A DNA stretch of 64,000 nt, taken from Bacilli bacterium. GTDB lineage: Bacteria > Bacillota_I > Bacilli_A > ML615J-28 > CAG-698. The stretch lies in contig JAGCUR010000012.1 of assembly GCA_017962745.1 (NCBI GenBank), positions 1-64,000 of the forward strand, given 5' to 3'. The position numbers were made by a program, and so were the translations under genes. The notes below the pieces were generated by a model. The model had not been told where the DNA came from, made no database searches, and worked only from the letters and a program-made list of their open reading frames with translations. Each line of letters opens with the position of its first letter. The first letter of the stretch is position 1. This document shows positions 1 through 64,000 of this stretch, one piece after another.

Positions 1-2
1 AA

Positions 3-338
3 AGAGAGAGAACAGTAATTGGAAAGTATATAAAGAGTATCTTTTTTGAGGGAGAGTTGGACGAAAACTCAGTATGTGCATTTTTTGCACATACTGCCAA
101 TGATGGGAAATCATATAACGTAAAATACTATAACTTAGATGCTATTATATCTGTTGGTTATAGAGTAAAATCAAAGCGAGGTATTCTATTTAGAAAATGG
201 GCAACAAATGTTTTAAAAGAATACTTATTAAAAGGCTATGTCATTAATGAAAATAGAGTAGTAGTATCTAATGAAAACTATATCGAGTTAAGAAATGAAG
301 TAGTAAGTATAAATGATAGATTATTAAAGAGTTTATAA
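3..338 (+). CDS. RhuM-family protein, partial at window edge and C-terminally truncated
   Basis: The reading frame is open from base 3, so the start lies outside the window; an in-frame TTG at 57 is not a convincing start because the family-typical segment before it (KYIKSIFFEGELDENSV) is also in frame. The core around SVCAFFAHTANDGKSY and YYNLDAIISVGYRV matches the virulence RhuM (COG3943) family and the neighbour at 351. It stops shortly after the NENRVVVSNENYIELRNEV segment and so lacks the C-terminal half seen in the neighbour. The last 94 bases before the divergent end are identical to bases 711-804 of the next gene. RhuM function is not established; these genes occur in accessory regions. 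It is probably a decayed or recombined copy. Confidence 0.75.
   Translation, partial: RERTVIGKYIKSIFFEGELDENSVCAFFAHTANDGKSYNVKYYNLDAIISVGYRVKSKRGILFRKWATNVLKEYLLKGYVINENRVVVSNENYIELRNEVVSINDRLLKSL
237..330 (+). repeat. 94-bp perfect direct repeat, copy 1
   Basis: Bases 237-330 are identical to 711-804 (spacing 474 bp). The repeat sits in the same protein region of two adjacent RhuM-family genes, and the first gene diverges and stops right after it. The identity is total over the repeat although the flanking parts of the two genes are clearly diverged, which points to recent gene conversion or unequal recombination. Confidence 0.95.
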
Positions 339-350
339 AAAGGAGAAAAG

Positions 351-1229
351 ATGAATAATAAAGAAAAAAGTTATGAATTAATTAAATTTGAAGATGGTGA
401 TTTTAGCCTAGATGTTAAAGTATCTCCGAATGAAGATACTGTGTGGCTAACGCAAAAAGAAATGGCGCTATTATTTGATGTAGACAGAACAAGAATAACG
501 CGACATATTGACTTTATTTTAAAATCGAGAGAATTACCAATTTCAGTATGTGCGGAAAACGCACATACTGCATCCGATGGCAAAACTTATTATACTAAGT
601 ATTATAATCTTGATATGATAATTGCTGTTGGATATCGTGTTAATTCAAAAAGAGGCACATCATTTAGGAGATGGGCAAATTCGATTCTTAAACAATACTT
701 ACTTAATGGTTATGTCATTAATGAAAATAGAGTAGTAGTATCTAATGAAAACTATATCGAGTTAAGAAATGAAGTAGTAAGTATAAATGATAGATTATTA
801 AAGATAGAAGATAAAGTATTTGATAAACAATATGGATTAGATAAATTATTCTTCAATGGCCAATTTTATGATGCATATGCTTTAATTCAAGGTATATTTG
901 AAAAAGCTAAAGAAGAAATAATAATTATAGATAATTATATAGATAGATCTATTTTAGATAGATTAGTAGTTAAAAAAAATGATGTTAGAGTAATTATATA
1001 TACAAATATAAATACATCTAAAATAAATGATATAGATATTAATACATTTAATAAACAATATAATAATTTAAAAATTATTAATACATTAAAAGTACATGAT
1101 AGATATATAATAATAGACAAAATAAAACTATATCATTTAGGAGCATCAATTAAAGATTTAGGAAAGAAGATATTTTCAATAAGTGAATTAGATAAAGAAT
1201 TGGTAAATACATTGTTAACAAAAATATAA
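351..1229 (+). CDS. RhuM-family protein with C-terminal PLD-like domain
   Basis: A 292-residue protein. The N-terminal half (about 1-150) has the RhuM/Fic-associated core: TVWLTQKEMALLFDVDRTRITRH (an HTH-like start), then ISVCAENAHTASDGKTYYTK and YYNLDMIIAVGYRVNSKRG. The C-terminal half carries a hydrophobic strand before DNYID and, near the end, HDRYIIID followed by LYHLGASIKDLGKK, which resembles one HKD half of a phospholipase D-like fold with the Lys replaced by Arg. The start has a good AGGAGAAAAG ribosome site 6 bases upstream. It follows the truncated paralogue by 12 bases and is closed by a bidirectional terminator. Cellular role unknown; accessory gene by family distribution. Confidence 0.8.
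   Translation: MNNKEKSYELIKFEDGDFSLDVKVSPNEDTVWLTQKEMALLFDVDRTRITRHIDFILKSRELPISVCAENAHTASDGKTYYTKYYNLDMIIAVGYRVNSKRGTSFRRWANSILKQYLLNGYVINENRVVVSNENYIELRNEVVSINDRLLKIEDKVFDKQYGLDKLFFNGQFYDAYALIQGIFEKAKEEIIIIDNYIDRSILDRLVVKKNDVRVIIYTNINTSKINDIDINTFNKQYNNLKIINTLKVHDRYIIIDKIKLYHLGASIKDLGKKIFSISELDKELVNTLLTKI
711..804 (+). repeat. 94-bp perfect direct repeat, copy 2
   Basis: Second copy of the repeat at 237-330, lying inside the full-length RhuM-family gene. Confidence 0.95.
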
Positions 1230-1260
1230 ATAAAGCATAAGCTTTCGCTTATGCTTTATT
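1229..1260. terminator. Bidirectional terminator between convergent genes
   Basis: A 13-bp perfect stem (1229-1241 with 1248-1260) and a CTTTCG loop. T-rich sequence follows on the plus side and A-rich sequence precedes it, so it can end both the RhuM gene and the DEAD-box gene. It includes the last base of the RhuM stop codon and overlaps the end of the helicase gene. Confidence 0.9.
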
Positions 1261-2929
1261 TCTTTTTCTTTTTAGATTTTGATTCTAAACGATCTTTTTT
1301 ACCATGATGGGCATAATCATATTTAGATACTTCTTTAGCTTTGCTACTAGTCTTTTTACCTTTATCTTTAGCTTCTTCCACAATCACTTTTCTCTTACCA
1401 TCGGTTGTTACTTCATTAAATGAAGTAAGAACTTTATTTAATAATTTAGATGGTATTGTGAAGAATGAGAAGGAATCATGGACATCAACTCTACTTATAT
1501 CATCTCTATTAATATCAGAGATATTAACAATTAATTTAACTAAAGTAGATGATTTATAATTATCTTTTTTACCAACAGAAATAAAAATTCTTGATTCTGT
1601 TGAAGAATGATTTTCTTCACTAGAAATGGATTGATTAATATTTTCTTGAAGCTTTAGAGTAACGAGTCCTGCGATTAAATCGTAGCCATCAACCTCATTT
1701 TTGATGGTTTCTTCGATTGCTTGCTCAATGATTAATTCCTCCCTACGAGGTGGAATTGTATCTAGTGCTTTGCTAATTAGCCTCTTAGCTCGAGCTTTTA
1801 AGACCTCTTCTAGAGGTGGTACAGCCATTAAATCAATTTTTGATTTAGAATAATTAACTACTTGCTTCATCCTATAAGTCTCACCTTTAGTAACTAGCAA
1901 GATGGCAAGACCCGCCTTATTTGCTCTACCAGTTCTTCCGATTCGGTGAACATAGTTTTCTTCATCAGTAGGTACACTATAATTAATTACGCAATCTACA
2001 CCATCAATATCAATTCCTCTAGCTGCTACATCGCTAGCAACTAAGATATTGATATTGCCAGACTTAAATCTATTCATGACGTTATCGCGTTGCATTTGCT
2101 TCATATCACCATGTAAGCCTTCTACTAGAAATCCTCTTTGCATCAAGTTAGATGTAACATAATCAACTTCTAGCTTAGTGTTACAGAAGATCATTACTAG
2201 GCGATATTCATTGATATCTATAATTCTAGAGATGATTTCAATTTTATCATCAGGCTCACACTTGATGTAAAACTGCTTAATAGTTTTAGCAGCTTCATTC
2301 TTACCTTCTACTTGAAATCTTTTTGGATTATTTAGATAACTATTAGCAATCTCTTCAATACCTTTAGAAATGGTAGCGAAGAATAGAAGCGTTTGATGAG
2401 TATTAGATACACTAGATAAAATATTATTTAGATCACCTCTAAAACCCATATCTAACATTTCATCAGCTTCATCGATGACTAAAGTAGTTACATGGCTTAA
2501 GTCAATTGATGCGCGTCTAATATGATCAAGAAGTCTTCCAGGAGTAGCAACGATAATCTTCGGATGCTTTTTAAGCGACCTAAATTGTTTATCGTAATCC
2601 TCACCACCATATAAAGCACAAACATTAACACCGCTTAGATAATATGCATAATCACCTAAATCATCTTTGATTTGATTAGCAAGCTCCCTAGTTGGTGCTA
2701 AAACTAATGCTTGGATAAAATCTTTATCAGTTAGTTTATTTAAAATTGGTAAGCCAAAAGCAATAGTTTTACCAGTACCAGTTGGAGCTTGCGCAATGAT
2801 ATCATTATTATCTAAATCATTTAGGCTAACTGGTAATACTTTTTCTTGAATAGGTGTAAGGGTAGTTAGCCCCAACCTATTAATTGCTTTTAGTAATAAT
2901 GGGTTTAGATTTAATTCGTTAAAATTCAT
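1256..2929 (-). CDS. DEAD-box ATP-dependent RNA helicase (CshA/DeaD type)
   Basis: A 557-residue cytoplasmic RNA helicase, expected to unwind RNA during ribosome assembly, mRNA decay or cold growth. Visible motifs: Q-motif LTPIQ at 24-28, motif I APTGTGKT at 48-55, PTRELA at 79-84, TPGR at 129-132, DEAD at 153-156, and motif VI HRIGRTGRA in the second RecA domain. Motif III reads FAT where SAT is usual. The region after SRIFISVGKKD resembles the DbpA-type RNA-binding domain, followed by a lysine-rich tail ending SKKKKK, giving a length typical of the CshA/DeaD group. The start has AAAGGA about 9 bases upstream and its own promoter. Confidence 0.93.
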   Translation of the reverse strand: MNFNELNLNPLLLKAINRLGLTTLTPIQEKVLPVSLNDLDNNDIIAQAPTGTGKTIAFGLPILNKLTDKDFIQALVLAPTRELANQIKDDLGDYAYYLSGVNVCALYGGEDYDKQFRSLKKHPKIIVATPGRLLDHIRRASIDLSHVTTLVIDEADEMLDMGFRGDLNNILSSVSNTHQTLLFFATISKGIEEIANSYLNNPKRFQVEGKNEAAKTIKQFYIKCEPDDKIEIISRIIDINEYRLVMIFCNTKLEVDYVTSNLMQRGFLVEGLHGDMKQMQRDNVMNRFKSGNINILVASDVAARGIDIDGVDCVINYSVPTDEENYVHRIGRTGRANKAGLAILLVTKGETYRMKQVVNYSKSKIDLMAVPPLEEVLKARAKRLISKALDTIPPRREELIIEQAIEETIKNEVDGYDLIAGLVTLKLQENINQSISSEENHSSTESRIFISVGKKDNYKSSTLVKLIVNISDINRDDISRVDVHDSFSFFTIPSKLLNKVLTSFNEVTTDGKRKVIVEEAKDKGKKTSSKAKEVSKYDYAHHGKKDRLESKSKKKKK

Positions 2930-2953
2930 ATTTATAATCCTTTACTAAAAGAG

Positions 2954-2982
2954 ATTATAACAATTTAAGTATTTTAATTCAA
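2954..2982 (-). promoter_or_regulatory. Promoter of the DEAD-box helicase gene
   Basis: On the minus strand: TTGAAT (2982-2977), a 17-base spacer, TATAAT (2959-2954), about 24 bases before the start codon. Confidence 0.75.
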
Positions 2983-3048
2983 TCATAATAATATTTAGAA
3001 AACAAAGGGAGTTATAACTTAGATAAGGTCTTTACTCGATATTTTTCT

Positions 3049-3113
3049 TGAATTTATTTTCCTTGAAAAAAATTTCAAGAAAAATTGACATCAGTTATAT
3101 ATTAATGTATAAT
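3049..3113 (+). promoter_or_regulatory. Consensus promoter with adjoining dyad operator
   Basis: TTGACA at 3085-3090, a 17-base spacer and TATAAT at 3108-3113 are a perfect sigma-70/SigA consensus. Just upstream lies CTTGAAA-AAAA-TTTCAAG (3062-3079), and another CTTGAA half-site near 3049. The placement directly against the -35 box suggests a repressor or autoregulatory site for the ATPase gene that follows; that function is inferred. Confidence 0.8.
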
Positions 3114-3135
3114 GTAAGCGTAAGAGGTGAGAATT

Positions 3136-4497
3136 ATGTTTGTAGGAAGGATAGTTGAAAAAGAAAAAATAGAAAGTTTTTTAGAAAGCAATAAGCATAC
3201 ACTATTATTATATGGAAAAAGAAGAGTTGGCAAAACAGAACTTATCAAGCAATCATTCAAGAATAATGAGTTTGTATACTTTGAATGTGGGAAAAATAGT
3301 GTTGAGAATAATGTTAAGAACTTTATTAAAACTTTAATTGAAAATGGATGTCTACCTAAAGAATATGAAGCTAGCACTTTTTCATCAGTCTTTTCCACAC
3401 TGCATATGATAAGTAAAAAAATAAACATAGTTATTGATGAATATCCGTATTTATATGAATTCGAAGATAACAAGAAAATTGATTCAGATTTTCAAAATAT
3501 CATCGATAATTATTTAACAAATGTAAAATTGATAGTGTGTGGATCTAATGTAGCAGTAATGTCTTCTTTACTAGAAGAAGGAAACGCTTTGTTTGGAAGA
3601 TTTGATGATATCATCCATCTAAAAGAATTAACGTATAAAGATGCGCAAGAATTTTATCCGAATGTAGATGTCTATACAAAAATAGCTTACTATGCAATTT
3701 TTGGAGGATCACCATATCTAAACTTAAAGATTGATCCAAACAAAGATTTAAAGACAAATATCATTAATAATTTTTTAGATGAAGATAGTTCTTGCTTTAG
3801 GTATTGTGAAAATTTGTTATTCACTGATTTACCATCATCAATAAATATTAATGCAATCTGCACCATTTTAAAGAATGGTAAAAAAACATGTACAGAAATT
3901 GAAAATGCCTTAAATAGTGCTAAAAATGGTGGAATAAATAAAAAGTTAGATTTATTAGTAGCGATGGGTCTAATAAAGAAATATCAACCAATTAATAAGT
4001 TGGGAAACTTTAAAGCAACTAGATATGAAATAAATGATAATGCTATTAGGTTTTTCTATAGTTTTGTTTATGCAAATAAAAGTATATTAAATATAGTTGG
4101 TAGCAATAGATTTTATGAAGAATACATAAGCGATAAACTAACTACTTTTATTTCACATAGATTTGAAGAAATAGTTAGGGATTATTATTCTATTGCAGTA
4201 AAAAATGGCGAATATAAAGATATTATTAATATTGGTACATATTATTATGATAATCCGATTGATAAAACTAATGGTGAATTTGATGTAGCACTTAGATTAA
4301 AAGATGATACTTATAAAATTGTAGAAGTAAAATATTATAAGAACAATCTTTTAAAAGCAGATGAAATGAAAAATGAGGCTGGACAAATTAAAAAAATTAA
4401 TGAAATTAACATATCTTCAGTTGCATTTATTTGTACATCAGGTTATGAAGATAGTAATATTTTTGAGGTCATTGATGTTAATAAAATTTATGAATAA
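3136..4497 (+). CDS. ATPase of the archaeal-type AAA/DUF234 family
   Basis: A 453-residue protein. The ATG at 3136 is preferred over the in-frame GTG at 3127 because AGAGGTG lies at the right distance and the family starts with MFVGR. Walker A is GKRRVGKT at 27-34, Walker B is NIVIDEYPYL near residue 95. The middle (FGRFDDIIHLKELTY) and the C-terminal AIRFFYSFVYANKS stretch match the ATPase_2 plus DUF234 arrangement. The end holds GEFDVAL and IVEVKYY, a pattern of the PD-(D/E)XK nuclease-like fold. Such genes are frequent accessory genes of unknown job, possibly toxin- or defence-like. It has its own strong promoter and a terminator. Confidence 0.85.
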   Translation: MFVGRIVEKEKIESFLESNKHTLLLYGKRRVGKTELIKQSFKNNEFVYFECGKNSVENNVKNFIKTLIENGCLPKEYEASTFSSVFSTLHMISKKINIVIDEYPYLYEFEDNKKIDSDFQNIIDNYLTNVKLIVCGSNVAVMSSLLEEGNALFGRFDDIIHLKELTYKDAQEFYPNVDVYTKIAYYAIFGGSPYLNLKIDPNKDLKTNIINNFLDEDSSCFRYCENLLFTDLPSSININAICTILKNGKKTCTEIENALNSAKNGGINKKLDLLVAMGLIKKYQPINKLGNFKATRYEINDNAIRFFYSFVYANKSILNIVGSNRFYEEYISDKLTTFISHRFEEIVRDYYSIAVKNGEYKDIINIGTYYYDNPIDKTNGEFDVALRLKDDTYKIVEVKYYKNNLLKADEMKNEAGQIKKINEINISSVAFICTSGYEDSNIFEVIDVNKIYE

Positions 4498-4523
4498 CTT
4501 GTAAACAATAATTACATTATTTC

Positions 4524-4548
4524 GGTGTAGCAATTTGCTACACCTTTT
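4524..4548 (+). terminator. Terminator after the DUF234 ATPase
   Basis: GGTGTAGCAA (4524-4533) pairs with TTGCTACACC (4535-4544), followed by TTTT. The T-run is short, so efficiency is uncertain. Confidence 0.65.
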
Positions 4549-4649
4549 AAATTTGCGTTAACAATTTTACATAAATCTGTGCTTTGGAAAAAGAATAAAA
4601 AAAGGGTAATTAAAATGTTAGCTAGACATTTCTTTTCCACCCAATTTAT

Positions 4650-4678
4650 TTGTATATAAAGGCTAGATATGATATACT
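4650..4678 (+). promoter_or_regulatory. Promoter of the 4702-10064 gene run
   Basis: TTGTAT (4650-4655), 17 bases, TATACT (4673-4678). It overlaps the upstream in-frame ATG at 4669, which argues that translation starts at 4702. Confidence 0.6.
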
Positions 4679-4701
4679 CTAAATTGAAGAAGGCGGCTAA
4701 C

Positions 4702-6288
4702 ATGTTCGATTACTCCGTATATTTAACAATCCTTTCTTTAGGATTAATAACTGCTAACATTATTGCTAACAAAAAGGTTGGCATTTTTGCGATCGTTTTA
4801 ACATTACTTTCAATTACGATGTTCTTAACAAAATATATAGTAGCCATTGATAACATTTATCAATCAATCGATACAACTGGCAAATATTTATATTATTTTG
4901 TATTTAGTATCTTAGCTTGCACACTCGCTTTAGCAAGTCTAATTTACTATTCGTACAAGAGGAAAAACATCAATAAGATGTTTGAAGTAGCATCAACTTT
5001 TGATAACGATAAAGTATTAGCGATAGCTAATAAAAAAGGAGTACTTCTTAAGTGCTCTTCAAAACTAGAAAATATCATTGATAAGTTTGATGAAGTACCA
5101 AATGAATATAGCTTGTCAATTGTAGCGATAAAAGTAGATAATAAAGAATATACTAAAAAACTACTAGGTGTTTTTAAAGATATCCTTAAATCAATCGTTT
5201 ATACAAAAAGAGAAAAGGATGTAAGCTTTACATACTCTAACGGATTAACAATCATTTTAAGCATTGGCTTAAGAGAAGTAGAAATTAATGATAAATTATA
5301 TGGTTATGCTTTATTTGATAAAAACATAATCGCTAGCACTGATTATAAAGATGCTGTAGATAAAGTAAGTAAAAAGAATACATTCATTTACTTAGATATG
5401 CTAGATAGCGATGTAGCATACTTTGATGGGGTAGTTAAAAAATATGTTTTGACTAATCATCTCTTTACATCACTTGGCCTAAACTTAGTAGATGGAGCAA
5501 TTAACTCAATCACTAAAGAAGATTTAGAGAAGTATATTCATAAAGAAGACTTAGCAATCTTTAAAACGGCTAAAGCTTTAAATAATAAAGTACTAAAAGT
5601 TTATTATCGTATTAGATTAGTTAATGATTATGAATGGTTTGAAGAAAGCATTTATAGCGATAACTTAAATGAATTTAGAATCATTAGAAGAGTAGATGCG
5701 CTTGTTGCTAGTAAAGTAAGATATGGTAACTATAAAGGATTTATATCTGAAATTGAAAAGTTAGCTAGCGTTAATGCCAACTTTGGAATTATTATGATTA
5801 ACTTATATTCTTTACCAAAGATTACCTCAAACATTGGTAAAGAAATGAGCGACTTAGTAGTTGCTAATTACTTTAATAAAATACTAAATGGTATTTTAAA
5901 AGGATCATGTGCAGTTTATAAAATTAGTGTTATTGAATATGCATTAGTAATTAATGATATTAGCTTACTAACTGTTATTAAAAGAGACTTAGTAGAAGCA
6001 AGTTCGTTTTTAACTTACATGGATGTAAGCCTAAATAACTTAAACGTAGTAATGGAAGCTGAAGTTGGGGTTGTGGATACGAGTGAAGTTGATAACGCTA
6101 ATGCGAAAGACATGGCAAAGCTTGCCTTTGACATGTTAAAGCAAGCAAGCGATCCGGCTTTTCCAAAGAACTATTCAATATATAGTAAAACTACACCAGT
6201 TAACTTAGATTATAGTTTAGCTGATTTAGGAATTGATTTAGATGAAGATTTATCAATCTACGATGAGGATGAAGAAAATAATAATTAA
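4702..6288 (+). CDS. Unrecognised membrane protein with PAS-like and degenerate GGDEF-like regions
   Basis: A 528-residue protein. ATG 4702 is chosen because AAGGCGG lies 5 bases upstream and the promoter -10 box covers the earlier ATG. Three hydrophobic segments fall at about 3-25, 25-45 and 62-85, with a cytosolic remainder. The middle part (near residues 240-330) reads like a PAS-type sensor. Residues near 360-480 (ANFGIIMINLYSLPKITSNI ... AVYKISVIEYALVI) follow the order of a GGDEF domain but no GGDEF motif or metal-binding Asp pair is visible, so cyclic-di-GMP synthesis is unlikely. The tail is very acidic (DEDEENNN). It lies 9 bases before ispDF and is probably co-transcribed. A signalling or regulatory role is only a guess. 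Confidence 0.6.
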   Translation: MFDYSVYLTILSLGLITANIIANKKVGIFAIVLTLLSITMFLTKYIVAIDNIYQSIDTTGKYLYYFVFSILACTLALASLIYYSYKRKNINKMFEVASTFDNDKVLAIANKKGVLLKCSSKLENIIDKFDEVPNEYSLSIVAIKVDNKEYTKKLLGVFKDILKSIVYTKREKDVSFTYSNGLTIILSIGLREVEINDKLYGYALFDKNIIASTDYKDAVDKVSKKNTFIYLDMLDSDVAYFDGVVKKYVLTNHLFTSLGLNLVDGAINSITKEDLEKYIHKEDLAIFKTAKALNNKVLKVYYRIRLVNDYEWFEESIYSDNLNEFRIIRRVDALVASKVRYGNYKGFISEIEKLASVNANFGIIMINLYSLPKITSNIGKEMSDLVVANYFNKILNGILKGSCAVYKISVIEYALVINDISLLTVIKRDLVEASSFLTYMDVSLNNLNVVMEAEVGVVDTSEVDNANAKDMAKLAFDMLKQASDPAFPKNYSIYSKTTPVNLDYSLADLGIDLDEDLSIYDEDEENNN

Positions 6289-6297
6289 GAGGTAAAT

Positions 6298-7437
6298 ATG
6301 TTTGATTGTGTAATTGTTATGGCAGGTAAAGGCGAAAGGCTAGAACTTGGCTATAATAAAGCTTTACTAAATATTGGTGGTATGGAACTATTCATGCATT
6401 CAGTAAAAACATTTAGTGAAATAGATGAATGCCAAAAAATCATTTTAGTAGTTAACATAAATGATGCGGGGATAGTAAAAGATATCATTAAAAAATACCC
6501 ATATAAGGTAGAAATTGTAATAGGAGGCGCTAGGCGTCAAGATAGCGCGCTAGAAGGTGTAGCTTGCGCTACAGCCGATATCGTGTTAATTCACGATGCC
6601 GCAAGACCTTTTATTTTAAAAGAAGATATCTTAAAACTATATGAAGCAGTATTAACTAATAAGACTTGGGCTACAATTGCAAGTAAAGTTAGTGATACCA
6701 TTAAAGAAATTGATGAAGCGGTTAAGACGCTAGATAGAAACTGCTTATACGCTATTTCAACTCCGCAAGCAGTAATTAAAGATGAATATGTAAGTTATGT
6801 TAATGAATTAGTACATACTAACTTACTTGATGATATGCAACCACTAGAACTAATTAAAGGCAAAAAACCGCAAATTATTATTGCTTCCAATAATAATTTA
6901 AAGATCACTAATAATAGTGATCTAGAATACGCTAAATATATTTTAGAAGGAAATAAGAAGATGGAATATAGAAGTGGATTCGGATATGATATTCACCGCT
7001 TAGGTAAAAATAGAAAGTTAATACTATGTGGAGTAGAAATTGAAAGTGAAGTTGGCTTAATTGGTCATTCTGATGCGGATGTTGTATTGCATGCAATTAT
7101 GAATAGCTTGCTAGGGGCGGTTGGTAAAGGAGACATCGGTGAGCATTTCCCAGATACAGATCCTAAATATAAAGATATTGATTCTAAAATATTATTTAAA
7201 GAAGTAATGAATATTTTAACTAGTGAAGGTTATAAAATTGCAAATATTGATATTTCAATAATTTGCCAAAGACCGAAACTATTAAAATATAAAGAAGATA
7301 TGAAAAAAGTATTAGTAGATTTACTAAAAATAGAAGCTAACAAAATTAACATTAAAGCTAATACTAACGAAGGAATGGATGCAATTGGCAAGGGACTTGC
7401 CATTGCTTGCTATTCTAATGTATTAATTTATAAATAG
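6298..7437 (+). CDS. ispDF: Bifunctional IspD/IspF enzyme of the MEP isoprenoid pathway
   Basis: A 379-residue fusion. Residues 1-221 are IspD (2-C-methyl-D-erythritol 4-phosphate cytidylyltransferase): nucleotide-binding AGKGERLELGYNKAL near the start and HDAARPF near residue 100. From M222 the protein is IspF (MECDP synthase), with the zinc-binding GYDIH at 229-233 and the GHSDADVVLHA and GDIGEHFPDTD motifs. It makes steps three and five of isoprenoid precursor synthesis. Odd: an AGAAGGA ribosome-site-like stretch lies about 9 bases before codon 222, so separate IspF translation is possible. AGAGGT precedes the start. Confidence 0.95.
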   Translation: MFDCVIVMAGKGERLELGYNKALLNIGGMELFMHSVKTFSEIDECQKIILVVNINDAGIVKDIIKKYPYKVEIVIGGARRQDSALEGVACATADIVLIHDAARPFILKEDILKLYEAVLTNKTWATIASKVSDTIKEIDEAVKTLDRNCLYAISTPQAVIKDEYVSYVNELVHTNLLDDMQPLELIKGKKPQIIIASNNNLKITNNSDLEYAKYILEGNKKMEYRSGFGYDIHRLGKNRKLILCGVEIESEVGLIGHSDADVVLHAIMNSLLGAVGKGDIGEHFPDTDPKYKDIDSKILFKEVMNILTSEGYKIANIDISIICQRPKLLKYKEDMKKVLVDLLKIEANKINIKANTNEGMDAIGKGLAIACYSNVLIYK

Positions 7438-7445
7438 GAGTTAAT

Positions 7446-8876
7446 ATGATAAACGAAAGAAATTATACTTTAATGTGTGACTTTTATGAGTTAACAATGG
7501 CTAATGGTTACTTCCTTGCCGGTAAAGCTGATCAAATATGTTACTTTGATGTATTTTACCGTACAACACCAGATAATGGTGGATATGCCATTGCTTGTGG
7601 ATTAGAAGAAATTGTTAAGTACATTAAGAACTTACATTTTGATGAAGAAGATATTGAGTTTTTAAGAAAGAAAGGAATCTTTGATGAAGGATTCTTAGAA
7701 AGCTTAAAAGATTTTCATTTTACCGGGGATTTATATTCCGTAAAAGAAGGAACACCAATCTTTCCTAAAGAACCAGTAATGATTATTAAATCAAGAGCAA
7801 TTGAAGCTCAATTCTTAGAAACATTTGTTTTATCAGAATTTAACCATCAAACCCTTATAGCTACAAAATCTAACCGCATCGTTAGAGCAGCTGATGGTAG
7901 AGCCGTTAGCGAATTTGGTGCTAGACGCGCCCATGGGGCTGAAGCTGCAACCATCGGTGCTAGAGCAGCATACATTGCCGGATGCGCTTCCACATCAAAC
8001 ACTTTAACTGACCAATATTATGGAGTCCCATCTGGTGGTACGATGGCGCACTCATGGGTCCAGATGTTTAGTAGCGAATATGAAGCATTTAAGGCATATT
8101 GTGAAAGTTATCCAAACAATGTAATTTTATTGATCGATACATACCACGTGCTAACTGATGGGGTACCAAATGCTATTAAAGCATTTGATGAGGTTCTAAA
8201 GCCAATGGGTAAAAGACCAGTCGGAGTAAGAATTGATTCAGGCGATATCGCATACCTTTCTAAAAAAGTAAGAAAGATGTTAGATAATGCTGGTTATAAT
8301 GACTGTAAAATCTTTGTATCGAATTCTTTAGATGAATATATTATCCGTGACTTACTCCTTCAAGGCGCCAAGATTGATTGCTTTGGCGTAGGTGAAAGAT
8401 TAATCACATCAAAAAGCGATCCCGTCTTTGATGGCGTATATAAACTATGCGCTGTGGAAAACGATGGTAAGATTATTCCAAAGATTAAGATTAGTGAAAA
8501 TACGGGTAAAATCACTACACCTCATTTTAAGAAATTATATAGATTATTCGATAAAGAAAACAATAAAGCCATTGCAGACTTAATTGCTATCCATGATGAA
8601 GCGATTGACTTTAGTAAACCAATAGAACTATTTGATCCTGAAGCTATTTGGAAAAGAAAAGTTGTAGAAGAATATTACGCTGAAGAATTACTTGTTAAAG
8701 TATTTGAAAATGGTAAACTAATCTACGATCTTCCATCCACAAAACAAATTAGAGATTATTGCTTAGCACAAGTTGATAACTTGTGGGATGAAGTTAAACG
8801 TTTTGAAAACCCACACAATTATTATGTGGACTTAACCCAAAAATTATATGATTTAAAGAAAGATATGCTTAAGTAG
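7446..8876 (+). CDS. pncB: Nicotinate phosphoribosyltransferase
   Basis: A 476-residue enzyme that joins nicotinate to PRPP (with ATP) to form nicotinate mononucleotide, the first step of NAD salvage. Family landmarks are MCDFYELTMANGYF at the start, SEFGARRAHGAEAA near residue 160, the phosphate-binding GVRIDSGD near 260 and the SNSLDEYII segment. Length fits the bacterial type II enzyme. It starts 8 bases after ispDF with a TAGGAGT ribosome site and is followed 8 bases later by a guanylate kinase gene, so the three are one transcript. Confidence 0.95.
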   Translation: MINERNYTLMCDFYELTMANGYFLAGKADQICYFDVFYRTTPDNGGYAIACGLEEIVKYIKNLHFDEEDIEFLRKKGIFDEGFLESLKDFHFTGDLYSVKEGTPIFPKEPVMIIKSRAIEAQFLETFVLSEFNHQTLIATKSNRIVRAADGRAVSEFGARRAHGAEAATIGARAAYIAGCASTSNTLTDQYYGVPSGGTMAHSWVQMFSSEYEAFKAYCESYPNNVILLIDTYHVLTDGVPNAIKAFDEVLKPMGKRPVGVRIDSGDIAYLSKKVRKMLDNAGYNDCKIFVSNSLDEYIIRDLLLQGAKIDCFGVGERLITSKSDPVFDGVYKLCAVENDGKIIPKIKISENTGKITTPHFKKLYRLFDKENNKAIADLIAIHDEAIDFSKPIELFDPEAIWKRKVVEEYYAEELLVKVFENGKLIYDLPSTKQIRDYCLAQVDNLWDEVKRFENPHNYYVDLTQKLYDLKKDMLK

Positions 8877-8884
8877 GAGATAAA

Positions 8885-9412
8885 ATGATTATTTTAGTTG
8901 GAGCTAGTGCAAGCGGTAAAACCGAAATTGCCAAACTAATTATTAAAAAATATGGTTTTAAGAAAATGGTAACTACGACTACGCGCCCAATGCGTTTTGG
9001 GGAAAAGCAAGACATTGATTATCATTTTATTTCTAAAGAAGAATTTATTAAAAGAAAAGATAATCATGAATTCTTAGAAACTACTTTATACAATGATAAT
9101 TATTATGGAACACATAAATCTGATGTTGGTGATGATAAAATATTGATTGTAGAAGTAGAAGGGGCTAATGCAATATATAATGAACTATCTAATAAGGTCA
9201 TGATATTTTATCTAGAAGCAACTGAAGAAGAAAGAATCAATAGAATGTATATGCGACACGATAACCCAGCTGACATCCAAAAAAGGATTGAAAGCGATAG
9301 GGTAAGATTTAATGAAAAATTGCTTGATCATATCGATTATATAATCGATACGAACAATCAAACATTAGATAAGTTATCTGATCAAATATATAATCTATAT
9401 ATAAATAAATAA
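8885..9412 (+). CDS. Guanylate kinase family protein
   Basis: A 175-residue protein with P-loop GASASGKT at 6-13 and the guanylate-kinase segment TTTTRPMRFGEKQDIDYHFIS followed by NDNYYGTHKSDV, which binds GMP. It is shorter than typical Gmk (about 200 residues), and the LVGASASGKT start is typical of a second Gmk-like paralogue in low-GC bacteria. Whether it is the sole guanylate kinase of the cell cannot be judged from this window. Nucleotide phosphorylation is the likely role. It sits in the pncB run with an AGGAG ribosome site. Confidence 0.85.
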   Translation: MIILVGASASGKTEIAKLIIKKYGFKKMVTTTTRPMRFGEKQDIDYHFISKEEFIKRKDNHEFLETTLYNDNYYGTHKSDVGDDKILIVEVEGANAIYNELSNKVMIFYLEATEEERINRMYMRHDNPADIQKRIESDRVRFNEKLLDHIDYIIDTNNQTLDKLSDQIYNLYINK

Positions 9413-9413
9413 A

Positions 9414-10064
9414 ATGAAGAAAAAATTATTAATATGTTTATTTATTATTTTAGGAATTACAGTGCTTGCACTTGTAACTCCTTTTATAATACTAGGAATA
9501 AGATCTAATAAAATAAATAATGATTATAAATATTTATTATTAGAAGATAAATTGGAAGTCGTAAAAATCGAAGATGTACCGCTTATAAAACAAGATATTA
9601 GTTGTGGATACGCAATCATTGATATGTTATCAAGTTTTTATGGTGCTAGAGTAAGTGAAGAAGAACTATATAATAATAATGATGGCCGCATCACAACCTC
9701 TTCCACAGCCGGCTTTGTAGATGAAGCAAGTAAGGTATTAAACAAAAAGTGTTACGCGAAGAAGTATTTAAAAAATGATGAATTGCTATTAGCTATTAAT
9801 CATTCATTAGCTTCAGGCAATCCAGTAGCAATTGAATGGGCTGCTAAACTAGATGGTAGTTGGACACTACACTGGTCAGTAGTAACAGGAATGGATGAAG
9901 AATTAATATATGTTAATAATCCATATGGCTATAAAGAAGAATTAACATATGATGAATTTATATCTAGAACAACATTTAAAGCATTTGATCATATGCCGAT
10001 TGGATATCAGTTTGGATTTGCATTTGGCTTATTTACGAAAAATACAATAATAGTAATAGAATAA
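9414..10064 (+). CDS. Membrane-anchored C39-like cysteine peptidase
   Basis: A 216-residue protein with one N-terminal membrane segment (about 5-28) and an extracellular papain-like domain. The catalytic set is visible: QDISCG with C64, LHWSVVTG with H153, and VNNPYG near 169, matching the C39/C39_2 order Cys-His-Asn/Asp. There is no ABC transporter next door, so it is not a bacteriocin leader peptidase of the exporter type; the substrate is unknown. It begins one base after the guanylate kinase stop with no clear ribosome site, so it probably depends on translational coupling. Confidence 0.75.
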   Translation: MKKKLLICLFIILGITVLALVTPFIILGIRSNKINNDYKYLLLEDKLEVVKIEDVPLIKQDISCGYAIIDMLSSFYGARVSEEELYNNNDGRITTSSTAGFVDEASKVLNKKCYAKKYLKNDELLLAINHSLASGNPVAIEWAAKLDGSWTLHWSVVTGMDEELIYVNNPYGYKEELTYDEFISRTTFKAFDHMPIGYQFGFAFGLFTKNTIIVIE

Positions 10065-10070
10065 TAGTAA

Positions 10071-10100
10071 AGTTATCTACCAAATTGGTAGATAACTTTT
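10071..10100 (+). terminator. Terminator of the 4702-10064 run
   Basis: A 12-bp stem (10071-10082 with 10086-10097), a three-base AAT loop and a short T-run. Confidence 0.85.
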
Positions 10101-10120
10101 GCTTATTTTATATAAATATA

Positions 10121-10149
10121 TTGCTATTTTTTAGTTGTTATAGTATAAT
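10121..10149 (+). promoter_or_regulatory. Promoter of tRNA-Lys
   Basis: TTGCTA (10121-10126), 17 bases, TATAAT (10144-10149), 18 bases before the tRNA. Confidence 0.75.
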
Positions 10150-10167
10150 GGTTAAGGTTAGATAGAT

Positions 10168-10243
10168 GCACCCTTAGCTCAGTTGGTAGAGCAACTGACT
10201 CTTAATCAGTGGGTCCGGGGTTCGAGTCCCCGAGGGTGTACCA
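10168..10243 (+). tRNA. tRNA-Lys (CTT)
   Basis: Full cloverleaf: acceptor GCACCCT pairs with AGGGTGT, D-stem GCTC/GAGC, anticodon stem ACTGA/TCAGT with loop CTCTTAA (anticodon CTT, codon AAG), T-arm CGGGG-TTCGAGT-CCCCG, CCA encoded. It is the left edge of the accessory island. Confidence 0.95.
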
Positions 10244-10254
10244 GTTTTAAATAT

Positions 10255-10289
10255 TTGAAATGATACAATATGATTTGTATCATTTTTTT
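10255..10289 (+). repeat. 35-bp perfect repeat, copy 1; also the tRNA-Lys terminator
   Basis: Contains a 10-bp stem AATGATACAA/TTGTATCATT with a six-base loop and a seven-T tail, so it terminates tRNA-Lys. An identical 35-bp copy lies at 11987-12021, after the ATPase gene. The two copies enclose about 1.7 kb. Confidence 0.95.
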
Positions 10290-10593
10290 ATTACTTTTTA
10301 TTTCTTTTAAATATCTAAGAGGAAGAATTTCTGACTTTAATACATATCAAAAATGCAAAAATCTAAGTTCAAATATCGTTCAAATCTTTCAAGAGTGCAA
10401 CCGATATTTAATTCTGGTTTAGGATTTTCGCATTAAGACATATTTTTTCAACTATAGTGTTTATTCGGTTTTCTAGATAAAGTTAATATTACTTCAATAT
10501 AGATTTTCCCCTATATTTGAGGAAGACTAATATATTATTTAAATTTTTTGTGTCGAAATAGCTTTTAACAAGAATCTGTAAGATGAAAGACAA
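10290..10593. other. Non-coding stretch between tRNA-Lys and the ATPase promoter
   Basis: No credible open frame. The only structure seen is an imperfect nested hairpin at 10355-10431: an outer arm GCAAAAATCTA against TAGGATTTTCGC (mismatches and one G:U) and an inner 8-bp arm AAATATCG (10371-10378) with CGATATTT (10402-10409). It could be a relic or a small structured element. Confidence 0.4.
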
Positions 10594-10662
10594 CAAATAT
10601 TCGAAATAAAATACCTCAAATATACGAAATAAAAATGCCCAAATACTTGAAATTTAATACTA
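10594..10662 (+). repeat. Three tandem 23-bp repeats overlapping a promoter
   Basis: Units start at 10594, 10617 and 10640, each of form CAAATA-n-n-n-GAAAT followed by an A-rich stretch. The third covers the -35 box of the ATPase promoter. The same design with a 23-bp period appears before the gene at 24273. They look like binding sites on one face of the helix roughly every two turns; the binding protein is unknown. Confidence 0.8.
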
Positions 10663-10675
10663 AACGGGTTATAAT
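10647..10675 (+). promoter_or_regulatory. Promoter of the AAA_14 ATPase
   Basis: TTGAAA (10647-10652), 17 bases, TATAAT (10670-10675), 18 bases before the start codon. The -35 lies inside the third 23-bp repeat. Confidence 0.8.
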
Positions 10676-10693
10676 TCTCTCGAGGTGAAATAA

Positions 10694-11974
10694 ATGGAAT
10701 ATAAAACAAGAATTGCAGATGAGTTTTTAAAAGATAAATTAGATACTTTTGGAGCGGTTTTAATTATTGGACCAAAAGGGTGTGGAAAAACAACAACAGC
10801 TAAACAACAGGCGAAAAGCATTATTGAGTTTCAGGATGAAACAAGAAGAGATCAATATTTAATCACAGCAAGGGATGCTCCTGAAATGCTTTTAATTGGT
10901 GATAAGCCAAGACTATTTGATGAATGGCAAGATGCACCTAAAATTTGGGGTTCTGTCCGTAAATCAGTAGATGATGAACAAAAAACAGGTTTATATATTT
11001 TAACTGGTTCAACCTCTAAAAATATTCAGGTTGCTCATACCGGTACTATGCGTATTAGCAGTATGAAAATGTATCCTTTGAGTTTATACGAATCTGGAGA
11101 ATCAAATGGTACAGTTTCACTTTTAGAACTTTTTAATAATCCAAATTCTTTTAAAGGTTGCATTTCAAACTTAACATTAGAAAAACTTATTTTTGCAATT
11201 TGCAGAGGTGGTTGGCCATCTTGTTTTAAAATTGGTAATAGTAGGAATAAGTTAAGTGTTGCAGATGATTTAGTGTATCAAATATGTAATAATGATATTT
11301 CTTCTGTTGATAATGTAAGAAGAAATCCAAAGTTAGCCAATGCAATTCTAAAATCTTATTCAAGAAACATTTGTACACTTAGTGATTATAAAACTATTTA
11401 TCAAGATGTTAAAGCGACAAATGAAATGTCTGATAGAAGTTTTAGCGAATATATTGAAGCACTAGAAAAACTTTATGTTATAGAAGATGTAGATGCATGG
11501 TGTCCCGCAATAAGATCAAAAACATCAATAAGATCTAGTAAAAAGAGAAACCTAATTGATCCATCTATTGCAGTTGCTTCACTAGGTATATCACCTGAAT
11601 ACTTTAATACTGATTTTAAAACACTTGGATTCTTATTTGAGTCATTATGCATTAGAGATTTAAAAGTATATTCATCTAAGATGCGAGGAGAAATGTCTTA
11701 TTACCATGATAGGTATGGTCTAGAAGCTGATGGTGTGTTACATTTAAAAGATGGTAGATATGCTCTATTAGAATTTAAATTGGGTTCTAGTGAAATTGAC
11801 GATGGTGCAAGACATCTTTGTGAAATTGAAAGATTAATTAAAGAATACAATAATAAAGAAAAACAAGTACCACTTAGACTCCCTGATTTAAAAATGGTAA
11901 TAACCGGTACGGAATACGGATATAAAAGAGAAGATGGAGTATTAGTCATTCCAATCGGTTGTTTAAAGGATTAA
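10694..11974 (+). CDS. AAA_14/DUF4143-type ATPase
   Basis: A 426-residue protein. Walker A is GPKGCGKT near residues 25-32; RLFDEWQDAP near 75 is the family Walker B-like motif; LTGSTS near 108 is the sensor region; MYPLSLYESGES and GGWPS are typical of AAA_14 proteins. The C-terminal DUF4143 part ends in LEADGVLHLKDGRYALLEFKLG, a PD-(D/E)XK-like pattern. The family is very common as mobile or accessory genes with no settled function. A GAGGTGA ribosome site precedes the start. It is enclosed by two identical 35-bp terminators and controlled by the 23-bp repeat promoter. Confidence 0.88.
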   Translation: MEYKTRIADEFLKDKLDTFGAVLIIGPKGCGKTTTAKQQAKSIIEFQDETRRDQYLITARDAPEMLLIGDKPRLFDEWQDAPKIWGSVRKSVDDEQKTGLYILTGSTSKNIQVAHTGTMRISSMKMYPLSLYESGESNGTVSLLELFNNPNSFKGCISNLTLEKLIFAICRGGWPSCFKIGNSRNKLSVADDLVYQICNNDISSVDNVRRNPKLANAILKSYSRNICTLSDYKTIYQDVKATNEMSDRSFSEYIEALEKLYVIEDVDAWCPAIRSKTSIRSSKKRNLIDPSIAVASLGISPEYFNTDFKTLGFLFESLCIRDLKVYSSKMRGEMSYYHDRYGLEADGVLHLKDGRYALLEFKLGSSEIDDGARHLCEIERLIKEYNNKEKQVPLRLPDLKMVITGTEYGYKREDGVLVIPIGCLKD

Positions 11975-11986
11975 AGAGGCAAATAA

Positions 11987-12021
11987 TTGAAATGATACAA
12001 TATGATTTGTATCATTTTTTT
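11987..12021 (+). repeat. 35-bp perfect repeat, copy 2; terminator of the ATPase gene
   Basis: Identical to 10255-10289, including stem-loop and T-tail. Lies 12 bases after the ATPase stop codon. Confidence 0.95.
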
Positions 12022-12043
12022 TATCCAATATTTGCGAAAACTG

Positions 12044-12072
12044 TTGAAATTGTATCGTTGCAACGATATAAT
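12044..12072 (+). promoter_or_regulatory. Autoregulated promoter of the DUF3990 module
   Basis: TTGAAA (12044-12049), 17 bases, TATAAT (12067-12072). The spacer holds a perfect 16-bp palindrome, TATCGTTGCAACGATA (12053-12068), reaching into the -10 box. A dimeric HTH antitoxin encoded downstream is the obvious candidate to bind it (inference). Confidence 0.85.
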
Positions 12073-12090
12073 TTATACAGAGGTGATATT

Positions 12091-12768
12091 ATGGAAAAAA
12101 TAGTTATTTATCATGGAAGTACAAATATTATTGAAAAGCCATCTCTTTCGCAAGGCCGAAGAAACAATGATTATGGCCCTGGGTTTTATTGCACATACAA
12201 TCTAGAAATGGCTAAAGAATGGGCGTGCAAACAAAACTCTGATGGTTTTGTTAATGAATATGAAATAGATATCAGTGAATTAAAAGTGCTTGATTTATTG
12301 GATGGGAAGCACACAGTTTTAAATTGGATAGCGTTATTACTGAACAATCGTATATTTCCAATTAATGATGAACTAGGTAGTGTTGCCAAGCAATTTATCT
12401 TGAATAACTACTTAATCAATGTTAGTGACTACGATATAGTTTGTGGCTATAGAGCAGATGATTCGTATTTTTCTTATGCACAATCATTTGTGCATAATGG
12501 AATGCCGGTTAGGTCTTTAACTGATGCATTAAAATTAGGTGACCTAGGCACTCAATTTGTATTAGTGTCTGAAAAAGCATTTGCTAGAATCAAATTTGTA
12601 AGAAGCATAAAAGTTAATAGAAATGAATATTATCCAAAATTCATCAATAGAGATTTAAGTGCTAGAACGAGTTATAAAGAAAACATCAAAAATGCAAAGG
12701 CATTAAAGGATGATGTTTTTATTATTGATATTATGAGAGGAGAAGATTTTAATGATCCACGCTTATAA
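12091..12768 (+). CDS. DUF3990 family protein, putative ADP-ribosyltransferase-like toxin
   Basis: A 225-residue protein starting MEKIVIYHGST; the ATG at 12091 follows AGAGGTG and the promoter. YHGS near 7-10, the YGPGFYCT segment and the following A-KEWA helix match the DUF3990 family, whose fold is related to ADP-ribosyltransferases (H-Y type core). A later F-VSEKAF segment is where a catalytic acidic residue is expected in the fold. It overlaps the next gene by 17 bases, which encodes an HTH protein, giving toxin-then-antitoxin order. The target is unknown. Toxin activity is inferred from family and context. Confidence 0.75.
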   Translation: MEKIVIYHGSTNIIEKPSLSQGRRNNDYGPGFYCTYNLEMAKEWACKQNSDGFVNEYEIDISELKVLDLLDGKHTVLNWIALLLNNRIFPINDELGSVAKQFILNNYLINVSDYDIVCGYRADDSYFSYAQSFVHNGMPVRSLTDALKLGDLGTQFVLVSEKAFARIKFVRSIKVNRNEYYPKFINRDLSARTSYKENIKNAKALKDDVFIIDIMRGEDFNDPRL

Positions 12769-13399
12769 CAATATATATGTAACTGATGCTCAAAGATTTT
12801 TGGCTCACGCTTTCGATTATGCGATAACGGATTGCAAGCTTGATGTTGATACATTTGGCTACATCTTTGCATCAAGCAATATCGCAAAAGAAATGGAAAG
12901 AGGAAACCCAAGAATTATATCAGGTATGGCAGGAGAGGAAGCTACGATAAAAATACTTAAAGATGTCAATCCAGGCATAATTCTCCCTGATTTATTTTTT
13001 AGCCAAAGCAAAACACCAGCCTACTGGGCAGGATGGGCGCTAGCATATTATCAATGGTTTACCGCCAGATCTTTCAAAGATATATTTATGCGAATACCGC
13101 TATCAATGATAATTGAAATGTACAATCCATACCATGAAATTGATTTAGTGTTATTTGTAGAAGAGTTGGAAAATAGATATAAAAGTGTAGTTCTAGATAC
13201 AAAACTTAAAATGATTCGTGAAGCTAGAGGCGTATCACAAAGAAAACTAGCTGAAATATCAGGTGTTACAAAAAGATCGATTCAATTGTATGAACAACGT
13301 GTTAATGATATCGATAAAGCGCAAGCGCAAACTATTTATAAATTATCAAGAGTACTAGGGTGTGAGATAGAAGATTTACTTGAAAACCCACAATTCTAA
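12752..13399 (+). CDS. Two-domain antitoxin-like protein with C-terminal XRE HTH
   Basis: A 215-residue protein. Residues 1-145 form a domain of unknown family that includes FSQSKTPAYWAGWALAYYQW and HEIDLVLFVEELE. Residues from about 150 to 210 are a clear XRE helix-turn-helix: IREARGVSQRKLAEISGVTKRSIQLYEQ. A GAGAGGAGA ribosome site sits inside the end of the DUF3990 gene, so translation is coupled. The likely role is to neutralise the DUF3990 protein with the first domain and repress the 12044 promoter with the HTH. Confidence 0.75.
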   Translation: MIHAYNNIYVTDAQRFLAHAFDYAITDCKLDVDTFGYIFASSNIAKEMERGNPRIISGMAGEEATIKILKDVNPGIILPDLFFSQSKTPAYWAGWALAYYQWFTARSFKDIFMRIPLSMIIEMYNPYHEIDLVLFVEELENRYKSVVLDTKLKMIREARGVSQRKLAEISGVTKRSIQLYEQRVNDIDKAQAQTIYKLSRVLGCEIEDLLENPQF

Positions 13400-13417
13400 A
13401 TTTATAAGGAGGAGAAA

Positions 13418-14683
13418 ATGGAAAAAGCATATTTGTGCATTGACTTAAAAAGTTTTTATGCTTCAGTAGAATGTGTTTTAAGAGGGCTTGATCCGCTTAA
13501 AACTAATTTAGTTGTAGCAGACCCATCGAGGGGAAATGGCGCAATATGTTTAGCGATTACTCCGCCGATGAAAGAGTTAGGTATTCATAATAGGTGTAGA
13601 ATATTTGAGATACCTAAAAATGTTAAATACATAACGGCTCTTCCGCAGATGAAAAAGTATATGGAAATATCAGCTGAGATTTATGGTATTTATTTAAAAT
13701 ATGTATCTAAAGATGATATTCATGTTTATTCAATTGATGAATGCTTTTTAGATGTAACTAAATATTTAGATTTATACCAAATGGATGCAGCTAGTTTAGC
13801 CAAAAAGATTATAACTGATGTCTACAAAACGACGAATATTACAGCTACCGCTGGGATTGGTACTAATTTATTTTTAGCTAAAATTGCCCTAGATATCACA
13901 GCTAAACATAGTAAAGATTATATAGGCTATCTTGATGAAGATATATTTAAAAAAACTATTTGGCACCATAGACCCATCACTGATATTTGGAATATCAGTC
14001 GTGGCACTGCAAATAGACTAGCTAAATATGGTGTATACGATTTATATGGCGTTACGCAAATGGATGAAGAAATATTATATAAAGAATTTGGCGTTAACGC
14101 CGAATTCTTAATCGATCATGCTAAAGGGGTTGAGCCTTGCACGATTGAAGAGATCCATAATTATAAATCAAAATCTAATTCTTTATCGACTTCACAAATC
14201 TTATTTGAAGATTATAAGTATGATGAAGCTCTACTAGTATTAAAAGAAATGGTTGATAATTTAGTATTAGAACTTGTGGAAAAAGGGTTAGTGGCAAGTT
14301 CTGTTAGCCTAGGCGTAGGCTATTCTAAAGATGTAACAAAAGGAACTGGTGGATCTAGTAAGTTAAGTGGAGCTACAGCATCTAGAAGTGAAATCATGGA
14401 AGCCTTTATTAACTTATTTAAAAGGACTACGAAAGAAAACTATCCAATCCGTAGGATTGGGATTGGCTTAGGTGGAGTGGTAAGTGAAGAATATGCATCA
14501 ATTGATCTATTCACTGATGAAGTAGCCTTAGATAAAGAAAAAAGAATGCAGAAGGCAATCATTGATATTAAAAATAAATATGGTAAAAACTCAATTTTAA
14601 AAGCGATGGATTTAGCACCAAAAGCAACGACGAAAAAAAGAAATACTTTAATTGGAGGGCACAACAGTGGAGAAAAAGAGTAA
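13418..14683 (+). CDS. Y-family DNA polymerase (DinB/UvrX type)
   Basis: A 421-residue translesion polymerase. Metal-binding residues are visible in CIDLKSFYASVE (D9) and YSIDECFLD (D107, E108); AGIGTNLFLAKIA is the helix-hairpin-helix part of the palm-thumb, and the little-finger domain follows. The sequence around DPSRGNGAICLAITPPMK fits the UvrX/YqjW branch rather than chromosomal DinB. A strong AAGGAGGAG ribosome site precedes the ATG. It overlaps a yolD-like gene, the usual partner of this branch. No LexA or other SOS operator was recognised upstream. Confidence 0.9.
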   Translation: MEKAYLCIDLKSFYASVECVLRGLDPLKTNLVVADPSRGNGAICLAITPPMKELGIHNRCRIFEIPKNVKYITALPQMKKYMEISAEIYGIYLKYVSKDDIHVYSIDECFLDVTKYLDLYQMDAASLAKKIITDVYKTTNITATAGIGTNLFLAKIALDITAKHSKDYIGYLDEDIFKKTIWHHRPITDIWNISRGTANRLAKYGVYDLYGVTQMDEEILYKEFGVNAEFLIDHAKGVEPCTIEEIHNYKSKSNSLSTSQILFEDYKYDEALLVLKEMVDNLVLELVEKGLVASSVSLGVGYSKDVTKGTGGSSKLSGATASRSEIMEAFINLFKRTTKENYPIRRIGIGLGGVVSEEYASIDLFTDEVALDKEKRMQKAIIDIKNKYGKNSILKAMDLAPKATTKKRNTLIGGHNSGEKE

Positions 14684-14984
14684 CCCTAATCGTGCTAGAC
14701 AGTTTTTACCATTTAATTCCCTTAGGGGCTATTATGATTTAGTAAGAAAACAAGAAATCATTAAAGCCAAAAAGAAAGTATTAGCTGATGAAGAAGCAGC
14801 TATTATCTCAGATAAACTCAATATGCTTAAAAGAGGAATGTTAGTTAAAATTAAATATTATAAAGATTATGGTTATATCGAGATTGAAGGAATGGTTGCA
14901 AACATTGATTCGATTTTCCATAAAATAACTATCGTTAAGGAAATTATCAATTTTGATGATATCATCAATATTGATATTTACTAG
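14667..14984 (+). CDS. YolD-like protein
   Basis: A 105-residue protein. GTG 14667 is preferred to TTG 14652 because GGAGGG lies 7 bases upstream. It matches YolD-like proteins: NRARQFLPFNSLRGYYDLV near the start, then a basic helix and a C-terminal beta-rich part. YolD proteins accompany Y-family polymerases in Firmicutes and are thought to assist or control them. It overlaps the polymerase gene by 17 bases and is followed by a terminator. Confidence 0.85.
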   Translation: MEKKSNPNRARQFLPFNSLRGYYDLVRKQEIIKAKKKVLADEEAAIISDKLNMLKRGMLVKIKYYKDYGYIEIEGMVANIDSIFHKITIVKEIINFDDIINIDIY

Positions 14985-15002
14985 TTAAATAAATGCTTTA
15001 TT

Positions 15003-15032
15003 AAACTTGCCCATAATTATGGGCGAGTTTTT
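15003..15032 (+). terminator. Terminator of the dinB-yolD pair
   Basis: AAACTTGCCCA pairs with TGGGCGAGTTT (one G:U) and is followed by T residues. Confidence 0.85.
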
Positions 15033-15042
15033 ATAATTCCTA

Positions 15043-15071
15043 TTGACAATATGTCGGTAAACCGATATAAT
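15043..15071 (+). promoter_or_regulatory. Autoregulated promoter of the HipB/HipA-like pair
   Basis: TTGACA (15043-15048), 17 bases, TATAAT (15066-15071). The spacer carries TCGGT-AA-ACCGA (15054-15065) abutting the -10 box, in the same position as the palindrome of the DUF3990 promoter; the sequence CGATATAATTTATAC is shared by both promoters. Confidence 0.85.
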
Positions 15072-15088
15072 TTATACGAGGTATAAAT

Positions 15089-15487
15089 ATGACTTTTAGT
15101 GAATTATTAGCAGAAAGAGATTTTACAATTTATAAACTATCAAAGGAATCAGGAGTTGCCAAAACTACTATATTTGATATAGCTTCTGGTAAATCCAATA
15201 TTTTGGATTGTACAGTTAGGAACTTACTTAAATTAGCAAATATACTAAATATCTCTATTGAGGAGATGCTTAAGTTAGAACCAGCGGTTTATAACCCAGT
15301 GTTTGAAAAAGAAGTGCCGCCGTTTCTTCAAGAAAGCATTGAAAATTTAAAGAAAGCAAAGAGAAAAAAGAGTAGTTTACTCGATTGTTTTCTTGATGAG
15401 ACAAATAGCAGTATCAATGTTTGTGAAGTAGAGAATTTAATATCTAAGGAACAGGCAACCTACTTACGCAAGAAATATTTATATTAG
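15089..15487 (+). CDS. XRE-family antitoxin of a HipA-like module
   Basis: A 132-residue protein. Residues 1-60 are an XRE helix-turn-helix: YKLSKESGVAKTTIFDIASG. The C-terminal part (LLDCFLDETNSSINV ... ISKEQATYLRKKYLY) is a short helical tail seen in gut Firmicutes proteins. It precedes a HipA-like kinase gene by 10 bases, the order of hipBA. It should bind the dyad in its own promoter and hold the kinase in check. Confidence 0.85.
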   Translation: MTFSELLAERDFTIYKLSKESGVAKTTIFDIASGKSNILDCTVRNLLKLANILNISIEEMLKLEPAVYNPVFEKEVPPFLQESIENLKKAKRKKSSLLDCFLDETNSSINVCEVENLISKEQATYLRKKYLY

Positions 15488-15497
15488 GAGATGCTTT

Positions 15498-16358
15498 ATG
15501 AAAGTTTTAGATTTTTCAAAATACCCTTTGAGAAAAAAATCATATGGTGGCGCTAATGGGAACAAGATTAGTGTAGTCATAGATAATGAACTATATATGC
15601 TAAAGCTTCCATCTCATGCACCGAAGAATATTAATATTTCATATGCGAACTCTTGTGTATCTGAGTATTTAGGATCGCATATATTTAATATGTTAGGTGT
15701 TAGTGCACAAGAAACAATTCTTGGAACTTTTGTTTACAACGAAAAAGAAAGAATAGCAGTTGCTTGTAAGGATTTTGAAAAAGATGGATTTGTTCTACAA
15801 GATTTCGCATCAGTAAAAAACCAAATAATTGACTCAAATTCAAATGGATATGGAACAGAACTAGTAGATATTTTAGAAACAATTGAAAAGCAACAGCTAA
15901 TTGATCCAATAGTTTTAATGAGTCATTTTTGGGATATATTTGTAATTGATGCATTGATTGGTAACTGGGATAGACATAATGGCAATTGGGGATTTTTGTA
16001 TAATCAAGATAGTGATGAAATTAAACTAGCACCAGTGTTTGATTGTGGATCATGCTTGTATCCACAAATTAATGAAACACTAATTGAAAAATGTTTAAAG
16101 GACAAAAAAGAACTTGATGCACGTGTCTATGATTATCCCACTTCCGCAGTTTTAAAGAATGGAAAAAGAATTAATTATTATGAATTCATTCATTTGCATG
16201 AATATAAAGCATGCGATGCTGCTATAAGTAGAATAAAGAGTAGGATTGATTTAAATGAGATAAATAAGTTAATCGATGAATTAGAAATAATTACTGATAA
16301 ACACAAACAGTTTTTAAAGCTAATAATAAGTGCAAGATTTAATGCACTATTTGAATAA
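15498..16358 (+). CDS. HipA-like serine/threonine kinase toxin
   Basis: A 286-residue protein. KISVVIDNELYMLKLP is the ATP-binding N-lobe (Lys near 36), GNWDRHNGNWGF at 155-166 is the catalytic loop (D158, N163), and PVFDCGSCLYP holds the metal-binding D182. It lacks the separate N-terminal subdomain of classical HipA (about 440 residues), resembling the short HipA/CtkA-type kinases. Known HipA kinases inactivate aminoacyl-tRNA synthetases; this one's target is unknown. An AGGAG site precedes the start. Confidence 0.85.
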   Translation: MKVLDFSKYPLRKKSYGGANGNKISVVIDNELYMLKLPSHAPKNINISYANSCVSEYLGSHIFNMLGVSAQETILGTFVYNEKERIAVACKDFEKDGFVLQDFASVKNQIIDSNSNGYGTELVDILETIEKQQLIDPIVLMSHFWDIFVIDALIGNWDRHNGNWGFLYNQDSDEIKLAPVFDCGSCLYPQINETLIEKCLKDKKELDARVYDYPTSAVLKNGKRINYYEFIHLHEYKACDAAISRIKSRIDLNEINKLIDELEIITDKHKQFLKLIISARFNALFE

Positions 16359-16389
16359 CAATTATTAATCATCATATCTTATTAAAGTG

Positions 16390-16418
16390 ATGACAAAGAA
16401 ATTTTAATACGCTATAAT
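16390..16418 (+). promoter_or_regulatory. Promoter of the GH2 gene
   Basis: ATGACA (16390-16395), 17 bases, TATAAT (16413-16418), 24 bases before the start codon. Confidence 0.65.
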
Positions 16419-16442
16419 GCAAATAGTATAGAGGAGGAATGT

Positions 16443-18119
16443 ATGGCTAAAGGAGAAGTAAACAATTTATTTACAATTGAAGGTGAATTATTAAATAAAG
16501 ATGATGCTACTCTTTTAGAGCATCCTAATCCGCAAGCTAGACGTGATAGCTTTTTAAACTTAAATGGTTTGTGGGATTATGTAATTAGCGAGTATGATTT
16601 TATCGATAATTTAGAATATGAAGGTAAGATTAGAGTACCATATCCAGTAGAATCATCTTTATCAAATGTTAAGAGAAAGCTACAAAAAGGTGAATATTTA
16701 ATTTATCATAAGGTTATTGATTTAAAAGGATTTAAATTAAAAGATAAATTATTATTAAACTTTATAATGATTGATCAAGAAGCAACCATTTATGTCAATA
16801 AAAAAGTTGTTGGTAAATTTATCAATCCTTATTTACCAATAATAGTTGATATTGCTCCATTTATTGATAAAGATAAAAGCATTGATTTAATCGTTGTTGT
16901 TAAGGATGATTTAGATATTAAGCTACCTTATGGTAAGCAATCAGCTAACCCTGGGGGTATCTTTTATACCCCATGTAGCGGTATTATGCATGGAGCATAT
17001 TTAGAAGCCGTAAATGATGATTATATTTCCTCATTTAAGATCGATACTAAAAATGATGGTACTGTAAATATCAAAGCTCTAACAAATGCTAAAGCGATTA
17101 AATATGAAGTATTATTTAATGGTAAAGTAGTAGCTAGCGGTAAAAGTAAAGATAATAATTTTAGCTTTAAAATTGATAACCCAAGACTATGGGATGTAGA
17201 TAATCCTAATTTATATGAATTAGTATTAGAGACTAGTGAGAAAATGTATTCTTATTTTGGGTTTAGAGAAGTAAGCATTAAAGATAGAAAAATATGTATA
17301 AATGGCGCGCCTGTCATGCTTAAAGCAGTACTAGATCAAGGATATTATCCTGATGGTATTTATACAGTTGCTAGTTATGATTGTTATAAAAAAGATATTT
17401 TAGCGATGAAGGAACTTGGCTATAATGCTTTAAGAAAACATATTAAGATTGAATCACCTTACTTTTATTATTTATGCGATAAGATGGGAATGTATGTGAT
17501 GCAAGATTGCATCAATAATTCTAGTATCTCATTTATTAAAGATACATTGCTTCCAACTTTAAGATTACAATCAAGAAAAGATCATAACCTACATAAGGAT
17601 AAAGAGAGTAGAGCTAACTTCTTAAAGACGATGGAAAAAGAAGCTAAATATTTATATAATCATCCATCGATTGTTTACTATACAATCTTTAATGAAGGTT
17701 GGGGTCAATTTGAAGCGGATAAAGCGTACGATGCTTTTAAGAAAATTGATTCAACGCGTATCGTTGATGCTACATCGGGTTGGTTTTGGCAAACCAAATC
17801 AGATGTTGATTCATATCATATCTACTTAAGAAGATTAGAGGTAAAAGAAGCGAGCCGTCCGATTGTGATATCAGAGTTTGGGGCTTATGTATATAGCGTA
17901 GAAGGTCATGTTTACCGCAGCGGTAATCATACTGCTTACCACGCTTATAAAACTATTGAAGAATATAAAAAAGCATATGAATATTTATATGAAAATCAAG
18001 TAGCACCACTACTAGATATAATAAGTGGGTATGTTTATACCCAACTTAGTGACGTGGAAGAAGAGGCTAACGGGCTACTTACATATGATAGAAAGGTTAA
18101 TAAAATTAAAGATTTATAA
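16443..18119 (+). CDS. Glycoside hydrolase family 2 protein
   Basis: A 558-residue cytoplasmic glycosidase (no signal peptide). NPQARRDSFLNLNGLWDY opens the sugar-binding jelly-roll domain, an immunoglobulin-like domain follows, then the TIM barrel with acid/base E418 in FNEGWGQ and nucleophile E478 in ISEFGA. It lacks the C-terminal domains of LacZ, so beta-glucuronidase/beta-galactosidase-like activity on small glycosides is likely, with the sugar undefined. GAGGAGG precedes the start. Its stop shares a base with the start of the MATE gene. Confidence 0.88.
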   Translation: MAKGEVNNLFTIEGELLNKDDATLLEHPNPQARRDSFLNLNGLWDYVISEYDFIDNLEYEGKIRVPYPVESSLSNVKRKLQKGEYLIYHKVIDLKGFKLKDKLLLNFIMIDQEATIYVNKKVVGKFINPYLPIIVDIAPFIDKDKSIDLIVVVKDDLDIKLPYGKQSANPGGIFYTPCSGIMHGAYLEAVNDDYISSFKIDTKNDGTVNIKALTNAKAIKYEVLFNGKVVASGKSKDNNFSFKIDNPRLWDVDNPNLYELVLETSEKMYSYFGFREVSIKDRKICINGAPVMLKAVLDQGYYPDGIYTVASYDCYKKDILAMKELGYNALRKHIKIESPYFYYLCDKMGMYVMQDCINNSSISFIKDTLLPTLRLQSRKDHNLHKDKESRANFLKTMEKEAKYLYNHPSIVYYTIFNEGWGQFEADKAYDAFKKIDSTRIVDATSGWFWQTKSDVDSYHIYLRRLEVKEASRPIVISEFGAYVYSVEGHVYRSGNHTAYHAYKTIEEYKKAYEYLYENQVAPLLDIISGYVYTQLSDVEEEANGLLTYDRKVNKIKDL

Positions 18120-19528
18120 TGAAGAAGTTTTTTAAGAAGTATCTTGGAACAAAAATCTTCTATAAACAAGTATTTATCATTATCCTACCGATCATGCTCC
18201 AGCAGCTTCTGATGAATCTAGCCGGTTATGTAGATAATGTAATGATAAATAGTTTTGGAGGAAATGCTAATGCCTATAATGGCGTTAATGCGGCCAATAG
18301 GTTTATATTTGTTTGTAACTTTATCTTTATCGGTCTAGCAGCATGTATTTCTATATTTATAGCGCAATACTTTGGCGCTAAAAATAAAGATAAAATTAAC
18401 GAATCAGTGCGCTTAGGTCTATTTGTATCGCTTATTTTTGGTATCATTTGTTTTGGTGCGATATCGTTATTTGGTAATAGCGTCGTTAATCTATTCGTCC
18501 AATCAGAAGAGATTAGAGCATTTGGTTACGAATACTTAAAATATATTAGATATGGCGTTGTCATATCAGCAGTTATGATGACACTAGCTACCGCCTTTAG
18601 ATGCGTCGGTAGGCCGAAGGTTGCTTTGCTCAACGCAATCATTGGCATTGCAGTGAATGTATTTTTTAACTGGTGTATGATTTTTGGCCATTTAGGCTTT
18701 AGCCCGATGGGAGCAAAAGGGGCAGCGATTGCTACAGACTTATCAAGAGCAGCAGAGCTAGCAGGTTACGTTATCTTAATTTTATTTGAAAAGAAATCAT
18801 GGTTTTATGGTTGCTTTAAAAAAATTAGAGTGTCATCTGCTTTAATTAGAGAATATATCAAAAGAGTAATACCGCTAGTATTTAACGAATTATTGTTCTC
18901 AATTGGGGCAGTACTACTTGCTAGATACTGCACATACAAAAACGATACATGGTATAACGCGTACGCATATGCGCAAAATATATCCGAGCTATTCTTTATC
19001 GTATTTGCGGGACTTGGTAATGGTACCGGAATCATTATTGGCTCGGCTTTAGGTAATGACGAACTAGACCGCGCCTTAGAATATTCGTATTATTTTAAAG
19101 GATTAGCGATTATGATGGGGTTAATTGTCGGGGTATTGATGATTATTTTGGCCCCACTCATCGCAAAATTGTTTACGCCAAGCGAAGAAGTATATCCCCT
19201 ACTGATGAGTGTTTTAAGAGTAACATCGATTTGTATGGCGATATATTGTTATAACTCGGTATGCTTCTTTATCTTAAGGGCAGGAGGCGATGCTATCAAA
19301 GCCTTTATCTTAGACCAAGTACCAACTTATGTAATCTCAGTACCAATTGCTGTTATCTTTGGCATGAATGCATCTAAACTTGGAATTACGCTAGTAGCTG
19401 TATACGCTTTAACCCATATCGCTGACTTCATAAAGATTTTTATGTCTAATATCTTTGTTTCTAAAAAGACATGGCTCGTAAATATCACAAGAAGAGTCGA
19501 AGAGCAGTTAGAAGTATACGAAAATTAA
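18119..19528 (+). CDS. MATE family efflux transporter
   Basis: A 469-residue inner-membrane protein with about twelve hydrophobic segments. ILPIMLQQLLMNLAGYVDNVMI and the repeated half (VIPLVFNELLFSIGAVLLA) are the two MATE bundles; the GNANAYNGVNAANR loop is typical of the bacterial NorM/DinF-like branch. MATE carriers export drugs or metabolites in exchange for Na+ or H+; the substrate is unknown. It overlaps the GH2 gene by one base (TAATG), so both are co-translated. Confidence 0.9.
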   Translation: MKKFFKKYLGTKIFYKQVFIIILPIMLQQLLMNLAGYVDNVMINSFGGNANAYNGVNAANRFIFVCNFIFIGLAACISIFIAQYFGAKNKDKINESVRLGLFVSLIFGIICFGAISLFGNSVVNLFVQSEEIRAFGYEYLKYIRYGVVISAVMMTLATAFRCVGRPKVALLNAIIGIAVNVFFNWCMIFGHLGFSPMGAKGAAIATDLSRAAELAGYVILILFEKKSWFYGCFKKIRVSSALIREYIKRVIPLVFNELLFSIGAVLLARYCTYKNDTWYNAYAYAQNISELFFIVFAGLGNGTGIIIGSALGNDELDRALEYSYYFKGLAIMMGLIVGVLMIILAPLIAKLFTPSEEVYPLLMSVLRVTSICMAIYCYNSVCFFILRAGGDAIKAFILDQVPTYVISVPIAVIFGMNASKLGITLVAVYALTHIADFIKIFMSNIFVSKKTWLVNITRRVEEQLEVYEN

Positions 19529-19537
19529 AGATTTATT

Positions 19538-19574
19538 AAAAATGTTATGAAATTGTATAATTCATAACATTTTT
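19538..19574 (+). terminator. Terminator after the MATE gene
   Basis: A 14-bp perfect stem (19538-19551 with 19561-19574), a nine-base loop and a T-rich right arm. Confidence 0.85.
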
Positions 19575-19611
19575 GTTAATAATTTGATATAATGTTTAAG
19601 AGGTAAAAAAT

Positions 19612-20616
19612 ATGTTCTTAATGGCACTAGGTTTAAAAATATCAATCATTGTAATCGCTAGTTTAGTTGGCCTTTATTTTCTATTTTGCATAGCAGTAGC
19701 TATTTTCTTTTTTAATTTAATGCTTAAAAGAGAAAAGAATAGTTTTAAAGAATCAAAAGACTTACTCGATTTTAATATCGTCGGTTCTGATAATAGCGAG
19801 CTTTTTCCTGATGTAGCACTAATGGTAAAAGCGCAATACGACTTAAAAGATTATTTACAAAAAAGAGAAACTACATATTTAGAAATAGAAAGCGACCGAG
19901 GCTTAAAGCTAGCTGGTTGGTATATTAAAGGGGATGGTAACTCTTCTAGCCATCCTAAAGTATTAATCTTTTGCCACGGTTGGAAGTCATCAGGAATTGT
20001 GGATATGGCAGTTGTGGGGCCTTATTATTTAGAACAAGGTTATGATGTATTAGTAGTTGACCATCAAGCCCATGGCCATAGCGAAGGAAAATATTTAGGA
20101 TTTGGTGTCTTAGATTCACTAAATATGTATAAGTGGGTGCAAAAAATTGATCAGATGCACCAAGGCAACTGCGATATTTATTTACATGGTGTATCAATGG
20201 GTGCCAATACTTTACTTCGTCTAAACGGAATGGATTTACCAAAAAGCGTTAAAGCGATTTGTGCGGATTGTGGATTCACTAGTGGATATGAGGAAATTGA
20301 TTATTTAGCTAAGAAGAGACATTTGAGTTTCTTGTTAACTAAACAATTGATTTGGTTAATCTGTTTAATCGTTTGCCGCTATAACATTAAAGCCAGTAGC
20401 GTTGATACTCTTAAAAATGCTAAAGTCCCAACAATATTTATCCATGGCGATAAAGATAACTTCGTACCAATGGAGCATTCAGTTAAAAATTATGAAGCAT
20501 GCACTACTAAAAAAGAATTAAAGATCTTTGAAGGAGCAACGCATGCTACCTGCTTCATTAAAAATAAAGAAGAATACAAAGCATTAGTTTTAGATTTTTT
20601 TGAAAGTGTTAAATAA
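19612..20616 (+). CDS. Membrane-anchored alpha/beta hydrolase
   Basis: A 334-residue protein with one N-terminal membrane helix (about 8-35). The hydrolase core has FCHGWKSSG (oxyanion region), nucleophile S195 in HGVSMGAN, D280 in HGDKDNFVP and H311 in GATHAT. It resembles the YqkD/BEM46-type esterases of Firmicutes. Substrate not known; an acyl ester or lipid is plausible since the acyltransferase gene follows after five bases. AGAGGT precedes the start. Confidence 0.88.
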   Translation: MFLMALGLKISIIVIASLVGLYFLFCIAVAIFFFNLMLKREKNSFKESKDLLDFNIVGSDNSELFPDVALMVKAQYDLKDYLQKRETTYLEIESDRGLKLAGWYIKGDGNSSSHPKVLIFCHGWKSSGIVDMAVVGPYYLEQGYDVLVVDHQAHGHSEGKYLGFGVLDSLNMYKWVQKIDQMHQGNCDIYLHGVSMGANTLLRLNGMDLPKSVKAICADCGFTSGYEEIDYLAKKRHLSFLLTKQLIWLICLIVCRYNIKASSVDTLKNAKVPTIFIHGDKDNFVPMEHSVKNYEACTTKKELKIFEGATHATCFIKNKEEYKALVLDFFESVK

Positions 20617-20621
20617 GTTTT

Positions 20622-21812
20622 ATGAGTAAAAAGAAAAAATGGGTAAGAGGACGCCATAAACCGGTACGTATTTTAGGTAAACCAATCTGGTGGATTATCA
20701 ATTCTAAGATTCATTTTAAAGGGGACTTTGTGAAGTTAGAAAAAAATAAACCATACTTAGTTTTGTGCAACCACCAAACAGCTTGGGATATGGTGCCGCT
20801 TTATATGTCATTTAATAGGCCCCTTTATTTTGTAGCTAGCGATGATTTATTTTCGGAAAGATATTCAAAAGCTTTAGAATTTATCTTTGCCCCAATCCCT
20901 AAGAGTAAATCATTAAGAGATACTAGTGCGATTAGAGCGATGAAGCAAGTTGCTAATGAAGGTGGAGTTATTGCTATCTTTCCAGAAGGCAATAGAACAT
21001 ATAGTGGTAGAACAGAATACATTGACCCCGCAATAGCTAAACTTATAAGATTTTTAAAAGTACCAGTTATTATTTATAACTTAGAAGGTGGCTATGGAGT
21101 AATGCCTAGATGGGCCCAAAAAGAAGCAAAAGGAAGCTATACGGGTAAACTTAAAAGGATTATTGAAGTAGAAGAATACCAAGATTTAGATGATACAGAA
21201 ATATATAATATCGTAAAAGAAGAATTATATGTAGATGACACCAAGATTAATCGATCATTCAGCGGTAAAAGAAGAGCAGAATATTTAGAAAGATTATTAT
21301 ATATTTGCCCTGATTGTGGACTAACAGAGTTTGAGTCTAATGGTAATGAATTTAAATGCACGAAGTGCGGTAAAACGTACCATTACAATGAAGACTTAAC
21401 GATTAGTGGAGTCGGCTTTGAATCTAAATTTAAATATATTAAAGATTGGTATGATTTCCAGTGCGATTACATCAATAATTTTGATTTTGCAGTATATGGA
21501 GATAAACCAGTTTGCGTCACTAAAAATATTATTCTAAAAGAAAATAGAGTAAGAGTTGGCAAGAAAAAGATCTATAGTGGTGATGTGGAAGCATACTACG
21601 ATAAATTTGTATTTGGTGATTTAGAATTTAAGTTTGATGATATTGCATCATGCACTAATTTAGGTAGATGTAAAGTGGGATTTTATGTAGATGGTAAGAA
21701 ATACCAATTTATCGATAAAGATAAAAAGTATGCAGGTATTAAATATATGCACCTATTTTATCGCTATAAGAATTTAAAAGAAGGTAATGGTTCTAAATAT
21801 TTAGGATTATAA
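20622..21812 (+). CDS. PlsC-like acyltransferase with a C-terminal zinc-ribbon extension
   Basis: A 396-residue protein. The first 200 residues are a 1-acyl-glycerol-3-phosphate acyltransferase: NHQTAWD at 50-56 gives the HX4D catalytic pair (H51, D56) and FPEGNRTYSG is the substrate motif. The rest is unusual: a four-cysteine zinc ribbon (C229, C232, C246, C249) and a beta-rich tail of about 140 residues. PlsC enzymes make phosphatidic acid for phospholipids; the ribbon's role is unknown. No ribosome site is evident, five bases separate it from the hydrolase gene, and coupling is likely. Confidence 0.85.
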   Translation: MSKKKKWVRGRHKPVRILGKPIWWIINSKIHFKGDFVKLEKNKPYLVLCNHQTAWDMVPLYMSFNRPLYFVASDDLFSERYSKALEFIFAPIPKSKSLRDTSAIRAMKQVANEGGVIAIFPEGNRTYSGRTEYIDPAIAKLIRFLKVPVIIYNLEGGYGVMPRWAQKEAKGSYTGKLKRIIEVEEYQDLDDTEIYNIVKEELYVDDTKINRSFSGKRRAEYLERLLYICPDCGLTEFESNGNEFKCTKCGKTYHYNEDLTISGVGFESKFKYIKDWYDFQCDYINNFDFAVYGDKPVCVTKNIILKENRVRVGKKKIYSGDVEAYYDKFVFGDLEFKFDDIASCTNLGRCKVGFYVDGKKYQFIDKDKKYAGIKYMHLFYRYKNLKEGNGSKYLGL

Positions 21813-21826
21813 ACTGAGGTGATGAT

Positions 21827-23296
21827 ATGTTAGAGAAGAGGAGAGCGGGAATATTACTACCGGTAAGCTGTCTTCCTAGTCCTTACGGAATTGGAAGCTT
21901 TGGTAAAGCAGCTTATGATTTTGTAGATTTCTTAAAAGAAGCTAAGCAAACATATTGGCAAATATTACCGATTTGTCCAACTTCTTTTGGTGACTCACCT
22001 TATTCTTCACCAGCAAGTTTTGCTGGTAATCCATATTTCATTGATTTAGATATGCTAGCAGAAGATAATCTTTTGCGAGCAAAAGATTATGTTAAGGCTA
22101 GTAAAAATACTAAGTTTATTGATTATGATAATTTATATAAAGTTAGAAGTGCAATTTTAAAAAAAGCATATGATAACTTTTTAAAGATGGCACCACTAGA
22201 TTATTCTAGTTTTGTTAATAATAATTATAAATGGTTACATGATTATGCACTATTTATGTATTTAAAAGATAAATTTAATGGTGCTAGTTTTGATGTATGG
22301 GAAGATAAATATAAATATTATAATGAAGAAACATTAAAAGAATTTAATGAAGAACAACTTGGTTTTTATTATTTTCTCCAATATGAATTTTCAAAACAGT
22401 GGAATAGCTTAAAACAATACGCTAATAAAGCGGGGATTAAAATAATTGGTGACTTACCAATTTATGTAGCTTACGATAGCGCTGATGTTTGGGCAAGCCC
22501 TAACATGTTTAAGCTTGATAAAAATTTAAAACCAACTAAAGTGGCAGGATGTCCACCTGATGCCTTTAGCGATGATGGCCAGTTTTGGGGAAATCCTTTA
22601 TATAACTATAAACTGATGAAAAGTGATGGTTATAGTTGGTGGATTGCTAGATGCAAGCGTGCTTTTGAACTATATGATATCGTAAGACTTGATCACTTTA
22701 GAGGCTTTGAAGCTTACTGGGCAATACCAGCTAGCGATGATACTGCTAAAGACGGTAAATGGGTTAAAGGACCAAACTATGCCATCTTTAAAGCGATTAA
22801 GAAGAGTTTAGGCGATAAAGAGTTTATCGCAGAAGACCTTGGTTACTTAACTGAAAGTGTTTATAAACTAGTAGCTAAAACGAAGTTTCCAGGCATGAAG
22901 GTAATCGAGTTTGGTTTTGATGGTAAAAAAGATAATGAGCATTTACCAGTTAACTATAAAGAAAATATCGTAGCTTATATTGGTACTCACGATAATGCTC
23001 CGGTTATTGGGTGGTATGAGGCATTAACTAAAAAAGAAAAAGGCGTAGTAAATAACTTAATCGCCCCAACAAGTTGCGATGATTTAGTTGATAAGCTAAT
23101 TAGTATGATTCAGACTTCTGTTGCTAATACAGTTATTATTCAAATGCAAGATTATTTGCATCTAGGATTAGATGCTAGAATTAATACCCCATCTAACAAA
23201 GCAGGTAACTGGAAATGGCGCTTAGATGAAGATTATCAATCAGCAAGCTTAGCAAAGCGTATTGCTAACATTACAAAGAAAGCAAGTAGATGTTAA
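21827..23296 (+). CDS. malQ: 4-alpha-glucanotransferase (amylomaltase, GH77)
   Basis: A 489-residue enzyme that disproportionates maltodextrins in the cytoplasm. Motifs: RAGILLPVSCLPSPYGIGSFG at the start, SPYSSPASFAGNPYFID, nucleophile D289 in VRLDHFRGF, acid/base E336 in AEDLG and D389 in GTHDN. Length is typical of bacterial MalQ. A GAGGTGATGAT stretch provides the ribosome site. No glycogen phosphorylase or other maltose gene is linked here. Confidence 0.95.
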   Translation: MLEKRRAGILLPVSCLPSPYGIGSFGKAAYDFVDFLKEAKQTYWQILPICPTSFGDSPYSSPASFAGNPYFIDLDMLAEDNLLRAKDYVKASKNTKFIDYDNLYKVRSAILKKAYDNFLKMAPLDYSSFVNNNYKWLHDYALFMYLKDKFNGASFDVWEDKYKYYNEETLKEFNEEQLGFYYFLQYEFSKQWNSLKQYANKAGIKIIGDLPIYVAYDSADVWASPNMFKLDKNLKPTKVAGCPPDAFSDDGQFWGNPLYNYKLMKSDGYSWWIARCKRAFELYDIVRLDHFRGFEAYWAIPASDDTAKDGKWVKGPNYAIFKAIKKSLGDKEFIAEDLGYLTESVYKLVAKTKFPGMKVIEFGFDGKKDNEHLPVNYKENIVAYIGTHDNAPVIGWYEALTKKEKGVVNNLIAPTSCDDLVDKLISMIQTSVANTVIIQMQDYLHLGLDARINTPSNKAGNWKWRLDEDYQSASLAKRIANITKKASRC

Positions 23297-23297
23297 T

Positions 23298-24020
23298 ATG
23301 GATAGATTTAAAATATTAACAAACAATGCTTTAAAGATCATCGCATGTATATCGATGGTCTTTGACCATATTGGGGTAATAATGTTTCCAGAAGTTATGT
23401 GGCTTAGAGCAGTAGGGAGGCTTGCTTATCCATTATTTGCTTTTTGCTTAGCAGAAGGATGTTATTACACTAAAGATAAAATTAAGCACTTAATTGTCAT
23501 AGCAATGCTAGGCGTTGCTATTCAATTATTTGAATATGTTTTTTTAGAAATGATTGATTTATCAATCTTTATCGTATTTAGTATTTCAATTATCTTAATA
23601 TATTTATTAGATGATATTGATAAAGCTATTAGAAATAAGAAGAAGATATTGTCCGCTATATCAATTGTAACCTTTTTAGCATTATTATTCGGATTGAATG
23701 TATTAGTTTATTATAGCTTAATATTTGATGCTAATTTTGGATATTATGGCATCATCGTACCAGTTATTTTATATGCAGTTAAAAAATACTTGAATAAACA
23801 TAGTTGGTGGATTTATGTGGATTGTATATTGTTAATTGGGTTGTTTGTAGCGAGGATGATTATGACTAATAATGTGTATGTATTATTCTCATTATTTGTC
23901 ATTCCCCTACTACTTATGTATAATGGCAAAAGAGGTAAATGGAAAATCAAATATTTCTTTTATTTCTTTTATCCATTACACTTAGCAGCCATTTATCTAA
24001 TAAGTATGCTTTTTAGATAG
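23298..24020 (+). CDS. TraX-like membrane protein
   Basis: A 240-residue protein with about eight membrane segments. ATG 23298 is chosen over the earlier in-frame TTG because the latter would overlap malQ by 35 bases. The start LKIIACISMVFDHIGVI, the WLRAVGRLAYPLFAF helix and AEGCYYT are hallmarks of TraX proteins, which acetylate pilin in conjugative plasmids; chromosomal homologues in Firmicutes have no known substrate. It starts one base after the malQ stop with a weak ribosome site. Confidence 0.85.
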   Translation: MDRFKILTNNALKIIACISMVFDHIGVIMFPEVMWLRAVGRLAYPLFAFCLAEGCYYTKDKIKHLIVIAMLGVAIQLFEYVFLEMIDLSIFIVFSISIILIYLLDDIDKAIRNKKKILSAISIVTFLALLFGLNVLVYYSLIFDANFGYYGIIVPVILYAVKKYLNKHSWWIYVDCILLIGLFVARMIMTNNVYVLFSLFVIPLLLMYNGKRGKWKIKYFFYFFYPLHLAAIYLISMLFR

Positions 24021-24024
24021 TGAA

Positions 24025-24061
24025 TTGAAAAAATGTATCCATAATGGTATAATGGATACAT
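24025..24061 (+). promoter_or_regulatory. Promoter of tRNA-Glu with flanking dyad
   Basis: TTGAAA (24025-24030), 17 bases, TATAAT (24048-24053). ATGTATCC (24033-24040) and GGATACAT (24054-24061) are inverted around the -10 box. Confidence 0.75.
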
Positions 24062-24063
24062 GT

Positions 24064-24140
24064 GGCGCATTGGTGAAGCGGTTTAACACATAAGCCTCTC
24101 AAGCTTACATTCACGGGTTCGAACCCCGTATGCGTCACCA
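24064..24140 (+). tRNA. tRNA-Glu (CTC)
   Basis: Acceptor GGCGCAT pairs with ATGCGTC, anticodon stem TAAGC/GCTTA with loop CTCTCAA (anticodon CTC, codon GAG), T-arm ACGGG-TTCGAAC-CCCGT, CCA encoded. Confidence 0.93.
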
Positions 24141-24156
24141 TAAAAGAATTACAATT

Positions 24157-24185
24157 ATGATACGATTTAAGTCGTATCATTTTTT
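24157..24185 (+). terminator. Terminator of tRNA-Glu
   Basis: ATGATACGA (24157-24165) pairs with TCGTATCAT (24172-24180), followed by five T. Similar in core to the tRNA-Lys terminator. Confidence 0.88.
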
Positions 24186-24192
24186 ATTTTTC

Positions 24193-24244
24193 AAAAAATA
24201 AAACCAACCAAATAGTTGAAATAAAACCAACTTTAAGATATAAT
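24193..24244 (+). promoter_or_regulatory. Promoter with 23-bp-period repeats before the AlbA_2 gene
   Basis: TTGAAA (24216-24221), 17 bases, TATAAT (24239-24244). AAATAAAACCAAC occurs at 24196 and at 24219, exactly 23 bp apart, the second overlapping the -35 box. CCAAATA-n-TTGAAAT is shared with the promoter at 10640-10675. Confidence 0.8.
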
Positions 24245-24272
24245 TTAGTTGGTATAAAAATAGGAGGTTATT

Positions 24273-25673
24273 ATGCAATTGGTGGAATTATTGAATGAAC
24301 TAACATCTTATGAATTTGAAAAGGAATGGTTTGAATTCAAATCTAATATGAAATCTTCTCATGAGATAGGAGAATATATTTCTGCAGTTTCAAATAGTGC
24401 TGCTTTATTAGGAAAAAAAGAAGGTTATCTTATATGGGGAATTGATGACACATTTAATTTTGAGTTTGGTAAACATCTAGCTAATGGAACTAAATTTGAT
24501 TTTGACTCAAATGCAGATAATAATGAGCCGTTGAAACATTACCTTGAAAGACAAATTAAACCAAGTATAAAAATTAATTTCGTTGAAGAGAAATATGAAA
24601 ATAAGAGAGTAGTCGTTTTAGTAATAGGAGCAGCTAGAACAATTCCAACTTCATTTGATTCCAAAAGATATATTAGAATTGGATCAAGCAAAGTGGATCT
24701 TTCTAAATTTCCTGAAAAAGAAGTAGACTTGTTTTACATATTACGTGAAGGAATACCTACTATTACAAATACTAAGTCGAAATATCAAGAACTTACATTT
24801 AGTAAGCTATTTGGTTTCTATGGATCAAAAGGTATTATTTTAAAAGAACCAACATTTAAGAAAAATCTAGAATTATTGACTGAAGACGGATCTTACAACA
24901 TTTTAGCTCAACTATTATCAGATAATTCCCAAATTCCATTGCGTGTATCAATATTTGACGGAGAAACCAAAGCTTCAAATTTATTTTCTGTTCGTGAATT
25001 TGGTTATAATTGCTTATTATATACTTTGGATGAACTTTTGCGTTATGGAGATGTATTAAATATTATCCAAGCAGATGAGAGAAATAGAGTTGTAGAAAGA
25101 AAGGATGTTCCGCTTTTTGATAGCAAAGCTTTTAATGAAGCAATTATAAATGCAGTTTTACATAACAAATGGATTGAAGGAAATGAACCTATGATTTCGG
25201 TTTATTCAAATAGAATCGAAATATTATCAAGGGGAACACTTGCTCCATCTCAAACTATGGATGGATTTTTAAGAGGTGAATCAGTCCCTGTAAATGAAAA
25301 ACTATCTGAAATCTTTTTGCAATTGCATATAAGCGAAAAATCAGGAAGAGGAGTACCTAAAATTGTTGAAACTTATGGTAAAGATGCAATTACTTTTAAT
25401 GAAAACTCAATTGTAGTCACTATACCATTTAATTGGATAAATGTGGTTGGTAATAAAGTTGGTAATAAGGTTGGCAATAAAAATCTTTCATCAAATAGAC
25501 AAATAATTATTAATGAATTAAGAAATAATCCGAATATTACAAAAGTTCAATTATCCACTATACTAGGTATTTCAACAACAGCGATTGATAAGAATTTAGA
25601 TTATTTGAAAAATAATGGTTTCATTGAAAGAATTGGTTCTAAAAAGACAGGTTATTGGAAAGTAACAAAATAA
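24273..25673 (+). CDS. AlbA_2-domain ATP-binding transcriptional regulator
   Basis: A 466-residue protein. Residues about 10-130 are the Schlafen/AlbA_2 domain (WFEFKSNMKSS ... GYLIWGIDD). Residues about 285-375 hold the HATPase_c_4-like region (FNEAIINAVLHNKW, then SGRGVPKIVETYG). A GNK repeat linker at about 392-403 joins a winged helix at 406-466 (ITKVQLSTILGISTTAIDKNLDYL). Such proteins are frequent accessory regulators, often moved between genomes, with undefined ligands. TAGGAGG lies before the start. It sits directly behind tRNA-Glu with its own repeat-bearing promoter. Confidence 0.88.
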   Translation: MQLVELLNELTSYEFEKEWFEFKSNMKSSHEIGEYISAVSNSAALLGKKEGYLIWGIDDTFNFEFGKHLANGTKFDFDSNADNNEPLKHYLERQIKPSIKINFVEEKYENKRVVVLVIGAARTIPTSFDSKRYIRIGSSKVDLSKFPEKEVDLFYILREGIPTITNTKSKYQELTFSKLFGFYGSKGIILKEPTFKKNLELLTEDGSYNILAQLLSDNSQIPLRVSIFDGETKASNLFSVREFGYNCLLYTLDELLRYGDVLNIIQADERNRVVERKDVPLFDSKAFNEAIINAVLHNKWIEGNEPMISVYSNRIEILSRGTLAPSQTMDGFLRGESVPVNEKLSEIFLQLHISEKSGRGVPKIVETYGKDAITFNENSIVVTIPFNWINVVGNKVGNKVGNKNLSSNRQIIINELRNNPNITKVQLSTILGISTTAIDKNLDYLKNNGFIERIGSKKTGYWKVTK

Positions 25674-25710
25674 AGATTTATTTCAAATACTTTATAATCA
25701 CTATTCACAC

Positions 25711-25760
25711 TTGATAACAAAGTTGTAATATAGTATAATGACTCAACGGTGCGTTGAGTC
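25711..25760 (+). promoter_or_regulatory. Promoter and 5' leader hairpin of the XRE regulator
   Basis: TTGATA (25711-25716), 17 bases, TATAAT (25734-25739). GACTCAAC (25740-25747) and GTTGAGTC (25753-25760) form a dyad starting directly after the -10 box, so it is an operator or the 5' end of the transcript. About 90 bases of leader with a T-rich run (25781-25787) follow before the gene. Confidence 0.7.
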
Positions 25761-25850
25761 TTATTCATTTTTGAGTCGCTTTTTTTCGTTGCGAAACTGT
25801 GAGATAATAAAATTGCGGTACCAAAATAATAAAAATAAGGAAGATAAACA

Positions 25851-26981
25851 ATGCAAGAAACAATGGGACAAATTATAAAACGTCTACGTAAAGAAAGAGG
25901 CTTTACACAAGAAGAACTAGCAGAACAAATAGGTGTAACATTTCAAGCAGTGTCAAAGTGGGAAAATGATACAGGCATGCCAGATATTTCACAAGTTGTT
26001 CCACTTGCAACAGTATTTGACGTTAGCACCGATGTGCTTTTCGGATTATTTGGAACAAATACTACTGATGAAGTAAATAAAATAATCGAGGAAGCTTTTG
26101 CACTAGTTACATATCCTGTAACAACTGAAATGGTGAATAGAAAATATGATCGTTTGCATGAAGGTTTAACTCTTTATCCTAACAACACAACTCTTTTAAT
26201 GCATTGCCTTGAAACTGGCATTGCACTTGCATATCCTAAAAACGATATTTATGATAATGAAAATGGAGAAGATATTTATCATAAGTGTATTACAGAAGCA
26301 GATTTGGTAATCAAATATAGCAAAAACACATCCGATGTTATGCGAGCACATATGATTATGGTATTACTTCATGCAGCATATGGAAACTTTGATGAAGCGA
26401 AAGATCACGCAAGCGTATTTCCATGGCGAGCAGATATGACAATTCATAAAATGTATGGATACATTGCAAGATGGGAGAAGAACTTAAGCGAAGAAAATAA
26501 ATGCTTTCAAACAGATTATTTTTATCACATTGAAGCTATGCTTGATGATATTGTTGATATTGCAATGTGTGCTTATAATGAAGAAAAATATGACAATGCG
26601 ATTGAATGTTTAAAACAAGCACTATCTTTTATTGAATTAATATGTAAAGATGAAGAAGTTGTTCCAAGATTTCATGTTCGTGAAGTTGGTGATATCCATT
26701 TATTACTCGCAAAAGTGTATATGAAAACAGGAAAAATTGAAAACACCTTATCAGAATTACGTACAATGGTTGATTATGATTTAAATGAAACTTCAAAATT
26801 TGAATATGGTTGTCAATTGAATTCTCCGCTTCTTCATGATGCTAATTATAATTTTTATTGGAATGGTATGGATTTCAAAGAATCACTAATGATTAAGTTA
26901 AACGATGAGATATTTGATAAAATAAGAGAAACTGAATCCTTTAAAAAGATAATGGATACTGTGCTGAATTACGTAAAGTAG
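25851..26981 (+). CDS. XRE-family regulator with a helical-repeat C-terminal domain
   Basis: A 376-residue protein. Residues 1-65 are a clear XRE HTH (RLRKERGFTQEELAEQIGVTFQAVSKWENDTGMPDIS). The rest is helical with TPR-like spacing (DAIECLKQALSF; LLLAKVYMKTGKIENTLSELRTM), as in gut Firmicutes regulators that sense a peptide or partner protein. AAGGAAG precedes the ATG; a second ATG four codons later is possible. No adjacent target gene is obvious; the 5' leader dyad suggests self-control. Confidence 0.85.
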   Translation: MQETMGQIIKRLRKERGFTQEELAEQIGVTFQAVSKWENDTGMPDISQVVPLATVFDVSTDVLFGLFGTNTTDEVNKIIEEAFALVTYPVTTEMVNRKYDRLHEGLTLYPNNTTLLMHCLETGIALAYPKNDIYDNENGEDIYHKCITEADLVIKYSKNTSDVMRAHMIMVLLHAAYGNFDEAKDHASVFPWRADMTIHKMYGYIARWEKNLSEENKCFQTDYFYHIEAMLDDIVDIAMCAYNEEKYDNAIECLKQALSFIELICKDEEVVPRFHVREVGDIHLLLAKVYMKTGKIENTLSELRTMVDYDLNETSKFEYGCQLNSPLLHDANYNFYWNGMDFKESLMIKLNDEIFDKIRETESFKKIMDTVLNYVK

Positions 26982-27126
26982 GGGGTACGCAAATTGTATT
27001 AAAATACCTCATCTTACACATATATGTGATGTATCCGAACACCAAAGATTATATAGTTATCTTGGAAGTTTTGGTACTAGAGATAGATTTACAAGATTAA
27101 ACAGAGTTTCATATTTCTGTTATTAA
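26977..27126 (+). pseudogene. Possible remnant of a coding sequence
   Basis: A frame without a start codon stays open over 49 codons and reads like protein near its end (LYSYLGSFGTRDRFTRLNRV) before a TAA. Base composition here is also less extreme than in true spacers. No family was recognised. It could be the tail of a deleted gene or chance. Confidence 0.25.
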
Positions 27127-27169
27127 TTAATAATTTAATGTATAATGAAAGTGTATGGAGGAAGACTAG

Positions 27170-27964
27170 ATGAAATTAAGCAATGACGTAAATCTGCCAA
27201 GTGTTGGACTTGGAACTTGGCTAATCGAAAATAGTAAAGTAAGCGAAGTAGTTAAAAATGCAATAGCAATTGGATACCGTCATATCGATACTGCGCAAGC
27301 TTATGAAAATGAAGAAGGCGTTGGTAAAGGGATAAAAGTTGCTGGCATCAAAAGAGAAGATATTTTTGTAACTACTAAAGTAGCAGCAGAAATTAAAGAT
27401 TATAAAAAAGCTAAAGAATCAATTGAAGAATCTTTGAAAAAACTTGATATGGATTATGTAGATTTATTGTTAATCCACTGTCCAGTTCCATGGGATGAAT
27501 ATGGATCAGGTAGGTATAACTATTTCAAAGAAAACGTAGAAGTATGGAAAGCATTAGAAGAAGCATATAGTGAAGGTAAAGCTAGATCAATTGGTGTTTC
27601 TAATTTCCAAATTAGTGATTTAGAAAATATCTTTAATAACTGTAAGATTAAACCAATGGTTAATCAAGTATATGCTTCTCCTACCCAAGTACCATTTGAA
27701 CTAGTAAACTATTGTAAAGAGCATGATATTGTCTTTGAAGCATATTCACCACTTTCGCATGGTAAAGCAAAAGATAATAAACTAATTCAAGAGGTAGCTA
27801 CTAAAAACAATAAATCATTTAGTCAAATATGCTTAAAGTACTTACTAGCTAAAGACTTAGTTGTTTTACCTAAAGCATCAAGTTATGATCACTTAAAAGA
27901 AAACTTTGATTTAGATTTTAAGTTAAGTGAAGAAGATATCAAATTAATTGATGAGAATAATTAA
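27170..27964 (+). CDS. Aldo/keto reductase
   Basis: A 264-residue NADPH-dependent reductase of carbonyl compounds. The catalytic tetrad is visible: D40 and Y45 in HIDTAQAYENE, K70 in VTTKV, H103 in LLIHCPV; IGVSNF and VLPKASS are cofactor-binding segments. It fits the 2,5-diketo-gluconate reductase/YvgN-like branch, physiological substrate unknown. It is a single-gene unit: TATAAT at 27141-27146, GGAGG before the start, and a strong terminator behind. Confidence 0.92.
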   Translation: MKLSNDVNLPSVGLGTWLIENSKVSEVVKNAIAIGYRHIDTAQAYENEEGVGKGIKVAGIKREDIFVTTKVAAEIKDYKKAKESIEESLKKLDMDYVDLLLIHCPVPWDEYGSGRYNYFKENVEVWKALEEAYSEGKARSIGVSNFQISDLENIFNNCKIKPMVNQVYASPTQVPFELVNYCKEHDIVFEAYSPLSHGKAKDNKLIQEVATKNNKSFSQICLKYLLAKDLVVLPKASSYDHLKENFDLDFKLSEEDIKLIDENN

Positions 27965-27998
27965 AGAATAGACTACGCAAGTAGTCTATTCTTTTTTT
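27965..27998 (+). terminator. Terminator of the aldo/keto reductase gene
   Basis: A 12-bp stem (27965-27976 with 27981-27992), GCAA tetraloop, seven-T tail after one C. Confidence 0.92.
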
Positions 27999-28064
27999 CC
28001 TTTTCTCTCGCAAATTTCACAATATTTAATTATAATAATAATAGATACGTAAGAAGGTAACAAA

Positions 28065-28880
28065 ATGAGAGCAGATTTACACATGCATACAGTTAATTCT
28101 GATGGTGTTTATACTGTCGGTGAAGTTGTTGATATGGCAAAAAGGGCAGGACTAGACTATATTGCTGTCACTGACCACGATAACTTCACAGATACGACGG
28201 AGTTTCGCCATTCGATTAAAACTATTTATGGGATTGAATTAAGTACAACTCATAACGGTGAAGCGATTCATGTCTTAGGCTATTTTAAAGAAAGACCTCC
28301 TAAATGGTTTGTAGATAAACTAGAGGAATTTAAAAAGGTAAGACTTGAAAGAGCTTTAAGAATGTTAGAGTTAATCGATGAACATTTTGGAATTAAACTA
28401 GATCCTAAATTTGTTTATGAAGCTAATTCAATTACAAGAGGCTCTATTGGGCGTGAGATTGTAAAACAAGCCGAAGGTAAATATACTAAATCATATGTTT
28501 TTAAAAACTTTATCGGTCATGGCTGTAAAGCATATATTCCAGCTTTAAAGATTGAAACTGAAGTTGGTATTAAAATGATTAAAGATGCAGGGGGTTTAGC
28601 TGTACTTGCTCATCCGATGTTATATAAAACGGAAAATATGATGGAAGTAATTAAAATGGGCTTTGATGGAGTTGAAGCCATCTACCCACATTTTCATGAA
28701 GATATTCAAAAATATCGTGACCTAGCTGGTAAGTATCAAATTAGATTTATTACTGGTGGATCTGATTTTCATAATTTAGTCGGCCCAGATGATGGATCAA
28801 ACCATGGCAATATTGGTGATTCGTATATTGAAGGTAATGACCTAATTAAGTTTTTAGGAGAACTAGGTTATGAACGTTAG
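28065..28880 (+). CDS. PHP-domain phosphoesterase (TrpH/RnaAM-like)
   Basis: A 271-residue protein. DLHMHT-NSDG at the start, AVTDHDN near 40, LAHPMLY near 185 and GGSDFHN near 235 are the metal-binding motifs of the PHP domain. The YciV/TrpH branch removes phosphate from nucleoside 3',5'-bisphosphates or trims short RNA; that assignment rests on length and motif order. It overlaps rsmB by 11 bases and begins the translation/maturation run. Confidence 0.88.
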   Translation: MRADLHMHTVNSDGVYTVGEVVDMAKRAGLDYIAVTDHDNFTDTTEFRHSIKTIYGIELSTTHNGEAIHVLGYFKERPPKWFVDKLEEFKKVRLERALRMLELIDEHFGIKLDPKFVYEANSITRGSIGREIVKQAEGKYTKSYVFKNFIGHGCKAYIPALKIETEVGIKMIKDAGGLAVLAHPMLYKTENMMEVIKMGFDGVEAIYPHFHEDIQKYRDLAGKYQIRFITGGSDFHNLVGPDDGSNHGNIGDSYIEGNDLIKFLGELGYER

Positions 28881-30135
28881 AAAATTAGCGCTCGATGCGA
28901 TTGTAAAGATATTATATGATGGCGGCTATTCAAATATTGTCATTAATGATACTTTAAAAAAGTATGAGTTAAATGAAGTAGATAGAGCGCTCTTTACGAG
29001 ATTAGTACTTGGGACTGTAGAAAAGAAGATTACTTTAGAGTATTATTTAAAACCATATTTAAGAAAGAAAACTAAAACTTGGGTATATTGCTTACTTTTA
29101 ATGAGTATCTATCAACTAGTATATTTAGATATCCCTGATTATGCCGTTGTAAATGAGGCGGTCGATATGGCTTCCGTTAGAGACAGAAGTTTTGGATCTT
29201 TTGTTAATGGGGTATTAAGAGCATTCCAAAGAAACGAAAGACCTAATATTGAAGCGCTAAAAGGAATGGAATATTTAAGCATTAAATATTCATATCCAGA
29301 ATGGCTAGTAGCATATCTTTTGAAAGATTATGATGAAGCTACTTTAGAAAAAGTATTTATGCATAACGATAACCCCAAAGCGATGGCTATTAGGGTAAAT
29401 ACACTTAAAGCTACTAAAGAAGAAATCTTTAATTATTTAGATGAAAAAGGAATTGGCTACGCTGAATCAAAGTTTGTAGATAACGGAATTGTAATTGAAG
29501 ATACAATTATTAGAGATAAAATCTTTACTAGTGGTAAAGTAACTATTCAAGATTTAGCTAGTCAAAAAGTAGCTGAAGCCCTAAATCCAAAAAAAGAATC
29601 AATCGTTTTAGATTTATGTGCAGCACCAGGTAGCAAAACTGCTCACCTGGCAAGCATTATGGAAAACAGTGGTACCATTTATGCGTGCGATATTTATCCA
29701 CACAAAATAAAACTAATGCAATCTAACTTTAATAGATTAGGGGTAACTAGTGCCTCTTGCCAACAAATTGATGCTAGGCGTTTAAAAGATTATGTGAAAG
29801 CTAAATCATTTGATTATATCTTAGCAGACTTACCTTGCTCAGGACTTGGAGTAATGGGCCATAAGGTAGATATTAGATATAATATTACTTTATCTTCCAT
29901 TGAAGATATTATTAGCCTACAAGCTGAAATATTAGAATCAATCCATGATTTATTAAAAGTAAATGGGGAAATGGTTATTAGTACTTGTACATTTAATAAA
30001 GATGAAAATGAAAGACAAGTAGCCCGCTTTATTGCAAACCATCCTAACTATGAAGTGTTAGAAGAAGCTACCTATTTACCATATGAATATGGAACTGATG
30101 GATTTTATATTTGTAAATTAAGAAGAAATTATTAG
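28870..30135 (+). CDS. rsmB: 16S rRNA m5C967 methyltransferase
   Basis: A 421-residue protein: an N-terminal NusB-like helical domain (residues 1-130) and a SAM-dependent methyltransferase domain. LDLCAAPGSKTAHLA binds SAM, catalytic C323 is in DLPCSG, and C373 in STCTFN releases the product. It methylates C967 of 16S rRNA (E. coli numbering). Its start lies inside the PHP gene; rlmN follows after 7 bases, the order known from Bacillus. Confidence 0.94.
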   Translation: MNVRKLALDAIVKILYDGGYSNIVINDTLKKYELNEVDRALFTRLVLGTVEKKITLEYYLKPYLRKKTKTWVYCLLLMSIYQLVYLDIPDYAVVNEAVDMASVRDRSFGSFVNGVLRAFQRNERPNIEALKGMEYLSIKYSYPEWLVAYLLKDYDEATLEKVFMHNDNPKAMAIRVNTLKATKEEIFNYLDEKGIGYAESKFVDNGIVIEDTIIRDKIFTSGKVTIQDLASQKVAEALNPKKESIVLDLCAAPGSKTAHLASIMENSGTIYACDIYPHKIKLMQSNFNRLGVTSASCQQIDARRLKDYVKAKSFDYILADLPCSGLGVMGHKVDIRYNITLSSIEDIISLQAEILESIHDLLKVNGEMVISTCTFNKDENERQVARFIANHPNYEVLEEATYLPYEYGTDGFYICKLRRNY

Positions 30136-30142
30136 AGGTATT

Positions 30143-31177
30143 ATGAACATTTACGGATTAACTAGAGTAAAGCTAGAAGATAAATTAAAAGAGGTTGGGG
30201 AAAAGCCTTTCCGTGCAACCCAAATTTTTGAATGGCTTTATAAAAAAGGGGTTAATTCGTTTGACCAAATGAGTAATATTTCTAAAGCATCAATTGAGAT
30301 TTTAAAACAAACATTTAGTATTGATTTAATAAAATTAGTTAAAAAACAAGTATCACGCGATGGGACTAGAAAATTCTTATTTGCATTAAGTGATGGTAAT
30401 CATGTGGAAGCGGTATTGATGAAGCATGATTATGGCAATAGCGTATGCGTATCTAGTCAAGTAGGATGCGCAATGGGTTGTAAGTTTTGTGCTAGTGGTA
30501 AATTTGGCAAAGTCAGAAACTTAGAAGTAGATGAAATGGTTAGTGAAATACTAATGGTAGCTAGTGACTTAGAAAAAGATGAAGAAAGATTAAGCCATGT
30601 AGTTATTATGGGAATAGGCGAACCATTTGAAAATTATGATAATGTTTTATACTTTATTAGAATTATTAATGATGCTAAAGGATTAGAGATTGGATCAAGA
30701 CATATTACAGTATCGACTTGCGGAATTGTGCCAAAGATTTATGAATTTGCTAATTTTGATTTGCAAGTAAACTTAGCAATTAGTCTACATTTTCCAAATA
30801 ATGATTTAAGATGTCAATTTATGCCAGTTAATAAAGCATATCCACTAGAACAGTTGATTGAAGCACTAAAGTATTATTTTAATAAAACTAGTAGAAGAGT
30901 AACTTTTGAATATATTTTACTTGATGGTATTAATGATACTAAGAAGTGTATGGAAGAATTAGCATCTATTACCAAAGAAGTAACTAGTTATGTTAACTTA
31001 ATCCCACTAAATGAAACTGATGGTAAATTTAAACCTACTCCACTAACCAAAGCAAATGCTTTTAAAGATGGCTTATTAAAACTAGGCGTTAATGCCACTT
31101 TAAGAAAAGAACATGGTAGTGATATTGATGCTGCTTGTGGACAACTACGTATTAAAGAAGGTCGCTTAAATGGATAG
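30143..31177 (+). CDS. rlmN: Dual-specificity RNA methyltransferase RlmN
   Basis: A 344-residue radical SAM enzyme that methylates C2 of A2503 in 23S rRNA and A37 in some tRNAs. The cluster-binding cysteines are C109, C113 and C116 (GCAMGCKFCASG), with the GIGEPFENYDN and ACGQLR motifs near the end; the last contains the second catalytic cysteine. An AGAGGT site precedes the start. It overlaps rsgA by 8 bases, where most Firmicutes have prpC and prkC between them. Confidence 0.95.
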   Translation: MNIYGLTRVKLEDKLKEVGEKPFRATQIFEWLYKKGVNSFDQMSNISKASIEILKQTFSIDLIKLVKKQVSRDGTRKFLFALSDGNHVEAVLMKHDYGNSVCVSSQVGCAMGCKFCASGKFGKVRNLEVDEMVSEILMVASDLEKDEERLSHVVIMGIGEPFENYDNVLYFIRIINDAKGLEIGSRHITVSTCGIVPKIYEFANFDLQVNLAISLHFPNNDLRCQFMPVNKAYPLEQLIEALKYYFNKTSRRVTFEYILLDGINDTKKCMEELASITKEVTSYVNLIPLNETDGKFKPTPLTKANAFKDGLLKLGVNATLRKEHGSDIDAACGQLRIKEGRLNG

Positions 31178-32036
31178 GCTAGGATTAATTATTAAATCTA
31201 TTAGTGGCGAATATGTAGTGGAAGTGGATGGGGCTGAATATACTTGTAAGCCAATTGGGTTATTTAGATATAAAAAAATAACACCGCGTGTTGGTGATAA
31301 ATGCATAATTGATTATGTAGATGGGGCTTGGGTAATTAAAGATATCAAAAAGAGAAAGAATGAACTAGTTAGACCGGTAGTTGCTAATATCGATAAAGTA
31401 ATTATTGTAACATCTTTAACGGAACCTGATTTAAACTTAAACTTATTAGATCGATTAATTTGCCAAGTAGAATATAGCGATATTCCCATTGTCTTAGTAT
31501 TTAGTAAAGCTGATTTAGTAAATATTGATGATTATAAAGAAATAATCGAATATTATAAAAGTATTGATTATAAAGTATATACTACACCAACGGAAGTTAC
31601 CCAGCTAAAACAAGAATTTAATGATTGTATATGCGTGCTAGCAGGACAGAGTGGAGTTGGTAAAAGTAATTTAATCAATAATCTTGATTTAGGAATTAGC
31701 TTGAAAACAGGTGAGATTAGTAATGCGCTAGGTAGAGGTAAACATACAACTAGACATACAGAGTTATATAAAATAGGAAGTGGCTATTTAGCCGATACGC
31801 CAGGCTTTGGGGCATTAGACTTAGAAATGGATGAAGCAACATTATCACAAACGTTTAAAGAGTTCTTTAAACTTAGATGTAAATATAATCCATGCTACCA
31901 TTTAGCAGAACCTGGGTGTAAAATTAAAGAGGAAGTAGATAATGGTCATATCCTAAAGAGTAGATATGATAATTACTTATTATTCTTAAAAGAAATAAAA
32001 GAAACAAAACAGAAAAATATTTATAAAAAGAAATAG
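31170..32036 (+). CDS. rsgA: Ribosome small-subunit biogenesis GTPase RsgA
   Basis: A 288-residue circularly permuted GTPase: an OB-fold N-terminus, then G4 FSKADL, G1 AGQSGVGKSNLIN and G3 DTPGFG, and a zinc motif RCKYNPCYHLAEPGC. It helps finish the 30S decoding centre. An AAGAAGG-type ribosome site lies in the end of rlmN. The next gene, rpe, starts 9 bases later with TAGGAGG. Confidence 0.95.
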   Translation: MDRLGLIIKSISGEYVVEVDGAEYTCKPIGLFRYKKITPRVGDKCIIDYVDGAWVIKDIKKRKNELVRPVVANIDKVIIVTSLTEPDLNLNLLDRLICQVEYSDIPIVLVFSKADLVNIDDYKEIIEYYKSIDYKVYTTPTEVTQLKQEFNDCICVLAGQSGVGKSNLINNLDLGISLKTGEISNALGRGKHTTRHTELYKIGSGYLADTPGFGALDLEMDEATLSQTFKEFFKLRCKYNPCYHLAEPGCKIKEEVDNGHILKSRYDNYLLFLKEIKETKQKNIYKKK

Positions 32037-32045
32037 GAGGAATAT

Positions 32046-32693
32046 ATGGCTAAAGTTGCACCATCAATTTTATCAGCTAACTTTAATAACTTAATTGAGG
32101 AAATTAAAAGTGTTGATAATGCCAAGTATTTACATATCGATGTAATGGATGGTAAGTTTGTTCCAAACATTACCATTGGACCACTTGTCATGAAAAACTT
32201 CAAAAAAGAAATTAATAATATGGTTATGGATGTGCATTTGATGATCGCTGATCCAGTTAAATATGCACCTGATTTTGTAAAGGCGGGAGCAGATATTATT
32301 ACTTTCCACTATGAAGCAGTGAAGTTTGCAGAACCGGCAATTGATGCTATTAGAGAATTAGGCGTTAAAGTAGGTATATCAATTAAGCCATTAACTGATA
32401 TTAATGTCTTAGATGATTTACTAGATAAAGTTGATTTAATATTAATTATGAGCGTAGAACCGGGCTTTGGTGGCCAAGCATTTATTCCTAGCGCTTTAGA
32501 TAAAATTAAATACTTAGCTGATAAAAGAAAACAAAATGGCTACAACTACTTAATTGAAGTAGATGGTGGTATCAATAAAGAAACAGCAAAACAGTGTATA
32601 GAAGCAGGAGTTGATATTTTAGTAGCTGGCTCATATATCTTCTCATCAAACAATCGAAAAGCATTAATCGAGGAAATAGAAAATGATAATTAA
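32046..32693 (+). CDS. rpe: Ribulose-phosphate 3-epimerase
   Basis: A 215-residue TIM-barrel enzyme interconverting ribulose 5-phosphate and xylulose 5-phosphate in the pentose phosphate pathway. APSILSANF, HIDVMDGKFVPN, DVHLMI, MSVEPGFGGQ and EVDGGIN carry the metal and phosphate ligands. It overlaps thiN by 11 bases. Confidence 0.96.
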   Translation: MAKVAPSILSANFNNLIEEIKSVDNAKYLHIDVMDGKFVPNITIGPLVMKNFKKEINNMVMDVHLMIADPVKYAPDFVKAGADIITFHYEAVKFAEPAIDAIRELGVKVGISIKPLTDINVLDDLLDKVDLILIMSVEPGFGGQAFIPSALDKIKYLADKRKQNGYNYLIEVDGGINKETAKQCIEAGVDILVAGSYIFSSNNRKALIEEIENDN

Positions 32694-33288
32694 AATAGTA
32701 TGTAATGGCGATGATTCATTTTCTAAATTATATAGCCATGAAGAAAATGAATTCATCATCGGTGTAGATGGTGGCTGTAAAGTATTAATTGATAATAATG
32801 TGGATATTGATTTAGCAATGGGTGACTTTGATAGTTTCCCATTAGAAGAAGCAAGAAAATATACTAAACATATATTAGTTCTAAGAAAAGACAAAGATAA
32901 ATCAGACTTAGATATGGTTCTAGATCAAGTCCATACATTATATGATGTAACTAAAATCATCATCTATAATGCAACAGGCGGAAGGCTAGATCACTACCAC
33001 GGTATTATTAATGCTTTATGCAAAGAAGAAAAGTATCCAATTGAAGTAGTTAATGCAACTAATTACATTACTACTTTCTATGGAGAAAAAGAATTTGTTA
33101 ATGATGGGTATAAATATTTTTCATTCTTTGCTTTAGAAGATAATACAATAATTACGATTGTGGATTTTAAATATCAAATTCAATCGCATACCTTAAATAG
33201 ATTTGATAACTTATGCTTATCAAATGAATTAGAAAATAAAGGTGTTGTAAGGACTAATAAAAAAATCATAATGTATAAGAGTAAATAG
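32683..33288 (+). CDS. thiN: Thiamine pyrophosphokinase
   Basis: A 201-residue enzyme that transfers pyrophosphate from ATP to thiamine. GVDGGCKVLI, MGDFDSF and KDKSDLDMVLD are the substrate and metal motifs, and NATGGRLDH follows. It closes the rsmB-rlmN-rsgA-rpe-thiN run and is followed by a strong terminator. No thiamine synthesis or transport gene is in the window. Confidence 0.94.
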   Translation: MIIKIVCNGDDSFSKLYSHEENEFIIGVDGGCKVLIDNNVDIDLAMGDFDSFPLEEARKYTKHILVLRKDKDKSDLDMVLDQVHTLYDVTKIIIYNATGGRLDHYHGIINALCKEEKYPIEVVNATNYITTFYGEKEFVNDGYKYFSFFALEDNTIITIVDFKYQIQSHTLNRFDNLCLSNELENKGVVRTNKKIIMYKSK

Positions 33289-33289
33289 A

Positions 33290-33330
33290 AAAAAAGCGCA
33301 TAAAGTAGATTGTTATTTATGCGCTTTTTT
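33290..33330 (+). terminator. Terminator after thiN
   Basis: A 15-bp perfect stem (33290-33304 with 33316-33330) and an 11-base loop; the right arm ends in six T. Confidence 0.92.
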
Positions 33331-33362
33331 GTTATAATGTTTTTATAGTATGGAGTTATAAT

Positions 33363-34097
33363 ATGGATAAAAAGATTAGCGAACTTTTAGAAATTATTAA
33401 AGATTCTAAACGCATTGTTTTTATGACAGGAGCAGGAGTTAGTGTACCATCAGGTATTCCTGATTTCAGAAGTGCTAATGGTCTTTATTCTACAAAATAT
33501 GGTGACTTAAATCCCGAGACGATTATTAGTCATTCTTTTTTTGAAAGATACCCTGATGAGTTTTATCGCTTTTATCGCGATAAAATGGTTTATGAGAAAG
33601 CTTTACCTAACGTAATTCATAAAACGATGGCGCTTTTAGAAAGATGCGGAAAATCGTTAGGCGTTGTTACGCAAAACATTGATGGTCTTCACCAAATGGG
33701 TGGATCAAACGATGTTTTAGAATTACATGGTACTATTTTAAAAAATAGATGCCTTAATTGTGGAAAGTCTTTTGGCTTAGAAAAAATCGTTAATAGTGAT
33801 GGCGTACCGAGATGCGAATGCGGTGGTATCATTAAACCAGAAGTTGTTTTATACGAAGAAGGCTTAGATTATGATTGCTTGCGTAGATCAGTAGACCGCA
33901 TTAGAAATGCGGATACTTTAATCGTAGTTGGGACTAGCTTAGTTGTTAACCCGGCTGCAAGCCTAGTTAGCTATTTTGGAGGTCATAAATTCATTATCAT
34001 TACAATGAGTGAAACGCCATATGATAAATATGCAGATTTAATCATCAGAGACAAAGCAGAAGTAGTATTTGAAGCGATTAGAAAGGAATATGAATAA
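33363..34097 (+). CDS. NAD-dependent protein deacylase, Sir2 family
   Basis: A 244-residue sirtuin. MTGAGVSVPSGIPDFRS binds NAD, TQNIDGLHQMGGS and ELHGTI hold the catalytic His, and four cysteines (CLNCGK, CECGG) form the zinc site. It removes acyl groups from lysines using NAD. TATAAT (33333-33338) lies right after the thiN terminator and TGGAG precedes the start. It shares one base with the next gene's start (TAATG). Confidence 0.94.
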   Translation: MDKKISELLEIIKDSKRIVFMTGAGVSVPSGIPDFRSANGLYSTKYGDLNPETIISHSFFERYPDEFYRFYRDKMVYEKALPNVIHKTMALLERCGKSLGVVTQNIDGLHQMGGSNDVLELHGTILKNRCLNCGKSFGLEKIVNSDGVPRCECGGIIKPEVVLYEEGLDYDCLRRSVDRIRNADTLIVVGTSLVVNPAASLVSYFGGHKFIIITMSETPYDKYADLIIRDKAEVVFEAIRKEYE

Positions 34098-35170
34098 TGT
34101 TTTTAACAGGATTTTTTGATACAACACCAATGATTATTATTTTATTTATCATTGGTTTGTTATTAATAATAAAAGGTGGAGACTGGTTTGTGGATGCAGC
34201 GAGCTGGATCGCCGAAAAATCAGGCATCCCTAAATTTATAATTGGAGCAACCATTGTATCTATTGCTACAACATTGCCTGAACTAATTGTATCAATTATT
34301 GCGGCAGTAGAAGGGCATGGCTTGCTTGTAAGTGGCGATAATGTAGCTGCGCTTGAAAGCGTTGATATGGCAATCGGAAATGCAATCGGATCCGTTAATG
34401 CTAATAGTGGTTTGATTATGGCAATATCACTAATCTTTATGCCAGCAGTAATTAAGAGAAAAGAATTTTGGGTAAAGCCAGTATTATTAATGGCTACAAT
34501 TATCGTTTTATTCTTAGCAAGCTTAAAGGGTGAACTTACTCCAATTGGATCAATATTTGTTTTATTAATGCTAGTAATATTCTTTGTGGAGAACACAATT
34601 AGCGCGAAGAAGCAAATGAATCTTCCAACCGAAGATGATATTGAAGAACAACAAGTCGAAGAAGAAATAATTGAAGCAAAAGGTATTTTAAAGAAGTTTG
34701 CAGCAAAGCATGAAATTCTTGCTAATATCATCATGTTTATTTTAGGAGCTGCCGGCATTGTAATCGGTGCAAGACTATTAGTTGATAAAGGAACCCAAAT
34801 TGCGGTTATGTTAAAAGTGCCTACTAAAATCATCGCTTTAACGATGGTAGCAATTGGCACATCGCTTCCAGAACTTGTCACTACAATTAGTGCGCTTGTC
34901 AAGAAGCAATCTGATTTATCAGTTGGTAATATCTTCGGTGCTAATTTAATCGATATGGCATTAATTTTACCAGTATGCTCATTTATCTTTGGTGCAGGTC
35001 TACCTGTGAATAATAACGTATTATATTTAGATATGGCATTTGCTCTAGGTTTAGTTGCAATCGCTGTTGTACCTACAATTATTAGAGGTAAGTTTAGCCG
35101 CATTCAAGGCTTTGCATTATTTGCAACATACGTAGTTTATATCGTATTATCGTCAATATTACATTTATAA
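34097..35170 (+). CDS. Calcium/sodium antiporter (CaCA family)
   Basis: A 357-residue membrane protein of about ten helices in two inverted halves. The alpha repeats are ATIVSIATTLPELIVSI (first) and TMVAIGTSLPELVTTI (second), each followed by GN-n-FG/IGS motifs that coordinate Ca2+ and Na+. It resembles YrbG. The loop between halves is acidic (DDIEEQQVEEEIIEA). It is translationally coupled to the sirtuin gene. Confidence 0.92.
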   Translation: MFLTGFFDTTPMIIILFIIGLLLIIKGGDWFVDAASWIAEKSGIPKFIIGATIVSIATTLPELIVSIIAAVEGHGLLVSGDNVAALESVDMAIGNAIGSVNANSGLIMAISLIFMPAVIKRKEFWVKPVLLMATIIVLFLASLKGELTPIGSIFVLLMLVIFFVENTISAKKQMNLPTEDDIEEQQVEEEIIEAKGILKKFAAKHEILANIIMFILGAAGIVIGARLLVDKGTQIAVMLKVPTKIIALTMVAIGTSLPELVTTISALVKKQSDLSVGNIFGANLIDMALILPVCSFIFGAGLPVNNNVLYLDMAFALGLVAIAVVPTIIRGKFSRIQGFALFATYVVYIVLSSILHL

Positions 35171-35186
35171 AGAAGGAGGAATTTAT

Positions 35187-35255
35187 ATGGACGGGTATGG
35201 ATCGTGTTATTTTGAAACATTAAAAATTAAATATATCTGTCTAAATAAATTCTAA
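35187..35255 (+). CDS. Putative 22-residue leader peptide before mgtE
   Basis: ATG 35187 has a near-perfect AAGGAGGA ribosome site 7 bases upstream and the frame ends in TAA at 35253. The peptide begins MDGYGSCYFETLK. Its stop lies within the loop of a hairpin (35234-35246 with 35268-35280, 12 of 13 paired) whose right arm ends right before the mgtE ribosome site. The layout suggests translation-dependent control of mgtE, though no homologue was recognised. Confidence 0.4.
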   Translation: MDGYGSCYFETLKIKYICLNKF

Positions 35256-35280
35256 AGATAGATTTTCATTTAGCCAGATA
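35234..35280 (+). promoter_or_regulatory. Leader hairpin upstream of mgtE
   Basis: Arms TATCTGTCTAAAT and ATTTAGCCAGATA pair with a single mismatch around a 21-base loop. The mgtE ribosome site AGAAGGAGG starts directly after the right arm. Confidence 0.5.
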
Positions 35281-35294
35281 AGAAGGAGGTTAAA

Positions 35295-36674
35295 ATGGAA
35301 ATTGAAGAAATGGTTTCAAAAATTCTTGAATTAATTAAAGAAAAGAAAATTCGTGAGATTAAAAAAGAATTAGCAAATTTAGAAGAAATCGATATTGCAG
35401 AAGTGATGAACGAACTTCCATTAGATGCTAATCTACTATTAGTGTTTAGATTACTTGATAAAGATATGTCGACTGAAATCTTTGCTAACCTAGATTCAGA
35501 AGAACAAGAATACATTATCAATTCAATCACTTATAAAGAAATTAGTACCATTATTGAAGATTTGTTCACCGATGATGCCGTTGACATGCTAGAAGAAATG
35601 CCAGCTACAGTTGTAAAGAGAGTACTAAAGAATGCGACTCCTGATACAAGAAACTTGATCAATCAGTTCTTAAAATATCCTGATTCATCAGCTGGTAGCG
35701 TTATGACATCTGAATTTGTAGATTTGAAGAGTAATATGACAGTAAGTGAAGCTGTTAATCACTTAAGAAAAGTAGCCAAAGATAAGGAAACAATTTATAC
35801 ATGTTATGTAACTGATAAGACAAGAATCTTGGAAGGTGTTGTTTCTATTAGAGATATGCTACTAGCTAATAGTGATGATTTATTAAAAGATATTATGGAA
35901 AAAGATATCATCAGTGCCCATACACTAGATGACCAAGAAGCTGTTGCTCAAGACTTCGCAAAATACGACTTAATCGCTTTACCTGTATTAGATAATGAGG
36001 AACGATTAGTTGGTATCATCACAATCGACGATATTGTCGACGTCATGACAGAAGAAGCAACAGAAGATATCATGAAAATGAATGCCATCGTGCCTACAGA
36101 AGATCCATACTTAAAAACTAGCGTTTTTAAGATTGCAAAGAGTAGAATTGTATGGCTAATGATATTGATGTTTACATCAATCATATCAGGTATTATCTTA
36201 GATAGTTTTGAAAATGCGATTTCGGCACTACCTTTCTTAGTTGTATTTATTCCAATGCTAATGGATAGTGGTGGAAATGCCGGTAGCCAAGCAAGTACTA
36301 CAATCATTCGTGGTCTTGCTACTAATGAAATAACTTTAAAGGATTGCCTAAAAGTTGCTTGGAAAGAAATTAGAGTAGCTTTAATGGTTGGTGTAGTTTT
36401 ATGTGCCTTTATGACACTAAGAATAATTATCCAATACGGCTTAATTAATCCAGTTGAAGATACAGTAGTTCCAATTAGATTAGTATTATCAGTAACTGGG
36501 GCAATGTTAGCAACAATTACTGCTGCAAAACTAGTTGGATCTCTACTACCAATGCTAGCTAAGAAAGTACACCTTGACCCAGCAATCGTAGCAGCCCCAA
36601 TGCTAACAACAATTGTAGATGCTACTGCCTTAACAATTTTCTTCTTACTAGTTAAATTAATGTATCAAATTTAG
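35295..36674 (+). CDS. mgtE: Magnesium transporter MgtE
   Basis: A 459-residue Mg2+ channel. Residues 1-130 are the acidic helical N domain, about 135-260 are paired CBS domains (SAGSVMTSEFVDL ... LVGIITIDDIVDV), and five membrane helices follow with the pore motif LMDSGGNAGSQAST. The cytosolic part closes the pore when Mg2+ is high. A possible leader peptide and hairpin precede it. It follows the CaCA exchanger gene without a terminator, giving a cation-transport pair. Confidence 0.95.
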   Translation: MEIEEMVSKILELIKEKKIREIKKELANLEEIDIAEVMNELPLDANLLLVFRLLDKDMSTEIFANLDSEEQEYIINSITYKEISTIIEDLFTDDAVDMLEEMPATVVKRVLKNATPDTRNLINQFLKYPDSSAGSVMTSEFVDLKSNMTVSEAVNHLRKVAKDKETIYTCYVTDKTRILEGVVSIRDMLLANSDDLLKDIMEKDIISAHTLDDQEAVAQDFAKYDLIALPVLDNEERLVGIITIDDIVDVMTEEATEDIMKMNAIVPTEDPYLKTSVFKIAKSRIVWLMILMFTSIISGIILDSFENAISALPFLVVFIPMLMDSGGNAGSQASTTIIRGLATNEITLKDCLKVAWKEIRVALMVGVVLCAFMTLRIIIQYGLINPVEDTVVPIRLVLSVTGAMLATITAAKLVGSLLPMLAKKVHLDPAIVAAPMLTTIVDATALTIFFLLVKLMYQI

Positions 36675-36683
36675 GAGAAAGAT

Positions 36684-37709
36684 ATGCAAACTAAACTAAC
36701 ACCGGGAAAACTTCTCGATAAACTTGGTAATTTAAACGAAGCAGGTTATTCTACTAGCTTAATTAGAGATTATAACCGTGATGACATTAAAGCCGGTAAA
36801 TTAAGAATTAAAGAATGGGATTATTACTATATTGGTAACGATAAATTCGGTATCGCCTTAACGATTGATGATAATTCATATATGAAGCTAGGTAGTGTAT
36901 CAGTATTAGAATTTGATACTAAATACTGGGTAACTAAAAGCGCTATGGGCTTTATGTCTTTAGGTAAAACTAACTTACCACCTTCTAGTAAAGTTGGAAG
37001 TGTATCACAAAACTACCGTAAACTAAAACTAGAATTTATCAATGATGGAAACACTAGACATTTACTTGCCTACATGAAGAAGTTTGATGGAAATCAAGAT
37101 TTCTCATGTGACATTAGATTATATGATGAGCCAGCTGATTCAATGGTTATCGCTACCCCATTTGATAAACCTAAATACTTTTATTACAATCAAAAGATTA
37201 ATTGTATGAAAGTGGCAGGAATTGCAAAAGTCGGAGATAAAGAATATAACTTTGATAAAAATGAAAGTTATGCAGTCTTAGACTGGGGAAGAGGTGTCTG
37301 GACTTATAAAAATACATGGTATTGGTCTAGCTTATCTTGCAGTGTTGATGGCGAAAAGGTTGGCTTTAATTTAGGATATGGTTTTGGTAACACATCAGCT
37401 GCTAGTGAGAATATGATTTTCTATCAAGGTAAAGCCTACAAAGTTGACCAAGTAGAATTTAATATTCCTGTTAATGAAAAAGGAAAAGATGATTATTTAG
37501 CATCTTGGACGATTAAATCTAACGATGGCAAAGTAGATTTAGAATTCTTCCCAATTCTAGATCGCCATGATGATACAAATTTATTAATCTTAAAGTCTCT
37601 TCAACATCAAGTATTTGGTCACTTTAGAGGAAGGCTTGTAGCTGATGATAAAGTGATTGAACTTAATGATAAAGTTGGGTTTGCGGAAAAAGTAACAAAT
37701 TATTGGTAA
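36684..37709 (+). CDS. DUF2804 family protein
   Basis: A 341-residue protein matching DUF2804: LTPGKLLDKLGNLNEAGYSTSL at the start, RIKEWDYYYIGN, SYAVLDWGRGVWTYKNTWYW, and a C-terminal HQVFGHFRGRL. It is cytoplasmic and beta-rich with no membrane segment. The family has no established activity; resemblance to lipocalin-like/tocopherol cyclase-type folds has been suggested for related groups but is not shown here. It begins 9 bases after mgtE with AGGAG and ends at a bidirectional terminator. Confidence 0.85.
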   Translation: MQTKLTPGKLLDKLGNLNEAGYSTSLIRDYNRDDIKAGKLRIKEWDYYYIGNDKFGIALTIDDNSYMKLGSVSVLEFDTKYWVTKSAMGFMSLGKTNLPPSSKVGSVSQNYRKLKLEFINDGNTRHLLAYMKKFDGNQDFSCDIRLYDEPADSMVIATPFDKPKYFYYNQKINCMKVAGIAKVGDKEYNFDKNESYAVLDWGRGVWTYKNTWYWSSLSCSVDGEKVGFNLGYGFGNTSAASENMIFYQGKAYKVDQVEFNIPVNEKGKDDYLASWTIKSNDGKVDLEFFPILDRHDDTNLLILKSLQHQVFGHFRGRLVADDKVIELNDKVGFAEKVTNYW

Positions 37710-37715
37710 AAAATA

Positions 37716-37741
37716 AAAGGTCAATCAAACGATTGACCTTT
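37716..37741. terminator. Bidirectional terminator between DUF2804 and tRNA-Leu
   Basis: An 11-bp stem (37716-37726 with 37731-37741) with loop AAAC. On the minus strand a long T-rich tail follows, serving the tRNA-Leu gene. Confidence 0.85.
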
Positions 37742-37746
37742 AAAAT

Positions 37747-37829
37747 TGGTGCGGGTGACAGGAATCGAACCTGCACTCCGAGGAACTAGAGCCTAAGTCT
37801 AGCGCGTCTGCCAGTTCCGCCACACCCGC
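37747..37829 (-). tRNA. tRNA-Leu (TAG)
   Basis: Read on the minus strand: acceptor GCGGGTG/CACCCGC, anticodon stem CTAGA/TCTAG with loop CTTAGGC (anticodon TAG, codon CUA), long variable arm typical of class II tRNAs, CCA encoded. Confidence 0.94.
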
Positions 37830-37840
37830 ATTACTCAACC

Positions 37841-37869
37841 ATTATACATTTATTCTATCTAAAAAGCAA
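37841..37869 (-). promoter_or_regulatory. Promoter of tRNA-Leu (TAG)
   Basis: On the minus strand: TTGCTT (37869-37864), 17 bases, TATAAT (37846-37841). Confidence 0.75.
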
Positions 37870-37908
37870 TAGATTTTTGAAAATTTGGGTCAAAAATTCA
37901 ATAAACAA

Positions 37909-37938
37909 TTGACATAAATGTGTAATCTATGATATAAT
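37909..37938 (+). promoter_or_regulatory. Promoter of the Asp-Arg-Pro-Gly tRNA cluster
   Basis: TTGACA (37909-37914), 18 bases, TATAAT (37933-37938); divergent from the tRNA-Leu promoter. Confidence 0.85.
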
Positions 37939-37969
37939 GCATAAGGTCGACAAGGGAATAGTATATAGT

Positions 37970-38045
37970 GGTCTTGTGGTGTAGTGGTTAACATGCCAGT
38001 CTGTCACACTGGAGATCGCGGGTTCAAGTCCCGTCAAGACCGCCA
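37970..38045 (+). tRNA. tRNA-Asp (GTC)
   Basis: Acceptor GGTCTTG/CAAGACC, anticodon stem CCAGT/ACTGG with loop CTGTCAC, CCA encoded. Confidence 0.95.
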
Positions 38046-38054
38046 GTTTATGAT

Positions 38055-38131
38055 GCGCCAGTAGCTCAACTGGATAGAGCGTTTGGCTACGGACCAAAAG
38101 GCTGTGGGTTCAAGTCCTATCTGGCGTACCA
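38055..38131 (+). tRNA. tRNA-Arg (ACG)
   Basis: Acceptor GCGCCAG/CTGGCGT, anticodon stem TTTGG/CCAAA with loop CTACGGA (anticodon ACG, normally deaminated to ICG), CCA encoded. Confidence 0.95.
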
Positions 38132-38153
38132 TTTTTAATTTAATACTAGTAAT

Positions 38154-38230
38154 CGGGAAATAGCTCAGCTTGGTAGAGCGCTTGGTTTGGGACCAAGATG
38201 TCGCAGGTTCGAATCCTGTTTTCCCGACCA
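38154..38230 (+). tRNA. tRNA-Pro (TGG)
   Basis: Acceptor CGGGAAA/TTTCCCG, anticodon stem CTTGG/CCAAG with loop TTTGGGA, CCA encoded. Confidence 0.95.
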
Positions 38231-38232
38231 GT

Positions 38233-38306
38233 GCAGGTATAGTTCAAAGGCAGAACGTCAGCCTTCCAAGCTGAATATGCGAGTTCGATTCTCGTTACTT
38301 GCTCCA
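38233..38306 (+). tRNA. tRNA-Gly (TCC)
   Basis: Acceptor GCAGGTA/TACTTGC (one G:U), anticodon stem TCAGC/GCTGA with loop CTTCCAA, CCA encoded; two bases after tRNA-Pro. Confidence 0.95.
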
Positions 38307-38319
38307 GATTGAATAATAG

Positions 38320-38351
38320 CATTGATACAAATTGGTATCAGTGTTTTTTTT
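38320..38351 (+). terminator. Terminator of the tRNA cluster
   Basis: CATTGATAC (38320-38328) pairs with GTATCAGTG (38335-38343), one G:U, followed by eight T. Confidence 0.88.
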
Positions 38352-38455
38352 ATTTTTGTAGATGCGTTAGAAGATTGAACAAATATAGTAAAATAAAAAT
38401 GACACGAAATTATCTAATTAGGCTCAACAATAATTAAATGCTTCATTATAATTCG

Positions 38456-38484
38456 TTGCATTTGTATAACAAATGTGATACAAT
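38456..38484 (+). promoter_or_regulatory. Autoregulated promoter of the RelB/Fic module
   Basis: TTGCAT (38456-38461), 17 bases, TACAAT (38479-38484). CATTTGT (38459-38465) and ACAAATG (38469-38475) form a dyad within the spacer, a likely antitoxin operator. Confidence 0.75.
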
Positions 38485-38503
38485 GATAGTGAGGTGAATG
38501 ATT

Positions 38504-38842
38504 ATGGATATTAAAGAAAATAAGAATGAATTGATTCATATTAGGATTGAGCCAACCATTAAAGATAAATCTGAAGATATTTTTAAAAAGTTAGGAATAA
38601 ATATGTCTTATGCAGTATCGTTATTTTTAAATCAAGTGATACTAAAAAATGGTTTTCCGTTTGCAGTTGAGTTACCACAAAAAAATGAAAGTGAAATTGA
38701 AGCACTTGCAAGAATAATTGAGTCAACGGGTGGAAATGGAGAAGTTAATGATCGAAATCAAAAAATTATCCATCTATATTCAGTTGGTGACATCGATTAT
38801 GAAACAGCTGTGTTTGCAATAAAGAGGAGTTTTGTAAAATAA
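38504..38842 (+). CDS. RelB/DinJ-like antitoxin
   Basis: A 112-residue protein. ATG 38504 is chosen over 38498 because GAGGTG then lies 7 bases away. LIHIRIEPTIKDKSEDIFKKLGINMSYAVSLFLNQV is a RelB/DinJ-type ribbon-helix-helix; the following NGFPFAVELP is also typical. The tail (NDRNQKIIHLYSVGDIDYETAVFAIKRS) would bind the toxin. It overlaps a truncated Fic-type toxin gene by one base. Confidence 0.88.
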   Translation: MDIKENKNELIHIRIEPTIKDKSEDIFKKLGINMSYAVSLFLNQVILKNGFPFAVELPQKNESEIEALARIIESTGGNGEVNDRNQKIIHLYSVGDIDYETAVFAIKRSFVK

Positions 38843-38928
38843 TGAAAGACCCATATGTATATGGTGGAACTAATGTATTGATTAACCTTGAAAAATATGA
38901 ATACAACTATCATCAAATAAAGAAATAG
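38842..38928 (+). pseudogene. Truncated Fic/Doc family toxin gene
   Basis: A 28-codon frame beginning MKDPYVYGGTNVLINLEKYE, which matches the first residues of Fic-type toxins that pair with RelB-like antitoxins (MKDPY-Y-GTNVL). It ends in TAG, and the Fic motif and the rest of the domain are absent from the following sequence, so the toxin is lost while the antitoxin gene is intact. It starts at the TAATG junction with the antitoxin. Confidence 0.7.
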
Positions 38929-38979
38929 TATAATAAAATATATATGTGTGCCAATTAGGTTCTGGTGGTGCGTCAAGAC

Positions 38980-39017
38980 AAAGATAATGTCAAATATATT
39001 AGACATTATCTTTTAAA
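38980..39017 (+). terminator. Terminator after the antitoxin remnant
   Basis: A 12-bp stem (38980-38991 with 39002-39013), ten-base loop, TTTT including the end of the right arm. Confidence 0.75.
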
Positions 39018-39071
39018 TATGATCAAAATACGTATGCTTTTTAATTAATTTTGACAAACGTTGTCTGTAAG

Positions 39072-39100
39072 TTGCAAAAGAATAGTTGGCATAATATAAT
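39072..39100 (+). promoter_or_regulatory. Promoter of the lipoprotein gene at 39149
   Basis: TTGCAA (39072-39077), 17 bases, TATAAT (39095-39100). Confidence 0.65.
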
Positions 39101-39148
39101 TAACATATAGACATTATAATAAAATACGAGATGAAAGGACATTAAGAA

Positions 39149-40753
39149 ATGAAAAGACTGTGGTATGTATTATTAATAACATGTTCATGTTTATTTTTAG
39201 TAGCATGTTCTAATAATTCCTCAACTGCAAAAATTGAGACTAGCAAATCAGGTAAGATTAATACAACTATCTATTCTCAAGAAGAAGTTAAAAAGGGAAA
39301 AGTAGAAATTACTCCCCTTTTAAAGACTGATGATAAAGAAATAACTGATGATGGAAAAGGATTGTATTGCATTACACTATTACAAGATGGTGCAGGTAGT
39401 GTAACAATTCCAGAAGAAAAAGTGCAAGCAGGTACTACTGTTACAGTAAATGCTACTCCAGATAATGATTGGAAAATAGTATCATATGTTTTAGACGATC
39501 AAATTGTTCAATCTAATTCATTTGTTATGCCAGAGCATGATGTAACTTTTAAAGTTATATTTCAAAATAAAAAGCATAATGTAGATTTAGCGGGATATGG
39601 CGATGAAAGCTGGATTATTCGCAATAGTGGGCCAGACTGTGTTGAAGGAGAAACATTCTATTTTTCAATCTTGATGGGTGATGATAGTTTTCGCTACTAT
39701 GAATATGAAGATATTTTTGTTAGATCTAGTTCGTATAATGAACAAGGTGAATATACATATTATCAAGTAACAAAAATTAACGATAATGATTATTCATTTA
39801 TAATGCCAGAAAATGATTGTGTAATTGGCTGTAATACTCATGAATATGGAAAAATTTTAGAAATAATAGTAAAAGATAAAGATTATAATTCCATCGGGTA
39901 TATAAATAAAGATGAAAACCAAGCTTCTGATTATATTGATTTAACAATGTCAATTGATGGTAAGTCGTTTTCTGTTGGTGAATATGCAAAACGTATACAA
40001 GCTATAATTACTATTAATAACCTAAATCCACTTTATCAAATTGAATATATTACGACGACTAATTACGGCTCTTATGAAGGACATGAAGCTACTAAAATTG
40101 ATGATACTCATTATAGCTTTGATGTAGTTTACGGATATCTATATGTTTTTTTAAAGGATTATGAGATTCCAAAAGGTACATATAACGTTAACTGCCTAGA
40201 TACACAAAATGGTAGTTTGCAAGTGGATGTAGCCTATGCGGCACCAGGCGAGACAGTTATAGTTACAGCTACACCAGATGAAGGATATTATCTTGCTAAA
40301 CTTCAATATGTTGTAGGCGATAGTAATGAATATGTGGATATAGAGCGTATAGAAGATATTTATTCATTTGTAATGCCTGAAGGTGAAGTTAATATCAAAG
40401 CAACATTTATATCAGTTAATCAAGTAGAAGGTCACATACGTATAATTTATGATTGGACCGAAGAAGAGATGACAATTGAGCAACTTCAATTAGAAATTGA
40501 AATAGTATATATCAATGAAGAATATATTAATCAGCCATATAGTGAAAACATTACAAATGATTTGGTTTTATATTTTGAAAATGGAAGTAATGTTGAACTG
40601 AGACTTCATTATAAAGATATGTATACTGTTCAAAGTGTCACTTATAGTTCTACATATTCTTTGTATTCAGCTATGTCAGCGGTAAGCGGTGGAACGTGTG
40701 ATTGTATTTTAAATATTGATGGTAGTTTTATGCTTGAGATACATATTAGATAA
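39149..40753 (+). CDS. Lipoprotein with InlB B-repeat-like domains
   Basis: A 534-residue exported lipoprotein: signal peptide and lipobox LVAC with acylated C20, then a low-complexity stalk. Two segments of the divergent InlB B-repeat type are visible: GSVTIPEEKVQAGTTVTVNATPDND ... FVMPEHDVTFKVIF (near 90-135) and GSLQVDVAYAAPGETVIVTATPDEG ... FVMPEGEVNIKATF (near 353-425), plus at least one weaker unit between them ending IMPENDC. Such repeats are extracellular and may bind host or sugar surfaces. ATGAAAGGA precedes the start. It is followed after 15 bases by a membrane protein gene. Confidence 0.8.
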   Translation: MKRLWYVLLITCSCLFLVACSNNSSTAKIETSKSGKINTTIYSQEEVKKGKVEITPLLKTDDKEITDDGKGLYCITLLQDGAGSVTIPEEKVQAGTTVTVNATPDNDWKIVSYVLDDQIVQSNSFVMPEHDVTFKVIFQNKKHNVDLAGYGDESWIIRNSGPDCVEGETFYFSILMGDDSFRYYEYEDIFVRSSSYNEQGEYTYYQVTKINDNDYSFIMPENDCVIGCNTHEYGKILEIIVKDKDYNSIGYINKDENQASDYIDLTMSIDGKSFSVGEYAKRIQAIITINNLNPLYQIEYITTTNYGSYEGHEATKIDDTHYSFDVVYGYLYVFLKDYEIPKGTYNVNCLDTQNGSLQVDVAYAAPGETVIVTATPDEGYYLAKLQYVVGDSNEYVDIERIEDIYSFVMPEGEVNIKATFISVNQVEGHIRIIYDWTEEEMTIEQLQLEIEIVYINEEYINQPYSENITNDLVLYFENGSNVELRLHYKDMYTVQSVTYSSTYSLYSAMSAVSGGTCDCILNIDGSFMLEIHIR

Positions 40754-40768
40754 GGAAAAGACTAGATT

Positions 40769-42280
40769 ATGAAAACATTAATTAAAAAAAGTAAAATAGC
40801 TATAGCTTTTATGAAGTTATCTTTAGTGCTAATTATTGTAGGAATGGCTTTATTTGCGGTTGGCGTTAAAGCAGCAAAGAAAACTACAATGACTAGAAAA
40901 GGTGATACCGTTTGGTTTGGATATTATCCAAAGACAAAAGCAACTGAAGAAGAACTAAATGGCATGAGCGCAAATGCTGATGCAGATGGTTTTTATACAT
41001 CGGGAAAAGAAAAGTTTGTTAAGGTTACAAATGCAATTCCTAAAGAACATTATGAAACTGCTAATACGACTTACATTCCATTTGATGATGATAGCCAGCC
41101 TGTAGAAGGGGCTACATATTATTTCAAATTAGAACCAATTGAGTGGATGGTAATGGTAGATGATGAAGAAGCCAATACTGTAAAGCTTGTATCTAGATAT
41201 TATCTTGATACTCATTGCTGGCTATCAGGCGAAAATGTTCAACAGATCATCATGGGTGTATCATATTTAAATATCGCTGAAGGTGTTCCGGAAAACACTC
41301 CTGCTAATAGCTGGCGCTATAGCGAGATGCGTTCTTGGCTAAACGGTACATTTTTAAACTTTGCTTTTAGCGCTGAAGAGCAAAAAAGTATTTATCTATT
41401 TGCTAATAGAAATACGATTGATTATAGATCTAATGATGAGACAACTATTACTTACGATTATGTAACTATCGGTGATAGAAGCGATTATGATGCGGCAGGA
41501 GATAATGGTAGACCTACCGATTACGCTATAGTTAAAGGTGCTACTTGGTGCTACAATAAAGATCACGTCTATTATTATGTTAATGATTCATTTGCTAACT
41601 TCGGTAATAATACGGTTAGAACGTATAGACATGATGAACATGAAAAATGTGCTTCAGTTGATAGCGTAGATGCTGTTAGACCTATCATTTATGTTAATAG
41701 GTCAGATGCTAAGATATTAGCTACGGAAAAGCAAAAAGAAGCACGTACATCAAACTGGATGATAATTGTAGGGGTAATTGGAACTATTAGTGGAGCAATA
41801 CTAGCTATCCCAATGATGATTATTACTGGTAAAAAACAAAAGGCTACTAAGAAAGAAACTGGTCATGATTATAAACTAACTAAAAAAGAAACTGCCATGA
41901 TTGCTCCGGGATTAGTATTACTAATCTGCGGAATAGTATTGATTGTTTTACAAATATCTATCTTTGGTGGTGGAATTGGTGGAAAGAAATTAACTCCAGG
42001 TATTTATCTCCAACAAGGTTCTTATTCAGGAGGTGGCATTGCCCAAGTTGGTCAGACTGCATATCGCCTTAATAGCGATGGTACATTCGATTATACTGAT
42101 GTTTACAATGGAGGCGGAACTATTTGGTCAGGACACGGAACTTATAAAATGAGCGGTTCTTCAATTACATTCGTATGGAAAGCTAACCCAATGGTCCAAG
42201 AAGGCTATACTTACTCTGCTACTATATATGATAAGAATACATTCGGTAATTCGATGGAAAAATTTAAACGGATAGAATGA
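40769..42280 (+). CDS. Membrane protein with an extracellular DUF6273-like domain
   Basis: A 503-residue protein. Membrane segments near 17-35, 328-350 and 373-398. Residues 50-315 resemble DUF6273: IEWMVMVDDEEANTVKLVSRYYLDT, then RYSEMRSWLNGTFLNFAFSAEEQKSI and a closing RPIIYVN. The C-terminal 90 residues are a beta-rich region (LTPGIYLQQGSYSGGG ... YKMSGSSITFVW). The first helix anchors the DUF6273-like part outside. Function is unknown; DUF6273 domains occur in surface proteins of gut Firmicutes. It lies between two lipoproteins and ends with TGA and a terminator. Confidence 0.75.
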   Translation: MKTLIKKSKIAIAFMKLSLVLIIVGMALFAVGVKAAKKTTMTRKGDTVWFGYYPKTKATEEELNGMSANADADGFYTSGKEKFVKVTNAIPKEHYETANTTYIPFDDDSQPVEGATYYFKLEPIEWMVMVDDEEANTVKLVSRYYLDTHCWLSGENVQQIIMGVSYLNIAEGVPENTPANSWRYSEMRSWLNGTFLNFAFSAEEQKSIYLFANRNTIDYRSNDETTITYDYVTIGDRSDYDAAGDNGRPTDYAIVKGATWCYNKDHVYYYVNDSFANFGNNTVRTYRHDEHEKCASVDSVDAVRPIIYVNRSDAKILATEKQKEARTSNWMIIVGVIGTISGAILAIPMMIITGKKQKATKKETGHDYKLTKKETAMIAPGLVLLICGIVLIVLQISIFGGGIGGKKLTPGIYLQQGSYSGGGIAQVGQTAYRLNSDGTFDYTDVYNGGGTIWSGHGTYKMSGSSITFVWKANPMVQEGYTYSATIYDKNTFGNSMEKFKRIE

Positions 42281-42284
42281 GTTA

Positions 42285-42316
42285 ATTAGGCTACTATTTA
42301 GTAGCCTAATTTTTTA
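42285..42316 (+). terminator. Terminator after the DUF6273-like gene
   Basis: An 11-bp stem (42285-42295 with 42302-42312) followed by four more T. Confidence 0.9.
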
Positions 42317-42496
42317 TTGACTCCATTAATAATTGCGATTTAGCCAATATAATTGCATTAAATATATTTAATCTTTAGAATAAAAACAAAAAATACATTG
42401 TGCCCTTATAAAGTTTGCAATAGTATTCTATCTATGCTACCATATGATTATAAATAAGTAAGCTTTCAAGTAGACTTATATATAGAGGAGACAGAA

Positions 42497-45400
42497 ATGA
42501 AAAAGAAAATTTTAAGTTTATTACTTATTGTGCTAATGGTATTCACACTAACTGCCTGCGATATGCTTAATAATATGGGAGGAGGCGGTGGTGGTACTAC
42601 TACCGTGGAAGTGAATTTAGATGAAGTTTATCTAAATGTTCAATCACAAATTAATACTAAAGATGCTTTAACTGATGGTATTACTCTACCAACTAGTTTT
42701 GGTTCAGTAACAATTACTTGGGCATCTGAAAACACAAACCTCATTGATAACCGTGGAAACATCATCACAAGACCTGATGAAGATACTGAGGTTATCTTAA
42801 ATTGTACTTTAACAAGTGCAAAAGAACAAAAGACTTATAAACTAAAAGTCATCATTAAAGCTAAGGATCCTGAACCTGTTAAGGAATTAGCACATCTACC
42901 TGCTAACTTACAAGGTACTTATACTGGTGATGGCGTAACTGTAATAGTTAGTGAGTCAAGTGTAACAATTACAGATCCAAGTGGCACAACTCTTACATTT
43001 GAAATCTATGTTGATAATAATGAATATTTTATCGAAGAAAATGGACTAAGAGTATTTTGCACATTTGAAAATGATACAGTTACAAATAGTCATGGTACAT
43101 TTACAAAAGAAAATGGGCAGACGACTCAACATGATCCTGTTGCTAACTTGCCAGAAAGCTTACAAGGCACATATAAGAGTGGAAACATTACTGTTATTGT
43201 AAGTGCATCAAGTGTTGTAGTTAAAGAAGAAGGCAACGATCAAAATACTTATGTATTATATGTAGATGCAAATAACCAATATTATGTTGAAGAAGAAGGC
43301 CAAAAGATTGTTTGTACATTTGGTACTGATTCTGTAACAAATAAATTTGGTACATTTGTAAAAGACAATGGACAAACTCAACATGATCCTGTTGCTAATT
43401 TACCGGAAAGTTTGCAAGGTATTTATAAATCAGGTGATATTACAGTTGTTGTTGAAGAATCCAACGTAACTGTAAAGCAACAAGGTCAAAATGATCACAA
43501 ATACGTTCTATATGTTGATTCAAATAATCAATATTATGTAGAAGAAGAAGATCAAAAGATTGTTTGTACATTTGGTACTGATTCTGTAACAAATAAATAT
43601 GGTACATTTACTAAAGATAATGGTCAACAAACAACTACTATTTCTACTTTAGCTGAAGCTAAGAAAGCAGGTGTTGGCCAAACTTGCAAGGTTAGAGCTG
43701 TAGTTATTGCTATAAGCAATGTAAGCTTCTTACTACAAGATGATACTGATACAATATTAGTATACTTAGGCACAGAATATGCTAAAGATTTAGCAGTTGG
43801 TGATGAAGTAGAACTTGAAGGTGCAATTGGCTCTTATAGTAATACAGTTCAATTTACTACTGCAAACTATAAAAAAGTTGGAACTAAGACAGTTAATACT
43901 CCTACTCCAAGAGTATTAGATGCAGCTGCACTTGATGCATTAGCAACAACATCAACTCCTGTTTTAGAATTTGTTCAACTTGAAGGTTCTTTAAGAATAT
44001 CTGGTAACTACATGAATGTTGAAGTGAATGGTGCTACAGCTAAAGGTAGCTTAGCAACTAATCTAGATTTATCTAGCATGGCTAACAAAGTAGTTATCGT
44101 TAAAGGATATTATTTATACAATACGAGTGGTGGTAAATATGCTAACATCATTGCTACTAGTGTAGAATTATCTGCTAACCAAGAAGAATTACCTATTTCT
44201 TCAATCGCTGAAGTATTAGCTGGTCAAGTTGGTAAGACTTATATGATTGAAGCAACAGTTGTAGCTTTATGTAATGGTATAGTAGTAGTTAGTGATGAAA
44301 GTGGAATTATCTCACTTAACTATAGTTCAAACTTTGATTCTTCAGCTTTAAAACTAGGAGATAAGTTATCTATCCAAGGCCCTTCATATGAGCATGGTGG
44401 CGCAATTCAATTGAACTACCCAGAATATAAAGTAATTGGCACAAACCCTGTAACTCATCCAGAACTTATCGAATTAAATGCTAAGACATTTGATGCTTTA
44501 GATAACGATCAAATTACTACTAAATATGTTAAGTTAACTGGTGAACTTGTAGTTTCTAATGACAAATACTTCAATATAATCGTTGATGGTAGCACACTAA
44601 AGGGAAGCATTGCTTATCCTACTAATGCTGATGCCTTAAAGGCATTAGATGGACACAGCCTTGTAGTAGAAGGCTACTTCGTATACATCACTACAAGTGC
44701 AGGCGAAAAGTATGCATATATCGTAACTACTGATCTATCTGATCTTGGTGAAGCATTAACTATTGCCCACCTACCTGCTAACTTACAAGGTACATATAAA
44801 GCTGAAGGTCTAACAGTAATAGTTAACGAATCAAGCGTAGTTGTAAGTGAAGCTGAACATGGTGATCACAACTATGTATTATACGTTGATGCAGATGGAT
44901 CTTACTACGTATTAGAAGAAGGTGAAAAGATTGTTTGCACATTTGCAGATAATCAAGTAACTAATAAGTTTGGAACATTTATTAAAGATACAAGTGGTGA
45001 ACAAACTGCTCCAGTACATGCTGGTACAAAAGATGATCCATACGATGCAGCTGATGCTATATTCGTAGCAACACACTTAAGCTCGTCACAACCAACAGCT
45101 GATAAGTTCTATATCACTGGTACAATCATTGATGATCCAACAGCTGATTATTGTAACTTCAATTTTGCTAGCGGTGATAAAACATTATTAGCATATGGTT
45201 TATCAAATGCAAATGGTACAAAACGTTTTGGAACAAAGAGAGATATTGCAGAACTTCCAGTTAAGAAGGGTGATGTAGTAGTTGTATGTGCTAATATCCA
45301 AAACTTCAATGGTCAACCAGAAATGGTTAATGCATGGATCGTATCAATCAATGGTGAAGAACAAACTGCTGATCCAGTAGTTGTACCTACAGGTGATCCA

Positions 45401-48400
45401 GTACATGCTGGTACTGCTGCTGATCCATTTGATGCAGCTGATGCAATTCTAGTAGCATCAAAACAAGCTCCATCAACATCTGCATTCACAGCTGATAAGT
45501 ATTATATCAGCGGTACAATCATTGATGATCCAACAGCTGATTATTGTAACTTCAGCTTTGCAAGCGATGGTAATACAATCTTAGCATATGGACTTTGGAC
45601 ATTTGATGGAAATCAACGTTACGGTTCAAAGAGAGATATTGCAGAACTTCCAGTTAAGAAGGGTGATGAAGTTATAGTTTGTGCAAACATTCAAAACTAT
45701 AACGGCAAATATGAAATGGTTAACGCATGGATTGTATCAATCAATGGTGTAAACTTAGGTGAAGAAGGCCAAGAAGATGAGTTAGCTAACATACCAGAAA
45801 GCTTACAAGGTACATATAAAGCTGACGGTATTGCAGTAATTGTTGGCGAATCATTCGTAATTGTCAGTGAAGATGGCAAAGATGAAATAACTTATCAATT
45901 ATATGTTGATAGCGAAAACAATTATTATGTACTAGAAGAAGGCGAAAAGGTTATTTGTAAATTTGGTGAAAACCAAGTAACAAATAAATATGGCACATTC
46001 GTAAAAGAAGAAGAACAAGTTCACGATCCAGAAGCTGACTTACCGGAAAGCTTACAAGGTGTCTATAGAAACGAATATGCAGTTATAGAAGTATGGGCAG
46101 GTGTAGTTGCTGTTTGGGAAAACGGCAATGAAGAAGCTACATTCTATATAATTTATGTCGATCCAACTGGTCAATACTATATTGAATCAGAAGATGGTAA
46201 AGCAATTATTTGCACATTCGAAGATGGCAAAGTAAGCAACGCATTTGGCATATTCATTAAAGATGGTAGTGATGAACCACTTCCAGAAATTATTGATTAT
46301 GCAGAACTTGATGAAGCATTTCATGGAATCTATGAAAACGAAGAATATAGAGTAATCGTAACAACTTACACTATTGAAGTTTATAAAGCTGGTAGTGAAG
46401 ATGGCGAAGAATACACTATATGTATCGATGAAAACTTTGCACTATGCTTTGAAATGGGCGAAGAAAGAATCTATATTAGCTTCGAAGGCGCTATCTTAAA
46501 TACTGACTTTGGAACATTTACTAAATCAGAAGAACAATTAACAGATGAATATTGGGTTGCTAAAACAAAAGCTAGCTTTGAAGAAGGTTGGACAAATATT
46601 AGAACTGTTATGAGTGTTTCACTAAATGAAGAAGCTAATGGCTGTACTTTAACTTGGGAATCAAGTAATGAAGATGTATTATCATCAGATGGTCATGTAA
46701 CTCTTCCTGATGAAGAAACAGAAGTTACTCTAACTCTTACAATCACTAAAGGTGAAGTTGTAGATACATTGGATATTGTAATTACAGTTCTACCTGCTTC
46801 TCCAATTTCTACAATTCTTTCATTATCTGAAGAAGAACTAGAAAATAGTGCTTATGCAGTTAAAGGTGTTGTAGTTGCTATATGTGATGATGGCTTCTTA
46901 GTAAAAGATTCTACAGGTTACATCTTAGCATATGATGCTACAAACTTCTTCTTTAGAGATGACTTAGAACTTGGTGAAGAAGTTGTATTACGAGGATTTG
47001 TAGAACCATATAATGGAACATTAGAATTCACTGGCTTCTTTGGTTACTATGCTACAGGTGAAACTGTTGATTTAGAAGACCCTGAATTTGCTAATTTAGA
47101 TGCTGACTTAGCTGCTAGATTATCAAAGAACATAGAAGTTATGCCAATCGTATTAAAAGGTGTCTTAACAATTTACAATGGCAAATATATTAATATTGCA
47201 TTGAGTGATTCATCATTTATCGGTAGCATTAATGGTAACGTAGATGAATATGCTGACTTAGAAAATAAACATGTTATTGTTAAAGGATATGTAATTAGCG
47301 TTAATAATCAATATGTTAATATCATTCCTCTTGGAATTGAAGAAGATGAAGAATTCATCCCAACTCCAGGCGATAAGGATAATATTGTAGATGGCAGCAC
47401 AATTACTAAAACATTTGAAGTAAATGAAGATGGTACTTGGACAGTTATGTTTTCTATTATTGCTAGTGATCAATATGAAAGTCCTAGATTTGTTCTTCGC
47501 GATATATTAGCATTTGGCTTCTTAAATGGTGAATTTAACGAAGAATTATATCTAGAAGAATCAGTTATTCTTCCAGATAAATCTAATCTAATTATCACTG
47601 AAGATGGTAATACAATTACTATCAAGGTTATCGTTCCAGAAGCATTAGTTGTTAAATATACTTCAGAATATTACGCAGCAGCCAAAGAAGGAACAGCTAA
47701 AGGCGGTTTATACTTAGATTTATATCTTGAATTCTATGATGGTGAAGTTGATTATAGTCCAGTTGATAATTATTATTATGGATCTTATTACTTCTTTAGA
47801 TCATTCTTAGATGTAGTAGAAACATCTGGTGATGGTACATTTGATCATCCAATTAGTGCAGCTGATGCTAGAGATATAGCAGCATATTTACCAGCAGGTA
47901 TTTGGACAAATGATGAATTCTATATCATTGGAACAGTAGTTGGTGAACCAAATGCTAAATATGGTAATTTAGCACTAGATACTTATTTTGAAACTACATT
48001 TACAGTATATGGCTTATACACAAATGATGGATTGTATCAATACGGTACAGCAGCTGGTAGAGTTGAAGAAATCCCAGTTCATGATGGTGATGAAGTATTA
48101 TTGTTAGCTCAAATTTACCATTATGTAAGTGATAGCGGTGTTTCTACTTATGAAACAATGAAAGCTAAACTTATTGCGGTTAATGAAGATGCAGTAACAT
48201 ATGAAGCACTACCAGAATATAGAATGATTGATATAACTCCTCTAAATGGTGTTAAAGAAGGATATGTATACTGTATTGCTGGTTATAGAGATAATCAATT
48301 ATATAGCAGTGAATTTGCAACTGTAGAAAATGGTGTAATTCATGGTCGAGTTAGATATGTTTGTGATTCATTCAGAGTCTTTGAATATCTACAACCAGAA

Positions 48401-49699
48401 GAAGGCGAAGAATTTAGTGGTTATACAAGATACACTAATGTTTTAGGCTTAGATGCAACTGAATGTGCATTCCATGGTCTTGATGATCTATCTGGTACAA
48501 AGTCATTTGCAGTAAATGAAGATGGCTCATGGACAGTTGCAATGATACTTGAAGCAAGTGAAGCAATCGCTAATCCTAGTTTTGAAGTATTAGATGTTAT
48601 AGCATTTGGTTACCAAAATGGTGATTGGGATAACTCATTATATTTAGAAGAAACAGTTCTATCAAATGACAAATCTAATTTAACTGTGGAAAGCGAAAAT
48701 GGTGTTTTAACTGTAACTATTACAGTAGCAAAAGAATTAGTAGCTAAATATACTTCTGAATACTATTATCCAGATATGGATGGTACTTGTTATAAAGGTG
48801 GTATAGCACTTGACTTATACATCAAATTCTTTGATGGTGATATTGATATCAGTTATGATAACAACTACTTTGGCGCATTCTACTACTTCGGTTCATTCCT
48901 AGATGTAGTAGAAACTACAGGCGATGGAACAATTGATAATCCATTAACTGCAGCTGATGCATATAACTTAGCAGCATACTTACCAGCAGGCGTTTGGACA
49001 AATGATGAATATTATATCGAAGGAACTGTCGTTAGCGTTGATCCTGCGTGGTGTAACTTAGAATTCCAAGTTGGTGAAAATACATTCTTAGTTTATGGTA
49101 TTGCTACTGCTGATGGCGAGTACAAATATGGTACTTCTCCAAATAAAGTATCTGGTATTCCAGTACAAGCTGGTGATAAAGTATTATTGTTAGCTCAAGT
49201 TTACAATTATGTAAAAGATGGCGTTTCTACACTTGAAGCCAAAGATGCTAAACTAATCCAAGTTAATGATGAAGAAGTAGCTTATGAATTAGTTGTTGAA
49301 GAAGAATATGAAACAAGCCATGCTGGTACAGCTGATGATCCACTAGATGGTGCTGATGTAGCACTTATCGCAAGTCATTTGGACGCTTCTAGCAAAGAAC
49401 AAACAGAAATTAGATATTATATCGAAGCAGTTGTAGCCGAAGTTGAAGGTGAACCAACTAGCACTTATTGTAATTTTCATTTAGTTACAGGAACAGAAAA
49501 ATTAGTATTAGTTTATGGTTTAGCTGAAGATGAAGCATTCACTCAACGCTATGGAACTAGTCGTGAAATTGCTACTCTTCCTGAAGGACTTGCTGCCGGC
49601 AGTACTGTAGTTTTATATGGTTACATTCAAAACTACTCTGGCACATTCGAAATCCAAAAAGCTCAACTATTAAAAATAGTTCCTGCTCAAGGTGAATAA
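42497..49699 (+). CDS. Giant multi-repeat lipoprotein
   Basis: A 2400-residue exported lipoprotein: signal peptide, lipobox LTAC with C21, then a six-glycine linker. Approximate domain order: Ig-like 37-126; three copies of an LQGTY beta unit (132-375); two OB-fold-like DUF5689-type modules (378-755); LQGTY unit 4 (757-835); two DUF6359-like modules with GTxxDPxDAADA (839-1087); LQGTY units 5-7 (1096-1345); Ig-like 2 (1350-1436); third OB module (1437-1620); a unit of about 140 residues containing ExxLVxKYTSEYY (1635-1776) plus a DUF6359-like module (1779-1910); a linker; the same pair again (2000-2258); last DUF6359-like module (2275-2400). It is very acidic. It stands alone between terminators, with GAGGAG before the start. 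Adhesion or surface scaffolding is likely, but nothing shows a ligand. Confidence 0.8.
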   Translation: MKKKILSLLLIVLMVFTLTACDMLNNMGGGGGGTTTVEVNLDEVYLNVQSQINTKDALTDGITLPTSFGSVTITWASENTNLIDNRGNIITRPDEDTEVILNCTLTSAKEQKTYKLKVIIKAKDPEPVKELAHLPANLQGTYTGDGVTVIVSESSVTITDPSGTTLTFEIYVDNNEYFIEENGLRVFCTFENDTVTNSHGTFTKENGQTTQHDPVANLPESLQGTYKSGNITVIVSASSVVVKEEGNDQNTYVLYVDANNQYYVEEEGQKIVCTFGTDSVTNKFGTFVKDNGQTQHDPVANLPESLQGIYKSGDITVVVEESNVTVKQQGQNDHKYVLYVDSNNQYYVEEEDQKIVCTFGTDSVTNKYGTFTKDNGQQTTTISTLAEAKKAGVGQTCKVRAVVIAISNVSFLLQDDTDTILVYLGTEYAKDLAVGDEVELEGAIGSYSNTVQFTTANYKKVGTKTVNTPTPRVLDAAALDALATTSTPVLEFVQLEGSLRISGNYMNVEVNGATAKGSLATNLDLSSMANKVVIVKGYYLYNTSGGKYANIIATSVELSANQEELPISSIAEVLAGQVGKTYMIEATVVALCNGIVVVSDESGIISLNYSSNFDSSALKLGDKLSIQGPSYEHGGAIQLNYPEYKVIGTNPVTHPELIELNAKTFDALDNDQITTKYVKLTGELVVSNDKYFNIIVDGSTLKGSIAYPTNADALKALDGHSLVVEGYFVYITTSAGEKYAYIVTTDLSDLGEALTIAHLPANLQGTYKAEGLTVIVNESSVVVSEAEHGDHNYVLYVDADGSYYVLEEGEKIVCTFADNQVTNKFGTFIKDTSGEQTAPVHAGTKDDPYDAADAIFVATHLSSSQPTADKFYITGTIIDDPTADYCNFNFASGDKTLLAYGLSNANGTKRFGTKRDIAELPVKKGDVVVVCANIQNFNGQPEMVNAWIVSINGEEQTADPVVVPTGDPVHAGTAADPFDAADAILVASKQAPSTSAFTADKYYISGTIIDDPTADYCNFSFASDGNTILAYGLWTFDGNQRYGSKRDIAELPVKKGDEVIVCANIQNYNGKYEMVNAWIVSINGVNLGEEGQEDELANIPESLQGTYKADGIAVIVGESFVIVSEDGKDEITYQLYVDSENNYYVLEEGEKVICKFGENQVTNKYGTFVKEEEQVHDPEADLPESLQGVYRNEYAVIEVWAGVVAVWENGNEEATFYIIYVDPTGQYYIESEDGKAIICTFEDGKVSNAFGIFIKDGSDEPLPEIIDYAELDEAFHGIYENEEYRVIVTTYTIEVYKAGSEDGEEYTICIDENFALCFEMGEERIYISFEGAILNTDFGTFTKSEEQLTDEYWVAKTKASFEEGWTNIRTVMSVSLNEEANGCTLTWESSNEDVLSSDGHVTLPDEETEVTLTLTITKGEVVDTLDIVITVLPASPISTILSLSEEELENSAYAVKGVVVAICDDGFLVKDSTGYILAYDATNFFFRDDLELGEEVVLRGFVEPYNGTLEFTGFFGYYATGETVDLEDPEFANLDADLAARLSKNIEVMPIVLKGVLTIYNGKYINIALSDSSFIGSINGNVDEYADLENKHVIVKGYVISVNNQYVNIIPLGIEEDEEFIPTPGDKDNIVDGSTITKTFEVNEDGTWTVMFSIIASDQYESPRFVLRDILAFGFLNGEFNEELYLEESVILPDKSNLIITEDGNTITIKVIVPEALVVKYTSEYYAAAKEGTAKGGLYLDLYLEFYDGEVDYSPVDNYYYGSYYFFRSFLDVVETSGDGTFDHPISAADARDIAAYLPAGIWTNDEFYIIGTVVGEPNAKYGNLALDTYFETTFTVYGLYTNDGLYQYGTAAGRVEEIPVHDGDEVLLLAQIYHYVSDSGVSTYETMKAKLIAVNEDAVTYEALPEYRMIDITPLNGVKEGYVYCIAGYRDNQLYSSEFATVENGVIHGRVRYVCDSFRVFEYLQPEEGEEFSGYTRYTNVLGLDATECAFHGLDDLSGTKSFAVNEDGSWTVAMILEASEAIANPSFEVLDVIAFGYQNGDWDNSLYLEETVLSNDKSNLTVESENGVLTVTITVAKELVAKYTSEYYYPDMDGTCYKGGIALDLYIKFFDGDIDISYDNNYFGAFYYFGSFLDVVETTGDGTIDNPLTAADAYNLAAYLPAGVWTNDEYYIEGTVVSVDPAWCNLEFQVGENTFLVYGIATADGEYKYGTSPNKVSGIPVQAGDKVLLLAQVYNYVKDGVSTLEAKDAKLIQVNDEEVAYELVVEEEYETSHAGTADDPLDGADVALIASHLDASSKEQTEIRYYIEAVVAEVEGEPTSTYCNFHLVTGTEKLVLVYGLAEDEAFTQRYGTSREIATLPEGLAAGSTVVLYGYIQNYSGTFEIQKAQLLKIVPAQGE
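43301..43346 (+). repeat. 46-bp exact repeat inside the giant lipoprotein, copy 1
   Basis: Identical to 43553-43598, 252 bp (84 codons) downstream, in LQGTY units 2 and 3. Confidence 0.9.
43553..43598 (+). repeat. 46-bp exact repeat inside the giant lipoprotein, copy 2
   Basis: Second copy of 43301-43346; in frame with it. Confidence 0.9.
45119..45161 (+). repeat. 43-bp exact repeat inside the giant lipoprotein, copy 1
   Basis: Identical to 45512-45554, 393 bp (131 codons) downstream, in the first two DUF6359-like modules. Confidence 0.9.
45512..45554 (+). repeat. 43-bp exact repeat inside the giant lipoprotein, copy 2
   Basis: Second copy of 45119-45161. Confidence 0.9.
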
Positions 49700-49710
49700 T
49701 TAAATAATTA

Positions 49711-49743
49711 AGACATCCAAGAATTCTTGGATGTCTTTTTTTT
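49711..49743 (+). terminator. Terminator of the giant lipoprotein gene
   Basis: A perfect 26-bp palindrome (49711-49736) followed by seven T. Confidence 0.93.
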
Positions 49744-49782
49744 GCAATATTTTGTAAACCTAAAAGAAAAAGAATAGATTGT

Positions 49783-49811
49783 TTGCAAAAACGGGCAAAT
49801 AAATGTATAAT
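49783..49811 (+). promoter_or_regulatory. Promoter of the tig gene
   Basis: TTGCAA (49783-49788), 17 bases, TATAAT (49806-49811). Confidence 0.8.
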
Positions 49812-49846
49812 GATTAAGCAAATAATAATATTTAAGGAGAGATAAA

Positions 49847-51139
49847 ATGAGCGTAAAAGTTGAAAAATTATCAGGTTGCAAAGTAAAACTTTCTTTTGAA
49901 GCAAGTTCAGAAGCATTTGACGTAGCATTAGATAAAGCATTCGAAAAGAAAGTTAAAGATGTTAAAGTTGATGGATTCCGTCCTGGAAAACTTCCTAAAG
50001 ATATTTACATGAAGAGATTTGGCGAAGCAAGCTTATACGATGAAGTAATCGATGAAATCGTTAATGAAGAATTTGCTAAAGCAGTTACTTCTAAAAAATT
50101 AGAAGTTGTTGGTAGACCAAACTTAGATGTTGATTTTGAAACATTAGGTCATGGCAAGAAGCTTAAATTCACAATTGAAGTTGAAGTATGGCCAGATGTA
50201 ACATTAGGTGATTATAAAGGAATCGAAGTTGAAAAAGAAAAAGTAGAAGTTAAAGATGAAGATATCGAAGATGACATCAATCGTACTTTAAAGAATTATG
50301 CAGAATTAGAAGTTGTAGAAGGCGGAAAACTTGAAAAAGGTCAAACTGCTGTCTTTGATTTTGAAGGATTTGTAGATGGCGTTGCTTTTGAAGGTGGCAA
50401 AGCTGAAAACTATTCATTAGAAATCGGTAGTGGTCAATTTATTCCTGGCTTTGAAGATCAAATGGTAGGAATGGAAGCTGGCACTGAAAAAGATATCAAT
50501 GTTAAATTCCCTGATGAATACCAAGCAGAAAACTTAAAAGGTAAAGATGCCGTATTCCATATTAAACTTCATGAAATTAAAAAACGTGTTATTCCAACAC
50601 TTGATGAAGCATTCGTCAAAGAATTAGAAATTGAAAACATTGGTACAGTTGAAGATTATCGTAACTTCGTAAAAGAAAAATTATTAAAAGATAGAAGCGA
50701 AGCCGCTGAAAATAAATTAAATGATGATATCTTAACTAAGGCTGTAGATAACGCTACTGTTGAAGTACCTGAAGCTTTAATCGAAGAAGAAGTTAATCGT
50801 AACTTTAGACAAGTAGAAAACCAAGCTAAGATGTATAAGATGCCAGTTGAACAATTATTAAAATATTATGGTATCGAAAGTGTTGAAGCATATAAAGATG
50901 CTTTAAAACCAGGTGCTGCTGCTAACGTTAAACAAAGAATCGTATTTGGAGAAATTGCTAAAGTTGAAAAACTTAAAGTTAGCGATAAAGACTATAACAA
51001 AGAATTAGATTTAATCGTTAAAGAAGTTGATAAACCATTAGAAGAAGTTAAGAAAGTTTATACTAAGGAAGCATTAACTCCTTACATCTTAATGCAAAAA
51101 GCAATGGATCTAATTAAAAAAGAAGCAATCGTTAAATAA
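49847..51139 (+). CDS. tig: Trigger factor
   Basis: A 430-residue ribosome-bound chaperone with peptidyl-prolyl isomerase activity. The ribosome-binding loop is VDGFRPGKLPKD near 43-54 (consensus GFRxGxxP), the FKBP-like domain is near 155-240 (AVFDFEGFVDGVAFEGGKAE), and the helical C-terminal domain follows. AAGGAGAG precedes the ATG. It heads the tig-clpX-lon protein quality run. Confidence 0.96.
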   Translation: MSVKVEKLSGCKVKLSFEASSEAFDVALDKAFEKKVKDVKVDGFRPGKLPKDIYMKRFGEASLYDEVIDEIVNEEFAKAVTSKKLEVVGRPNLDVDFETLGHGKKLKFTIEVEVWPDVTLGDYKGIEVEKEKVEVKDEDIEDDINRTLKNYAELEVVEGGKLEKGQTAVFDFEGFVDGVAFEGGKAENYSLEIGSGQFIPGFEDQMVGMEAGTEKDINVKFPDEYQAENLKGKDAVFHIKLHEIKKRVIPTLDEAFVKELEIENIGTVEDYRNFVKEKLLKDRSEAAENKLNDDILTKAVDNATVEVPEALIEEEVNRNFRQVENQAKMYKMPVEQLLKYYGIESVEAYKDALKPGAAANVKQRIVFGEIAKVEKLKVSDKDYNKELDLIVKEVDKPLEEVKKVYTKEALTPYILMQKAMDLIKKEAIVK

Positions 51140-51176
51140 TATAAAATAACTAATATTTTTTGAAAGGAGGTAAATC

Positions 51177-52439
51177 ATGGCTGATTCAGAAAAAAGAGTA
51201 TGTTCATTCTGCGGAAGAGTACCTGATGATGATGAAAGATTAATTGAAGGTGCTAATGGCGCATTTATTTGTGAAACATGTGTTAGCATTTGTTACCAAA
51301 TGCTAGGACTTGATGCTAAAGATGAATACGAAGATGAAGAAGAAACTAAGACTTATACTGAAGAAGATTTTAATCTTGATTTAACTCCTCAAGAAATATG
51401 TGCAAAACTTGATGATTATATTGTTGGTCAAGATTATGCCAAGAAAGTATTAAGCGTAGCTGTTTATAATCATTACAAACAAGTTAAGAATAACTTGTTT
51501 AATGAAAGTAAAGATATTGATATTGAAAAAAGCAATATTTTATTACTAGGAACTACGGGATCGGGTAAAACATTATTTGCTAGAACATTAGCTAAAATAT
51601 TAAATGTACCATTTGCAATTGCCGATGCAACAAGCTTAACCCAAGCAGGTTACGTTGGAGAAGATGTAGAAAATGTATTGTTACGTTTAATTCAAGCAGC
51701 TAACTGGGATGTAGATGCTGCCCAAAAAGGGATCATTTATATCGATGAAGTTGATAAACTAGCGCGCAAAGGTGACAATGTATCAATCACGCGTGATGTA
51801 TCCGGCGAAGGAGTTCAACAGGCTCTTCTAAAGATTTTAGAAGGAACAGTTGCCAACGTTCCTCCAGGAGGAGGAAGAAAACATCCTCACCAAGAATTTA
51901 TTCCTTTTGATACTACTAACGTATTATTTATTTGCGGAGGAAGTTTTGAAGGAATTGAAGAAACAGTTAAGAAGCGTTTAGGTAAAAAGATTATTGGTTT
52001 TGGTAATGAATCAAAGAATACTGATTTAACTAACGAACAACTATATAGCAAGGTTAACCATCAAGATATTCAAAAATATGGAATTATTCCAGAACTTGTA
52101 GGACGCCTACCCGTTCTTGCTTGTCTAAACAGCTTAACAGTAGAAGATTTAAAACGTATTTTAAATGAACCAAAGAATGCTATTTTAAAACAATACGCGG
52201 TAATGTTTAAAATGGATGGGGTTGATTTAGAATTTGAAGATGAAGCGGTTACTGAAATTGCTAGCCTTGCAATTAACCAGCATACTGGTGCAAGAGGCTT
52301 AAGAGCAATTATTGAAAATATTATGTTAGAGATAATCTTTAACTTACCTGAGATGAAAGATGTAGTTAAATGTATTATCACTAAAGAAGTTGTAAATAAA
52401 ACTGGCGAACCTATTTTTATTAAAAAAGAAGTAGCCTAA
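51177..52439 (+). CDS. clpX: ATP-dependent Clp protease ATPase subunit ClpX
   Basis: A 420-residue unfoldase. The N-terminal zinc domain has CSFCG and CETCV; Walker A is GTTGSGKT near 125-132 (usually GPTGSGKT), GYVGEDVE is the pore loop, Walker B is [30 protein letters not shown] follows, and [10 protein letters not shown] is sensor 2. It feeds ClpP, whose gene is not in the window. AAAGGAGG precedes the start. Confidence 0.97.
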
Positions 52440-52453
52440 GAAAGGAGGCAGCC

Positions 52454-54766
52454 ATGATTAATAATGAATCAGTTGTACAAATGCGCTTACCAGCTATTTT
52501 AATTAATGGGGTAGTTCCACTACCTAATAATGAAATTAAAATAAATATCGAAAGCGAAAAGAGCCAACTAGCTATTAAAGAAGCGATGGAAGCAACTCGC
52601 CATATCGTCTTACTTTGTGCGAAAACGATGGATGTTAAGTCGACTAGCGACTTATACCAATATGGCGCAATCGCTAAAGTTGTTTATAACATGGATGGTG
52701 GCGGATCAAGTAAACTTAAAGTTAATGTAATTACAAGATGTGTAATATTATTCTATGCGCAAACTGATCCATATTATCAAGTGGATTTCGTAACAAAACC
52801 GGCTGTTAGCGAAGATGTAAACGCTGAACTTGCTTGCGTTAGATTATTAATTAATGAAATTGAATCTAATGGTAAAGCACTTTTAAGCGGTAATAACGAA
52901 TTAATTACGAAAATATCAGCAGGTATTACTGCTGATAAGTTAGCTGATTTACTTGCATTTAGTTTGCCACTTTCAATAAACCGTAAACTTGAATATTTAT
53001 CAAATCCTAGCATTAGTGCAAGACTTAAATATTTACTTGAAGATATTCAAACAGAAAAATATTTAGAAAGCATTGAACACGATATCGAAGCTGAGGTAAG
53101 AAAAGTAATTAATGATTCCCAAAAAGAATATTACTTAAGAGAAAAGATGCGTGTTATTCAAAATGAATTAGGTGATAAAGTTAAAAAAGAAACGGAAATT
53201 GATGAATTAAGAGAAAAGATTAAATCGCTTGGTATGCCTAAAGAAATTGAAGAAAAAGCATTACAAGAAGTTGCAAGATATTCTTCAATGAACTTAGCAA
53301 GCGGTGAATCAACTGTTTCTAAAACTTACTTAGACTTTATCATTAGTTTACCTTGGAGTTATGCAACTCCTGATTGTAATGATATTAAAGTTGCTAAGGA
53401 GCAACTTGATAAAGATCATTACGGATTAGAGAAAGTAAAAGAAAGAATTTTAGAATATTTGGCAGTTAAGATCATGACTGGTAAGAACCCACAAACAGTT
53501 TTATGTTTAGTAGGTCCTCCAGGAGTTGGTAAAACTAGTTTAGCTAAATCAATCGCTACTGCTTTAAATAAGAGGTTTGTAAAACAATCTTTAGGCGGTG
53601 TTAAAGATGAAAGCGAAATTAGAGGTCACCGCCGTACTTATCTAGGTGCCCTACCTGGTAGAATTCTTCAAGGTATGGTTAAAGCTAAAGCGATTAACCC
53701 GGTATTCTTACTAGATGAAATCGATAAATTATCTAGTGATTATCGAGGAGACCCAGCTTCCGCCATGTTAGAAGTACTTGATACTGAACAAAATAAATAT
53801 TTCTCAGATCATTACTTAGAAGAACCATACGATTTAAGCAATGTCTTATTCATTGTAACTGCTAACTATTTAGAAAATATCCCTGCTGCTTTAAGGGATA
53901 GATTAGAGATTGTAGAGCTATCAAGTTATACTGAATTTGAAAAGTTTGAAATTGCTAAACGTCACTTAATCGATAAACAGTTAGCTTTGCATGGTTTAAG
54001 TAAATGTGATTTCTCAATTAGCGATAAAGCAATTATTCGTATCATTGAAGAATATACAAAAGAAGCAGGTGTACGTGAGTTAGAAAGACTAATTGGTACT
54101 TTAGTACGTAAGTCAATTAAAACTATCTTGATGGAACATCTAGAAAGAGTTGATATAACTGAGGCTAATTCAGAAGAATGGTTAGGTAAACCAAGATTTT
54201 CTTACACTAAAGTAGATCAAGATGACCAAGTTGGTTTAGTTAATGGCCTAGCTTATACGCAATATGGTGGCGACACTTTACCAATTGAAGTTACATATTA
54301 TAGCGGTAACGGTAAACTAATGCTAACTGGTAAGCTTGGTGATGTAATGAAAGAATCAGCACAAGCAGCTCTAAGTTACGTTAAGAGCAATGCGGCAAAA
54401 CTAGGCATTGATAATGATATCTTTGATAAGATTGATATTCATGTGCATGTGCCAGAAGGGGCTATTCCTAAAGATGGACCTTCAGCTGGTGTTGCTTTAT
54501 GTACAGCAATCGCATCTGCTTTATCAAAGCGTAAAGTAAATCACCTTGTAGGTATGACAGGTGAGATTACTCTTCGCGGTAGAGTATTACCAATTGGCGG
54601 TTTACGCGAAAAAGCGATCGCTGCTCACAGAAGTGGCTTAAAGAAAATCATTATTCCAAAAGACAACGAAGTTGACTTAGATGAAATCCCAACTAGCGTT
54701 TTAAATGAATTAGAAATCGTTAAAGCGGAAGTTGTGGATGACGTATTGAATAATGCTTTTATATAA
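52454..54766 (+). CDS. lon: ATP-dependent protease Lon
   Basis: A 770-residue AAA+ protease. N-terminal substrate domain (1-200), coiled region near 205-245, Walker A GPPGVGKT near 354-361, and the C-terminal protease domain with catalytic S677 in KDGPSAG and K720 in GGLREKAIAAHRSG. It degrades damaged and short-lived regulatory proteins, including many antitoxins, which matters given the toxin-antitoxin loci in this window. GAAAGGAGGC precedes the start. It is 14 bases behind clpX. Confidence 0.97.
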   Translation: MINNESVVQMRLPAILINGVVPLPNNEIKINIESEKSQLAIKEAMEATRHIVLLCAKTMDVKSTSDLYQYGAIAKVVYNMDGGGSSKLKVNVITRCVILFYAQTDPYYQVDFVTKPAVSEDVNAELACVRLLINEIESNGKALLSGNNELITKISAGITADKLADLLAFSLPLSINRKLEYLSNPSISARLKYLLEDIQTEKYLESIEHDIEAEVRKVINDSQKEYYLREKMRVIQNELGDKVKKETEIDELREKIKSLGMPKEIEEKALQEVARYSSMNLASGESTVSKTYLDFIISLPWSYATPDCNDIKVAKEQLDKDHYGLEKVKERILEYLAVKIMTGKNPQTVLCLVGPPGVGKTSLAKSIATALNKRFVKQSLGGVKDESEIRGHRRTYLGALPGRILQGMVKAKAINPVFLLDEIDKLSSDYRGDPASAMLEVLDTEQNKYFSDHYLEEPYDLSNVLFIVTANYLENIPAALRDRLEIVELSSYTEFEKFEIAKRHLIDKQLALHGLSKCDFSISDKAIIRIIEEYTKEAGVRELERLIGTLVRKSIKTILMEHLERVDITEANSEEWLGKPRFSYTKVDQDDQVGLVNGLAYTQYGGDTLPIEVTYYSGNGKLMLTGKLGDVMKESAQAALSYVKSNAAKLGIDNDIFDKIDIHVHVPEGAIPKDGPSAGVALCTAIASALSKRKVNHLVGMTGEITLRGRVLPIGGLREKAIAAHRSGLKKIIIPKDNEVDLDEIPTSVLNELEIVKAEVVDDVLNNAFI

Positions 54767-54773
54767 AAAACAA

Positions 54774-54802
54774 TTGCATTAGATAGTCATTAATGGTATA
54801 AT
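54774..54802 (+). promoter_or_regulatory. Promoter of secG
   Basis: TTGCAT (54774-54779), 17 bases, TATAAT (54797-54802). The leader has a small hairpin GTAAGG/CCTTAC (54827-54843) just before the ribosome site. Confidence 0.8.
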
Positions 54803-54855
54803 GTCTTTGTTAAAAATAGTATTGATGTAAGGGAAAACCTTACTGGGAGGATTCT

Positions 54856-55095
54856 ATGACATTTTGGGATATTTTATTAATAATCATTTCTGTATTATTA
54901 ATTGTAATAATTATGCTACAAGAGTCAAAAGAAGATGCAGCTAATGCATTTACTGGTGAAAAATCAGCATTATTCGCTAATAAGAAAGAACGTGGAATTG
55001 AAGTATGGATCGCAAGAATCACTACTGGTCTTGCTGTTGCTTTCTTAGTATTAGCATTTGTTGTTTGCTTCTTTGTTCAACATTCTGCTAGATAA
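54856..55095 (+). CDS. secG: Protein translocase subunit SecG
   Basis: A 79-residue protein with two membrane helices (about 4-22 and 53-74) and a short loop containing LQESKEDAANAFTG, which fits the usual SecG motif. It supports the SecYE channel during secretion. GGGAGG precedes the start. It is followed by rnr, the arrangement of Bacillus, with a terminator between. Confidence 0.93.
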   Translation: MTFWDILLIIISVLLIVIIMLQESKEDAANAFTGEKSALFANKKERGIEVWIARITTGLAVAFLVLAFVVCFFVQHSAR

Positions 55096-55103
55096 TTATT
55101 CCT

Positions 55104-55130
55104 AAAAATAGCCCATGCGGGCTATTTTTT
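55104..55130 (+). terminator. Terminator between secG and rnr
   Basis: An 11-bp stem (55104-55114 with 55119-55129), ATGC loop, T-rich end. No clear promoter for rnr was seen after it, so partial read-through is likely. Confidence 0.9.
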
Positions 55131-55156
55131 ATTATCATGAGAAAAGGAGGATAGTC

Positions 55157-57226
55157 ATGATTCAAGATTTAAAAGATAAAATAATTGAATACTTTAGTAT
55201 GGCTAACTATGTACCTTTGTCTCATGAAAGTTTAGCTAAAGTATTTAATGATGAAAAATTAGATTTAGCGCTTCAAGAATTAGAAGATGAATACTTAATT
55301 CGTAAATCAAAAAAAGGTCATTATGATTTATTAACGAAAAATAATATTGGTGTTGGTATCATTGATATTAAAGAAAAAGGATATGGCTTTATTAAAGAGT
55401 TATACACTAATAATATTTATTACGTGGATAAAGTTGATAAAAAAGGGGCTTTTAAGGATGATACTGTCTTATTTGCGAAATACAAGTATACTGACTATGG
55501 AGATTACGAAAAACCTGAAGCCAAAGTTTTAGATGTATTAAAACGCGGTATTACTAAAGTAATTGGTCAAGTTTATTCTAAAAAACGAGGCAAACTCAAT
55601 TTTAAGGCCAATATCAGTGGATTATTGTATGAAGTCAGTGATTTTTTAAATGCTACTGCTGGTGACCAAGTAATACTTGCAATTGATAAGTATTCTAACT
55701 CAAATTTAGTGTATGGGCATATAGAAAAAGTCATTGGTAGAATCGATGATAAAGATGCGATGTATAAAGAATTAGCATTTAAATATGGCTTTAATTATGA
55801 CTTTAGTGAAGAAGTATTAGATGAAGCAAGTAAACTTGAATATGAAGAAGATAACCGCGAGTTAGTTGAAGCTAATATCTTTACAATTGATGGTGATGAT
55901 GCTAAAGACTTTGATGATGCGGTAAGTATTAAAATACTATCTAATGGTAATTATTTATTAGGTGTATATATTGCGGATGTAGCTAGTTATGTAAAAGATG
56001 GATCAGCAATTGACCTGGAAGCATATGAAAGAGGTACTAGTGTATATTTACCTAATAAAGTTATACCAATGTTACCGGAGAAATTATCTAATGATTTATG
56101 TAGCTTAAATGAAAGTACGAAAAAGAAGGTAATTGTTTGTCTAATGGAAATTAGTAAAGATGGTAATATTGCCAGTTACGATTTAAAAAAAGCGACAATT
56201 ATTTCAAAACATCGTATGACTTATAATAATGTTAATAAGATTATTAAAGGTGATACTGATTTAATTAATAAATATCAAGATATTGTAAATGATATTAAAC
56301 TAATGAATGAGTTAAAAGATATCTTGAAAGCTAAACGTGAAAAAAGAGGTTCGCTTGATTTTGAAGCTAGTGAAATAAAGATCGTTTATGATGGTGATGA
56401 AATTAAAGAAGTCACATTAAGAGATAGAGATGAAGCTGAATGCTTAATTGAAGAGTTTATGTTAATCGCAAATGAGACAGTAGCAAGTCATTTCTATCAT
56501 CTTGATTTACCATTTATTTATAGAGTACATGAGGAACCTAGTATTGCTAGTTATAAAAAATTAGTTAATTTATTAAACGGACTAGGAATTAAGTATCACG
56601 CTAATTATCATCACATTAATAATTTTGATGTGCAAAAGATATTAGAGTTAACTAAAGATAATCCTTCAATTCAAAATTTAGTTTTAAGATTAATGCCTAA
56701 AGCTAAATATAGTGAAGTGAATGTTGGTCATTTTGGACTAGCTAGTCCAATCTATACTCATTTCACATCACCGATTAGAAGGTATCCAGATTTAGTAGTG
56801 CACCGTCTAATTCATAAATATATCTTTGATGGCGATATTAGTGCACCTACTTTAAAAGCTTGTGCAAGCTTGTGCGCTAAAGCGAGCATCAATTCTAGTA
56901 AAAAAGAAAGAGATGCGATCAGTTTTGAATATGATGCAACTGATAGAGTGATAGCTAGCTTTTATGAAGGTTTAATTGGGTATGAATTTATGGGTCGTAT
57001 TACTAGTGTTACAAATTACGGACTATTTGTAACCCTAGATAATTTAGTAGAAGGAATGGTTCATATTTCAAAGTTAGCTGGATATTATGTGTATGATGAA
57101 GCAACATCATCATTGATTGAAACAAGTTTTAGAAAAAAGAAATATACTTTAGGCCAAAGTGTCAAAGTGGTAGTCAATTCAGCAGATGCCACTACTGGAC
57201 AAATTGACTTCATCATTGTAAAATGA
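55157..57226 (+). CDS. rnr: Ribonuclease R
   Basis: A 689-residue 3'-5' exoribonuclease. ATG 55157 follows AAAAGGAGG; the upstream in-frame start overlaps the terminator. An N-terminal winged helix, two cold-shock-type OB domains, the RNB catalytic core (IDGDDAKDFDDAVSI near 245-260, with metal-binding Asp residues; SPIRRYPDLVVHR) and a C-terminal S1 domain (GRITSVTNYGLFVTL) are in order. RNase R removes structured and tmRNA-tagged messages and is stabilised by SmpB. It overlaps the smpB upstream region. Confidence 0.95.
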   Translation: MIQDLKDKIIEYFSMANYVPLSHESLAKVFNDEKLDLALQELEDEYLIRKSKKGHYDLLTKNNIGVGIIDIKEKGYGFIKELYTNNIYYVDKVDKKGAFKDDTVLFAKYKYTDYGDYEKPEAKVLDVLKRGITKVIGQVYSKKRGKLNFKANISGLLYEVSDFLNATAGDQVILAIDKYSNSNLVYGHIEKVIGRIDDKDAMYKELAFKYGFNYDFSEEVLDEASKLEYEEDNRELVEANIFTIDGDDAKDFDDAVSIKILSNGNYLLGVYIADVASYVKDGSAIDLEAYERGTSVYLPNKVIPMLPEKLSNDLCSLNESTKKKVIVCLMEISKDGNIASYDLKKATIISKHRMTYNNVNKIIKGDTDLINKYQDIVNDIKLMNELKDILKAKREKRGSLDFEASEIKIVYDGDEIKEVTLRDRDEAECLIEEFMLIANETVASHFYHLDLPFIYRVHEEPSIASYKKLVNLLNGLGIKYHANYHHINNFDVQKILELTKDNPSIQNLVLRLMPKAKYSEVNVGHFGLASPIYTHFTSPIRRYPDLVVHRLIHKYIFDGDISAPTLKACASLCAKASINSSKKERDAISFEYDATDRVIASFYEGLIGYEFMGRITSVTNYGLFVTLDNLVEGMVHISKLAGYYVYDEATSSLIETSFRKKKYTLGQSVKVVVNSADATTGQIDFIIVK

Positions 57227-57240
57227 GAGAGGTGAATATC

Positions 57241-57699
57241 GTGAAAAAGACAAATGGTTTAAAGATTGTAGCGAGAAATAAGAAAGCTACGCACGATTAT
57301 TATATTTTAGATGATTATGAAGCGGGAATTGTTTTAACTGGTACCGAAATTAAATCAATTAGGGCTAGTAAAGTATCAATTCAAGATGCCTACATTCAAA
57401 TTAAAAATGGTAAAGCATTTATTATTAATATGCATATTGCGAAATTTGATCAAGGTAATATCTTTAATCATCAAGAAACAAGAAATCGTGATTTGTTACT
57501 TCATAAAAAAGAAATAAGAAAACTAGATAGTAAAGTTAGATTAGAAGGTTTAACAATTATTCCTTTAGAAGTATATATAAATTGTGGTTTAGCTAAAATA
57601 AAAATAGCTTTAGCTAAAGGTAAAAAAGAATATGATAAGCGCGACACTCTTAAAGAAGAAGCGCTTAACAAAGAAAAAAGAAGAAATCTGAAATATTAA
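57241..57699 (+). CDS. smpB: SsrA-binding protein SmpB
   Basis: A 152-residue partner of tmRNA in ribosome rescue. GTG 57241 is preferred because GAGGTG lies 6 bases upstream. IVARNKKATHDYYILDDYEAGIVLTGTEIKSIR is the conserved start; the C-terminal tail (GKKEYDKRDTLKEE) enters the empty mRNA channel. It sits between rnr and the tmRNA gene, the classical order. Confidence 0.96.
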   Translation: MKKTNGLKIVARNKKATHDYYILDDYEAGIVLTGTEIKSIRASKVSIQDAYIQIKNGKAFIINMHIAKFDQGNIFNHQETRNRDLLLHKKEIRKLDSKVRLEGLTIIPLEVYINCGLAKIKIALAKGKKEYDKRDTLKEEALNKEKRRNLKY

Positions 57700-57716
57700 T
57701 ATTTTAGATTTAACAC

Positions 57717-58072
57717 GGGCTAGTTTATGGATTCGATTGGCTGTGTGGATTTTCGTAAGCATGTCGTGGTTGTGCACGTAAAAACACCGAGGTTTTTAAT
57801 TTAACCGCAAACAATAATCAAAAATTAGCTTTCGCTGCTTAATTTAGCAAAGCATCTTCTAATTTGCCGACTATCAGGGCAAATTAAGAGGATTTCGATA
57901 CTGATGGTTGAGTGAGTAGATTTCTTTGTCTATTTATTCGAGATTTAGAAGATAGGGGTTAGTATCTTGCTTGTTACATACTAATTCACGAACTAAAGAA
58001 AACAAGATAAGCATGTAGAAGTCGGGATGAAATGTAGTTAAGACAGGGGTTCAAATCCCCTCTAGTCCACCA
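57717..58072 (+). ncRNA. ssrA: Transfer-messenger RNA (tmRNA)
   Basis: The 5' GGGCTAG pairs with CTAGTCC before A-CCA, the T-arm is AGGGG-TTCAAAT-CCCCT and the gene spans 356 bases. The tag frame starts at GCA 57807 and ends at TAA 57840, encoding ANNNQKLAFAA, giving a tag with the usual hydrophobic AA end recognised by ClpX and other proteases. It works with SmpB encoded directly upstream. Confidence 0.95.
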
Positions 58073-58073
58073 T

Positions 58074-58158
58074 GCAGTGATGGCGGAACTGGTAGACGCG
58101 CACGTTTGAGGGGCGTGTGATTTATATCGTGTGAGTTCAAATCTCATTCGCTGCACCA
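58074..58158 (+). tRNA. tRNA-Leu (GAG)
   Basis: Acceptor GCAGTGA/TCGCTGC (one G:U), anticodon stem CACGT/GCGTG with loop TTGAGGG (anticodon GAG, codon CUC), class II variable arm, CCA encoded. It begins one base after the tmRNA CCA end, so both come from one transcript. Confidence 0.9.
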
Positions 58159-58166
58159 AATTGACC

Positions 58167-58197
58167 AAAAAGACACAATTATTTGTGTCTTTTTTTA
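58167..58197 (+). terminator. Terminator of the tmRNA/tRNA-Leu transcript
   Basis: A 12-bp stem (58167-58178 with 58183-58194), TTAT loop, T-rich tail. Confidence 0.92.
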
Positions 58198-58278
58198 ATG
58201 ATATAAGAATAAGTTTGACATTGTATATCAAACGCTTTTTATTTTATATAAAATAAGTAAATATTAAAATGAAATGAC

Positions 58279-58332
58279 TTGAAAAAGAATGTAAAGATAG
58301 ATATAATTTTTATGTATAGAAAAAATTCTATA
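58279..58332 (+). promoter_or_regulatory. Promoter of the nucleoside ABC importer
   Basis: TTGAAA (58279-58284), 17 bases, TATAAT (58302-58307). Just downstream TATAGAA-AAAA-TTCTATA (58315-58332) forms a dyad at the expected transcription start, a possible operator. Confidence 0.8.
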
Positions 58333-58377
58333 TATCGATTCATAATGAAAAATAAATAGGAGGAAAATTATTCAATT

Positions 58378-59487
58378 ATGAGAAAAATCGCTTTATTTTT
58401 GTCAGTATTAATTTGCGTTTTTAGTATCGCTCTTTTAGCTGGTTGTGGCGGTAAAAAGGGTGCTGAACTTGCCGTTGTTACAGACGTAGGACAACTAATG
58501 GATGGTGGATTCAACCAAGGTACTTATGAAGGCGTAAAACAATACGCAGAAAAAAACAATAAGACTTATGCTTATTATCAACCTGAAAATGGTGCTAACG
58601 CTACAGATAATGACCGTATCGCTGCTATGGAATTAGCAATCGAAAATGGTGCTAAAGTTATCGTTGCTCCAGGATTCTTACAAGCTGCTGCTATGGAAAC
58701 CGTAGCAAAAGCTCACACTGATGTTAAGTTCGTATTCGTTGATGGTTGGAACATGGGATTAGCTAATGTTACTGCTATTTCATACAAAGAACAAGAATCA
58801 GGATTCTTAGCTGGTTATGCTGCTGTTATGGATGGCTACACTAAACTTGGTGGCGTATTCGGTGGTGGTGGATCTAACCCTGCTTGTAATAGATTCTGTT
58901 GGGGTTATATGCAAGGTGCTGAAGCTGCAGCTGCAGAAAAAGGTATCACTGTAGAAATGAAGATCTCTTTCAGACATGGTTCTTCATTTAGCGCTTCTAA
59001 CGAATTACAATCTCAAGTATCTTTATGGTATTCAGCTGGTACTGAAGTTGTATTCTCTTGCGGTGGATCAATGGTTAACTCAGTAATCGCTGCTGCTAAC
59101 GAAACTCAAAACGGTAAAGTTATCGGTGTTGACACTGACCAATCTGGTTTATCTGATAGAGTTATCACATCTGCAGTTAAAGGCTTATCTTCATCTGTAA
59201 TGTTAGTATTACAAGAATACTATGCAGGCGAATGGGATGCTAAACTTGCTGATAAGACTTCTAACTTAGGTGCTGCAGAAGATTCTACAGGACTTCCTAC
59301 AGCTGATGGTTCTTGGAGATTCTCTACATTCACTAAAGAACAATATAACACTGTATTCCAATCAATTAAGAACGGAACTATTACACCTAGTGAAACTACT
59401 CCAGAAGATTGCTCAGCAGATGGTGCTTGGTTAGCTGCTGCTTTAGTATTAACTCATGTAACAGTATTACATGAATCAGGAAAATAA
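58378..59487 (+). CDS. BMP family lipoprotein, substrate-binding protein for nucleosides
   Basis: A 369-residue lipoprotein: signal peptide with lipobox LLAGC, acylated C23. The BMP/PnrA-type domain begins AVVTDVGQLMDGGFNQGTYEGVKQYA; DGGFNQ and later GGGGSNPACNRFCWGYMQGA and GVDTDQS line the nucleoside site in this family. It binds purine nucleosides outside the membrane for the ABC permease encoded next. AGGAGG lies 14 bases before the ATG, longer than usual. Confidence 0.92.
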   Translation: MRKIALFLSVLICVFSIALLAGCGGKKGAELAVVTDVGQLMDGGFNQGTYEGVKQYAEKNNKTYAYYQPENGANATDNDRIAAMELAIENGAKVIVAPGFLQAAAMETVAKAHTDVKFVFVDGWNMGLANVTAISYKEQESGFLAGYAAVMDGYTKLGGVFGGGGSNPACNRFCWGYMQGAEAAAAEKGITVEMKISFRHGSSFSASNELQSQVSLWYSAGTEVVFSCGGSMVNSVIAAANETQNGKVIGVDTDQSGLSDRVITSAVKGLSSSVMLVLQEYYAGEWDAKLADKTSNLGAAEDSTGLPTADGSWRFSTFTKEQYNTVFQSIKNGTITPSETTPEDCSADGAWLAAALVLTHVTVLHESGK

Positions 59488-59547
59488 GATTTAATATAAA
59501 AAATTACAATTAATCAATTCTTTTAAAAAGGAGATGCCTTATAGGCG

Positions 59548-61122
59548 ATGGTAGATATGGCTGTAGATAACTATATTATCGAAATGCGAAACATTACCAA
59601 AGAATTTCCTGGAATAAAAGCAAATGATGACATTACATTGCAACTTAAGAAGGGCGAGATTCTCGCCCTTCTTGGGGAAAATGGGGCAGGTAAATCAACC
59701 TTAATGAGTGTCCTTTTTGGCCTTTATCAACCGGATTCTGGTAGCATTTATAAAAATGGAGAAGAAGTAATAGTAAGAGACCCTAACGATGCAACGGCAC
59801 TGGGAATTGGAATGGTACATCAACACTTTAAACTTGTTGAATGTTTTACTGTACTCGATAATATAATTCTTGGTGATGAAGATACAAAAGCAGGGTTTGT
59901 TTTAAAAAAGGCCGCACGTGCTAAAGTAGAAGACTTAATGAATAGATATGGCTTACATGTTGATCTAGATGCTAAGGTTGAAGATATAACTGTCGGGATG
60001 CAACAAAGAACTGAAATTTTAAAGATGTTATTTAGAGATAACGAAATTTTAATCTTTGATGAACCTACTGCCGTACTTACTCCGCAAGAAATTGATGAAT
60101 TAATGAAGGTAATGAAGAATTTAGCAGCCGAAGGCAAATCTATTTTATTCATTACACATAAACTTAATGAAATTATGGCGGTTGCTGATCGTATTACTGT
60201 ATTAAGAAAAGGTAAATATATCGGTACCGTAAATAAAACTGAAACAACTATCGAAGATTTATCTACAATGATGGTTGGCCGTCCTGTTCAACTTCAAGTT
60301 GTAAAAAAAGAAGCAAAACCAACTGATGTAGTTTTAGAAGTTAAGAACTTAACGGTTAAAAATAAAGATCGAAGACATACTAAAGAACTAGTTAAAGATG
60401 TTAATATTACAGTCCGTTCTGGGGAAATAGTATGTATCGCCGGAATTGATGGTAATGGACAATCAGAATTTGTTAAAGCGATAACTGGTATTGTTCCTCA
60501 AACTTCTGGTGAAATAATTTATAAAGGGGAAGATGTTTCCCATAAATCAATTAGATATCGAAACACTAATCGTTTTTCGCATATCCCTGAAGATAGACAC
60601 AAATATGGTCTAATTCTCGACTTTAGATTAGATTATAATGAAGTATTACAAAATTACTTCGAAGATGAATTTGTAAAATATGGGTTCATGAAATTCAAAG
60701 ATATTAAAGATTACGCTGACAAGCTTATTGAAAAGTATGACGTTAGAAGCGGTCAAGGTAGCGCTACTATCGCCAGAAGCATGTCAGGCGGGAATCAACA
60801 AAAAGCCATTGTTGCGCGTGAAATGGAAAGAAAGCACGAACTTTTAATCGCTGTGCAACCAACTAGAGGATTAGATGTTGGTGCCATTGAATTCATTCAT
60901 AGCGAAATGGTTAAAAGAAGAGATAATGGTGATGCGATATTATTAGTATCACTAGAACTTGATGAAGTAATGAACCTTTCAGATAGAATATATGTCATGT
61001 ATGAAGGTGAAATAGTGGCTGAAGTTGATCCAAAGAAGATCACTGTTCAAGAACTAGGGTTATACATGTCAGGTGCAAAGAGAGATATAAGAGGTGCTAA
61101 TGATGAAAAATCCGATTCTTAA
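59548..61122 (+). CDS. ABC transporter ATP-binding protein, nucleoside type
   Basis: A 524-residue double-ATPase. The first half has Walker A GENGAGKST and VGMQQRTEI as signature; the second has a degenerate Walker A, GIDGNGQSE, and signature SGGNQQK, a pattern of the NupO/RbsA-type proteins. It powers the two permeases that follow. The start is uncertain: ATG 59548 lies 14 bases after AAGGAG, and ATG 59557 is also in frame. Confidence 0.93.
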   Translation: MVDMAVDNYIIEMRNITKEFPGIKANDDITLQLKKGEILALLGENGAGKSTLMSVLFGLYQPDSGSIYKNGEEVIVRDPNDATALGIGMVHQHFKLVECFTVLDNIILGDEDTKAGFVLKKAARAKVEDLMNRYGLHVDLDAKVEDITVGMQQRTEILKMLFRDNEILIFDEPTAVLTPQEIDELMKVMKNLAAEGKSILFITHKLNEIMAVADRITVLRKGKYIGTVNKTETTIEDLSTMMVGRPVQLQVVKKEAKPTDVVLEVKNLTVKNKDRRHTKELVKDVNITVRSGEIVCIAGIDGNGQSEFVKAITGIVPQTSGEIIYKGEDVSHKSIRYRNTNRFSHIPEDRHKYGLILDFRLDYNEVLQNYFEDEFVKYGFMKFKDIKDYADKLIEKYDVRSGQGSATIARSMSGGNQQKAIVAREMERKHELLIAVQPTRGLDVGAIEFIHSEMVKRRDNGDAILLVSLELDEVMNLSDRIYVMYEGEIVAEVDPKKITVQELGLYMSGAKRDIRGANDEKSDS

Positions 61123-62323
61123 GCAAATATTAGCATCAGTTCTTTGTATCATTTGTGGTTTTATAGTTGGTATTTTGGTAATGATACTAATTACAGTTGT
61201 TAATAAAGACTTATCAGTATCTAATTTATTTGATGGTATTAAGTATTTATTCTTAGGTCCATTCTCTTCACCTAATGCGGCAACTGTTAAAAGAAACTTA
61301 GGTAATATGATATTCTATATTACCCCACTAATTATGACCGGCTTATCAGTAGCGATAGCCTTCAAGACCGGCCTATTTAACATTGGGGCACCAGGACAGT
61401 TTTTAATGGGTACATTAGGATCACTAATGATTGCCTTACACATTAACTGTGCTGATAACCGTGGCCTTGGTATCCTTGTATGGTTACTTGCAATCGTAGT
61501 TGGAGTAATTTGCGGAGCTGCGTGGGGCGCAATACCAGGAATATTTAAAGCCTTCTTTGATATAAATGAAGTAGTTGTCTGCATCATGACTAACTGGATA
61601 GCAGCAAATATTGTAACTTGGGTATTTTCAAATCAAACATCACTCATTAATATCCCTGAAGGAAAGAGTGCATACTTAATTAAAACAGGAGGCCTAGGTA
61701 CTTATACACCTACCTTTGGCTTAGATAAGATATTACCAGGATCATACATTGATGGTGGTATAATCATCGTTATAATTATCGCGATAATCTTCTTTATCGT
61801 TATGTCTAAAACTAAATTTGGTTTTGAACTAAAAGCCTGTGGAGCTAACAAGCATGCCGCTAAATATGCTGGTATGAACGAAAAGAAAAATATCGTCTTA
61901 TCAATGGTAATAGCAGGAGGCCTTGCTGCTGTTGGTGGATCATTATACTATCTAAATGCAGGTATTGAATTACAATATGGTAGCATTTATGCAAATCTAC
62001 CGGAATATGGCTTTAACGGAATTCCAGCCGCCTTGCTTGCTAACTGTGATCCAGTCGGGGTTATCTTTAGTGCATCGTTTTTAAGATACATATCAGCGTC
62101 TGGTTCAAGATTACAACTTGCTGGATACAATGCATACATTGCATCAGTCATATCTTCAGTAATTATTTACTTTGCTGGCTTCTCTAGATTATTCTTAATG
62201 TTACTATCTAAGAAAAGAAAGAAAGAGGAAGCAAAAGTAGTAACTGCTATTGAGGTTCCACCGGTAGTTGAAGAAAAGACTGAAGAGGCACCTGAAGAAG
62301 AGAATAAGGAGGAAACCGCATAA
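61103..62323 (+). CDS. ABC transporter permease, nucleoside type, first subunit
   Basis: A 406-residue membrane protein of the BPD_transp_2 (branched-chain amino acid/ribose/nucleoside) family. MKNPILKQ at 61103 is chosen because GAGGTG is 6 bases upstream; ATG 61100 and GTG 61094 are in frame. About nine helices; TGLSVAIAFKTGLFNIGAPGQFLMG and AAKYAGMNEKKNIVLSMVIAGGLAAVGG are family landmarks. The acidic tail (EEAPEEENKEE) is cytosolic. It overlaps the ATPase gene by 20 bases and the next permease by one base. Confidence 0.92.
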   Translation: MKNPILKQILASVLCIICGFIVGILVMILITVVNKDLSVSNLFDGIKYLFLGPFSSPNAATVKRNLGNMIFYITPLIMTGLSVAIAFKTGLFNIGAPGQFLMGTLGSLMIALHINCADNRGLGILVWLLAIVVGVICGAAWGAIPGIFKAFFDINEVVVCIMTNWIAANIVTWVFSNQTSLINIPEGKSAYLIKTGGLGTYTPTFGLDKILPGSYIDGGIIIVIIIAIIFFIVMSKTKFGFELKACGANKHAAKYAGMNEKKNIVLSMVIAGGLAAVGGSLYYLNAGIELQYGSIYANLPEYGFNGIPAALLANCDPVGVIFSASFLRYISASGSRLQLAGYNAYIASVISSVIIYFAGFSRLFLMLLSKKRKKEEAKVVTAIEVPPVVEEKTEEAPEEENKEETA

Positions 62324-63288
62324 TGGAAAACCTAATACTTATTCTTCAAAAAACGATAATTTATGCTATTCCGCTTCTAATCGTCGCTTTAGGTGGTGTT
62401 TTTGCGGAAAGAAGTGGTGTTATCAACTTAGCTCTTGAAGGTGAAATGATCTTCGGAGCATTCATGGGTGCAATATTTGTATACTTGCTACAAAAAGGTG
62501 GCGTATGGCTTGATAAGCCACAACTAACATTTATTTGTGCTCTAGCAGTTGGTGCTGGAAGTGGTGCACTATATTCATTACTATTATCATTTTCAGCTGT
62601 TAAACTTAAATCAGATCAAACAATCAGTGGTACAGCATTAAATATGCTTGCTCCTACCATTGTTAATACATTTGGACTAGTATTCTTCCTTCAAGAAAAG
62701 ATTAATATGCCATATACATTTACTGGTTATGCCATTATTAATTCTAATCTTCCAGGATTCTTAAGAATATTATTCGATAAGGCATACTTATCTACATTCG
62801 TGGTTATCTTAGTGTTTGCCCTACTTTCTATTTGGTTATACAAATCAAAAGTAGGCACCCACCTAAGAGCCTGTGGTGAGCATCCGCAAGCAGCTGACTC
62901 AGTTGGTATTAATGTAGCTAAGATGAGATACTTAGGAACTACAATTTCAGGTGCCCTAGCAGGACTTGGTGGATATGCATATATCGCAACTGTTGCTAAT
63001 GGAACAGCCGAAGCAACAATCGGTGGTATGGGATTCTTAGCCTTAGCTATCATGATATTTGGTAACTGGAATCCAATCGGTATCGTAATTGGCGCTTTAA
63101 TGTTTGGCTTCTTAAAGTGTATCGGTGCGGTATCATCATCAGTTCCATTCTTAGCCAATATCGGATTACCTCCTTATTTCTATAACATCGTTCCATACGT
63201 AGTAGTACTAGTCGTATTAGTATTATTTAGAAAGAAATCAGGTTGTCCAAAAGCTGAAGGTATACCTTACGAAAAAGGACAAAGATAA
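62323..63288 (+). CDS. ABC transporter permease, nucleoside type, second subunit
   Basis: A 321-residue permease with about eight helices and the family start IPLLIVALGGVFAERSGVINLALEG, then RACGEHPQAADSVGINV and GFLALAIMIFGNWNPIG. It completes a BmpA-NupA-NupB-NupC-like importer. It begins at the TAATG junction with the first permease; a terminator follows. Confidence 0.93.
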   Translation: MENLILILQKTIIYAIPLLIVALGGVFAERSGVINLALEGEMIFGAFMGAIFVYLLQKGGVWLDKPQLTFICALAVGAGSGALYSLLLSFSAVKLKSDQTISGTALNMLAPTIVNTFGLVFFLQEKINMPYTFTGYAIINSNLPGFLRILFDKAYLSTFVVILVFALLSIWLYKSKVGTHLRACGEHPQAADSVGINVAKMRYLGTTISGALAGLGGYAYIATVANGTAEATIGGMGFLALAIMIFGNWNPIGIVIGALMFGFLKCIGAVSSSVPFLANIGLPPYFYNIVPYVVVLVVLVLFRKKSGCPKAEGIPYEKGQR

Positions 63289-63294
63289 TTTATT

Positions 63295-63329
63295 AAAAGC
63301 TTTGATATTAATTTATCAAAGCTTTTTTA
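63295..63329 (+). terminator. Terminator of the nucleoside ABC importer
   Basis: A 13-bp stem (63295-63307 with 63314-63326), then further T. Confidence 0.92.
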
Positions 63330-63395
63330 TAATTATGTATAAAAAAACAACATTTTAGAGTAGAATAAAAGTAGGTATAATAACGAGGACAAGTT

Positions 63396-63875
63396 ATGAA
63401 TATAGTATTTGAATCTAAAAATATATTATTTGTTAAAGTATCACCTAGTTTTGCAGAAGACTATTTAAAGATGGTTAACGATAAAGAAGTAACTAGATTC
63501 TTTGAAGCAAGACCTGCTTATACTTTAGAACAAGAAATTAAATGGGCTAATAATAAACTAGCTAATGATGCTACATGCTATTCAATGGTAGAAAAGGGAA
63601 GCCTTGAGTTCATTGGTAATATCGAGTTAATGGATGTAGATGAAGTATCTAAAGAATTAGGGATTATAATTACTTTAGATAAAGAAAATAAAGGATACGG
63701 TACTGAAGCAATCCTAGCTATTCTAAAGTATGCTAAAGATGAGCTTGGTTTACATAAAGTAGTATTAAGGGCTAATCCTTTAAACAAGCGAGCTATTCAT
63801 GTTTATGAAAAGTGTGGATTTAGTTATTATAATAAAACTAGTGATAAAGTATATATGCAAATAATATTTAAATAA
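63396..63875 (+). CDS. GNAT-family N-acetyltransferase (RimL-like)
   Basis: A 159-residue acetyltransferase. The acetyl-CoA loop is ENKGYGTEAI and the later segment VLRANPLNKRAIHVYEKCGF is typical of the RimJ/RimL-like branch that acetylates protein N-termini or small amines. Substrate unknown. TATAAT (63376-63381) lies upstream and GAGG precedes the start. The next gene starts 11 bases later. Confidence 0.88.
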   Translation: MNIVFESKNILFVKVSPSFAEDYLKMVNDKEVTRFFEARPAYTLEQEIKWANNKLANDATCYSMVEKGSLEFIGNIELMDVDEVSKELGIIITLDKENKGYGTEAILAILKYAKDELGLHKVVLRANPLNKRAIHVYEKCGFSYYNKTSDKVYMQIIFK

Positions 63876-63886
63876 TGAGGTGGAAT

Positions 63887-64000
63887 ATGGCAGTTCTTAG
63901 AAGATATTGTTCTAGTAGTTTATTAGAAATTGAAAATGGTACAATTAGAGAATATTGTGGTCGTACTTTATATGATATTAGCGGTAATTATGTTAGAAGA
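63887..64000 (+). CDS. Unrecognised gene, partial at window edge
   Basis: ATG 63887 follows GAGGTGG and the frame is open for 38 codons to the window end. The visible start is MAVLRRYCSSSLLEIENGTI. No family recognised. It probably shares a transcript with the acetyltransferase. Confidence 0.6.
   Translation, partial: MAVLRRYCSSSLLEIENGTIREYCGRTLYDISGNYVRR

Follow-up and report, generated by a model that had tools for sequence, protein, structure and literature searches.

Conserved 23-bp promoter arrays of AAA_14-DUF4143 ATPase genes covary with the predicted recognition helix of the encoded protein and probably act as its private operators

The promoter of an ATPase gene carries head-to-tail units of 23 bp in the window (the whole stretch of 64,000 nucleotides analyzed, 32% G+C). 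The locus raises the question of which protein reads these units. The preliminary description had matched them to a second promoter in the window, that of an AlbA_2 gene, and had proposed either a shared regulator or element-specific control. Here, the evidence indicates that the ATPase gene is most likely autoregulated by way of an address of its own, since the wording of the repeats changes in step with the putative DNA-reading part of the protein itself.

The array and the encoded ATPase

A sequence scan of the window placed the unit motif CAAATAnnnGAAAT at 10594, 10617, and 10640 with an exact 23-bp period, as described earlier. The promoter self-repeat score at lag 23 was 18, compared with a maximum of 13.5 among 100 dinucleotide shuffles. 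The promoter reads TTGAAA-17-TATAAT, and the last unit holds the -35 box, in agreement with the preliminary description. The features of the locus, with the method behind each, are as follows.

10249 to 10289, no strand: 41-bp direct repeat (tRNA-Lys terminator), the left of two copies that flank the ATPase gene (repeat search)
10571 to 10593, plus strand: possible degenerate upstream copy of the unit (profile scan counting 4 copies in the window)
10594 to 10616, plus strand: array unit 1, CAAATATTCGAAATAAAATACCT (motif scan and self-repeat score)
10617 to 10639, plus strand: array unit 2, CAAATATACGAAATAAAAATGCC (motif scan and self-repeat score)
10640 to 10662, plus strand: array unit 3, CAAATACTTGAAATTTAATACTA, containing the -35 hexamer (motif scan and self-repeat score)
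10647 to 10652, plus strand: -35 hexamer TTGAAA within unit 3 (sequence)
10670 to 10675, plus strand: -10 hexamer TATAAT, 30 bp past the first base of unit 3 (sequence)
10694 to 11974, plus strand: AAA_14-DUF4143 ATPase, 426 aa, PADLOC PDC-S01, the proposed array binder (domain and PADLOC searches)
11306 to 11503, plus strand: winged-helix region, residues 205-270, with helices 212-224, 232-240, and 247-259 (AlphaFold2 model)
11432 to 11470, plus strand: predicted recognition helix, residues 247-259 (model and covariation)
11729 to 11779, plus strand: PD-(D/E)XK-like motif D346...E360-x-K362 (alignment conservation)
11981 to 12021, no strand: 41-bp direct repeat, the right copy, with 98% identity (repeat search)

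A CRISPR-type array was ruled out, as the units lie head to tail upstream of the -10 hexamer without unique spacers. As a regulon test, the genome-wide motif search suggested at the outset came out negative: CAAATAnnnGAAAT gave 8 matches and its reversed control gave 10, and thus no regulon of loose motifs is indicated. The two-unit pattern had 2 perfect matches in the genome, both inside the array, and 8 matches in all, compared with 5 for a control pattern. No target-gene set emerged from the loose-motif, two-unit, or near-unit pattern searches of the genome.

The ATPase scored 55.5 bits for AAA_14 (Pfam cut-off 27) and 90.9 bits for DUF4143 (cut-off 28.1). Its AlphaFold2 model (mean pLDDT 94) contains a helix-turn-helix formed by residues 212-224, 232-240, and 247-259, and this winged-helix domain sits between the AAA+ and PD-(D/E)XK-like domains. 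In the family alignment (A1), D346 and K362 are invariant and E360 is nearly so; we take the D346...E360-x-K362 motif to resemble that of PD-(D/E)XK nucleases. In the fold search, residues 1-298 matched best the archaeal ATPases 2qen (Z 15.0, rmsd 4.2, 254 aligned) and 2fna (Z 14.1, rmsd 4.2, 253 aligned). NLR and CED-4 chains came next (Z 11-12), and Cdc6/Orc chains were among the Foldseek matches of the model.

The protein matched the PADLOC models of PDC-S01 (PDLC04790, E 2e-48), as did the paralogues L009, L011, and L012. By status, PDC-S01 is a phage-defense candidate, reported in PMC12988326 as the fourth most common defense system across prokaryotes; in the rumen survey of PMC13356809, no other single locus is reported to be as frequent. 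The open-licence literature searched yielded no description of a PDC-S01 promoter array or of self-recognition, no PDC-S01 mechanism, and no match for autoregulated AAA defense genes. The accessible parts of PMC12988326, PMC13356809, and PMC5760070 describe no promoter repeats for the ATPase family, and no promoter-array or self-recognition terms were found in that of PMC12988326.

Conservation of the period, promoter phase, and paralogue classes

The repeats had been open to dismissal as a coincidence if relatives lacked them, but the ATPase array is conserved. Close relatives were drawn from 80 loci encoding proteins of 64-86% identity, with L075 left out because only 76 bp lay upstream. The best promoter self-repeat lag was 23, 46, or 69 in all 79 (59, 18, and 2, respectively), and 70 of the 79 promoters beat all 50 shuffles. 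Among 186 promoters of neighboring genes at the same loci, these lags were best in 7. Lag 23 scored above 99% of 200 shuffles in 105 of 106 first-set class-A promoters and above 99% of shuffles in 81 of 82 later-fetched promoters. It was also kept in 8 of 9 plasmid or phage loci (Bacteroides, Prosthecochloris, Collinsella, Actinomyces, and Azotobacter included), down to about 25% protein identity. The exceptions were L090 in the first set, L330 in the later set, and L358 in the plasmid/phage set.

These sets include relatives, and the 106 first-set loci correspond to 72 clusters at 90% identity and 43 at 75%. L168 and L172 (class A, miscalled start) were kept outside the 106, and the gene of L168 was retested later as L281. 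The later set comprised 87 of 119 listed places, from which L255, L259, and L272 (duplicates) and L266 and L267 (short upstream) were dropped, while the near-duplicates L256-L258 were retained.

The 23-bp array spans Bacillota, Bacteroidota, Chlorobiota, Actinomycetota, Spirochaetes, and archaea. Three archaeal MAG contigs carry it, one of which (L151) has adjoining Rpb7-N and DUF359 genes, presumably an archaeal context. Relatives of the ATPase were present in 173 of 72,556 plasmid records; viral contigs gave 6 pattern matches, with a relative confirmed in none. Thus, the period is fixed across relatives while the unit sequence drifts. L358, a distant relative on an Agrobacterium plasmid, showed lag 44 (23+21?), possibly an altered pitch in Rhizobiaceae. 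Several of the 12 strong-repeat control promoters (L091 at 4062, L114 at 4099, L117 at 206, L120 at 2336, and L154 at 265) showed lags 23, 31, 33, or 66 and may be unlabeled family members.

The array is also phased to the promoter. When only the -10 hexamer was considered, the last unit most often began 18-20, 29-31, or 41-43 bp before it; a lesser cluster lay at 13 bp (8 of 80), and other distances also occurred. A second scoring, which used the -35 as well, gave a phase periodicity of 11.5 bp (R 0.53, n=92 cluster representatives); it may be biased because the units contain TTGAAA-like letters, and the -10-only count agrees with it in kind. At the commonest distances, the last unit thus lies over the spacer, over the -35, or immediately upstream of it, and mostly keeps the helical phase. 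This position suits a repressor in most loci, a sign that, like cooperativity, we infer.

Other DUF4143 clades bear 31-34-bp arrays or dyads in place of the 23-bp array. In the window's own genome, paralogue L012 has three direct-repeat copies at 34 bp and L011 a direct repeat at lag 33, each with a sequence of its own. Promoter architecture follows the protein tree: among 99 DUF4143 proteins, 8 changes were required, compared with a shuffled mean of 42.6 (23-bp label, 3 versus 30.0; ~33-bp label, 5 versus 16.0). All 37 rows with the 23-bp period fell within one clade of 40, and all 17 with the ~33-bp period fell within one of 22. The tree was built with FastTree from 27 of the 80 close loci and 72 others, and its branch support and long branches call for caution. 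The paralogue set consisted of 29 loci, 40 of ~150 listed places, and 4 own paralogues, with L048 dropped because no start was found. By this label, the 37 rows of the third clade lack a tandem repeat, and many of them show an inverted repeat over the promoter, e.g., L069 and L167; of the 37 loci examined, only some had inverted-repeat scores above those of all 50 shuffles, and this class is therefore termed dyad-like.

Unit sequences also differ within a genome. Among four paralogues of G016, unit similarity was 0.34-0.40 in five of the six pairs and 0.49 in the sixth, with a background mean of 0.41. L028 and L037, from different genera with proteins 87% alike, share a unit (similarity 0.55). 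For annotation, 23-bp arrays, 31-34-bp arrays, or dyads can serve to mark DUF4143 subfamilies. A G+C-rich 29-bp element was found in exactly four copies in the genome, all on contig C4 of the window's own genome (70413, 74314, 76524, and 77814; L383-L386), within 7.5 kb amid three DUF4143 genes, as if in stacked cassettes.

Unit sequence and the predicted recognition helix

After correction for overall identity, the partial covariation between unit and protein peaked at residues 241-270 (r 0.224, family-wise p 0.003), and flanking DNA given the same treatment had no peak there. Control DNA beside the start codon peaked elsewhere, at residues 371-400 (p 0.002), so the permutation null must be regarded as lenient. 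In per-column partial correlations, zero columns fell below a family-wise p of 0.05, and the case for covariation is carried by the residue-window test together with the mutual-information test.

By mutual information with APC, the top residue-base pairs among 390 x 23 were R248-9 (10.4 sd), D247-7 (7.3 sd), and R248-10 (6.4 sd) at 90% weighting. At 75% weighting, R248-9 was the only helix pair left in the top ten. D247 and R248 of the window's ATPase, which covary with unit positions 7 and 9-10, lie at the start of the predicted recognition helix. Lys247 occurred with G at position 7 in 42 of 42 cases (19/19 on 90% representatives), and Glu247 occurred with C there in 25 of 31 (19/25). At position 9, Pro248 was paired with A or T in 46 of 46 (21/21 on 90% representatives), Lys248 with G in 7 of 7 (likewise 7/7), and Gln248 with C in 10 of 11. 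These pairings appear to make chemical sense.

The residue-base rules were written before further loci were fetched. On the new loci, the three rule scores were 24/41 (13.4 expected), 29/49 (14.7), and 19/24 (9.4), none of which was matched in any of 2000 permutations. The Arg247 rule failed (2/9). Among phylogenetically independent pairs, the contrast of Lys with Glu at 247 agreed with G at position 7 in 5.6 of 6 and that of Ser/Thr with Pro at 248 agreed with position 10 in 6.2 of 9, with 0 against in both. The pairing of Gln/Asn248 with C9 was unsupported in this test (1.5 for and 1.0 against, of 5). In general, the array sequence covaries with the putative recognition helix encoded downstream, and more weakly at 75% weighting.

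Alternative explanations and the proposed operator

The second promoter at issue is that of the AlbA_2 gene, with the following features.

24196 to 24208, plus strand: first copy of AAATAAAACCAAC, a probable half-site in an operator belonging to the AlbA_2 gene itself (scan and relatives)
24209 to 24226, plus strand: single ATPase-type unit CAAATAGTTGAAATAAAA (wildcarded genome search)
24219 to 24231, plus strand: second copy of AAATAAAACCAAC, 23 bp downstream (motif scan)
24248 to 24253, minus strand: inverted half-site GTTGGT, directly after the -10 at 24239-24244 (sequence)
24273 to 25673, plus strand: SLFN_AlbA_2 / HATPase_c_4 / winged-helix gene (domain search)

The 13-mer at 24196 and 24219 and its 23-bp spacing were confirmed, with a repeat score of 13 versus a maximum of 11 in 100 shuffles; in a second run, 1 of 50 shuffles was equally good, which is borderline. 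CCAAATA-n-TTGAAAT and TTGAAA-17-TATAAT are indeed present at both promoters. The repeat had been said to end on the -35 box, but the second 13-mer begins inside that hexamer (24216-24221), and what overlaps the -35 is the single CAAATAGTTGAAAT unit at 24209. Of 30 loci with AlbA_2 relatives, 28 were submitted (L215 and L216 are fragments) and 25 were scannable; lag 23 was best in one of these 25 promoters, that of the window's own gene. The relatives bear other repeats or ACCAAC...GTTGGT dyads, and close relatives (L197-L199) have ACCAAC...TTGGT dyads around the -10. The two ACCAAC units and the GTTGGT at 24248 fit this dyad pattern, and the 23-bp spacing is therefore probably a coincidence. 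Other promoter repeats, e.g., 11-12-bp direct repeats, were seen at L200, L203, L205, L207, L209, L210, and L212, with a tandem TTTTCTGGTTG at L210, which suggests that the AlbA_2 family also autoregulates, in a manner of its own.

One host or element regulator binding 23-bp-spaced sites at both promoters is thus an unlikely explanation. It draws on CAAATAGTTGAAATAAAA at 24209, which lies 30 bp from the -10, as does unit 3; outside the ATPase array, no other site in the 1.54-Mb genome fits CAAATANTNGAAATAAAA without a mismatch. However, the wildcards of CAAATANTNGAAATAAAA were chosen after the AlbA_2 site was seen, at up to two mismatches the genome has 24 matches versus 35 for the control, and TTGAAA-17-TATAAT is an ordinary promoter. 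Moreover, the period is absent from AlbA_2 relatives, the genome has no two-unit array elsewhere (8 matches versus 5 for the control), and the units differ among the paralogues of one genome and follow the ATPase protein. As a rule, the shared regulator is not supported; its narrow version keeps the lone CAAATANTNGAAATAAAA match, at which cross-binding by the ATPase is possible. Element-specific control is strongly supported in a gene-by-gene form, the array being a trait of the ATPase family that follows the recognition helix of the ATPase itself.

The position behind a tRNA, also noted earlier, is incidental. In G021, of the same genus, a UmuC homologue directly follows tRNA-Lys, so both the ATPase gene and the DUF3990/HTH pair appear to have been inserted in the window. 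The latter (11959-13399, a DUF3990 gene and then an HTH_3 gene, with the palindromic GTATCGTTGCAACGATAT over the promoter) resembles a toxin-antitoxin-type pair with its own operator. A single-gene mobile cassette with the repeats as recombination sites would agree with this empty site, with the wide horizontal spread of relatives, and with the tRNA-Lys terminator duplicated on the far side of the gene (41 bp, 98%). Flanking repeats scored at least 16 at 11 of 75 loci versus a control maximum of 13, and those of L118 and L144 (132 and 155 bp) bracket the ATPase gene. However, the other 64 loci have none at that score, the bracketing repeats lie outside the array and are unrelated to it, and recombination leaves the -10 phase and the covariation unexplained. 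Some loci do have genuine flanking repeats, but these are no general feature, and the cassette was rejected as a general reading; it is very improbable as the origin of the array.

Hardly any weight falls on replicon-type iterons, i.e., an initiator-binding site, relic or active, for the replication of a small element. Direct repeats beside an AAA+/winged-helix gene do resemble plasmid iterons, Cdc6/Orc chains appear in the fold search, and plasmids carry the relatives counted above. However, the examined loci are mostly chromosomal or on draft contigs, the array lies within a promoter and is phased to its -10, and the best fold matches are 2qen and 2fna rather than initiators. AT-rich coincidence, to which 32% G+C and the borderline AlbA_2 repeat (1/50 shuffles) would lend themselves, is refuted for the ATPase array by its conservation in nearly all tested loci, the out-of-sample test, and the neighbor-gene control, but may hold for the AlbA_2 spacing.

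We therefore return to the private operator. Judged from sequence comparison, it is highly probable that each ATPase binds the array on its own promoter and thereby regulates its own gene, with repression as the likely outcome. Several subunits would dock their winged helices on successive 23-bp units, perhaps assembling cooperatively, and the last bound unit, overlapping or abutting the -35 or spacer, would control transcription of the ATPase gene itself. The effect would most likely be repression, a sign taken only from the position of the array, and a trigger, possibly phage infection, could release the protein. The period and the protein fold are conserved while the bases read and the recognition helix diverge together, which would give paralogues in one genome separate addresses. 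For a PDC-S01 candidate, the array thus points to a likely DNA ligand, to the helix predicted to read it, and to part of the reading code, and it suggests a way in which coexisting paralogues could avoid interfering with each other.

It is doubtful that the array is, beyond a dimmer switch, part of the defense mechanism itself. In that scheme, a STAND-like ATPase-nuclease would at rest form a polymer on the 23-bp units that serve as its address; both 23 and ~33 bp amount to whole helical turns with a slight offset. It would be stripped off by phage DNA, by an inhibitor from the phage, or by a rival copy sharing that address, freeing nuclease and transcription together. If so, address diversification would insulate paralogues, and the family would consist of allele-specific, self-addressed single-gene systems.

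Among known systems, the window's protein belongs with the COG1373-like AAA_14-DUF4143 ATPases of PDC-S01, whose PADLOC models it matches. It shares an AAA+ and winged-helix core with the archaeal ATPases SSO1545 (2fna) and PABY2304 (2qen) (Z 14-15) and with the STAND ATPases NLR and CED-4 (Z 11-12). Unlike these, it adds a C-terminal PD-(D/E)XK-like domain outside the part that was matched, and it appears to use its winged helix to read DNA at its own promoter. In autoregulatory operators and plasmid iterons, a promoter carries direct repeats that are bound by the product of the gene it drives, and the window's array likewise lies on the promoter of the gene for its proposed binder. In contrast to those systems, the ATPase arrays keep their spacing across phyla while their sequence diversifies with the recognition helix, and each ATPase paralogue would have its own address.

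Follow-up and report, generated by a model that had tools for sequence, protein, structure and literature searches.

A 2400-residue modular lipoprotein of an uncultured Bacilli bacterium, its two unnamed domain families, and its possible role as an adhesive stalk

Organization of the locus

The window, that is, the whole stretch of 64,000 nucleotides analysed here (assembly G000), carries three consecutive ORFs of 534, 503 and 2400 aa. They lie where the initial annotation had placed them and sum to 3437 residues, against its "about 3400". The first (39149..40753, + strand) specifies a lipoprotein containing two InlB B-repeat (Flg_new_2) domains, and the second (40769..42280, +) a membrane protein with a borderline match to DUF6273. 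The third (42497..49699, +) encodes a giant modular lipoprotein with a lipobox (LTAC), a mature mass of approximately 261 kDa and a pI of 4.15.

The three genes had been regarded as a single envelope locus, an interpretation which we rejected. A terminator-like hairpin with a T run (42284..42311, +) closes the upstream two-gene unit, and a promoter-like site (TTAATA-16-TATAAT, 42326..42353, +) precedes the giant gene; both were recognized by consensus match only, as was a terminator-like hairpin (49710..49737, +) 3' of it. The first two lie between the upstream cassette (39149-42280) and the giant, and separate them. The congener (G001) lacks the cassette, no homolog of the 503-aa protein being found there, and in another genus (G021) both cassette proteins are adjacent (73% identity for the 503-aa and 44% for the 534-aa protein) in a genome without the giant. 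Since it is absent from the one and paired in the other, we consider the cassette a separate accessory pair. The congener retains the order giant-tig-clpX and the upstream DUF2804 gene, with other genes occupying the gap. Because the congener has wholly different genes in place of 37970-42280 (L068 and L022 compared), this stretch, from the tRNA cluster to the giant, is a variable spot beside tRNA genes.

An ORF of the RelB/DinJ antitoxin family (38498-38842), flanked by the tRNA cluster and the cassette, has no toxin-sized ORF of at least 90 aa next to it and is possibly an orphan antitoxin. In G021 (L100:531-8335) the cassette adjoins ORFs which, judged by eye, resemble a C5-methyltransferase, a GHKL ATPase and a response regulator, and its surroundings are possibly a defence or mobile neighbourhood.

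Anchor and module composition of the giant lipoprotein

Upon inspection the N-terminus of the giant, MKKKILSLLLIVLMVFTLTAC-D, reads as a basic-hydrophobic signal peptide with the lipobox LTAC and its Cys21, and the lipobox also occurs in most of its relatives. The description of the giant as a lipid-anchored modular surface protein is therefore well founded as far as its sequence (signal peptide, LTAC-D, Cys21) can indicate. Every module is acidic, the OB and OB-type modules having a net charge of -3 to -22 and a pI of 4.05-4.97. No catalytic domain was found in Pfam, NCBIfam and PDB searches, nor a nuclease domain in Pfam and NCBIfam.

Profile searches returned exactly the module counts which had been read by eye: seven LQGTY units [3e-26 to 2e-35], three OB modules [4e-83 to 8e-86], five "DUF6359-like" modules, here designated D [5e-48 to 3e-59], two TSEYY units [7e-80 and 2e-80] and two stretches of aBig_2 (PF20578) [8.4e-21, 74 bits against a curated cut-off of 27]. 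The module E-values (1e-26 to 1e-86) involve some circularity, since these very copies contributed to the profiles; independent support comes from matches of the same profiles to other proteins and other genomes. Named modules and one unassigned stretch together span 2243 of 2379 residues.

All modules lie on the + strand. The first aBig_2 Ig-like domain (42611..42874, aa 39-126), within the constant N-terminal end, is followed by LQGTY units 1-3 (42890..43621, aa 132-375, starting at 132, 216 and 300), of which the second and third are duplicates specific to this lineage. Next come OB module 1 (43640..44176, aa 382-560), OB module 2 (44195..44746, aa 567-750), LQGTY unit 4 (44765..44992, aa 757-832), D1 (45014..45367, aa 840-957) and D2 (45401..45760, aa 969-1088), the last sharing 72% identity with D1. 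The second half comprises LQGTY units 5-7 (45785..46531, aa 1097-1345, starting at 1097, 1180 and 1269), the second aBig_2 domain (46571..46804, aa 1359-1436), OB module 3 (46805..47350, aa 1437-1618), TSEYY unit 1 (47381..47830, aa 1629-1778) and D3 (47831..48199, from about aa 1777). A region of ~90 aa without a module match (48200..48472, aa 1902-1992), present in the congener too, precedes TSEYY unit 2 (48473..48922, aa 1993-2142), D4 (48923..49282) and D5 (49316..49693), which start at about aa 2141 and 2274; D5 forms the C-terminal end.

Domain families and predicted folds

The LQGTY and TSEYY units had been described as matching nothing that could be named, and this was confirmed, neither having a match to any Pfam model or PDB sequence.

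A two-unit LQGTY model, built from 25 natural tandem pairs, predicts that each unit is an autonomous eight-stranded beta domain (pLDDT 94.1), and its pTM of 0.56 would fit two independent beads. Foldseek comparison of this model with the PDB gave no match with an E-value below 0.001. The best whole-domain match, and the solved structure closest in fold to a single LQGTY unit, is the lipoprotein YedD [4hwm; probability 1.00, TM-score 0.54 by target, rmsd 3.1 Å, 10% identity, E 0.055]. YedD is a single domain of 117 aa, whereas the LQGTY unit has ~75 aa and occurs in tandem. With eight strands per unit in the model and YedD as the best single-domain match, a lipocalin- or calycin-like barrel might be suggested. 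Against a viral fold library nothing was found at E<=0.001, the alignments, sliding clamps included, all being of high rmsd. The possibility that LQGTY is an OB variant was rejected, as profile comparison shows no similarity; nor did it support a further OB fold in the second half of the OB modules.

The model of TSEYY together with the following D module, built from 7 rows (pLDDT 84.2), matches both OB-containing chains and Ig-like sandwiches (E 0.0004-0.04). The OB matches, at fold level only, include many LysRS chains (probability 0.99-1.00), RPA and SSB (0.98), with E-values of 0.005-0.04. The Ig matches (best E 0.0004, high rmsd) include the AGS-C Ig-like domain (probability 0.99) and nanobodies and ZP domains (roughly 0.6-0.9). 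The match table carries no residue ranges, and it is our own reading that the D half accounts for the OB matches and the TSEYY half for those to Ig domains. On that reading the TSEYY units may be Ig-like sandwiches, and the D modules are predicted to be OB folds. The D modules also resemble the OB modules in profile comparison [probability 64%, 6e-5], and tRNA_anti-codon (PF01336), an OB family, matches the whole giant at 40.2 bits (curated cut-off 27). Matches of PF01336 to single modules are weaker, with 5 of 7 found at E<=1 (best 8.8e-6).

The assignment of D modules to DUF6359 (PF19886) was rejected. None of 12 modules matches at E<=1 (curated cut-off 23.2 bits), no protein of the same genome exceeds the cut-off (the highest, 15.7 bits, is in another protein), and hhalign comparison with a true DUF6359 member gave a probability of 0.4%. 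The likeness lies in a motif layout, judged by eye, of a GTxxDP start, a helix and OB-like strands. The giant would be largely a new combination of known folds, all of them predicted, with two unnamed domain families.

Distribution and relatives

The LQGTY profile matched 3 of 28 family genomes, 3 of 43 order genomes and 9 of 395 genomes sampled across the class. Only in five of these are the matches convincing (G000, G001, G020, G172 and G319), G172 and G319 representing another family of the same class; several weak matches elsewhere in the class (1e-3 to 1e-6, some with stops) were left uncounted. A search of genome contigs with close LQGTY units places among these relatives RGIG8164 (water buffalo rumen), RGIG6850 (sheep rumen) and Tb.RUG.122, the last from the rumen if its name is a guide; with the giant itself such a search returned nothing. 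Megablast against plasmids gave no match, and a scan of viral contigs for LQGTY revealed no relative. TSEYY occurs in G000 and G001 and, by relaxed search, in G319.

Relatives with the same head and tail were found in a second species of the genus (G001, 2355 aa) and in another family (G319). The congener's protein reads aBig, LQ, OB, D, D, LQ, LQ, aBig, OB, OB in its N-terminal part and aBig, OB, TS, D, TS, D, D in its C-terminal part. In G319 an N-terminal piece of 477 aa (aBig, OB, LQ, LQ) lies at one contig end, and another contig end holds a C-terminal piece of 1967 aa in which many LQ and D modules are followed by three TS-D pairs; presumably the two pieces are one gene. G020 has an aBig-plus-OB relative, interrupted by a contig end. 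The main structural finding is that relatives keep the lipobox-aBig end and, at the other end, the TSEYY-OB pairs, while the number and order of LQGTY, OB and aBig modules in the middle vary.

LQGTY units are also found in six- and seven-unit arrays (G020 and G172, respectively), and some other lipoproteins of the genus (802-1399 aa) carry them N-terminally. Besides the giant the genus encodes lipoproteins of 800-2964 aa in all, some with such units, and the suggestion that the giant could be a main surface structure has to be weighed against these. A conserved lipoprotein of 1309-1720 aa (L018:1101-5027, L023:966-5162, L063:5507-10666) has LQGTY at both ends and cysteine-pair repeats in mid-chain, and the one copy scanned had no Pfam match. 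Another giant lipoprotein (2964 and 2815 aa; L087:6807-15698 and L027:569-9013) lies beside ABC permease-like genes, and the one copy scanned, that of L087, has Ig-like and CBM_4_9 domains. A 551-aa lipoprotein (L021:3643-5295) combines the GH18-type motif GVDLDWEYP with an aBig-like domain.

Divergence and module turnover

The giant and its congener homolog share 63% identity with 1029 gap columns, while tig, clpX and the DUF2804 gene product share 92-93%. Other lipoproteins of the genus are likewise only 52-79% identical, and rapid divergence is therefore a property of the class of proteins and not specific to the giant. The dN/dS ratio, 0.08 for tig, is ~0.35 over aa 1626-2400 of the giant and 0.27 over aa 1-206, values which, at the level of these sequences, show constraint and not global positive selection. 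In a tree of LQGTY units, based upon few columns, units 1 and 7 each have a single one-to-one partner in the congener, and units 2, 3 and 6 cluster as lineage-specific copies. Anchor, module order, conserved ends, variable middle and fast divergence can all be read from the sequences compared.

Cell envelope

The initial annotation had raised the possibility of a thin envelope, and this gains weight. In the 97%-complete genome G000 we found neither a penicillin-binding transpeptidase (PF00905) nor a sortase (PF04203), the same searches matching 10 and 3 of 14 control genomes, respectively. Covering these two families among the wall genes, the result supports a wall-poor cell and falls short of proof. 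Given that neither sortase nor transpeptidase was found, lipid anchoring is the plausible route. In a published survey, most genomes of RFN20, a gut lineage mentioned here for comparison, lack mraY and murG (PMC7301438).

Proposed role of the giant lipoprotein

The reading which we favour, and to which we give an even chance, is that the giant is an adhesive stalk, anchored by lipid and variable in length, whose distal tip is formed by TSEYY-OB. It would be exported by the Sec pathway, tethered to the membrane through Cys21, and project as a chain of ~20 small all-beta domains. The N-terminal aBig domain would serve as a fixed base, the LQGTY, OB and Ig domains of the middle as a spacer whose length shifts by gain and loss of modules, and the C-terminal pairs of TSEYY (Ig-like) and OB as the tip in contact with the target (probably some rumen surface polymer or else a neighbouring cell). 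Lipid-tethered beta beads, the absence of a catalytic domain, constant ends and a variable middle are together the build of a stalk which adheres or captures a ligand; adhesion, the spacer and tip roles (the tip role drawn from three C-termini) and the class of ligand are our inference. The modelled units are predicted to act as autonomous beads, and their nearest folds are Ig-like, OB and a small lipoprotein. Such a multi-domain chain could equally, however, belong to a coat whose function is purely structural.

As a passive shield or coat, the giant would be an abundant acidic lipoprotein which replaces the cell wall and binds no specific ligand. This would accord with the large size, strong acidity and variable module number of the giant and with the failure to find a transpeptidase or sortase; in RFN20-type gut Bacilli the full peptidoglycan pathway is often missing (PMC7301438). 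A mere coat would not, however, need the TSEYY-OB order which is kept at the C-terminus across families, and most genomes of the same family lack LQGTY units, so that we think this explanation improbable. Capture of carbohydrate, with LQGTY, TSEYY or OB domains binding plant or host glycans and feeding sugar uptake, is somewhat less doubtful though still unlikely. The named relatives come from the rumen, LQGTY is also N-terminal in an 802-aa lipoprotein which has DUF4886 and matches CBM_20 weakly, and whose gene adjoins nagB-like and permease-like genes (by eye), and the CBM_4_9 match noted above belongs to the 2964-aa lipoprotein of that genome. In the 802-aa protein, however, LQGTY lies between the anchor and the functional domains, which is the position of a spacer; a Pfam scan found no CBM match within the giant itself, and its direct neighbours are tig and clpX, with no sugar genes there.

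The OB modules might instead hold extracellular DNA or RNA for nucleoside uptake, the giant then being a nuclease OB/aBig toolkit without the nuclease. About 9 kb downstream, ORFs for a PnrA/Bmp-type lipoprotein and an ABC ATPase, with permease-sized ORFs (58378-63288), likely specify a nucleoside transporter, nucleosides being what PnrA-type ABC transporters carry. A DUF6359 member from another genome of the class resides in an exported nuclease-like protein which, judged by eye, has an aBig-like domain too. The giant shares export and OB-fold modules with the nucleases YhcR of B. subtilis, SWAN of S. sanguinis (PMC4118848) and ExeM of Shewanella (PMC6085458), and the activity of ExeM is almost abolished when its OB-containing region is deleted (PMC6085458). 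Unlike these enzymes the giant has no nuclease, lamin-tail or phosphatase domain, and its OB modules are very acidic. Because all modules are acidic, as is the protein as a whole, capture of nucleic acid is disfavoured and appears to us quite improbable; moreover, OB folds often bind sugars or proteins.

As an adhesive stalk the giant would resemble the Ig-repeat surface adhesins (aBig_2 PF20578, Big_2, Bact_surface_Ig-like) in being a chain, tethered to membrane or wall, of small beta domains among which Ig units are repeated in variable number. The giant has a lipid anchor in place of a sortase motif, and OB-type and LQGTY domains, not Ig units, make up most of its chain. Mollicute variable surface lipoproteins, such as the vlhA family, are lipid-anchored, repeat-containing and fast-changing proteins of bacteria without a wall; the giant differs in being a single gene with unrelated domains. 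To our knowledge, the anchoring and extension of long surface proteins without peptidoglycan or sortase in wall-poor bacteria has been little studied outside the pathogenic mycoplasmas. We would tentatively extend the stalk reading, although we doubt it in this wider form: LQGTY and TSEYY may be undescribed families of uncultured rumen Bacilli without wall cross-linking, and the giant may found a type of adhesive fibre, tethered to the membrane and independent of a wall, in which small beta-barrel-like domains take the place of Ig repeats along the extensible stalk.

With this analysis the catalogue of bacterial surface modules gains two candidate domain families, and a defined, conserved architecture is described in gut Bacilli which apparently lack penicillin-binding proteins. 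If it is true that the tip binds a rumen substrate, the giant would offer a way to learn how these uncultured cells keep their place in the rumen.
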